Below, in pieces: positions 1 through 24,437 of a stretch of DNA of 24,437 nucleotides. Positions within the stretch are counted from its first letter, which is position 1; each line of letters starts with the position of its first letter. The translations under genes were made by a program, and so were the position numbers. Under the pieces are notes generated by a model. That model ran no database searches and was not told the DNA's origin. It saw only the letters and a program-made list of their open reading frames with translations. Origin of the DNA: a virus; IMG/VR virus record IMGVR_UViG_3300025120_000526, positions 1 through 24,437 of that record, one strand, 5' to 3'.

Positions 1-152
1 CTACACCACTGTCTCACATAAGCATCTGCATCCATATTCATTATGTAATGAGCATGGTTATGTAATGCTCCTATCATTATCAGTATCCCTAGCAAGAAGA
101 CTGAAGCTTGAGATGCAGGATTTGTAACTATGGATAGTAAATATTTTTTCAT
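1..152 (-). CDS. Small membrane protein, cut by left window edge
   Basis: Reading from the ATG at 152-150 gives 50 codons without a stop before the window ends, so the 3' end is missing. The start shares an ATGA overlap with the stop of the preceding gene (149-364), which supports translational coupling and this start. The N-terminus begins MKKYLLSIVT. A hydrophobic stretch at residues 18-30 (SVFLLGILIMIGA) would make one membrane segment, followed by a His/Met-rich stretch (HNHAHYIMNM). I do not recognise a family. It is an inner-membrane or signal-anchored peptide at best, and the function is unknown. Confidence 0.55.
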   Translation of the reverse strand, partial: MKKYLLSIVTNPASQASVFLLGILIMIGALHNHAHYIMNMDADAYVRQWC

Positions 153-364
153 TCTACATCAGTAGGGGGATTTGGCCATCCAGGAGGACACATAGGTACG
201 CTATAAGGTTCACTTATAATAGATTTAACTATTGTTTCATCAACCTCTACAGGGTTTATAGAATCGCTATCTCTCCATATAGATGGCATATCTAAAAGTA
301 CTTTACCTGTAGTATCAGAGGGAGTAATACTTCTGATACAAAGAGCTGGTGGAGTATACTCCAT
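149..364 (-). CDS. Hypothetical 71-aa protein
   Basis: An open frame of 71 codons ending in an ATGA overlap with the next gene. The product is proline-rich, acidic at its C-terminal half and has no membrane segment or recognisable motif. The annotated ATG (364-362) directly follows the T-tract of the terminator hairpin at 365-391, so there is no room for a ribosome binding site outside the hairpin. Either the gene is read through and weakly translated, or the true start is the internal Met26 (ATG at 289-287), which would leave 46 residues. I do not recognise the family. Confidence 0.5.
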   Translation of the reverse strand: MEYTPPALCIRSITPSDTTGKVLLDMPSIWRDSDSINPVEVDETIVKSIISEPYSVPMCPPGWPNPPTDVE

Positions 365-391
365 AAAAAAAGGGGATGCCGTCGCATCCCC
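365..391 (-). terminator. Intrinsic terminator after the barrel-protein gene
   Basis: On the minus strand a perfect 8-bp GC-rich stem (GGGGATGC / GCATCCCC, arms at 384-391 and 372-379) with a 4-base loop is followed at once by seven Ts (365-371). It lies 39 bases after the stop of the 430-798 gene and ends its transcript. Confidence 0.88.
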
Positions 392-396
392 AGTAT

Positions 397-410
397 AACA
401 TCTAGATGTT
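397..410. repeat. 14-bp perfect palindrome
   Basis: AACATCTAGATGTT reads the same on both strands. It sits between the barrel-protein stop and the terminator. It could add a second stem to the 3' end of that transcript; no other role is visible. Confidence 0.5.
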
Positions 411-429
411 TATGTGTCTATATTGAATA

Positions 430-798
430 TCAGAAGCTGTACTTCAGACCCAACTTTCCACCAAGACCGAAATCATCATCATTGTCGGCAGTCAGGAAGG
501 ACATTTCACCGTATACTCCAAGAGCATCGGAGACGGGAACGCCAACTCCTGCCTTACCAGAGAATTGGGTATCAGTGTCTTGTCCGTCAACAGCGACGAT
601 TGCAGGGCCAGCCTGGACGTAGTAAGAAGCATTTCCTGCTTCTCCTTCAAATCCTACGTGAAGATCTGTGGTCGCAGCGGTGTAATCATCGCCAACCCAA
701 CCTGCATTCGTCTCCACGTTGACGTAGGGACCGGCTAGGGCAGCAGCTGGAGCAAGAGCAATAGCAGCGGCAGCTGCAGCGATAGTCGTTTTAAACAT
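430..798 (-). CDS. Secreted outer-membrane beta-barrel-like protein (122 aa)
   Basis: Residues 1-22 form a classic signal peptide: Phe-Lys start, a run of alanines and an ALA cleavage site. The mature part, about 100 residues, consists of alternating polar/hydrophobic stretches rich in Gly, Asp and Thr, as in small outer-membrane barrels. It ends in GGKLGLKYSF, a typical C-terminal beta-signal with terminal Phe for BAM-dependent insertion. It is shorter than the usual 8-stranded OmpX/OmpA-type barrel (about 150 aa), so it may have six strands or oligomerise. The gene stands alone, with its own sigma70-like promoter (919-947), an AAAGGT ribosome site and a terminator (365-391). I infer delivery to the host outer membrane, perhaps altering receptors or permeability. 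A virion role cannot be excluded. It looks more GC-rich than its neighbours. Confidence 0.75.
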   Translation of the reverse strand: MFKTTIAAAAAAIALAPAAALAGPYVNVETNAGWVGDDYTAATTDLHVGFEGEAGNASYYVQAGPAIVAVDGQDTDTQFSGKAGVGVPVSDALGVYGEMSFLTADNDDDFGLGGKLGLKYSF

Positions 799-845
799 TT
801 GTTTTACCTTTAGTTACTTGCGGAATGGATACCCGCAGATGAGAA

Positions 846-862
846 GTACCTCGACTAGGTAC
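846..862. repeat. Inverted repeat in the barrel-gene leader
   Basis: GTACCT and AGGTAC are separated by five bases. It lies in the 5' leader between the promoter (919-947) and the start codon (798). It would form a small hairpin in the mRNA or a protein-binding site. Confidence 0.5.
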
Positions 863-873
863 GATATTTAAAC

Positions 874-908
874 TGTCACACTCAAATAAGTATAAATGCG
901 GTGTGACA
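874..908. repeat. 8-bp inverted repeat at the transcription start region
   Basis: TGTCACAC (874-881) and GTGTGACA (901-908) are perfect inverted copies 19 bases apart. They lie just downstream of the -10 box of the promoter at 919-947, where a repressor or a 5' mRNA hairpin would act. The operator role is inferred. Confidence 0.55.
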
Positions 909-918
909 ATTGTTATTT

Positions 919-947
919 ATCTTAACTGACTTTTAAGATCATGTCAA
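919..947 (-). promoter_or_regulatory. Sigma70-like promoter for the barrel gene
   Basis: Minus strand TTGACA (947-942), 17-base spacer, TAAGAT (924-919). Perfect -35 and 5/6 -10. It lies just after the GT25 gene and about 120 bases before the barrel start codon, leaving a leader of about 110 bases. A late-like GATAAATA box overlaps the -10 (914-921), so host and phage-modified polymerase may both use it. Confidence 0.7.
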
Positions 948-952
948 GATTT

Positions 953-1735
953 TTATTGAGTTGGTTCGGAGACCCGACCCAAATACGGATTATAGTCCGT
1001 AATTTTATCAACAGTCATATCAGAACCTGTCTGTTCCCAGAAGTTTCTGATACCATCGTGACTTCGACGATGAAATGCGTCAATATGTTCTGGATGAATT
1101 GATGATCCTAATTGAATCTTATAAAGAAGAATTGGGGTAGCATATGTGACCCCAGAATTGTAGATTAGGTCATCAGCAACTGGACGTGGTTTGATACCGT
1201 TATCCAGTTTGTATTTGTCGCCCCTTACATGGTTGCGAATAAGTTTCTCTGCATGATGTCGAGTAATAACATAGCAAGCAGTTGAAAAGTCATTCACAAA
1301 TCTTGCGTGGATAGGAACGTGAATGTCACCCGTTTGAATGATGGCAAGTTGAATAACGTCCCACGCATAAGGAACTCTAGCAATAAAGTCCTCCCATGTA
1401 AAGTTCCAGAATCTTACGATATCGATATCGCAGTCATCTTCCATAATAATAGCATAAGAACTGTCAGATGTCTCTATCCAGTGCTTAATTGCTTTCAAGT
1501 GTGAAGTAGTGCAACCAATCTCACTAGAAGTCATATTATCTGGATATCGACCTTTGATAACGTCACTCAAGTCATCTTCTCTACCATCATAGGCAGAGAT
1601 TCTAGTATAGTCTGCAATCTCCCAATAGTCAAATTGAGATTCCATATACTCTTTTCTTTCTGGTTGTCCGTCAAGATTTAGATAGTATACAGGTCCAAAG
1701 TTCTTGAGTTTATAAACAGACTTATTTTTATCCAT
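953..1735 (-). CDS. Glycosyltransferase family 25 (LPS/glycan type)
   Basis: 260 residues, the length of bacterial GT25 enzymes that add galactose or related sugars to LPS core. Visible GT25 features are the N-terminal VYYLNLDGQPERKEYM strand-helix (residues 16-31), the SEIGCTTSHLKAIKHW block (71-86) typical of the family, and the acidic metal-binding motif IIMEDD (96-101). It is the last gene of the sugar operon; its ATG overlaps the stop of the preceding gene by one base (TAATG). It is soluble, with no membrane segment. Donor and acceptor cannot be read from the sequence. The family call is firm and the sugar specificity open. Confidence 0.86.
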   Translation of the reverse strand: MDKNKSVYKLKNFGPVYYLNLDGQPERKEYMESQFDYWEIADYTRISAYDGREDDLSDVIKGRYPDNMTSSEIGCTTSHLKAIKHWIETSDSSYAIIMEDDCDIDIVRFWNFTWEDFIARVPYAWDVIQLAIIQTGDIHVPIHARFVNDFSTACYVITRHHAEKLIRNHVRGDKYKLDNGIKPRPVADDLIYNSGVTYATPILLYKIQLGSSIHPEHIDAFHRRSHDGIRNFWEQTGSDMTVDKITDYNPYLGRVSEPTQ

Positions 1736-2496
1736 TATGGTTCATATGTAACGTGTTGAATATTATCAAAGATAAAAATACCTTTATTGATATGAAACTG
1801 ATAATCATCCTCTGGTATTATACAATAACTTTGAAGATTTGAATTATACTGATGCTTAACAGCAGAACTTAAATGACTCTGACCACTATGAACTGATACA
1901 AGACCAGCAGAAGATGTCATGGCATCGACATAAGAAAAGATATTAGTTATCTTCATCCTTCCATCAACGGGTACAGGATATGTTACATGCTTTCCATCAT
2001 GTGCAATATCAATACCCTTCCTATTATTGATTTCGTTTAGAAATTCTACCCTAACAAATAATTTATCTGGGTGATCTTTTCTAATTTCTTCGTATTTTTC
2101 CAAGAGTTTTTCATGATTATAGTCTCTACTAATAGTAGAAATATCAACCAAAAACACATCACTTAAATCAGTGCAGTTTGGTTTGTAGTAGATCTTTGGA
2201 TATTTATTTCTTGGTTCCAACCCATGAAGTTGTTCCCAATTACCAATAGAGTTGCCAGCAACATTTTCAAATTTAATCTCTGGAATGTCGCCAGCATTCC
2301 ATTTTCCTCCTTTGACTCCTTTAATATAAGGATTTTGTCCCCATACTAATTGAGCAATCTCTGGATTACGAAAAAAAGCATGGTCCCACACATAAGTGTC
2401 ACGACCCTGCTGTATTGAAAACTCTTCAGGCAAAGTAGAGAACTGGAGAGAATCACCCAGGCCTCCATGATATGCTGAAATTAAAACATCACTCAT
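1735..2496 (-). CDS. Probable GT-B / heptosyltransferase-like glycosyltransferase
   Basis: 253 residues. The N-terminus has HGGLGDSLQFSTLPEEF (residues 10-26), the glycine-rich loop and helix seen at the start of GT9-like and other GT-B enzymes (GDxLxxxP pattern). Near the C-terminus, SSAGLVSVHSGQSHLSSAVK (195-214) resembles the nucleotide-sugar binding 'D/HSG.SHLA.A' motif of heptosyltransferases. It is shorter than a full two-domain GT9 protein (about 330 aa), so the assignment rests on these two motifs. The gene overlaps both neighbours (ATGA upstream, TAATG downstream) in the sugar operon. The role in glycan assembly is inferred from motifs and context. Confidence 0.6.
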   Translation of the reverse strand: MSDVLISAYHGGLGDSLQFSTLPEEFSIQQGRDTYVWDHAFFRNPEIAQLVWGQNPYIKGVKGGKWNAGDIPEIKFENVAGNSIGNWEQLHGLEPRNKYPKIYYKPNCTDLSDVFLVDISTISRDYNHEKLLEKYEEIRKDHPDKLFVRVEFLNEINNRKGIDIAHDGKHVTYPVPVDGRMKITNIFSYVDAMTSSAGLVSVHSGQSHLSSAVKHQYNSNLQSYCIIPEDDYQFHINKGIFIFDNIQHVTYEP

Positions 2497-3215
2497 GATT
2501 CTCTTTTAATAATTTCCTCCCAGTCAATTGTGGGCGAGTGTAGAAGATCACAGTGAGTAGCATATCCAGGCATAGGTGTAATTAATCTACGTCCAAGATG
2601 GTCTCTTAAGTGGCAGAACTTTGCATGGTCCATCGAAATACCATCAGGAGATGCATCACTAAAATGTTTATGGATTGTATAGTCTGCTTTGAGTGTTCCT
2701 AATCGTGCAGCATAAGTGTTGCAAGTGGAAGGAACAGTTCTCCAGTGAGAAGTCTCACTCACCATAACTTTTGAGACAAGATCATCATAACCCTTATCAA
2801 TGTATTTGTCCAGATGGTCATAGAGAGAAACGTAGTTTGTCTCAAGAGTAAAACCTTCTAGCAAAGATTCACACCATCCAGGACGATGTAAGTAATCATC
2901 CTCAAGAAAATAAATGATAGTATCGTCTGGAACATCAAGTTGTACTGCAATATCTACAGTTCTTGAGAAACTACCTGCTTCATATCCATAATTGATAACT
3001 TCAACGTTTGGTTCATCCTTCAAGAAAGTTTCTTCAAGAGGTCCAAACTTTTCATCATATACAATTTTCAACTCGGCAAGTTCTGGATTGATAGTATTTT
3101 TAAAGTTCTGAAAGACCTTTACTTTATCAAACCAATCTGGTCTTTTTCGATTTGACAGCGAAGCGTTTGGTGAATAAAAACACTGGCGCATCAATACTTG
3201 AATAGGTTTTGTCAT
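2493..3215 (-). CDS. GT-A-like glycosyltransferase
   Basis: I chose the ATG at 3215-3213 (MTKPIQVLMR) because it forms an ATGA overlap with the preceding gene; an in-frame TTG six bases upstream is less likely. The 240-residue product has a GT-A signature: DDTIIYFLEDDYLHRPGW around residues 98-114. EDD (105-107) is the likely metal/nucleotide-binding acidic motif, and the following hydrophobic-Trp segment is typical. The first part (residues 1-95) would bind the nucleotide sugar and the C-terminal part the acceptor. It has no signal peptide or membrane segment. Exact family and sugar are unknown; I call it from the DXD-like motif and from lying between transferase genes. Confidence 0.65.
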   Translation of the reverse strand: MTKPIQVLMRQCFYSPNASLSNRKRPDWFDKVKVFQNFKNTINPELAELKIVYDEKFGPLEETFLKDEPNVEVINYGYEAGSFSRTVDIAVQLDVPDDTIIYFLEDDYLHRPGWCESLLEGFTLETNYVSLYDHLDKYIDKGYDDLVSKVMVSETSHWRTVPSTCNTYAARLGTLKADYTIHKHFSDASPDGISMDHAKFCHLRDHLGRRLITPMPGYATHCDLLHSPTIDWEEIIKRES

Positions 3216-4201
3216 TTCCAATAATCATAAATGTCTTTTGTAATTTCATAAGGCATATCTTTTACCTTACGGTTAGGTTGTTTCATTGCCCAAACAAACA
3301 TCTCTTCAATAAGATCATAAAGATTTGTATTGTCCTCAAACTTAAGAAGATTCTTTGCTTTGGCGTGGTCGCAATAGGCATGTTTTGCCTCATGACGAGG
3401 TTCTCCATGCTCAATGGGTACAACATACCCATACTTGCTTCCAATCGCTTGTACGGTCTCTGCAACCTCATTCAGAGTGAAGTACTTATCAGCTCCAATA
3501 TTAAAGGTTTCTCCATCAAATCCATCCAATAGAAGGTCAAATGGTTTCATGTAGTATTTGATGTCAGAGAATGCTCTGGTCTGTTCTCCATCTCCATAAA
3601 CCAAAATGGGTTGACCATTCAAAGTCTTACGGATAAAGATACCGATCACATTACGATATCTATCCCAGATATTCTGACACTTTCCAAGAACATTATGAGG
3701 ACGAATAATGTTGTATCTCAAACCAAACTGCTTTCTGGCAAGTTCAAGGTCAACTTCTACACCATACTTTGCAACTCCATATGGGTCAATAGGAGAAGGT
3801 CTCATCTCTTCATTGAATGGTGGTTCTTGATCACCGTATACCGCCATTGTAGAAGTAAACAGAATCTTAGTTCCGTGATTAATACACTCGTTAATAATGT
3901 TAGCAGAACAAACTAAGTTGTTCCTGTAGTTGAAGTTTCTGATGAAAGGAGATAAACCTTCTGCTGCATATGCAGCAAAATGAACACAAACGTCTGGTTT
4001 GTGCTTCTCAAAAAGATCTACTACTTTCTTCCTATTTTCAAGATTGAGTTTCACAAACTCGAAGTTTTCTCCTTTAGGAACAAATGCTTTGTAACCACCA
4101 GAAAGATTATCAATACCGATAACCTGATGACCACTTTCCATCAGGTGTCTTGAGTAATTAGAACCCAAGAGCCCTGCACAACCTGTTACGAATATTTTCA
4201 T
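3212..4201 (-). CDS. NAD-dependent epimerase/dehydratase (GalE-like extended SDR)
   Basis: 329 residues, the usual length of UDP-hexose epimerases. The Rossmann motif TGCAGLLGS is at residues 6-14 and the acidic residue after beta-2 is in GIDNLSGG (29-36). Catalytic Ser/Thr is in FTSTMAVYG (115-123), and Tyr141/Lys145 are in PYGVAKYG. The substrate part (NIIRPHNVLGKCQN, PILVYGDGEQTRAFSDI) matches nucleotide-sugar epimerases that act on UDP-glucose, UDP-GlcNAc or UDP-glucuronate. The substrate cannot be decided by eye. It has ATGA overlaps on both sides within the sugar operon, so it probably makes a donor for one of the adjacent transferases. Confidence 0.85.
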   Translation of the reverse strand: MKIFVTGCAGLLGSNYSRHLMESGHQVIGIDNLSGGYKAFVPKGENFEFVKLNLENRKKVVDLFEKHKPDVCVHFAAYAAEGLSPFIRNFNYRNNLVCSANIINECINHGTKILFTSTMAVYGDQEPPFNEEMRPSPIDPYGVAKYGVEVDLELARKQFGLRYNIIRPHNVLGKCQNIWDRYRNVIGIFIRKTLNGQPILVYGDGEQTRAFSDIKYYMKPFDLLLDGFDGETFNIGADKYFTLNEVAETVQAIGSKYGYVVPIEHGEPRHEAKHAYCDHAKAKNLLKFEDNTNLYDLIEEMFVWAMKQPNRKVKDMPYEITKDIYDYWK

Positions 4202-4908
4202 CTGTATTTTAAGGATAACAACTCATTTTTATTAGCAAACTGACTTCCATGCCAACCAAAATGTTTGCTCGGGTCAAATGCAATCAACTCATCCCAGTGA
4301 TGTCCATCATACTCAAAGCATGGATTCTCATATGCAAACTTAATTGCTAGTTCAAAAGGAGCAAACTTGATTCCATAATCAATTGCTTCCTGATACATTT
4401 TAGTGCAAAGAAAAGTATCCTCTCCCAAAATACCAGTATCTTTGAACTGACTAGAAAACTCAAGAAACTTACGACTACGGATACAGAATCCACCATTACC
4501 TACTCGGTTCTTAGGAAGATTCTCTCTAAGTTTTGGTTGATGCTCTTTGTGTTGCATCGAAATCCAATTGTCTTCAATAGGCCAGGGGGCCCCAATATAA
4601 TCATATTTCAAAAACTCATCATCCCAAAGTGTTGGATTAACAATGTAACCATCCTCTTGGATGACCATAACAAAATCATTATCTGTATGGTCTTTTAGAT
4701 TTAAGATATGATCATTATATCCATCCCAACTAAGTTTCTCTTCCAACTGATGCAACTCAATCTCATAACATTCAAAAGGTTCAATATGAGATACTAAAAT
4801 AGACTTCCCAAACTTAAAATACTTCTGACAATGATTAAGTGCTGTTACCGATGCTTGAGGATTTACGCAGTTAATTGAGATTATATCAACGTTAGTTAAT
4901 TCTTTCAT
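4198..4908 (-). CDS. DUF5672-type putative glycosyltransferase
   Basis: 236 residues. Characteristic blocks of the DUF5672 family are visible: an acidic QEDGYIVNP motif (residues 84-92), KYDYIGAPWP (101-110) and RVGNGGFCIRSRKFLEF, followed by a GEDTFLC acidic block. These are the conserved parts of a GT-A-like fold found in sugar-biosynthesis clusters and giant-virus or phage genomes. There is no membrane segment. ATGA overlaps join it to the GT2 gene upstream and the epimerase downstream. Activity is inferred from family and context; the sugar is unknown. Confidence 0.75.
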   Translation of the reverse strand: MKELTNVDIISINCVNPQASVTALNHCQKYFKFGKSILVSHIEPFECYEIELHQLEEKLSWDGYNDHILNLKDHTDNDFVMVIQEDGYIVNPTLWDDEFLKYDYIGAPWPIEDNWISMQHKEHQPKLRENLPKNRVGNGGFCIRSRKFLEFSSQFKDTGILGEDTFLCTKMYQEAIDYGIKFAPFELAIKFAYENPCFEYDGHHWDELIAFDPSKHFGWHGSQFANKNELLSLKYR

Positions 4909-5726
4909 GATGTTTCATCAGGCAGTTCTCTATCTTCATTTTCATACCTCATATTTATTAAATCACTATGACGATTATAGAAGATTTTACCATTCTTTTG
5001 GTTTGCTTTCAACAACCAAGGTGCAGGAGCACCATTAACTCTTGTGCCGCCCCATTCATCTCTTGACTCAAAGTCAATCCAGTAACATCCACAAACTTTA
5101 CCAAGTTTTTTATGCATACGATACATCAAATCATGGTCATCCATGTCTTGTGGGGAGAATTCTTCGTCAAGATATTCCATCGTCTTGAGGTCTTCGTGAT
5201 TAATCATCAAAGGACCACGATTGACTGAAGTACGGACAGCAAACACATTTCTAGAAATAGTGCTGCTGTTTGCGTGGTCAGTATGAATACAAATATCAGA
5301 CCAAGCATTATCAAGGTCTTCTTCCATGCCAAGGTGTTTGGTATTGGGGTTGAACTTCCAGTTATGTGCAGTTCTAGAAGTGACCGCAAACACATCATCA
5401 AATGCATCAAAAGGTTTCTGCATTCTCAGGTTCCAACCCTTCTCATTAATAATCATATCGTCTTGGACGATAATGACATATTCACCTTTTGCATTCTTGA
5501 GACCTACGTTGTTTGCCTTGGTCTCAAATACATCTGGAGTTGTGCAGATAAGAACGTTTTTATTTGTTTTATAAAAATAGTCCTCAACATAGTTAAATGA
5601 CTTATCAGTACATCCATCAAGGACTATGATAAGTTCATAGTCCCCAACAGTATTTTTTGTAATACCGTCAAGAACTTGGTCAATTAAGAACTCTTTATTA
5701 TGAATTGTTAGAATAATACTATGCAT
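4905..5726 (-). CDS. Glycosyltransferase family 2
   Basis: I prefer the ATG at 5726-5724 (MHSIILTIHNKE), which puts the GT2 beta-strand at the very N-terminus and overlaps the previous gene by 8 bases; a GTG nine bases upstream is possible. The 273-residue product has GT2 features: SIILTIHNKEFLIDQVLDGI (3-22), the nucleotide-binding LDGCTDKS (36-43), and the metal-binding QDD (88-90) in GEYVIIVQDDMII. The acidic FSPQDMDDHDLMYR block further on is the usual catalytic-base region. It is cytosolic, with no transmembrane helices. It is part of the coupled sugar operon. Donor and acceptor are unknown. Confidence 0.85.
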   Translation of the reverse strand: MHSIILTIHNKEFLIDQVLDGITKNTVGDYELIIVLDGCTDKSFNYVEDYFYKTNKNVLICTTPDVFETKANNVGLKNAKGEYVIIVQDDMIINEKGWNLRMQKPFDAFDDVFAVTSRTAHNWKFNPNTKHLGMEEDLDNAWSDICIHTDHANSSTISRNVFAVRTSVNRGPLMINHEDLKTMEYLDEEFSPQDMDDHDLMYRMHKKLGKVCGCYWIDFESRDEWGGTRVNGAPAPWLLKANQKNGKIFYNRHSDLINMRYENEDRELPDETS

Positions 5727-6456
5727 CTTTAACACTCACAAGGAAACTATCAATCTCTCTTCCATATCCTGAAGCAGGATAACGTTCATACCAATAGTCA
5801 TAGTCACATTCGATAAAGTTTCTAAACTCTTGGTTACTTACGCTCAGACCTTCTCTGATAGCAATATTAGTTAGGATACTTTGATCATTGCGATGTGCGT
5901 TGAAAGAAGACATCTCTTCACCCAAAGTGCTAGGGTCATCTTTAATGATGCGAGAGTCAATACAATACTTCATCCAGTCAGTAATAACATTTACTGACTG
6001 CTCAGTTTTTTTCCATACCTGCACTCCTGCTTCAAGTTGATTTGAATTCCAATAGTCTGCTTCATCACAACCCATCAGAACAAAACAGTCTCGCTTGGTA
6101 TAATCTTTATTCTTATTCCCACCAAACAACAGAAGACAGAACTCATCTTCACTCAAAGTACCCTCGACAAAAGATTTGATGCCAGGAGACACCATATCTC
6201 CACAGTCACAGTAGAGAATATAGTCACCTTCTTCTACTTTTGATAGTGCGTTAAGGATAACGAAGGGTTTCCATACCCACCATCCACCACCACGATCTTC
6301 ATCTAGAATACTCTGATTATCTTTATAGAAATCTGTAGCAACCAACCACTCACGATTGTATGACATGATGTTGAAGTTGTCGGAATGAATTCTTTCCAAA
6401 AACTCCTGCTGTGGTTTGAACTTATCATCAGCATAATTGACTAAGTGCCAAGTCAT
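5719..6456 (-). CDS. GT-A-like putative glycosyltransferase
   Basis: 245 residues. The block GGGWWVWKPFVILNAL (56-71) followed by EGDYILYCDCGDMV (76-89) matches a glycosyltransferase-like family in which a 'GYWxWKP' motif precedes a 'DxG' metal-binding strand; here the strand reads DCGD (84-87). The C-terminal HRNDQSILTNIA is the kind of segment that follows in that group. There is no signal or membrane segment. ATGA overlap with the upstream transferase. I infer a transferase role from these motifs and the operon; sugar specificity cannot be stated. Confidence 0.6.
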   Translation of the reverse strand: MTWHLVNYADDKFKPQQEFLERIHSDNFNIMSYNREWLVATDFYKDNQSILDEDRGGGWWVWKPFVILNALSKVEEGDYILYCDCGDMVSPGIKSFVEGTLSEDEFCLLLFGGNKNKDYTKRDCFVLMGCDEADYWNSNQLEAGVQVWKKTEQSVNVITDWMKYCIDSRIIKDDPSTLGEEMSSFNAHRNDQSILTNIAIREGLSVSNQEFRNFIECDYDYWYERYPASGYGREIDSFLVSVKDA

Positions 6457-7334
6457 TTCAGTTTCTCCTTTACATACTCTTGGTTTTCATAATACTCGAT
6501 CACTTCTTCTTTGGAAAGATTGCTAAGGTATTCCCACAATTGATTATTCTTTTGCATAAATGGATTGTTAAACCAAGAGTTTGGTGTCCTCTTATGCTCA
6601 AAGTGATAAGCATAGTCATCAACTCTTTGAATATCATATCCTAGAAGTGTCCAACGATGATGACGTTCTACATCTTCAGGAGCATATGCAATAAAGTTTT
6701 CGTTCTCAAGATATCCATCCAGATAGACTTGCTTATTGAAGAACTGAACCATTCCATATTCTGCCCATCCTTCTCCTTGTTGGTGAGGATAGTAAAAATA
6801 TTTGCCCTCTAATGCTTTCTCATCATAACCAGATTCAAGATACGCTTTAATTTCTGGATGTTGTTCAAAGGTATCAATGGCAGGTTTATTATCAAATTGA
6901 GTATTCAATGTTACTTTACGTTCGCCCCGTTCACCAAAACGATATGGATAAACAACATCACAAGTCTTGAGTTTTTCTACTGCCTCAAGATAACTAGACA
7001 CTGGCAAGATAATATCGCTGTCATAATTAACAACAATTTTGGTATCTGCCAGCAGCACCATATCATTTAAGACTTTAGTGCGATGGAAAGCATCATCATT
7101 GCGACTATGCTTTTCAAAAATATAGTTCAGTCCACTTGTGTCACCAACGATACGTTTAATAACAGGCAGGGCCCACTGCTGGAATATGGGTTCCTCATCA
7201 ACCTCTTTGATGATTACATTAGTATCAAAAGTATTCAGAAGGAAGGATGTTGTAAGAATAATGTTCCTTAAACGATCATCAGTTTCAATCTGAAGTGGAA
7301 TGATAAAAGTTACATTTTTTAGATCGTGCTTCAT
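6453..7334 (-). CDS. Galactosyltransferase-like GT-A glycosyltransferase
   Basis: The ATG at 7334-7332 (MKHDLKNVTFIIPL) forms ATGA with the preceding fucosyltransferase-like gene; an upstream in-frame TTG is less likely. The 293-residue product starts with a GT-A nucleotide-binding unit: VTFIIPLQIETDDRLRNI (8-25) and the metal motif KIVVNYDSDIIL (99-110, DSD at 105-107). Further on it has IAYAPEDVERHHRWTLLGYD, reminiscent of the C-terminal (W)GxEDxE/D acceptor motif of the beta-galactosyltransferase/polypeptide-GalNAc group, and a His pair in YHFEHKR. It is soluble. The class is reasonably clear; the exact reaction is not. Confidence 0.7.
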   Translation of the reverse strand: MKHDLKNVTFIIPLQIETDDRLRNIILTTSFLLNTFDTNVIIKEVDEEPIFQQWALPVIKRIVGDTSGLNYIFEKHSRNDDAFHRTKVLNDMVLLADTKIVVNYDSDIILPVSSYLEAVEKLKTCDVVYPYRFGERGERKVTLNTQFDNKPAIDTFEQHPEIKAYLESGYDEKALEGKYFYYPHQQGEGWAEYGMVQFFNKQVYLDGYLENENFIAYAPEDVERHHRWTLLGYDIQRVDDYAYHFEHKRTPNSWFNNPFMQKNNQLWEYLSNLSKEEVIEYYENQEYVKEKLK

Positions 7335-8134
7335 AATACTGTCCAAGTTTCAGGGAACAAGTCCTTAATGTTGTGATGTTTATTATTTGGTCCAAACCAT
7401 ACTGAAGGTGCTACAACTTTTTTATTTTCGTTCTCGCATAACCAAGCACCCCACCAGGAGAATGTACTATTAGCAATGATAAAATCTTTACATTTGGTCA
7501 TCAAATGAAGATCATGATATGGACTGTTTGTTTCGCAAACTAAAAATCTATCACTTGCAAATAATGATTGCTCTTTACACCACTTTGTATCGTCAGAAAA
7601 TATGACTACCTGTCTATCCTCATCAAACTCTTTCAGTGCTTTTTCATACCAATCGAGTGAAAGATTGTGATGATTTCCACTGTTCCTTAAGAAATCACCT
7701 CTACGTATATGTAGGGCAACAGACTCAGAGCATAATTCGTATGCTGAACTACATTCTTCCATGATATTATCTTTGAAAGAAAATTCTTCTAAGATCTCAT
7801 CTCTAATATGTGAGAAGTATTTTTCTGTTTGAAAGTAACCTGTAATACTTACTCCATCTGGAAGTTCATCAAAGAGTTGTTGGTCAAACTCAAAAAACCT
7901 CTCCTGAACAATTTGTCCAGAAGAAGTTGCTCTTTTGTTTTTTAGATACGGTAAGTTAAAAGGAACATACAATTCAATACGAAGTCTATTTCCTAGGGCA
8001 TCTACAATTAACTCATCATGATCTGGGATACCAAAATCATATCCTTTATGCTTTGCAATACCACGGAGAGCGGCATACTGGAACATTTGATTGCCCAGTT
8101 GCCCCATCTTACCAAGATAATCTAAAAAAATCAT
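7331..8134 (-). CDS. GT11 alpha-1,2-fucosyltransferase-like, copy 2
   Basis: 267 residues, within the range of bacterial GT11 enzymes that transfer L-fucose from GDP-fucose in alpha-1,2 linkage. Family motifs in order: GQLGNQMFQYAALRGIAKHK (11-30), the GDP-fucose binding ALHIRRGDF (140-148), VVIFSDDTKWC, and the C-terminal DFIIANSTFSWWGAWL. It lies directly behind a diverged paralogue (8131-8988) with an ATGA overlap, and downstream of gmd and fcl, which should supply GDP-L-fucose. The two copies keep all motifs but differ widely elsewhere, which suggests different acceptors. Because the GME-like gene is in the same operon, GDP-L-galactose is an alternative donor. Confidence 0.88.
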   Translation of the reverse strand: MIFLDYLGKMGQLGNQMFQYAALRGIAKHKGYDFGIPDHDELIVDALGNRLRIELYVPFNLPYLKNKRATSSGQIVQERFFEFDQQLFDELPDGVSITGYFQTEKYFSHIRDEILEEFSFKDNIMEECSSAYELCSESVALHIRRGDFLRNSGNHHNLSLDWYEKALKEFDEDRQVVIFSDDTKWCKEQSLFASDRFLVCETNSPYHDLHLMTKCKDFIIANSTFSWWGAWLCENENKKVVAPSVWFGPNNKHHNIKDLFPETWTVL

Positions 8135-8988
8135 ATCGGTTTTCTAATCCAATCAGAAGGAACAAGATCTGAAATATCATCAATACCTGATGCAGGTCCA
8201 AACCATTGATCTGGAGCAACAACTTTCTTGTCTGGGTTACTGTTCAACCAAGCACCCCACCAAGAGAAAGAAGAGTTAGCGATAATATTATGACTACACA
8301 ATGACATCAAACACAAGTCTGTGTTGGGAACCAGCGAATGTCGCATTTGACCATCAGCATCTTTATGTAGATGATCATAACGTTCCTCATTTTGAGAGAG
8401 TAAGAACCTATCACTAGAGAAGACTTCTTGCTGTCCACACCATTCAATATCATCAGAAAAGATGAGAACTGGCATGTCCTCAGGAAACTCTTCAAGAGCA
8501 GCAGCGTAATATTCTAGAGAGCAAACTGGATGGTAGTCGGTAAGGTTTACATAATCAGTACGACGAACATGAAGTGCAATACATTCTCCAACACCTTCAA
8601 TCATTTCTTTACAAGGTTCAAGAATCTCATCCTTGAACGTATAGTCAGAACGAATCAAATCTTCTACGTTCTTAAACCATTTCTCAGTTTGATAGTAATC
8701 ATCAAGATTACTATCATCAGGACACTCGTTAAAGAATACCTCATGAAAATTAAACCCACTAAGTTTAAATGAAGTAAAGTTGTGAGAGACAAAACCAAAG
8801 TTTTCTGGTTTTACACTACCCATCTTAAAGCAGTCAAACAAACCATAGTTTGCTTCATACTTATCAACGGGAGGAGGAATCATAAAGTCGAATCCACGAT
8901 GAGTTGTAATGCCACGCAATGCAGCATATTGAAACATTTGATTTCCTAGTCTGCCATTAGATCCAAGTCGGTTATAACCAATCGTCAT
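8131..8988 (-). CDS. GT11 alpha-1,2-fucosyltransferase-like, copy 1
   Basis: 285 residues with the full GT11 motif set: GRLGNQMFQYAALRGITTHR (12-31), IALHVRRTDYVN (137-148) for GDP-fucose binding, VLIFSDDIEWC, and HNIIANSSFSWWGAWLN near the C-terminus. It is the second gene of the late sugar operon, with ATGA overlaps to the GME-like gene before it and to its paralogue after it. It carries an insertion relative to the second copy around residues 225-240 (HLHKDADGQMRHSL). It is a cytosolic enzyme without membrane segments. The expected reaction is fucosylation of a glycan acceptor. Donor specificity could include L-galactose, judged only from context. Confidence 0.88.
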   Translation of the reverse strand: MTIGYNRLGSNGRLGNQMFQYAALRGITTHRGFDFMIPPPVDKYEANYGLFDCFKMGSVKPENFGFVSHNFTSFKLSGFNFHEVFFNECPDDSNLDDYYQTEKWFKNVEDLIRSDYTFKDEILEPCKEMIEGVGECIALHVRRTDYVNLTDYHPVCSLEYYAAALEEFPEDMPVLIFSDDIEWCGQQEVFSSDRFLLSQNEERYDHLHKDADGQMRHSLVPNTDLCLMSLCSHNIIANSSFSWWGAWLNSNPDKKVVAPDQWFGPASGIDDISDLVPSDWIRKPI

Positions 8989-10040
8989 TTGCCACCTTTC
9001 AGTTGAATTTGTTCAGAAATCCATTTATATGTTTTACGGATGCCTTCTTCTAGAGTTTGGGAATAATCCCAATCAAGTTCTTTACGGATCAAATCATTAT
9101 TAGAATTACGCCCACGAACTCCAAGGGGTCCATCAATATGAATCTTAGTAACTTCTTTCTCTGCGACTTTAGCAGCAGTCTCTACAAGTTGATTGATAGT
9201 AACCATCTCTTCAGAACCAATATTAACCGGTCCCATAAAGTCTGATTGCATCATTCTGTAAGTTGCTTCAACGCATTCGTCAACGAACAAGAAGGAACGA
9301 GTCTGTAAGCCGTCTCCCCACACCTCGATTGCTCCACCTTGCTTCGGGAGGTAAGCGACTTTACGGCAGATTGCAGCTGGTGCCTTCTCTCTTCCACCGT
9401 CCCAGGTTCCTTCGGGACCAAATATGTTGTGATAGCGAGCAACCCGAACAGGAATCCTATGATTACGGTTGTAAGCAAAGTAAAGTCTTTCGCTAAAGAG
9501 TTTTTCCCAGCCGTACTCCGAATCAGGAGCAGCAGGGTACGCAGATTCTTCACGGCAATCGGGGTTATCGGGGTCTAATTGGTTGTGCTCTGGATACATA
9601 CATGCTGAACCAGAATAGAAAATCTTAGTTTTATTTTGTTCTGTAATTTCATTCAGTTTACGTTGTTCCTCAAGAACATTCAGGTTAATAGTGACAGAGT
9701 TATGCATAATGTCTGCATCATTCTCACCAGTGAATACAAATCCTGCACCACCCATATCAGCAGCAAACTGATAAATCTCATCAAAAGGTTCGGAAAACTT
9801 ATCTACAATATCTTTGTAGAAGTTTCCAAGGTATCCGGTAAAACGAACACATCGTTTTACGAGATTAACATCTCTCAAGTCACCAACAATAAATTCATTT
9901 GCATGAGATACTGAATATTCAGGATGCTTAAGATCTATACCACGCACCCAGTATCCTTCGGAGCGTAATCGTTTAACCATATGTGAACCAATAAATCCAC
10001 CTGCACCAAACACCAGTGCAGTCTTTTTATAGTCAGACAT
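8985..10040 (-). CDS. GDP-mannose 3,5-epimerase-like enzyme
   Basis: 351 residues. The Rossmann motif FGAGGFIGS is at 11-19 and the NAD-binding acidic residue is in GIDLKHPEY (34-42). The ADMGGAGFVF block (95-104) and SGSACMYPE (143-151) are hallmarks of plant and bacterial GDP-mannose 3,5-epimerase (GME). Catalytic residues known from plant GME are all present: Cys147, Tyr176, Lys180 (YGWEK) and the second-acid Lys219 in GGREKAPAAICRK. The expected reaction is GDP-D-mannose to GDP-L-galactose (and GDP-L-gulose) in the cytosol. It is the first gene of the coupled sugar operon, behind an AATAAATA late-type box and an AAAGGAAAG ribosome site. It competes for the same precursor as gmd. Confidence 0.85.
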   Translation of the reverse strand: MSDYKKTALVFGAGGFIGSHMVKRLRSEGYWVRGIDLKHPEYSVSHANEFIVGDLRDVNLVKRCVRFTGYLGNFYKDIVDKFSEPFDEIYQFAADMGGAGFVFTGENDADIMHNSVTINLNVLEEQRKLNEITEQNKTKIFYSGSACMYPEHNQLDPDNPDCREESAYPAAPDSEYGWEKLFSERLYFAYNRNHRIPVRVARYHNIFGPEGTWDGGREKAPAAICRKVAYLPKQGGAIEVWGDGLQTRSFLFVDECVEATYRMMQSDFMGPVNIGSEEMVTINQLVETAAKVAEKEVTKIHIDGPLGVRGRNSNNDLIRKELDWDYSQTLEEGIRKTYKWISEQIQLKGGK

Positions 10041-10062
10041 TCTTTCCTTTATTGTTACCCGA

Positions 10063-10070
10063 TATTTATT
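10063..10070 (-). promoter_or_regulatory. T4-type late promoter box (AATAAATA)
   Basis: AATAAATA on the minus strand, one base from the T4 late consensus TATAAATA. It is placed about 22 bases before the start of the GME-like gene and just after the terminator at 10077-10101. This would make the 11-gene sugar operon late-expressed. Confidence 0.55.
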
Positions 10071-10076
10071 ATACAG

Positions 10077-10101
10077 AAAAAGGGGCGCTTACGCAACCCC
10101 T
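10077..10101 (-). terminator. Intrinsic terminator after gmd-fcl
   Basis: On the minus strand a GGGG...CCCC stem with an internal GCG/CGC pairing and a two-base bulge is followed by CTTTTTCT. It lies 7 bases after the fcl stop and separates gmd-fcl from the transferase operon. Confidence 0.75.
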
Positions 10102-10107
10102 GTAGTA

Positions 10108-11064
10108 TTATCCAAATCTTTTTAGAAAGTCTCCATAGGCAACTCTAATACCATTATCAAAGGAGACCTCCGGTTTCCAACCAAGTTCTTTAATCTTTGA
10201 TACGTTCATAACCTTTCGCATTGTTCCATTTGGTTTAGAAGTATCCCAATGAATATTTTCTCTTTCAAGTCCAACCACAGAAGCAATCACTTCGGCAAGG
10301 TCCTTAATAGAAATTTCTTTTCCAGATCCAATGTTGATGGGTTCTTCTTCATTATATGTTTTCATAAGAAGAATACATGCATCTGCTAAGTCATCAACAT
10401 ATAAAAACTCTCTCATAGGAGAACCATCTCCCCAAAGTCTTACTCCCCTATGATATGGACCACCAAGATCATGACCAATGGCATCTCTTGCGTCATGAAT
10501 TTTACGAATCATTCCAGGAATAACATGAGAGTTTTCTGGATGATAATTATCTCCTGGTCCATAAAGATTGCATGGCATCGCACTAATAGCGTTGAATCCA
10601 TACTGCTGACGATAAGATTTACAGAGATAGATACCAGCAATCTTTGCCACCGCATAAGCATCATTGGTGGGTTCAAGTTTACCAGTCATCAACTGATCTT
10701 CAGTGATTGGTAGTTGAGGTTCTTTTGGATAAATGCATGAAGACCCCAGGAACAAATACTTCTTACACCCGTTACGATATGCAGCTTCAATCAAGTTACT
10801 TTCAATCATAAGGTTTTGATAAATCATCTCTGCCTTATGATTTTGATTACCAATGATGCCACCAACTTTAGCAGCAGCATTAAAGACATACTTCGGTTCA
10901 TGCGTTTTGAACCATTTATTTACTTCTCTCTGATTTGTAAGGTCAACCTCTGACCTATCAACCGTCCAGATATTAGTATGTCCTGCAGACTCCAACTGTC
11001 TAATAATAGCAGAACCAACAAGTCCTTTATGTCCTGCGACAAAGATTCTAGATCCCTTCTTCAT
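10108..11064 (-). CDS. fcl: GDP-L-fucose synthase
   Basis: 318 residues, typical of GDP-4-keto-6-deoxy-mannose 3,5-epimerase/4-reductase, which makes GDP-L-fucose with NADPH. Seen: AGHKGLVGS (10-18) nucleotide loop, the AAKVGGI block (64-70) specific to the family, FLGSSCIYP (105-113) with Ser108/Cys110, YAVAK (137-141) with the catalytic Tyr and Lys, and His180 in [11 protein letters not shown], the second epimerase residue. The [16 protein letters not shown] signature is intact. Its start overlaps the end of gmd by 17 bases. It completes the GDP-fucose pathway that feeds the GT11-like genes. A terminator follows at once. Confidence 0.95.
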
Positions 11065-12055
11065 TCTTACACATATCCTCCACTAGTTGATCAAATGATG
11101 TCTTGGGATACCAACCCAAAATTGCTCTTGCTTTTGTTGAGTCTCCAAGAAGTGTGTCTACTTCTGCTGGACGGAAATACTTCTCATTAACTTTGACAAT
11201 AGTTTTGCCAGAGATAGTATCTATACCAACTTCTTCAAGTCCTTCACCGTGCCACTCAATATTCATATTGAAGTAAGGGGCACACTTTTCTAAGAACTCA
11301 CGAACAGAATGTTGTTCATTTGTAGATACAACATAATCATCTCCTTTCTCCTGTTGAAGCATCATCCACATTGCTTCAACAAAATCTTTTGCGTGACCCC
11401 AATCACGTAAAGAATTTAGATTGCCAAGAGAAAGAGTATTCCACTTTCCTTCTGCAATATTCTTCAGAGCAATCGTAATCTTACGAGTAACGAAAGTTTC
11501 GCCACGACGAGGAGATTCGTGATTGAAAAGAATACCAGAACCTGCATGAATTCCATAGGACTCGCGATAGTTCTTCGTCAACCAATATGCATAAATCTTT
11601 GCACATCCATATGGCGATCGTGGATAAAATGGAGTAGTTTCTTTTTGAGGAATTTCTTGAACCTTACCAAACATTTCTGATGTAGATGCTTGGTAGATAC
11701 GCACTTTATCTTCCATTCCTAAAAGACGAACTGCCTCAAGAATACGAAGCGTTCCAAGTCCATCAACGTTACCAGTGTACTCAGGAAGTTCAAACGACAC
11801 CTTCACATGACTCTGAGCAGCAAGATTATAGATTTCATCGGGTTCAACTTTCTTAATAATACTAACCACATTAGTAGAGTCTGTCAAATCTCCATAATGC
11901 AATTCAATATCTTTGAATATATGGTCAATTCTATGAGTATTAATCAAAGAACTACGTCTCACAATACCATGGACCTCATATCCTTTCTCAAGCAATAATT
12001 CTGCTAGATATGAACCATCTTGGCCAGTAATCCCCGTAATTAGAGCGACTTTCAT
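11048..12055 (-). CDS. gmd: GDP-mannose 4,6-dehydratase
   Basis: 335 residues, a little shorter than bacterial Gmd (about 345-375). Conserved parts: [20 protein letters not shown] (6-25), the NADP-binding IVRRSS (31-36), STSEMFG (124-130) with the catalytic Thr/Glu, YGCAK (149-153) with Tyr149/Lys153, and [20 protein letters not shown]. It converts GDP-D-mannose to GDP-4-keto-6-deoxy-D-mannose. It has a sigma70-like promoter of its own (12074-12102) that overlaps the preceding terminator, and is followed by fcl with a 17-base overlap. Separation from the late transferase operon suggests earlier expression. Confidence 0.96.
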
Positions 12056-12073
12056 ATTATATCTATTTTTTAT

Positions 12074-12102
12074 ATTATACTAAAAAAGGACGGTTTATGC
12101 AA
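12074..12102 (-). promoter_or_regulatory. Sigma70-like promoter for gmd-fcl
   Basis: Minus strand TTGCAT (12102-12097), 17 bases, perfect TATAAT (12079-12074). The -35 is weak (TTG only). The spacer contains the descending arm and T-tract of the terminator at 12082-12108, so terminator and promoter are superimposed. The start codon lies about 20 bases downstream of the -10. Confidence 0.55.
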
Positions 12103-12108
12103 CCGTCC
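12082..12108 (-). terminator. Intrinsic terminator before gmd
   Basis: Perfect 8-bp stem GGACGGTT / AACCGTCC with a 5-base loop followed by six Ts on the minus strand. It ends the transcript of the 12978-12220 genes. Confidence 0.9.
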
Positions 12109-12130
12109 TCATAAGGTCTTGCCATGCACG

Positions 12131-12160
12131 CCACTTGCTCTTTAACCTGAAGCAAGAAAC
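12131..12160. repeat. Hairpin-forming direct repeat, copy 2
   Basis: 30 bases beginning CCACTTGCTC and ending AGCAAGAAAC. Its CTTGCT/AGCAAG arms would form a hairpin. A second copy lies at 12188-12215, 27 bases away. Both are in the untranslated 3' region of the 12220-12462 gene. Confidence 0.7.
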
Positions 12161-12187
12161 AGGGCGGGAGTGTTATCTCCATCCGCA

Positions 12188-12215
12188 CCACTTGCTCTTA
12201 AGTAAAGCAAGAAAC
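12188..12215. repeat. Hairpin-forming direct repeat, copy 1
   Basis: 28 bases with the same ends (CCACTTGCTCTTAA ... AGCAAGAAAC) and the same six-base stem as the copy at 12131-12160; only the loop region differs. It starts 4 bases after the stop of the 12220-12462 gene in the direction of transcription. Confidence 0.7.
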
Positions 12216-12219
12216 CTCA

Positions 12220-12462
12220 TCAAAGTCTAATTCTTCTGTTGCCTTCAGAATCTTTTGGAAAATGTTCGGTAATTGCTGGACACTGATTTAATGCTTCAAT
12301 AAGAGCATCAAGTTTTGCATCCAGTCCAGATGCATTTCCATCACCTCCAGATTGAGTATGTACATTTTCTTCCAGTGCCTGAAGTCTTGATTCGACTTCA
12401 ACATCATACTTAGACATCGATGCACCACTTGCAGATTTTCCTGCCGTTCCTTTAGTTGACAT
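12220..12462 (-). CDS. Hypothetical 80-aa protein with short coiled coil
   Basis: An open frame from ATG at 12462, preceded at about 26 bases by a late-like box (12488-12495). The N-terminal 15 residues are Ser/Gly/Ala-rich and flexible. Residues 18-35 (KYDVEVESRLQALEENVH) form a heptad-like helix, followed by a Gly-rich linker, a second amphipathic helix (LDAKLDALIEALNQ) and a basic C-terminus (NRRIRL). This is a plausible oligomerising virion or assembly protein, but I recognise no family. Its 3' untranslated region holds two hairpin repeats and a terminator. Confidence 0.7.
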   Translation of the reverse strand: MSTKGTAGKSASGASMSKYDVEVESRLQALEENVHTQSGGDGNASGLDAKLDALIEALNQCPAITEHFPKDSEGNRRIRL

Positions 12463-12487
12463 AGTTAGTAATAAATTAACTCTTGGT

Positions 12488-12495
12488 TTATTTAG
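12488..12495 (-). promoter_or_regulatory. Late-promoter-like box (ACTAAATA type)
   Basis: CTAAATAA on the minus strand, related to the TATAAATA late consensus by one mismatch plus flank, 26 bases before the ATG of the 12220-12462 gene. Spacing fits a T4-type late promoter; the match is imperfect. Confidence 0.4.
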
Positions 12496-12526
12496 TTTTT
12501 AAAAGGGTCTAATGACTCCACCAGGG

Positions 12527-12769
12527 CTAGTTTACACGACTTACCGAGTCTGTTATATAACAGGGTACACCATCCGGATCTAACCATTTAGTGTACTCAA
12601 AGTCATCCATCGCAGTCAGAAGTTGCATCTGGTTATCAAGAAAATACATATCACTATATCTTTTTGTCCAACTATCTGCTTTCTGAATGCGATAGTCTGG
12701 CATACCATTGATTTCTAATGTGCCATATTCAACATAACGATAAGGAAAACGTTCTAGAAGAACTTTCAT
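12527..12769 (-). CDS. Hypothetical 80-aa protein
   Basis: The start codon forms an ATGA overlap with the stop of the preceding gene (12766-12978), which fixes the start. The product is rich in Tyr and Trp and acidic in its second half (MDDFEYTKWLDPDGVPCYI). It has no membrane segment, signal peptide or nucleotide-binding motif. It is likely a small soluble phage protein expressed from the promoter at 13001-13030 together with its upstream partner. I do not recognise a family. Confidence 0.7.
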   Translation of the reverse strand: MKVLLERFPYRYVEYGTLEINGMPDYRIQKADSWTKRYSDMYFLDNQMQLLTAMDDFEYTKWLDPDGVPCYITDSVSRVN

Positions 12770-12978
12770 GCTTCTACCGCTTCAAGATCGACAGAGATTT
12801 GTTCCATCAAAATATCATAATCATCAAGAGCATCACCTGAAAAGACGACACCAGTGTTTTCATAATAACGACGGACCTTTTTGAGAAGTTTTGGATTCTT
12901 CACATCCAGGAAGAACTCTCCATTTACCGCACCCTTTAGAGTTTGGATATCTTTCTTAAACTTAATAGTCAGTGTCAT
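12766..12978 (-). CDS. Hypothetical 70-aa protein
   Basis: First gene behind a near-consensus sigma70-like promoter (13001-13030), with a leader of about 16 bases and a CGGAAC sequence ahead of the ATG, so probably early. The N-terminal half is basic (KFKKDIQTLKG, KNPKLLKKVRRYYENTG) and the C-terminal half strongly acidic (DALDDYDILMEQISVDLEAVEA). Such charge-split small proteins are common among early phage host-takeover genes, but this is only an analogy. No family is recognised. Confidence 0.7.
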   Translation of the reverse strand: MTLTIKFKKDIQTLKGAVNGEFFLDVKNPKLLKKVRRYYENTGVVFSGDALDDYDILMEQISVDLEAVEA

Positions 12979-13000
12979 TGTTCCGTTTGTTGACCTTAGT

Positions 13001-13030
13001 ATTATAAGGGTTTGACAGGGTTTCTGTCAA
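13001..13030 (-). promoter_or_regulatory. Consensus sigma70-type promoter
   Basis: Minus strand TTGACA (13030-13025), 18 bases, TATAAT (13006-13001): both hexamers perfect. The -35 begins one base after the 3' end of the Met-type tRNA. It drives the 12978-12527 pair. Confidence 0.8.
13012..13030. repeat. Inverted repeat covering the -35 box
   Basis: TTGACAG GGTTT CTGTCAA: 7-bp arms, 5-base loop. It overlaps the -35 and most of the spacer of the promoter at 13001-13030. Possible operator, or a hairpin in the read-through tRNA transcript. Confidence 0.6.
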
Positions 13031-13031
13031 G

Positions 13032-13104
13032 TGCTTCCTGTGAGGATCGAACTCACCTTAGGCAAATTATGAGTTTGCTGCATTCACCAGATTGCTAAGG
13101 AAGC
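13032..13104 (-). tRNA. tRNA with CAU anticodon (Met or lysidine-type Ile2)
   Basis: A full cloverleaf on the minus strand, 73 bases: acceptor GCTTCCT/AGGAAGC with discriminator A, anticodon arm GCAAA-CTCATAA-TTTGC, T arm GTGAG-TTCGATC-CTCAC. The D stem is short (3 bp). No CCA is encoded. CAU reads Met, or AUA if C34 is modified to lysidine; the sequence alone cannot decide. It lies 3 bases behind the Ile(UAU) tRNA. Confidence 0.9.
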
Positions 13105-13107
13105 AAA

Positions 13108-13179
13108 TAGGACTGCTGAGAATTGAACCCAGTTTGCGCCCTTATAAGGAGCGAGCATTAACCAATATGCGACAGTCCC
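13108..13179 (-). tRNA. tRNA-Ile (UAU)
   Basis: 72 bases. Acceptor GGGACTG/CAGTCCT (first pair G-U) with discriminator A, D arm GCAT/ATGC, anticodon stem CGCTC/GGGCG with loop CTTATAA (anticodon UAU), T arm CTGGG-TTCAATT-CTCAG. Position 9 is C, unusual. No CCA is encoded. The stop codon of the Phd-like gene abuts its 5' end exactly. It reads AUA, a rare codon in GC-richer hosts but common in AT-rich phage genes. Confidence 0.88.
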
Positions 13180-13350
13180 TCAAGATGCATCATCGTGAGT
13201 TGTGTGTATTCGTATGAGTTCATCATCCGCTAAGGTCATCACTGCTCTATTTCCATTGCTATTCTCTACTATTATATTTTCACCACCCTCAACTCTATCC
13301 ATGAGTTCTTCCCAGTGCTCTTGCCAGTATTCCACGGAGTAAATTTCCAT
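13180..13350 (-). CDS. Orphan Phd/YefM-like antitoxin-type protein
   Basis: I take the ATG at 13350-13348 (MEIYSVEYWQEHW), giving 56 residues; a longer frame starting at TTG 13389 would begin inside a hairpin. The product resembles the N-terminal DNA-binding domain of the Phd/YefM family: a short strand, the helix EYWQEHWEELMDRVEGGENIIV, then a strand-turn-strand SNGNRAVMTLADDELIR matching the family pattern 'G.P.A.L....'. Phd/YefM antitoxins normally bind operator DNA and neutralise a Doc/YoeB toxin. No toxin gene is adjacent, so it may be a decoy antitoxin or a regulator. It is expressed from the promoter at 13423-13451, and its stop abuts tRNA-Ile. Confidence 0.6.
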   Translation of the reverse strand: MEIYSVEYWQEHWEELMDRVEGGENIIVENSNGNRAVMTLADDELIRIHTTHDDAS

Positions 13351-13371
13351 AGTTGCATTATGTATGTAAAT

Positions 13372-13421
13372 CGGGGTGACAGGATTCAAGCTTGCTAATG
13401 CTTGATATAGGACATCACACC
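13372..13421. repeat. Two-tier inverted repeat ahead of the Phd-like gene
   Basis: Outer arms GGGGTGA (13372-13378) and TCACACC (13415-13421) pair at 6 of 7 positions. Inner arms TCAAGC (13386-13391) and GCTTGA (13400-13405) pair perfectly. On the minus strand the lower part (13371-13389) also reads like the 3' end of a tRNA (T-loop-like TTGAATC, then a CACCCCG A end). Leader structure or tRNA remnant. Confidence 0.5.
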
Positions 13422-13422
13422 T

Positions 13423-13451
13423 ATCATACAGTCATGGATTCCTTCTGTCAA
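13423..13451 (-). promoter_or_regulatory. Sigma70-like promoter (TTGACA-17-TATGAT)
   Basis: TTGACA at 13451-13446, a 17-base spacer, TATGAT at 13428-13423 on the minus strand. The -35 lies inside the 3' end of the 13432-13662 gene. It drives the Phd-like gene and the Ile and Met-type tRNAs. Confidence 0.7.
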
Positions 13452-13662
13452 TTCCTAAAGAGTCCAAGTATTCTATCCACCAGTCTTGATCTTTCATATA
13501 TCTCCAGTTGGGAACTTCTTCTCCACGTTCCACAACATAGTATTCATAGAGAGCATCATCGATAGTCTGTGCGATCTCCATATTCTTCTTCCTCTTCATC
13601 AACGTCTGCATATGCATCTGCCACGAAGGGTCCTCGTTTTCGTAGAGGTTCTTTTCCGACAT
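13432..13662 (-). CDS. Hypothetical 76-aa acidic protein
   Basis: The frame opens with ATG at 13662 inside the preceding gene, overlapping it by 107 bases. If the start is instead Met28 (13581), the overlap shrinks to 26 bases and the product to 49 residues (MEIAQTIDDALYEYY...). The C-terminal part, PNWRYMKDQDWWIEYLDSLGID, is aromatic and acidic and looks like a conserved core. No membrane segment. I do not recognise the family. The last bases carry the -35 of the next promoter. Confidence 0.6.
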   Translation of the reverse strand: MSEKNLYENEDPSWQMHMQTLMKRKKNMEIAQTIDDALYEYYVVERGEEVPNWRYMKDQDWWIEYLDSLGIDRRNP

Positions 13663-13765
13663 AAGAGTTTTCTGTATTAACTGCAGATACCCACACCGCG
13701 AGTTTCATTACTATAAAAATCAATACCAGTGGTGTGAAGCAACCAATTAAAATTACTGGATTCAT
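13556..13765 (-). CDS. Small membrane protein, 69 aa
   Basis: The N-terminal 30 residues (PVILIGCFTPLVLIFIVMKLAVWVSAV) form one membrane segment. The remainder is cytosolic, with a basic KEPLRKRGPF patch and a very acidic tail (VDEEEEEYGDRTDYR). The second half is encoded in the same DNA as the start of the 13432-13662 frame. Single-span proteins of this shape are common in T4-like cyanophages, with unknown roles. No start other than ATG 13765 would keep the membrane segment. Confidence 0.65.
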   Translation of the reverse strand: MNPVILIGCFTPLVLIFIVMKLAVWVSAVNTENSYVGKEPLRKRGPFVADAYADVDEEEEEYGDRTDYR

Positions 13766-13781
13766 AATTCATTAAAGAGAT

Positions 13782-13994
13782 TTACTGTAATGTAATTTTT
13801 AACCATGGAAAAATAGGTTCAATCACTCCGATAAGTCGAAGAAGACCCTCAGCAAAAAGTGCGAGAACAACCCAACCAACACACATAGAGATAATTCCAG
13901 CATTACGATTATGTTTTCGTATTGCATCGTCAATCATCTCCTGAACTTCTTCTTTTGTTGTAAAGGTAATTAGTTCAGTATTCTTCCACTTCAT
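13782..13994 (-). CDS. Small membrane protein with N-terminal helix, 70 aa
   Basis: I use the ATG at 13994-13992, which overlaps the preceding stop by one base (TAATG), rather than an upstream GTG. Residues 1-33 are hydrophilic with an amphipathic helix (TTKEEVQEMIDDAIRKHNRN). Residues 34-55 (AGIISMCVGWVVLALFAEGLLR) are a membrane segment, then a short hydrophobic tail with PIFPWL. This is a tail-facing single-span protein of unknown function, part of a run of small genes from 15070 downward. Confidence 0.65.
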   Translation of the reverse strand: MKWKNTELITFTTKEEVQEMIDDAIRKHNRNAGIISMCVGWVVLALFAEGLLRLIGVIEPIFPWLKITLQ

Positions 13995-14272
13995 TACTTG
14001 TTCCACCACTGACTATTGCCCTCATCATATTTTTTACCAAACTTATCTAGGTCTTGTAGACGTTTCTCCCAAGTGTCACCACCTTCTTGTCCTTTCATGG
14101 GATTGATGCACTGCTCATCTCCATGTTCATTGCATACTATACTCGCTAAGTTTATTTCATTGCCCATATTTCCAGTACCCGACCATCGATGCTCTCCGTT
14201 AATCCAGACGGCACCACACTTTGGACATTCCAACCTACTTAGTGATAAGTCAGACAGTTCCTTGTCAGACAT
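13994..14272 (-). CDS. Zinc-ribbon-like protein, 92 aa
   Basis: A CPKCG knuckle (Cys16, Cys19) and a second cysteine pair CNEHGDEQC (Cys47, Cys55, with His50 between) suggest one structural zinc site. The region between contains INGEHRWSGTGN, and the C-terminus is charged (WEKRLQDLDKFGKKYDEG). There is no nuclease or polymerase motif. Zinc ribbons of this size often bind nucleic acid or polymerase, but nothing in the sequence names a partner. It overlaps the preceding gene by 8 bases and is coupled to the next by TAATG. Confidence 0.7.
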   Translation of the reverse strand: MSDKELSDLSLSRLECPKCGAVWINGEHRWSGTGNMGNEINLASIVCNEHGDEQCINPMKGQEGGDTWEKRLQDLDKFGKKYDEGNSQWWNK

Positions 14273-14480
14273 TTTTGCGTTCCTCTATGAGACGTTTATA
14301 TTCAGTGGTATCTTTTTTAAGTCGCAGTTCCATTCTCTTTTTCATAAACCACAATTTTAATAGCACAATTTGGTATCTAATACTGAGGTCACAATATGCT
14401 ACTAATCGCATAGTTGCATCATATTCTCCAAAAGCAATTAAAACAAGTATTGTCATAATACCAAAATAAAATAATATCAT
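14265..14480 (-). CDS. Small membrane protein, 71 aa
   Basis: N-terminal membrane segment MILFYFGIMTILVLIAFG (1-18), a middle amphipathic region with a further hydrophobic patch (YQIVLLKLWFM), and a highly charged C-terminal helix (KKRMELRLKKDTTEYKRLIEERKNV). The arrangement fits a membrane anchor with a cytoplasmic helix. It is the first gene after a 114-base AT-rich gap, so its transcript either starts there or continues from 14822. Family unknown. Confidence 0.6.
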   Translation of the reverse strand: MILFYFGIMTILVLIAFGEYDATMRLVAYCDLSIRYQIVLLKLWFMKKRMELRLKKDTTEYKRLIEERKNV

Positions 14481-14517
14481 TTCTAGTATTTGTGATATGT
14501 GTATATAGATGATACAA

Positions 14518-14548
14518 TATTTTTTAATATTTTCTGTATTTTTTAATA
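14518..14548. repeat. Two copies of a 12-base AT-rich self-complementary repeat
   Basis: TATTTTTTAATA occurs at 14518-14529 and 14537-14548. On the minus strand each can fold as a small AT hairpin. They fill the gap between the 14595 and 14480 genes. No convincing promoter hexamers were found here. Confidence 0.5.
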
Positions 14549-14594
14549 CCTAAACGAAAGGTGAGAGAGTCAAACTCTAAAGGTCTTTAACATT

Positions 14595-14822
14595 TCAACG
14601 CTTTTCAAGAGCGGTTCCGTCACCAATCTGATTGACTTTCTTCAAATAATCCTTTTCGTTTTGATACGGACGTTCTTGTCCAGACCAGAATTTATATCCA
14701 TAAACTAAATCAGGCATCAACCATTGATCCACTCGATAACAATACTTCCAGTTAACAGGTTGAACACAATTTACAGCAACAACTTGATAAAATGCTACCA
14801 AGTGGATTAATAAAGTTTTCAT
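14595..14822 (-). CDS. Small secreted or anchored protein, 75 aa
   Basis: The N-terminus MKTLLIHLVAFYQVVAVNC looks like a signal peptide or short membrane anchor; the Cys at 19 might be lipidated, although the lipobox (VVAVNC) is not canonical. The rest is rich in Tyr, Trp and Gln (NWKYCYRVDQWLMPDLVYGYKFW) and contains one more Cys at 28, so a disulfide is possible if exported. It is coupled by TAATG to the zinc-ribbon gene upstream. No family recognised. Confidence 0.65.
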   Translation of the reverse strand: MKTLLIHLVAFYQVVAVNCVQPVNWKYCYRVDQWLMPDLVYGYKFWSGQERPYQNEKDYLKKVNQIGDGTALEKR

Positions 14823-15070
14823 TAACGGACTTCAAAATTTAGTCTCTTTACTTTACGCTTCTTTCTTTGCTCGTGCCAAGCAATATCTTCAGAAGTTAAT
14901 ACACTATTTTTACTATTTGACTTTCGAGAATTTACCATAACAACCTTAGATAGGTCAACTGCTGTTACGCTGTCCTCTCTTACAGTCATCATATTAGGAC
15001 AACCGCAAACTTGAGTCTTAGTATTACTTACTATTTCTCTGTTGCAGTTCTTACATCTTACAACTAACAT
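14822..15070 (-). CDS. Zinc-ribbon-like protein, 82 aa
   Basis: I use the ATG at 15070-15068 (MLVVRCKNCNREI); a TTG start 21 bases upstream is less likely because of the late box spacing. CKNC (Cys6, Cys9) and CGC (Cys22, Cys24) form a compact zinc-ribbon-like N-terminus. The C-terminus is strongly basic (HEQRKKRKVKRLNFEVR), suggesting nucleic-acid binding. It sits 31 bases downstream of a perfect TATAAATA box (15101-15108), which predicts late expression, and is followed by a coupled small gene. Confidence 0.7.
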   Translation of the reverse strand: MLVVRCKNCNREIVSNTKTQVCGCPNMMTVREDSVTAVDLSKVVMVNSRKSNSKNSVLTSEDIAWHEQRKKRKVKRLNFEVR

Positions 15071-15100
15071 TTTGCATTCTATAAAACTCAATCTACAGGT

Positions 15101-15108
15101 TATTTATA
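15101..15108 (-). promoter_or_regulatory. T4-type late promoter, exact TATAAATA
   Basis: TATAAATA on the minus strand, directly after the 3' end of tRNA-Val and 31 bases before the ATG at 15070. Exact match to the T4 late consensus recognised by gp55-type sigma. Confidence 0.75.
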
Positions 15109-15180
15109 TACTCAAAGAGGGGATCGAACCCCCGACAACCTCCGTGTAAAGGAGACACTCTACCGCTGAGTTATTCGAGC
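15109..15180 (-). tRNA. tRNA-Val (UAC)
   Basis: 72 bases. Acceptor GCTCGAA/TTTGAGT with two G-U pairs, discriminator A. D arm ACTC-AGCGGTA-GAGT, anticodon arm TCTCC-TTTACAC-GGAGG (anticodon UAC), T arm GGGGG-TTCGATC-CCCTC. No CCA is encoded. The late promoter box starts one base after its 3' end. Confidence 0.92.
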
Positions 15181-15327
15181 AATACAATGGACTTATTAGT
15201 ATGCTTGCTATGGGGCATTTTCTAAACCCTAACATACCAACAGTTTCCAAAGGAGCAAAGAGAGTAACCAACTCTCAAGATCACAGTGTGGTTAGCACCG
15301 TCGCGGGCGAGCTCATTCCCCGTCGAA
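15181..15327 (-). ncRNA. Candidate structured RNA between two tRNAs
   Basis: 147 bases between tRNA-Asn and tRNA-Val with no ORF of note, no promoter and no canonical tRNA. On the minus strand it can form GAGAG-TTGGTTA-CTCTC (15260-15276), a GTATG/CATAC long-range stem (15199-15237), and has a GC-rich block (15301-15312) far above the local average. It would be co-transcribed and processed with the tRNAs. T4 has two stable non-tRNA RNAs (C and D) in its tRNA cluster, which is the reason to suspect one here. No sequence match is claimed. Confidence 0.3.
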
Positions 15328-15400
15328 CTCCTCCACCTGGACTCGAACCAGGGACAACAGAATTAACAGTTCCGTGCTCTACCAACTGAGCTATAGAGGA
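15328..15400 (-). tRNA. tRNA-Asn (GUU)
   Basis: 73 bases with a full cloverleaf: acceptor TCCTCTA/TGGAGGA, D arm GCTC-AGTTGGTA-GAGC, anticodon arm CGGAA-CTGTTAA-TTCTG (anticodon GUU), T arm CCTGG-TTCGAGT-CCAGG, discriminator G as expected for Asn. No CCA. Its first ten bases are also the last codons and stop of the 15391-15591 gene. Confidence 0.95.
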
Positions 15401-15591
15401 TTGTTTGCCTTTTCTTCCTTATTGGTCTTGAAGTAGAGTTTATAATATCTCCCCTTCATTTCATTGATCGCATTCATATCTTCCTCAAACCCCATATATT
15501 TTAGCATTTGAGAAGAACCTTCCAACTCACTAATGAGTCTAAGGATGTTGACTGCTACTGGTGGTTGTCCACCAAAATCATATTTACCCAT
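15391..15591 (-). CDS. Hypothetical 66-aa protein between tRNAs
   Basis: The frame runs from ATG 15591 and ends with TAG inside the 5' acceptor strand of tRNA-Asn. No Shine-Dalgarno sequence is seen before the ATG (TTTCTTCTTTT). The product has a helix-rich centre (AVNILRLISELEGSSQMLKYMGF) and a basic C-terminus (RYYKLYFKTNKEEK). No membrane segment, no known motif. It lies 17 bases behind tRNA-Arg, so translation would need an mRNA that survives tRNA processing. Plausible but unproven gene. Confidence 0.55.
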   Translation of the reverse strand: MGKYDFGGQPPVAVNILRLISELEGSSQMLKYMGFEEDMNAINEMKGRYYKLYFKTNKEEKANNPL

Positions 15592-15608
15592 AAAAGAAGA
15601 AAGGACAA

Positions 15609-15681
15609 CGCCCCGTGGAGGATTCGCACCCCCGACCGCATTCTTAGAAGGAACGTGCTCTGTCTCCTGAGCTAACGGGGC
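15609..15681 (-). tRNA. tRNA-Arg (UCU)
   Basis: 73 bases. Acceptor GCCCCGT/ACGGGGC, D arm GCTC-AGGAGACA-GAGC, anticodon arm CGTTC-CTTCTAA-GAATG (anticodon UCU, reading AGA/AGG), T stem GGGGG/CCTCC, discriminator G. The T-loop reads TGCGAAT instead of TTCGAAT, i.e. G at the position usually pseudouridylated. No CCA encoded. Confidence 0.93.
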
Positions 15682-15710
15682 AAACTAATCACAGATTGTG
15701 ATCGTACTCC

Positions 15711-15738
15711 CAATGGCAATTAGGACATAATGCCATTG
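15711..15738. repeat. 8-bp stem hairpin between tRNA-Lys and tRNA-Arg
   Basis: CAATGGCA (15711-15718) and TGCCATTG (15731-15738) pair perfectly around a 12-base loop. No T-tract follows, so it is unlikely to be an intrinsic terminator; a processing signal for the tRNA precursor is possible. Confidence 0.65.
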
Positions 15739-15746
15739 AGTCATGA

Positions 15747-15770
15747 GGCAATCATATCGATATGATTGCC
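15747..15770. repeat. 24-bp perfect palindrome
   Basis: The 24 bases from 15747 to 15770 (GGCAATCATATC followed by its exact reverse complement) form an uninterrupted palindrome centred on ATCGAT. It begins 4 bases after the 3' end of tRNA-Lys in the direction of transcription. As RNA it makes a 10-bp stem with a minimal loop; as DNA it is a dimeric-protein type site. Confidence 0.85.
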
Positions 15771-15773
15771 AAG

Positions 15774-15846
15774 TGGGTTTAGTCAGGTTCGAACTGACGA
15801 CTTACAGGTTAAAAGCCCGCTACTCTACCAACTGAGTTATAAACCC
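15774..15846 (-). tRNA. tRNA-Lys (UUU)
   Basis: 73 bases. Acceptor GGGTTTA/TAAACCC, discriminator A, D arm ACTC-AGTTGGTA-GAGT, anticodon arm GCGGG-CTTTTAA-CCTGT (anticodon UUU), T arm GTCAG-TTCGAAC-CTGAC. All stems are good. No CCA is encoded. It lies 6 bases behind the Tyr-like remnant and 4 bases before the 24-bp palindrome. Confidence 0.95.
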
Positions 15847-15852
15847 GTGAAA

Positions 15853-15933
15853 TGGACAGGATTGGATTTAAACCAACATAGGCAGAGCCAGTGGATTTAC
15901 AGTCAAACGCTGCTACCACTGATCTAAAGAGGA
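15853..15933 (-). pseudogene. Degenerate tRNA-Tyr-like (GUA) gene
   Basis: The 3' two-thirds look like a class II tyrosine tRNA: anticodon loop CTGTAAA (GUA), an extra arm with a GGC-TCT-GCC stem, T arm GTTGG-TTTAAAT-CCAAT, and an acceptor 3' strand CCTGTCC with discriminator A. The 5' acceptor strand that should read GGACAGG is absent (TCCTCTT is found there), the D stem does not pair, and the anticodon stem has two mismatches. It is probably a decayed tRNA, though a strongly non-canonical but working tRNA cannot be excluded. Confidence 0.5.
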
Positions 15934-15938
15934 ATAAT

Positions 15939-15971
15939 GGTAGTTCCTATCGCCGCTAACCCTGAACTACC
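15939..15971. repeat. 8-bp stem hairpin upstream of the tRNA cluster
   Basis: GGTAGTTC (15939-15946) and GAACTACC (15964-15971) pair perfectly around 17 bases. It lies between the stop of the 15979-16203 gene and the Tyr-like tRNA, within the transcript started at 16012-16040. No T-tract, so it is more likely a processing or stability element than a terminator. Confidence 0.65.
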
Positions 15972-15978
15972 AAGGGGG

Positions 15979-16203
15979 TCACCGCAGTTGATTATGATCA
16001 TCAACGTACCTATCATACTCGTCTTCAGAGATTTTGTCAAGTGATACAACTTCTAAATCTTCTTTAGGATCGAACCACTCATCAAATTCTTCCATGATTG
16101 CCATTTGATCGTAGATTCGTTCTATACCTTTATCTTGATACTCTTCTACTTTACCAATTGCCCATTCACGAACTTCAAATACAATTTCTTCAGTCTCCAT
16201 CAT
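15979..16203 (-). CDS. Hypothetical acidic 74-aa protein
   Basis: The open frame extends back to 16419, but that part lies antiphase inside the endonuclease gene. I take the start as ATG-ATG at 16203/16200, overlapping the endonuclease stop by 11-14 bases with a GAAAAGAC sequence upstream. The product (METEEIVFEVREWAIGKVEEYQ...) is very acidic, with two amphipathic helices and FDEWFDPKEDLEVV in the middle. No family recognised. A sigma70-like promoter (16241-16269) lies just upstream, and another (16012-16040) inside its 3' end. Confidence 0.65.
   Translation of the reverse strand: MMETEEIVFEVREWAIGKVEEYQDKGIERIYDQMAIMEEFDEWFDPKEDLEVVSLDKISEDEYDRYVDDHNQLR
16012..16040 (-). promoter_or_regulatory. 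Sigma70-like promoter for the tRNA cluster (TTGACA-17-TATGAT)
   Basis: TTGACA at 16040-16035, 17 bases, TATGAT at 16017-16012 on the minus strand. Same hexamers and spacing as the promoter at 13423-13451 that precedes the other tRNA block. It lies inside the 3' end of the 15979-16203 gene and points into the tRNA cluster. Confidence 0.7.
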
Positions 16204-16633
16204 AATAGTCTTTTCGGAAGTACCTGCTGAGGATGTTACTATTGTAGTAGGCAGGTCCTCCTGTGTCAAGTGATTCGGTAAGGACTCCGTGGATAAAGAG
16301 TTGTTTTGTTTCTTCGAAGTTTGTTTTGCCACCTGTTTTATGTAAAGACAGGATAGTTCTACTAAAATTCTGTCTGCCCAATTTGTCAATGTCCGCTTTA
16401 AGTTCTGGACAAGACCCATAATACTTTCTCCAATCAGATTCTTGTTTTACCTTGCGCTTCTTTCCTTTTGGTGTTCTGAATGACCAAAAATACTTTCGGC
16501 CAAGGTATTGTCGTTGGTTTGTGAGATTGGTAATGTTATAAACAAAACCAAAGTTGTCCCGAATAAGGCTACCATCAAAGGGAGTGCCCAAATAGACCCA
16601 TGGGTTTTCATAATCAGTATCTATATTCTTCAA
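16190..16633 (-). CDS. GIY-YIG-type endonuclease-like protein
   Basis: 147 residues. GFVYNITNLTNQRQYLGRKY (29-48) fits the GIY-YIG core (here 'FVY' ... 'YLG') with the conserved Arg/Lys after it. SDWRKYYGSCPELKADIDKLG (66-86) and NFSRTIL match the second block of phage GIY-YIG nucleases, and NFEETKQLF (105-113) carries the metal-binding Glu. No ATG exists in the frame: the only start after the upstream in-frame stop is TTG at 16633, inside the end of the 16614-16775 ORF. It lies between nrdB and the tRNA cluster, a place where free-standing homing endonucleases are common in T4-like phages. The nuclease call is good; the homing role is inferred. Confidence 0.75.
   Translation of the reverse strand: MKNIDTDYENPWVYLGTPFDGSLIRDNFGFVYNITNLTNQRQYLGRKYFWSFRTPKGKKRKVKQESDWRKYYGSCPELKADIDKLGRQNFSRTILSLHKTGGKTNFEETKQLFIHGVLTESLDTGGPAYYNSNILSRYFRKDYYDGD
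16241..16269 (-). promoter_or_regulatory. Sigma70-like promoter inside the endonuclease gene
   Basis: TTGACA at 16269-16264, 17 bases, TACAAT at 16246-16241 on the minus strand. Perfect -35 and 5/6 -10. It would express the 74-aa gene and tRNAs independently of the endonuclease. Confidence 0.6.
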
Positions 16634-16775
16634 TGATGTTCAATACCTTATCGAGATATTTATGTGCCATATCTCGATCCCCTTGCCATACTGTCTTGGG
16701 TTCTTCGTATACTTCATTTTTTAATTGAAGTACACGATTTTTAAACTCTTCTTTCTTCAATTGATTTTTAGGCAT
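16614..16775 (-). CDS. Hypothetical 53-aa protein downstream of nrdB
   Basis: ATG at 16775-16773, stop TGA at 16616-16614. The product starts MPKNQLKKEEFKNRVLQLKN and ends VLNIIEEYRY. It is highly charged, mostly helical, with KYLDKVLNIIEEYRY as an amphipathic end. It overlaps the start of the endonuclease by 20 bases, consistent with coupling to that gene's weak TTG start. A GC-rich hairpin (16777-16798) lies just ahead of its ATG and might limit its translation. No family recognised. Confidence 0.6.
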   Translation of the reverse strand: MPKNQLKKEEFKNRVLQLKNEVYEEPKTVWQGDRDMAHKYLDKVLNIIEEYRY

Positions 16776-16776
16776 A

Positions 16777-16798
16777 GGGGAAACTCATGTCCCCCCTA
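16777..16798. repeat. Hairpin between nrdB and the 53-aa gene
   Basis: AGGGG and CCCCT pair around a 12-base interior containing AAACTCATGT. It lies in the 35-base gap after the nrdB stop and is not followed by a T-tract. It could shield the next start codon or protect the nrdB 3' end. Confidence 0.45.
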
Positions 16799-16810
16799 TT
16801 TAAGCACGGT

Positions 16811-18001
16811 TTAGAGTTGGAAACCACTGAATGTGTCCTTTTTCACATCTTGCTTGATACCGCCAACAACATAGGACTCCACCTCAGTCTCTTGTGGTGC
16901 CACTTGAAGACCCTTAGAAGAGATCCAGTGCTGTGTCCAGGGCAGTGGGTTGTTGCTTGCTGCAATGTCATACTGAGGTCTCAGACCAATTGCTTTGAGA
17001 CGACGATTAGCAATCCACTCAACATACTGCTGAAGTAGTTTATCATTCAGACCGATCATAGATCCATCCTTGAACAGGTAATCTGCCCAACGTTTCTCTT
17101 CATTCACAGCACGATCAAATGCCTTATAGGTCCACTCTTCCTCTTCCTTCATGATCTGCTTCATTTCGGGGTCGTCGCCTTGCTTCCATTTGTTGAGGAT
17201 ATTTTGAGTAATTGCAAGATGCTGATTTTCATCTCGTGCGATAAGAGAGATGATTTTAGCGGATCCTTCCATAAGTTTGAGTTCACCAAACGCAAACGAG
17301 CAAGCAAAGGACACATAGAACCGTATACCTTCCAAAATGTTGACGTTCGCCACGGCTCTGTAAAGTTTTCTTTTGAGTTCATACTTTTCTTGTAGTGCTG
17401 TAGGAACTTGTTCTAGTGCATGTTGCCAGTCATTGGAGTTATCATAACGATGAGCACTTCTAATGAAGTCGTCATATGATTCTGTAACACTACTGGCACG
17501 TTCCAAAATACGTGGGTCAGTAACAATCTTATCAAAGACTTCTGAGGGGTCTGAATAGACGTTCTTGATGATGTAAGTATAAGAGCGACTATGGATCATC
17601 TCCATAAATCCCCATACTTCCATACATGCTTCTAGTTCAGGTAAGGAGCAGTAAGGAATGAATGCCATACCAGGACCACGACCCTGAATAGAGTCTAACA
17701 TAATCTGATACTTTAGATTAGAAGTATAGATATGCTTTTGTTCTGGACGAAGTAATTGATAGTCACCACGATCCTTCTGCAAAGAAACCTCTTCAGGTCT
17801 CCAGAAGTATCCTAATTGTTGTGTGGTGAGTTTATCAAAGATTGGATATTTGTATGAATCATATCTCTGGATACCCAGAGGTTTACCGAAAAACATCGGT
17901 TGCTTTTTAGTATCTACTTGTTCGGTATTAAAGACAGTCATGCCTTCAACTTCTGTTTTCAGATTTTCCACTGACGAAACTTTAAACTGCACAGGATTCA
18001 C
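16811..18001 (-). CDS. nrdB: Class Ia ribonucleotide reductase, small subunit
   Basis: 396 residues, full length. It forms the diiron-tyrosyl radical that the NrdA subunit uses to reduce ribonucleotides. All metal and radical residues are visible: Asp103 (LDSIQGR), Glu134, His137 and radical Tyr141 (EMIHSRSY), Glu224 (LEGIRFY), Glu258 and His261 (RDENQH). The C-terminus (YVVGG...FSGFQL) matches the peptide that docks on NrdA. The start is GTG at 18001 with a strong GAGGGAG site just upstream, overlapping nrdA by 20 bases. No intron interrupts it, unlike T4 nrdB. It supplies dNTPs for phage replication. Confidence 0.96.
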   Translation of the reverse strand: MNPVQFKVSSVENLKTEVEGMTVFNTEQVDTKKQPMFFGKPLGIQRYDSYKYPIFDKLTTQQLGYFWRPEEVSLQKDRGDYQLLRPEQKHIYTSNLKYQIMLDSIQGRGPGMAFIPYCSLPELEACMEVWGFMEMIHSRSYTYIIKNVYSDPSEVFDKIVTDPRILERASSVTESYDDFIRSAHRYDNSNDWQHALEQVPTALQEKYELKRKLYRAVANVNILEGIRFYVSFACSFAFGELKLMEGSAKIISLIARDENQHLAITQNILNKWKQGDDPEMKQIMKEEEEWTYKAFDRAVNEEKRWADYLFKDGSMIGLNDKLLQQYVEWIANRRLKAIGLRPQYDIAASNNPLPWTQHWISSKGLQVAPQETEVESYVVGGIKQDVKKDTFSGFQL

Positions 18002-20279
18002 ACTCTCCCTCCTCGGATTGTTCTAAATCGGTTAACAAACTATCTAAATTTAGTCTCTCTTCTTCCACTTCATCCGTCTTACTATCATATGTATTCTGAT
18101 AGTAAGACGTTTTCCATCCGTACTTATATGTAGTTAAAAAGTCTTGTGCCATAATGGACACTGGGACTTCATTGTCAGGATAGTTCTCTGGATTATAACT
18201 CCAGTTGCCAGAGATTGCCTGGTCAAAGAACTTTTGCATCACAGCAACAACATTAATGTAACCACGATTAGACTTCATTTCCCAAAGGAGAGTATAATTA
18301 CTCTTAAGAGATCCATATTGTGGAACAATCTGCTTAAGTGGTCCCTTTTTACTCTTCTTAATGGACAAGTAGTCTCTAGGTGGCTCAATTCCATTGGTGG
18401 CATTTGACACAACGGAACTGCTTTCTGAAGGCATTTGTGCGGACAGAGTGCTGTGCCTGAGTCCGTGCTCTTTGATAGATTCCCTAAGACTATCCCAATC
18501 ATGCGTTAATTTAATAGAAGAAATTTCATCGACATCATTCTTATATGTATCAATTGGAAGAATTCCATCTGCATATTTGGTGCGACCAAAATCATGACAC
18601 CATCCTTTCTCTTTTGCAAGTTCATTTGAAGTCTTCAAAAGATAATATTGGAATGATTCAGAGAGTCCATGAACAGCATCCCATGCTTCCTGAGAGTCGT
18701 ATGCATACCCCAGTTTAGCAAGGTAATGTGCAAGACCAATGAATCCTACTCCAAGGGATCTACGTGCCTTTGTAGCACGTTCTGCTGCTGCCACAGGATA
18801 CTCTTGATAGTCAATCAATTCTTCTAGACCACGAACAGCAAGTTCACAAAGATCCTCTAACTCTTCATCACTTTTAATCTTTCCAACATTGACTGCAGAG
18901 AGAATACACAAAGCAATCTCACCATTTTCGTCATCAATATGATTAATGGGATATGTAGGAAGAGTAATCTCTTGACAGAGATTAGACATCTCAACCTTAT
19001 CTTTGAACGATGAGTGACTATTACAGTGGTCGATGTTCATCAAATACAAACGACCAGTCTCTGCTCTCTCCTTCAGGATGTTTAGAATCAGTGCCTGCGC
19101 TCCAACAGTCTTTCTTGGAGTAAACTCATCCTGTTCATAAGCCACATAGAGATCGTCAAACTTATCAGTCCCAAAAGCATCGAACAAACCTGGTACGTCG
19201 TGCGGTGAGAAGAGGCTAATCTCTCCATTCGCAATGAAACGTTCGTAGAAAAGTTTTGAAATTTGGATTGAGTAGTCAAGTTTCCTCACTCGATTGTCTT
19301 CTGTTCCTTTATTGTTCTTGAGAACAATAATATCTTCTATTTCTTGGTGCCAGATTGGGAAGTGTACTGTGGCTGAACCTCCACGAATCCCATTTTGAGT
19401 GCAACATCGTACAGTTGATTCAAACTTTTTAAGGAACGGGATAACACCCGTGTGTTGTACTTCACCACCTCGGATCTTAGAATTGATCCCACGGATTCTG
19501 CCTGCGTTGATACCGATTCCTGCACGTTGAGCAACATACTTGCCAATCGCCATGTCACTAGAAAAGATACTATCGAGGGTGTCATCAACATCAACAAGAA
19601 CACAGCTAGCAAACTGTCGAAGCGGAGTTCGTACTCCTGCCATGATAGGTGTGGGGATGTTGATTTTGTGTTTTGAGATTGCGTCGTAGTATCGTTTGAC
19701 ATAGGACATCCTTTTTTCTTTTGGATACTCTGCAAAAATAGTCAGAGCAATCATCATATACATGAACTGTGGAGTCTCATACACTCCACTGGTACTACGA
19801 TCCTGAACCAGATACTTATCGACTACCTGACGAAGACCAGCGTAAGTAAACAGATAATCGCGGTCATGATCAATCCAAGAGTTTGCCTTAGAGACTTCCT
19901 CTAGTGAATACTTAACAAAAATAGAACCGTCATAAACTTCACGATTCACACATTGATATATGTGCTGATCAAGTGGCGGCAATTCACGCATTTTTCCATA
20001 GAGTTGCTTACGAACAGAAAACAACAAAAGACGTGCTGCAACAAATTGATAGTTTGGATGATCCAAATCAATAAGATCGCTAGCAGCACGAATCAGAATC
20101 TCTTGGATTTCTTCAGTTGTAATGCCATCATAAAACTGAATACCAGACTTCATTTCAACTTGACTCGCAGACACCCCTGCAAGACCCGTGGTTGCCTCGT
20201 CAACCATCAAATGCATCTTATCTAGGTCTAGAGGTTCAATTCGACCATCACGCTTTTTAACTTTCGTACCGTTGCTCAT
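17982..20279 (-). CDS. nrdA: Class Ia ribonucleotide reductase, large subunit
   Basis: 765 residues from the ATG at 20279 (ATGA overlap with the primase gene; an upstream TTG is unlikely). The N-terminal ATP-cone (KVKKRDGRIEPLDLDKM) for allosteric control is present. Active-site residues, numbered from this ATG: Cys226 (QFASC), Asn433/Cys435/Glu437 (SNLCQE), Cys458 (ALCILS), and the radical-transfer Tyr pair in TSYYQNT near the end. The tail ends in CESC, the thioredoxin/glutaredoxin-reduced redox pair. Complete and intron-free. It partners NrdB, encoded just downstream. Confidence 0.97.
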   Translation of the reverse strand: MSNGTKVKKRDGRIEPLDLDKMHLMVDEATTGLAGVSASQVEMKSGIQFYDGITTEEIQEILIRAASDLIDLDHPNYQFVAARLLLFSVRKQLYGKMRELPPLDQHIYQCVNREVYDGSIFVKYSLEEVSKANSWIDHDRDYLFTYAGLRQVVDKYLVQDRSTSGVYETPQFMYMMIALTIFAEYPKEKRMSYVKRYYDAISKHKINIPTPIMAGVRTPLRQFASCVLVDVDDTLDSIFSSDMAIGKYVAQRAGIGINAGRIRGINSKIRGGEVQHTGVIPFLKKFESTVRCCTQNGIRGGSATVHFPIWHQEIEDIIVLKNNKGTEDNRVRKLDYSIQISKLFYERFIANGEISLFSPHDVPGLFDAFGTDKFDDLYVAYEQDEFTPRKTVGAQALILNILKERAETGRLYLMNIDHCNSHSSFKDKVEMSNLCQEITLPTYPINHIDDENGEIALCILSAVNVGKIKSDEELEDLCELAVRGLEELIDYQEYPVAAAERATKARRSLGVGFIGLAHYLAKLGYAYDSQEAWDAVHGLSESFQYYLLKTSNELAKEKGWCHDFGRTKYADGILPIDTYKNDVDEISSIKLTHDWDSLRESIKEHGLRHSTLSAQMPSESSSVVSNATNGIEPPRDYLSIKKSKKGPLKQIVPQYGSLKSNYTLLWEMKSNRGYINVVAVMQKFFDQAISGNWSYNPENYPDNEVPVSIMAQDFLTTYKYGWKTSYYQNTYDSKTDEVEEERLNLDSLLTDLEQSEEGECESCAV

Positions 20280-21253
20280 ATTTTCTTCCAAAAATTAAAT
20301 TTAAGTTTTGCTTGCAAACCAGAATAGGTATTAGATTCTATCACAGACTGAACGTCAAGACCAGATATCACCATATCATTTATGTCTTTTTCATTAATAT
20401 TAGACGGCCAGATGACTAGCGACTGGCCAGAGTCGATTGTTTTGGATACTCGGTTGACAATTTCTCGATTTCTCGGTTCGTTATCATAGATCCAAACAGG
20501 ATTGTTAATCCCCCAAAGACCAACATCAGCGTCAGCTCCACACATAGCAATCGCATTGCGAATGAACGTACTGTCGAATGGTCCTTCCGTAACGTAGACT
20601 GGAATATCTGTTCGGACGTTATCCAATCCATAGATTTTTGGTGCATCATCATTAAACATCACGGTGATATATTTAACAGAGTTAGGATTTTCAAAATCCA
20701 GAGATCTGCCTTGAATCCCAATCAAGGATTCCTTGTAATATAGAGGAATAATAATCCTTGGTTCGTCGTATTTTATACTTTCAAAGACTTTTTTCTTTGA
20801 ATTTACATACTTTTTAAACTTTTCAGCAAAGTAAAACTTATCTGAATCAAGTTTCCTAGAAGTCAAATACCCATCTGGACGAGGATCTTCAGAGCACTTT
20901 GGAAGTTTTACTTTGTCTTTAAACTTTGGTGGTTGAAAAACAAACTTTGGTTCCTCAACCGTAAAGTTTTTGCCAGAGTGCCCTTCCTTGAACTTTTCTA
21001 GCGTATATTGCTTGTGAAGTCCTGGATCAATATCCTTCAAGAAGTTGTTGAATGAAAAAGATGCTCCACAGTTATGACACTTGAAGTTAGTATTATTCTT
21101 TACTTGGTAAATATATCCCCGTGTTTTATTCTTATTCTTCTTTGAGTCTCCACAGAGTGGGCAGCGAAAATTGTAAAGACCCGCTTTTACTCTCTTAAAC
21201 TTACTTAAACGGTTAGAAAGGAGACTAATAAACTTAGAATCAACGTGATCCAT
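20276..21253 (-). CDS. 61: DNA primase, T4 gp61-like
   Basis: 325 residues, similar in length to T4 gp61 (342). N-terminal zinc ribbon CPLC (31-34) ... CHNC (59-62), followed by a linker. A TOPRIM-type catalytic core has the Glu in YVTEGPFDS (220-228) and the acidic pair in VWIYDNEPRNREI (253-265), plus IIIPLYY and IGIQGRSLD strands before it. It makes RNA primers for lagging-strand synthesis on the gp41 helicase. It overlaps the upstream coiled-coil gene by 14 bases and nrdA by ATGA, linking primer synthesis and dNTP supply in one transcript. Confidence 0.93.
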   Translation of the reverse strand: MDHVDSKFISLLSNRLSKFKRVKAGLYNFRCPLCGDSKKNKNKTRGYIYQVKNNTNFKCHNCGASFSFNNFLKDIDPGLHKQYTLEKFKEGHSGKNFTVEEPKFVFQPPKFKDKVKLPKCSEDPRPDGYLTSRKLDSDKFYFAEKFKKYVNSKKKVFESIKYDEPRIIIPLYYKESLIGIQGRSLDFENPNSVKYITVMFNDDAPKIYGLDNVRTDIPVYVTEGPFDSTFIRNAIAMCGADADVGLWGINNPVWIYDNEPRNREIVNRVSKTIDSGQSLVIWPSNINEKDINDMVISGLDVQSVIESNTYSGLQAKLKFNFWKKI

Positions 21254-21641
21254 TCACAAAAGCAACCGCTGGTGAAATCATAACACTATTTGCGGAAGAT
21301 AACAAGGGTTTAACGAGTTTGATTGCCTGAGGATTAGATAGTATTATGACTGCTCCCAATGTTCCAATAGCAGCCCAAAATTTCCGTTCCAGTATTGATA
21401 ATCGTTTAGTAACGTTGTCATGATCGCTGTCCATTTTATCACGGAGTTTGTCGATTTTATCAAACAATATTGAGTCGATTTCCTCTTGCCTTGATATTTT
21501 TTCTTCATGAACCGCTAACATGCGCGACACATTATTATTTACCTCTGCAATTTTTTCAATAGCAGAGTCTAACTTAGAGACAAACATCTCAAAGTTTTCA
21601 AGTCTTTCTTCTAGTACTGCAACCCTAATTTGATCTGCCAT
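21240..21641 (-). CDS. Coiled-coil protein with one membrane segment, 133 aa
   Basis: Residues 5-90 form a long heptad-patterned coiled coil (VLEERLENFEMFVSKLDSAI ... ITKRLSILERKF-like repeats). Residues 91-103 plus flank (WAAIGTLGAVIILS) are a short hydrophobic membrane segment, then a less polar C-terminal tail (VMISPAVAFVNG). This shape is common in T4-like cyanophages, where it is annotated only as hypothetical. It could be a membrane-anchored oligomer. It overlaps the preceding gene by 17 bases and the primase by 14. Confidence 0.8.
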   Translation of the reverse strand: MADQIRVAVLEERLENFEMFVSKLDSAIEKIAEVNNNVSRMLAVHEEKISRQEEIDSILFDKIDKLRDKMDSDHDNVTKRLSILERKFWAAIGTLGAVIILSNPQAIKLVKPLLSSANSVMISPAVAFVNGSR

Positions 21642-21831
21642 TTGTAGGTGACCATATTTTTCTTAGACCTTTCTGATAGATGTATTTCTTTTTCTTTCTT
21701 CTCACTGGTGGATCATCACCCGCTTCTACAGTACCAGCAATTTGTCCGCCGCCAACATTATTTACGGGAGCATCTTCATACAAAGATTCCCTGACAATAG
21801 TTAAAATTTTATTGAGAATCCGTTCTTTCAT
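21625..21831 (-). CDS. Hypothetical 68-aa protein (APVNNVGGG motif)
   Basis: The N-terminus is an amphipathic helix (MKERILNKILTIVRESLYED). The centre APVNNVGGGQIAGTVEAGDDPP is a Gly-rich segment of a kind recurrent in small proteins of marine T4-like phages, and the C-terminus is basic (RRKKKKYIYQKGLRK). The neighbours and this motif suggest a virion or assembly protein; no fold is evident. It overlaps the upstream gene by 23 bases and the downstream gene by 17, so it is clearly within one transcript. Confidence 0.75.
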   Translation of the reverse strand: MKERILNKILTIVRESLYEDAPVNNVGGGQIAGTVEAGDDPPVRRKKKKYIYQKGLRKIWSPTNGRSN

Positions 21832-22204
21832 TGTAAATCTTTTGCAATTCTTTTAAACAATCAAGATCAACAGGAATATCGTGTATATAACATTTTGGAT
21901 ATTCAGGAATACGATTCAAAAACAACATAAAAGTTTTTATGATAGACCACAACTCGTTCTCAATTTTAAAGAATAACATCGGAGTTGCCGCTTCCCCAAA
22001 AATATTATAGAGAATAATGAAATGATTGATAAGGAGGGGAACTTTAAGTTCCCCTGAATTCTTATATCGTTTCAACAATCTTTTAATATACTTAAAATGA
22101 TTTAAGTCTTTATCAAAATCTTCTTTTGTTACAGATTGAGGATTTTCATAATTTTTAATCGCGAATAAGAGGAAGTTATCCTCATTCAACTCAGTAAAAA
22201 ACAT
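21809..22204 (-). CDS. Conserved hypothetical cyanophage protein, 131 aa
   Basis: It begins MFFTELNEDNFLLFAIKNYE and is mostly helical with the blocks FKYIKRLLKRYKNSGELKVPLLINHFIILYNIFG and LFFKIENELWSIIKTFMLFLNR. I recognise this as a recurrent small protein of T4-like marine phages, usually left without function. The hydrophobic helices look amphipathic rather than membrane-spanning. It starts 7 bases after the stop of the structural-like gene 22211-22729. Function unknown. Confidence 0.8.
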   Translation of the reverse strand: MFFTELNEDNFLLFAIKNYENPQSVTKEDFDKDLNHFKYIKRLLKRYKNSGELKVPLLINHFIILYNIFGEAATPMLFFKIENELWSIIKTFMLFLNRIPEYPKCYIHDIPVDLDCLKELQKIYNERTDSQ

Positions 22205-22210
22205 TTATCA

Positions 22211-22729
22211 TCAAGCTGTTGGGTATGAGTTAGATGTGCCAGTAGTGATGCCAGACATAGCAACTAAAGTTTCTGTCTTCACTCTATCAACACCATTACT
22301 ATCGGTATAGGTTGTAACACCAACCCAACCTTCATGAGTAACTCTATACGCAGAAGTAACACCTTCTGCGTTTGCTACACCGTAGACAAAGTTATCGCCA
22401 GGATTAGCAAGAACAGTACTCTCACTATACTTAGAATCAAGAATAGTATATTTTGGAAGTTGTGATACTCCAAAGGTAACACCACCAATAGCAGCACCAG
22501 AGAGTGCCATTGTACTACCAATAGTACACTGGATAGTAGATGCAATCGAAACGATTACCGCATCACCAAAGTATGTAGTGGATTTAGCGCCAAAACGAAT
22601 TATATCACCCTCTTGAGCAGATCCGGTCTGACCAAAAGAAGTGCCGGTTCCAGTAACAACACCAGTATCATAATTTAGGACGACAGCACCTACGCTATCT
22701 ACGTTGTCATTATTTCCCCAAAGTGCCAT
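22211..22729 (-). CDS. Probable virion structural protein, 172 aa
   Basis: It begins MALWGNNDNVDSVGAVVLNY and consists of beta-rich Gly/Thr/Ser segments (VVTGTGTSFGQTG, GDIIRFGAKSTTYFGDAVIV, TIQCTIGSTMALSG), with a C-terminal HEGWVGVTTYTDSNGVDRVKTETLVAMSG. This pattern is typical of a family in marine T4-like phages thought to be virion-associated. It has a perfect late promoter (22765-22772) 36 bases before the ATG and a GAGAGA ribosome site, as expected for a structural gene. The exact place in the particle is unknown. Confidence 0.8.
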   Translation of the reverse strand: MALWGNNDNVDSVGAVVLNYDTGVVTGTGTSFGQTGSAQEGDIIRFGAKSTTYFGDAVIVSIASTIQCTIGSTMALSGAAIGGVTFGVSQLPKYTILDSKYSESTVLANPGDNFVYGVANAEGVTSAYRVTHEGWVGVTTYTDSNGVDRVKTETLVAMSGITTGTSNSYPTA

Positions 22730-22764
22730 GTTTCTCTCTCTTGTTTAATTTACTTGCTATAAGA

Positions 22765-22772
22765 TATTTATA
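22765..22772 (-). promoter_or_regulatory. T4-type late promoter, exact TATAAATA
   Basis: TATAAATA on the minus strand, 36 bases before the ATG of the structural-like gene. Exact consensus and correct spacing for a gp55/gp33/gp45-dependent late promoter. Confidence 0.8.
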
Positions 22773-22775
22773 AAC

Positions 22776-22979
22776 TTACTCACCCTCACGAGCAGCAATT
22801 GCTTTAGTCACAACTTCTAAAAGTTGATCGTCCATATCAGTCTTGGTTAACTTAACTGCCTTAGAAAGAATAACAAGACAGATCTCAACCATCTTCTCAC
22901 CAAGTTCTTCATTCTCAGGAATTTTGTTGATGGCATCGGTAATAATCTTTGATGCGAGTGGAAGTAAAAATGAAAGCAT
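22776..22979 (-). CDS. Hypothetical 67-aa protein
   Basis: The N-terminus is hydrophobic (MLSFLLPLASKIITDAI), followed by ENEELGEKMVEICLVILSKAVKLTKTDMDDQLLEVVTKAIAAREGE, a set of amphipathic helices. It is not a clear signal peptide and might associate with membranes. The gene lies between two late-type transcription units, with 28 bases to the upstream gene. I know similar short frames from marine T4-like phages but no function. Confidence 0.7.
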   Translation of the reverse strand: MLSFLLPLASKIITDAINKIPENEELGEKMVEICLVILSKAVKLTKTDMDDQLLEVVTKAIAAREGE

Positions 22980-23007
22980 AGTAAATCTCAGTTTCTAATA
23001 CTATATA

Positions 23008-23499
23008 TCAATCCTTATTGGAAACCCACTTACCTTTTTCTTTATCATAACGTTTTACTTCACCGGGACGTAAACGATCTCTTGCCTCTTCGGCACGTTT
23101 GGAAAACTTACCAAACTTCATTCTATTATCTTGCTCTTTATTCTTCTTCTTCTCATCGGCAAATTTTTTCATTTGCTTAGAGTCAGCATAATCGATTTTT
23201 TCAGCAAACATAGTTCGCACTCTACGATAGTTCTGTTCGTCCATCTTGTTTACAAATTTTTTTGATGCAGCAACCATAGCATCAATAGAAGGACCATCTC
23301 CCATATTATTTGAAAGAGATACTTTCATTACAGGATAAACTCCTGAACCAGTATTATATTTATTTTGACCTGGTTCAGCAGGAGTTTGAAAATCCTGAGA
23401 AAGAAGATCTTCATCACCTTTGAATAACCTTTTATCAAATCCAGCAAAGGGTCCTGAAGCAGATGCTGCCTGAGTGTATCCACCATTTCCTATATTCAT
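23008..23499 (-). CDS. Hypothetical, probably virion-associated protein, 163 aa
   Basis: It starts MNIGNGGYTQAASASGPFAGFDKRLF; the first 55 residues are low-complexity and Gly/Ala/Pro-rich (DFQTPAEPGQNKYNTGSGVY), followed by VMKVSLSNNMGDGPSIDAMVAAS and a long, highly basic helical C-terminus (SKQMKKFADEKKKNKEQDNR, KRYDKEKGKW). The charge pattern suggests DNA or scaffold binding. An ATGA overlap with the DUF3008-like gene upstream shows co-translation. Exact function unknown. Confidence 0.75.
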   Translation of the reverse strand: MNIGNGGYTQAASASGPFAGFDKRLFKGDEDLLSQDFQTPAEPGQNKYNTGSGVYPVMKVSLSNNMGDGPSIDAMVAASKKFVNKMDEQNYRRVRTMFAEKIDYADSKQMKKFADEKKKNKEQDNRMKFGKFSKRAEEARDRLRPGEVKRYDKEKGKWVSNKD

Positions 23500-23696
23500 A
23501 AGTCGCCCATAAATTCTTTAAAAGTTTTTTTCTCAGGCAGTTTCTTATGCTTAGTAGAAGCAAAGTCTTTCGCATCACTCTTCTTCATTGATGCTGCTGC
23601 TTGAGCAACCTCAGGAGAAGGATTGGTCATGTCACCTTTCTTGGTGGCATAGACCATACCCATAAACCTTTGCTGTGCCTTAGATACTGCTGGCAT
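23496..23696 (-). CDS. DUF3008-type small protein, 66 aa
   Basis: MPAVSKAQQRFMGMVYATKKG at the N-terminus, then a helix with EVAQAAASMKKSDAKDFASTKHKKLPEK: the order 'SKAQQRxMGM.YA.KKG ... DAKDFA.TKH.xLP' is the DUF3008 signature found in many marine phages. The family has no proven function; members are small, basic and often near structural genes. It is followed by an ATGA overlap and separated from the preceding gene by one base. Confidence 0.85.
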   Translation of the reverse strand: MPAVSKAQQRFMGMVYATKKGDMTNPSPEVAQAAASMKKSDAKDFASTKHKKLPEKKTFKEFMGDL

Positions 23697-23697
23697 A

Positions 23698-24437
23698 TCA
23701 AGTCGCTTTCTTTCTGCGATTCATCTCTTTCGTCACTCTCTTCATCATAAATTGATTAGAAGGAAGACTCTGATCGCTACCACTTACTTGCTTATGCAAT
23801 GCTGCCAGTTTTTCATCTGACTGTTTTGCCATCTTAGCATCTTCTTTAATAGCACCTTTACCATACTTGGCACGAATATCTGCCTTTACTCTTTCAAGTG
23901 CAGACATACCGTCATACTTTGGTTTTTTCTTACCAAATGTATTCGGTGTGTTACTGACTGGTTTCTTATAACGGTTGTTACCATCAACACCACCACGCTC
24001 CATGCGACGATCCTTCAGTGAATCTTCGGTTGCTTCAACCATATTACCTTCCATATCATAAGACATCTTGAGACCCATTGCTCTCAACTTGTTCTTTACA
24101 AGATTGATTTTAGTAGGCATTGATCTTGAATCTTCTTCCTTTGCAGGTTTAGAGTTTTCATCCCAATATTCTCCACCAGCCTTACACTCTTCTCTCGTCT
24201 CATCTTTATCACAGGCGGGACAATAACGCATCGTGCCTTCACCTTCTAACAGTTTACCATCTGGTTCAAATGATTGATTGAGCTGCTTCATCATGGCATC
24301 AATTCTCATTTTACGATCACCAAGTTTACCGGCAAGTCCTTTATTACCAGTGGGACCCTTAACTTGTTTCTTAGCAAGTGGGTTTTTAATATCTAGATTG
24401 GGATGACCAATATATCCATCTCCAGGTTTGCCACCAA
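23698..24437 (-). CDS. Hypothetical marine-phage protein, 5' end beyond the window
   Basis: The frame is open to the right edge: 42 residues precede the first ATG (24309), beginning GGKPGDGYIGHPNLDIKNPL and continuing with a Gly/Lys-rich stretch, so the ATG at 24309 is probably internal and the true start lies outside. The visible 245 residues include a CxxC-type knuckle (RYCPACDKDETREECKAGG), a conserved-looking TKINLVKNKLRAMGLKMSY block, and a basic helical C-terminus (MMKRVTKEMNRRKKAT). Similar proteins occur in T4-like cyanophages near structural genes. Function unknown. Confidence 0.7.
   Translation of the reverse strand, partial: GGKPGDGYIGHPNLDIKNPLAKKQVKGPTGNKGLAGKLGDRKMRIDAMMKQLNQSFEPDGKLLEGEGTMRYCPACDKDETREECKAGGEYWDENSKPAKEEDSRSMPTKINLVKNKLRAMGLKMSYDMEGNMVEATEDSLKDRRMERGGVDGNNRYKKPVSNTPNTFGKKKPKYDGMSALERVKADIRAKYGKGAIKEDAKMAKQSDEKLAALHKQVSGSDQSLPSNQFMMKRVTKEMNRRKKAT

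Follow-up and report, generated by a model that had tools for sequence, protein, structure and literature searches.

A hairpin at positions 15939-15971, beside the tRNA cluster of a cyanophage genome fragment, can be read as helix S2 of a pseudoknot RNA of about 65 nt, predicted on the minus strand (16005-15939), and a perfect palindrome in the same cluster appears to be a collapsed inter-tRNA hairpin promoter of the form TTGACAATYA-N13-TATRATTGTC, with the -35 box in one arm and the -10 box in the other. We consider it likely that both parts of this account, a pseudoknot RNA with its own promoter and a palindrome derived from a hairpin promoter, hold together. The RNA is previously undescribed within the annotation tables and Rfam matches examined, and it is conserved in more than 200 viral contigs and in phages of Synechococcus and Prochlorococcus, the reference phage P-SSM2 among them. 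Neither the RNA nor the hairpin promoters are mentioned in the accessible text of PMC2864571, PMC9964418, PMC12197685, PMC2518516, PMC3037559, PMC12286853 and PMC9378689. We infer the functions of both elements from their sequences. The pseudoknot RNA is a ready target for work on cyanophage host takeover. In the hairpin promoters, a single stretch of 33 nt would serve both as a promoter and as the stem of a tRNA trailer, which opens the order, expression and maturation of phage tRNAs to base-by-base tests.

The tRNA cluster and its symmetric structures

The whole stretch of DNA analysed here (24,437 nt, referred to as the window) is part of a T4-like cyanophage genome, with the best matches in the phage collection to S-SM2, Bellamy and SynMITS9220M01. 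It carries ORFs resembling nrdA and nrdB (judged by eye and from their position), one GIY-YIG-like ORF, a tRNA cluster on the minus strand with sugar-type genes downstream, and a true wcaG RNA at 12120-12219 (Rfam covariance-model match). In the order of transcription, the minus strand contains the promoter, the conserved RNA, a Tyr-like tRNA remnant, tRNA-Lys, the palindrome, a hairpin, tRNA-Arg, an ORF, tRNA-Asn and tRNA-Val. The features between tRNA-Arg and the conserved RNA are as follows.

15608-15682, minus strand: tRNA-Arg(TCT)
15690-15700, no strand: CACA-GAT-TGTG dyad, a chance occurrence
15711-15738, minus strand: hairpin of 8 bp (10 bp if its edges are included in the fold) in the spacer between tRNA-Lys and tRNA-Arg
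15735-15742, minus strand: GACTCAAT, as found where tRNA-Arg begins behind the tRNA-Lys of the relative L260
15747-15770, minus strand: 24-nt palindrome, predicted tRNA-Lys trailer hairpin, with TTGGCA (15772-15767) and TATGAT (15756-15751) at a spacer of 10
15773-15846, minus strand: tRNA-Lys(TTT)
15853-15933, minus strand: chimeric Tyr-like tRNA remnant, not recognised by ARAGORN and sub-threshold in cmscan (13 bits)

The remnant consists of the 3' part of a tRNA-Tyr (15853-15904; 92% over 52 nt to the tRNA-Tyr of locus L104), followed by a segment (15905-15933) that resembles, by eye, the 5' half of the tRNA-Asn of the window. The octamer GACTCAAT looks like the stub of a lost tRNA-Arg.

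The original prediction listed four symmetric structures here, none with a terminator T-tract. All four are present in the sequence: the perfect 24-nt palindrome GGCAATCATATCGATATGATTGCC (15747-15770), a hairpin with the arms CAATGGCA and TGCCATTG (15711-15718 and 15731-15738), a hairpin with the arms GGTAGTTC and GAACTACC (15939-15946 and 15964-15971) and the small dyad. A scan of 15000-16700 detected no terminator-like site at any of them, the sole such site (15602-15614, minus strand) lying away from all four. They are not of one kind: the set falls apart into a helix of the pseudoknot RNA, a putative collapsed hairpin promoter, a lone hairpin and a chance dyad.

Only the palindrome is unlikely to have arisen by chance: the window would be expected to contain 0.0025 perfect palindromes of 24 nt, and none of its other perfect palindromes has a half-length above 8. 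Arms of 8 bp alone are not rare, since the window contains 111 inverted-repeat pairs of at least 8 nt within 60 nt (mismatches allowed), and the CACA-GAT-TGTG dyad is ascribed to chance because about 115 dyads of 4 bp are expected (0.262^4 x 24,427). As RNA, the palindrome folds with -13.4 kcal/mol (z -4.7) and the segment 15709-15740 with -13.1 kcal/mol (z -3.6). The 73 nt of 15938-16010, folded without pseudoknots, are of ordinary stability (z -0.5), and the weight of this region rests on conservation, not on fold energy. The 15711-15738 hairpin had no counterpart when the Lys-Arg spacer was compared with phage records, where matches were weak (best E 0.2); it may be a trailer-type hairpin built from tRNA debris.

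Architecture and conservation of the pseudoknot RNA

The RNA is composed of a 5' hairpin (P1) and an H-type pseudoknot (S1 and S2), and the earlier reading had recognised one of its three helices. Its parts in the window, listed in the order of transcription, are given below.

16035-16040, minus strand: -35 box TTGACA of the predicted promoter (11/12 matches, spacer 17), inside the 3' end of ORF 15979-16419
16012-16017, minus strand: -10 box TATGAT, 6 nt upstream of the first base of P1
15987-16005, minus strand: P1, 5' terminal hairpin GTTGAT-GATCATA-ATCAAC, with the predicted +1 at G 16005
15982-15986, minus strand: unpaired TGCGG between P1 and S1, conserved
15976-15981, minus strand: 5' strand of S1 (the pseudoknot helix), TGACCC, whose TGA also serves ORF 15979-16419 as stop codon
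15972-15975, minus strand: loop L1, CCTT, conserved
15964-15971, minus strand: 5' strand of S2, GGTAGTTC, the right arm of the 15939-15971 hairpin
15957-15962, minus strand: 3' strand of S1, GGGTTA, in the loop of the 15939-15971 hairpin, pairing with 15976-15981
15947-15956, minus strand: loop L3, GCGGCGATAG, near-invariant
15939-15946, minus strand: 3' strand of S2, GAACTACC, the end of the conserved RNA; the match of model R1 covers 15938-16013 (75.3 bits)

In blastn searches with 15760-16000 and 15925-16000, the segment 15938-15990 was identical over 53/53 nt in ACG-2014f genomes, 98% identical in S-SCSM2R and 85-96% identical in S-SM2, Bellamy, RB11-B and its relatives, SynMITS9220M01 and S-SKS1. 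In total, 57 records were matched, mostly of one species and mostly in unannotated stretches. A pattern scan of IMG/VR found the exact 25-mer in 90 stretches and a degenerate loop in at least 120, including two unrelated repeats (L220 and L240). The element was found 264 times in 263 loci of cyanophages and viral contigs, and these occurrences comprise 177 unique copies. Their flanks are unrelated, and the RNA is nonetheless conserved, with a median length of 65 nt and a common plan on the transcribed strand: a sigma-70 promoter, a variable P1, TGCGG, the 5' strand of S1, CCTT, the 5' strand of S2, an A, the 3' strand of S1, GCGGCGAYAG, the 3' strand of S2 and, usually, a tRNA.

The pairing is supported by base substitutions. 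For the 177 copies, which were required to carry the loop pattern and an S2 of at least 5 bp and in which the best of seven offsets defined the 5' strand of S1, the positions of S1 comprise 916 Watson-Crick pairs, 139 G.U, 2 A.C and 5 other combinations, and the eight innermost positions of S2 comprise 1394 Watson-Crick pairs, 19 G.U, 1 A.C and 2 others. The excess of G.U over A.C points to an RNA of the transcribed strand. Among the sequence combinations of S1, 37 are fully and 5 incompletely paired. An alignment of 102 rows, one per S1/S2 combination (101 of the 177 unique copies and the window), shows 10 of 15 pairs altered on both sides and a covariation of 0.522, compared with 0.221 when shuffled and 0.014-0.095 with slid partners; its rows had to have 6/6 pairs in S1 and at least 7 in S2, so that its 100% pairing is partly by construction. 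All three helices covary, including the pseudoknot helix, and the RNA has the H-type order S1a-L1-S2a-L2-S1b-L3-S2b with covarying S1 and S2.

Independent retrieval tests, which like the counts for the 177 copies are less filtered than this alignment, gave the same picture. Searching with the 5' half only returned 30 unique matches; S1 and S2 were both complete in 27 of them, the strict L3 motif GGCGAYAG was present in 25, and the 3 without the helices look unrelated; the main loop alone retrieved 17 copies, 16 of them with S1, S2 and TGCGG. The degenerate loop retrieved 80, of which 72 were complete, 3 lay in unrelated repeats and 5 deviated in S1 or S2. CTGCG[GA] is present in 172/175 copies. 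L3 reads GCGGCGATAG in 161 of the 177 copies, GCGGCGACAG in 14 and GAGGCGATAG in 2, counts in which the search patterns and the parser fixed much of the loop; in P-SSM2 it reads GCGGCTATAG. P1, flush with TGCGG, is formed by 50 different stem pairs among the 177 copies and scores at least 12 in 151 of them, compared with 10% of mononucleotide shuffles, the kind used by our scripts throughout. The predicted structure of the RNA is well supported by comparison of its sequences.

Predicted promoter, neighbours and distribution

The predicted promoter of the window (TTGACA-17-TATGAT, 16040-16012) overlaps the last codons of ORF 15979-16419. Upstream of the copies, a promoter score of at least 10 of 12 was reached in 147/174, compared with 1.0% of shuffles; 19/174 scored below 9, including S-SM2 and Bellamy, both of which also have a poor P1. 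Of 149 scored cases, 136 have the first base of P1 6 nt after the end of the -10 box, and wherever the stem has at least 5 bp (155 copies) this base is a G, suggesting that the RNA most likely begins with the first base pair of P1.

A tRNA follows S2 at 0-5 nt in 123/175 copies (Arg-TCT in 90, Pro-TGG in 32, Lys in 1). The others comprise 42 copies without a tRNA within 400 nt, 6 at a contig end and 4 with a later tRNA. Proteins encoded after copies that lack a tRNA include, in L182, a member of the photosynthetic reaction-centre family (psbA-like by eye), in L295 a solute-binding protein of the PBP family (PstS-like by eye), in L208 a member of the tryptophan halogenase family and in P-SSM2 a phrog_3704 protein. 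Among the 46 copies off contig ends without a directly following recognised tRNA, 36 have an ATG ORF of at least 45 aa starting within 160 nt. Terminator-like sites within 220 nt were found for 4 of these 46 and for 7 of 119 tRNA copies, shuffles giving about 1 each. One locus, L174, is a stand-alone unit of promoter, element and a strong terminator 44 nt after S2. The RNA is also kept where the adjoining tRNA is broken, as in the window, or gone (L026 and L046). Two copies, each before a tRNA, occur in L120, the only such case among the 263 loci.

Model R1 gave one accepted copy each in 20 of 26 whole records; these records were mostly picked for already having a match, and stricter filters were applied in that scan. 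The six negative records remained negative with laxer filters (best E 0.17). A further scan gave one copy in P-SSM2 and no accepted R1 copy in eight more reference cyanophages (S-PM2, Syn9, P-SSM4, S-RSM4, P-HM2, S-ShM2, S-CRM01 and P-SSP7). Several weak R1 matches were attributed to chance, including those in P-SSM4 (E 0.02), in P-SSP7 (E 0.05) and at a second site of S-B43 (W14, E 0.006), the site in P-SSM4 having neither P1 pairing nor the conserved loop. In GTDB genomes the exact 22-mer had no matches, and a degenerate pattern had 8, compared with about 7.5 expected by chance; model R1 matched only the scanned stretch at each.

In Rfam (release 15, including wcaG, manA and the riboswitch classes), no family reached the gathering threshold for the RNA in the window. 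Up to E 10, only a sub-threshold, opposite-strand sR42 match (15987-16010, E 2.5) in 15680-16010 touches the element, at its P1 end, and in 8 further loci no match up to E 1 overlaps it.

Comparison with known structured elements

GOLLD and ROOL are structured phage RNAs of unknown function near tRNA islands, which form multimeric cages, GOLLD being often above 800 nt (PMC12286853, accessible text). The pseudoknot RNA differs in its length of about 65 nt and in having no GOLLD or ROOL match in Rfam at threshold. The conserved structured RNAs wcaG and manA occur in T4-like cyanophages and marine metagenomes as potential 5' UTRs (PMC2864571, accessible text); the pseudoknot RNA matches neither Rfam model. 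Intrinsic terminators also place a stem-loop after a gene, but the combination of a G+C-rich stem and a T-tract is lacking at the four structures of the window, and the arms of the hairpin promoters hold -35 and -10 boxes. The T4 gene 32 leader likewise places a pseudoknot at the start of a transcript in a T4-like phage; it differs in context, no gene 32 having been seen downstream of the pseudoknot RNA in the loci examined.

Possible function of the pseudoknot RNA

The RNA might be made on the minus strand from its own predicted sigma-70 promoter and be itself the product, a small stable RNA for which the downstream genes are passengers; cleavage by RNase P at the 5' end of the adjoining tRNA would free it from the tRNA cluster. 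We put this forward tentatively, at a little below an even chance. From the fold, the promoter match and the placement, which are read directly, we infer the real start and the 3' end, the stability and target of the RNA, its release by RNase P and its role in trans. This role, somewhat more tentative still, might be to act on a host component early in infection, the RNA being matured by RNase P through its fusion to a tRNA in clusters that would also use the dual-coded 33-nt element. A role in trans is suggested by four observations: genomes usually carry one copy, the element is indifferent to which gene follows, the RNA persists where its neighbouring tRNA is broken or gone, and L174 is a stand-alone unit. 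At the copies without a tRNA a free small RNA is not obvious, because 36 of 46 have a nearby ORF and terminator-like sites are few; for these, a role in cis is left open.

The strongest rival, which matches in size and position and not in fold, is a nascent RNA acting in cis on the model of the HK022 put RNA: it would bind the transcribing RNA polymerase and carry it through pauses and hairpins along the extended minus-strand array of tRNAs and small genes. The put RNA is phage-encoded and about 70 nt long, putL lies just after an early promoter and acts whatever genes follow, and its two stem-loops bind the zinc-binding domain of beta' in antitermination (PMC9378689, accessible text). The pseudoknot RNA shares with it the position just after a (predicted) early promoter, the size and the presence of two structured domains; moreover, its copies lie at the predicted +1 and mostly precede unrelated genes without an intervening terminator, and tRNA trailers are rich in hairpins. 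However, the pseudoknot RNA consists of a hairpin and an H-type pseudoknot in which S1 crosses S2 and covaries, whereas the word 'pseudoknot' is absent from the accessible text on put RNA (PMC9378689). It also usually occurs once per genome, mostly abutting a tRNA, the strong terminator of L174 lies 44 nt past S2, some tRNAs of the clusters have predicted promoters of their own, and there are tRNA-cluster phages without a copy (S-SCSM1, S-BM3, Sf-CH1b and S-CAM4). We regard a put-like action as unlikely.

RNase E and RNase J are 5'-end-dependent nucleases, and a flush 5' hairpin together with the pseudoknot might keep them off the transcript. The location of P1 at the predicted first nucleotide, with its uniform G, would agree with such protection, which would suit tRNA and mRNA contexts equally. 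Nevertheless, P1 alone would be enough for it, leaving the near-invariant L1, L3 and TGCGG to be explained in some other way, and the usual single copy implies that other phage transcripts manage without it. Protection of the 5' end is quite improbable.

A ligand-binding riboswitch of the H-type pseudoknot kind is very unlikely. The conserved unpaired nucleotides would fit, as would the metabolic genes that follow in some phages (reaction-centre protein, solute-binding protein and halogenase), but these genes have no common pathway, a tRNA at 0-5 nt in 123/175 copies leaves no space for an expression platform, and no Rfam family was found at threshold in the window stretch or on the element in the 8 further loci. 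Mimicry of the 3' end of 16S rRNA was dropped, as the conserved loop is CCTT and not CCTCCTT, the anti-Shine-Dalgarno sequence; a type III antitoxin pseudoknot and a self-cleaving ribozyme were also considered and dropped.

Proposed hairpin promoters between tRNA genes

The palindrome seems to belong to a different class of elements. The proposed hairpin promoter is a 33-nt element that starts right after one tRNA and often ends a few nucleotides before the next. Read as RNA, it would form a stem-loop in the trailer that follows the upstream tRNA, whose 3' maturation it would probably guide or protect; read as DNA, the same 33 nt would be the promoter that starts the next tRNA. The motif had 136 unique matches in the loci examined, with a spacer of exactly 17 in 113, in a search that fixed the arms and left free the spacer (6-19), the combination at positions 9 and 27 and the nearness to tRNAs. 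Among the 124 matches with spacers of 16-18, 97 begin at 0 or -1 nt relative to the end of a tRNA, 84 are followed by the next tRNA after 3-11 nt, and both apply to 70; arm positions 9 and 27 are C-G in 96, T-A in 22 and mismatched in 6, compared with about 40 mismatches expected if they were independent. Of 12 matches with a spacer below 16, only that of the window adjoins a tRNA.

In loci fetched before the motif search, with motif-fetched loci excluded, a stem of at least 6 bp with its 5' arm at the -35 box was present in 31/51 nonredundant post-tRNA promoters, compared with 12/480 promoters elsewhere and 1.1% with shuffled spacers. Stems being common after tRNAs and rare at promoters elsewhere, the hairpin looks like a feature of tRNA trailers. 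Within single loci, 19 of 29 with two or more hairpins have differing arms (this set having been partly retrieved by the hairpin-promoter motif), which fits an RNA stem on the upstream tRNA precursor better than one operator. The original prediction had also offered binding sites for a dimeric protein, and one regulator of the tRNA promoters, with the palindrome as its operator, would account for DNA symmetry across -35 to -10 in the 136 matches. One protein for all hairpins is disfavoured by the differing arms, by the rarity of the symmetry at promoters away from tRNAs and by the covariation of positions 9 and 27 through self-pairing, and such an operator is scarcely probable. The pairing alone would also be compatible with selection of the hairpin as DNA (cruciform).

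The derivation of the palindrome is suggested by the relative L260, in which the conserved RNA and the same tRNA-Lys are followed by CTTGACAATCATACCTAAAATTGATATGATTGTCTCATGACTCAAT and a tRNA-Arg starting at or beside GACTCAAT; the counterpart in the window is CTTGGCAATCATATCGATATGATTGCCTCATGACTCAAT. The L260 spacer reads as a promoter (TTGACA, 17, TATGAT) and a 10-bp hairpin simultaneously. In the window, one arm pair is changed from A-T to G-C with the stem kept, and the loop is 7 nt shorter, so that the promoter spacer falls from 17 to 10 and the promoter would be broken. Positions 15747-15772 retain the pairing arms TTGRCAATYA and TATRATTGYC and the element starts 0 nt after tRNA-Lys, but the -35/-10 spacer of 10 is outside 16-18, which makes it a collapsed derivative and not a working member. 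Thus, the window may have lost the promoter spacing, a compensatory change keeping the hairpin alone. That the promoter came first and the collapse after is suggested by the class being mostly 17-spaced, L260 being the only locus with the arms of the window behind the same tRNA-Lys.

Conservation in relatives, which had been named as a check, turned out to be mixed: the exact 24-nt palindrome had no match in IMG/VR, L260 keeps the hairpin with the compensatory change, and five loci with a 96% similar tRNA-Lys (L016, which is S-SKS1, L201, L304, L474 and L479) have in the same place a hairpin promoter with other arms, TTGACAAGA...TCTTGTC. Recombination or homing sites of tRNA cassette insertion were another early suggestion. 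Signs of tRNA turnover do exist in the window, namely the chimeric Tyr-like remnant and the 8-nt remnant of a tRNA-Arg start. However, the palindrome arms fit self-pairing plus -35 and -10 boxes, the hairpin promoters retain promoter spacing and stem covariation, which an insertion site does not need, the pseudoknot RNA retains three helices, and 15600-15980 compared with the window has no second place except the palindrome's own opposite strand; the suggestion is unsupported and highly implausible.

The guess of processing signals came nearest of the three, in that stem-loops without T-tracts behind phage tRNA 3' ends are a real class that includes the palindrome; it missed the putative promoter origin of the palindrome and the pseudoknot RNA with its own predicted promoter at 15939-15971. 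In 372 nonredundant tRNA trailers, 73 start a stem of at least 7 bp within 14 nt, 60 of them at 0-2 nt, compared with 2.5% in shuffles and 2.7-4.4% further downstream, and a T-tract (at least 5 T in 8 nt) follows 7 of the 73 stems. Such trailer hairpins probably have a role in tRNA 3' maturation. Behind tRNA-Lys genes at least 80% similar to that of the window there are 14 distinct trailers, four of which are, by eye, taken by the next tRNA instead. The palindrome of the window is the longest stem of the 372 trailers.

Sequences adjoining the conserved RNA

At two related viral loci, L204 and L257, the tRNA-Arg gene lying directly 3' of the conserved RNA (the hairpin and pseudoknot heading the tRNA cluster) is split by an insertion carrying an ORF.

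L204:2098-2556, ORF-containing insertion in tRNA-Arg
L257:5299-5757, ORF-containing insertion in tRNA-Arg

The protein of the L204 insertion gave a weak match to HNH families. By eye, the tRNA-Arg(TCT) adjoining the conserved RNA in another related locus, L263 (around 5200), also appears to be split: its anticodon loop seems to hold inserted DNA resembling a group I intron.

In the related loci L026 and L046, the promoter and the conserved RNA are retained without a tRNA after them, and a TTGCCAGA...TCTGGCA hairpin, resembling one found behind tRNA-Pro at other loci, is now directly 3' of the conserved RNA. A stretch common to L159, L171 and L176 (TTTCGAGGAGATGGATGTGCCTCGTGGGTCGCCCCCACT...) lies downstream of their conserved RNA copies and may represent another structured RNA.

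Other features, in the window and elsewhere

Window 16190-16633, minus strand, GIY-YIG-like ORF matching phrog_447
Window 15853-15933, minus strand, chimeric remnant (tRNA-Tyr 3' part, tRNA-Asn-like 5' half)
Window 15101-15108, minus strand, TATAAATA, T4-late-promoter-like, directly at the tRNA-Val 3' end
Window 12120-12219, minus strand, wcaG RNA (RF01761, 93 bits)

The GIY-YIG-like ORF has a stronger match to phrog_447, which is labelled 'NAD synthetase', than to families of homing endonucleases; this label, which recurs in several phage records, is probably wrong. In the Prochlorococcus phage P-SSM2, PSSM2_175 (L330:2587-3255) is annotated as purM, yet matches phrog_3704 'ferredoxin' at 5e-114; the conserved RNA sits immediately upstream of it.

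The 3' part of the remnant is 92% identical to tRNA-Tyr over 52 nt, and its 5' half appears by eye similar to the window's own tRNA-Asn, the junction possibly falling at an ACTGT common to both.

The sequence at tRNA-Val resembles the T4 late promoter, given as TATAAAT in the cited text (PMC3037559). Similar sequences come after the trailer hairpins, close behind tRNA 3' ends, in the related loci L213 and L323.

Downstream of the wcaG RNA is an ORF (11048-12055) that appears, by eye, GDP-mannose dehydratase-like.
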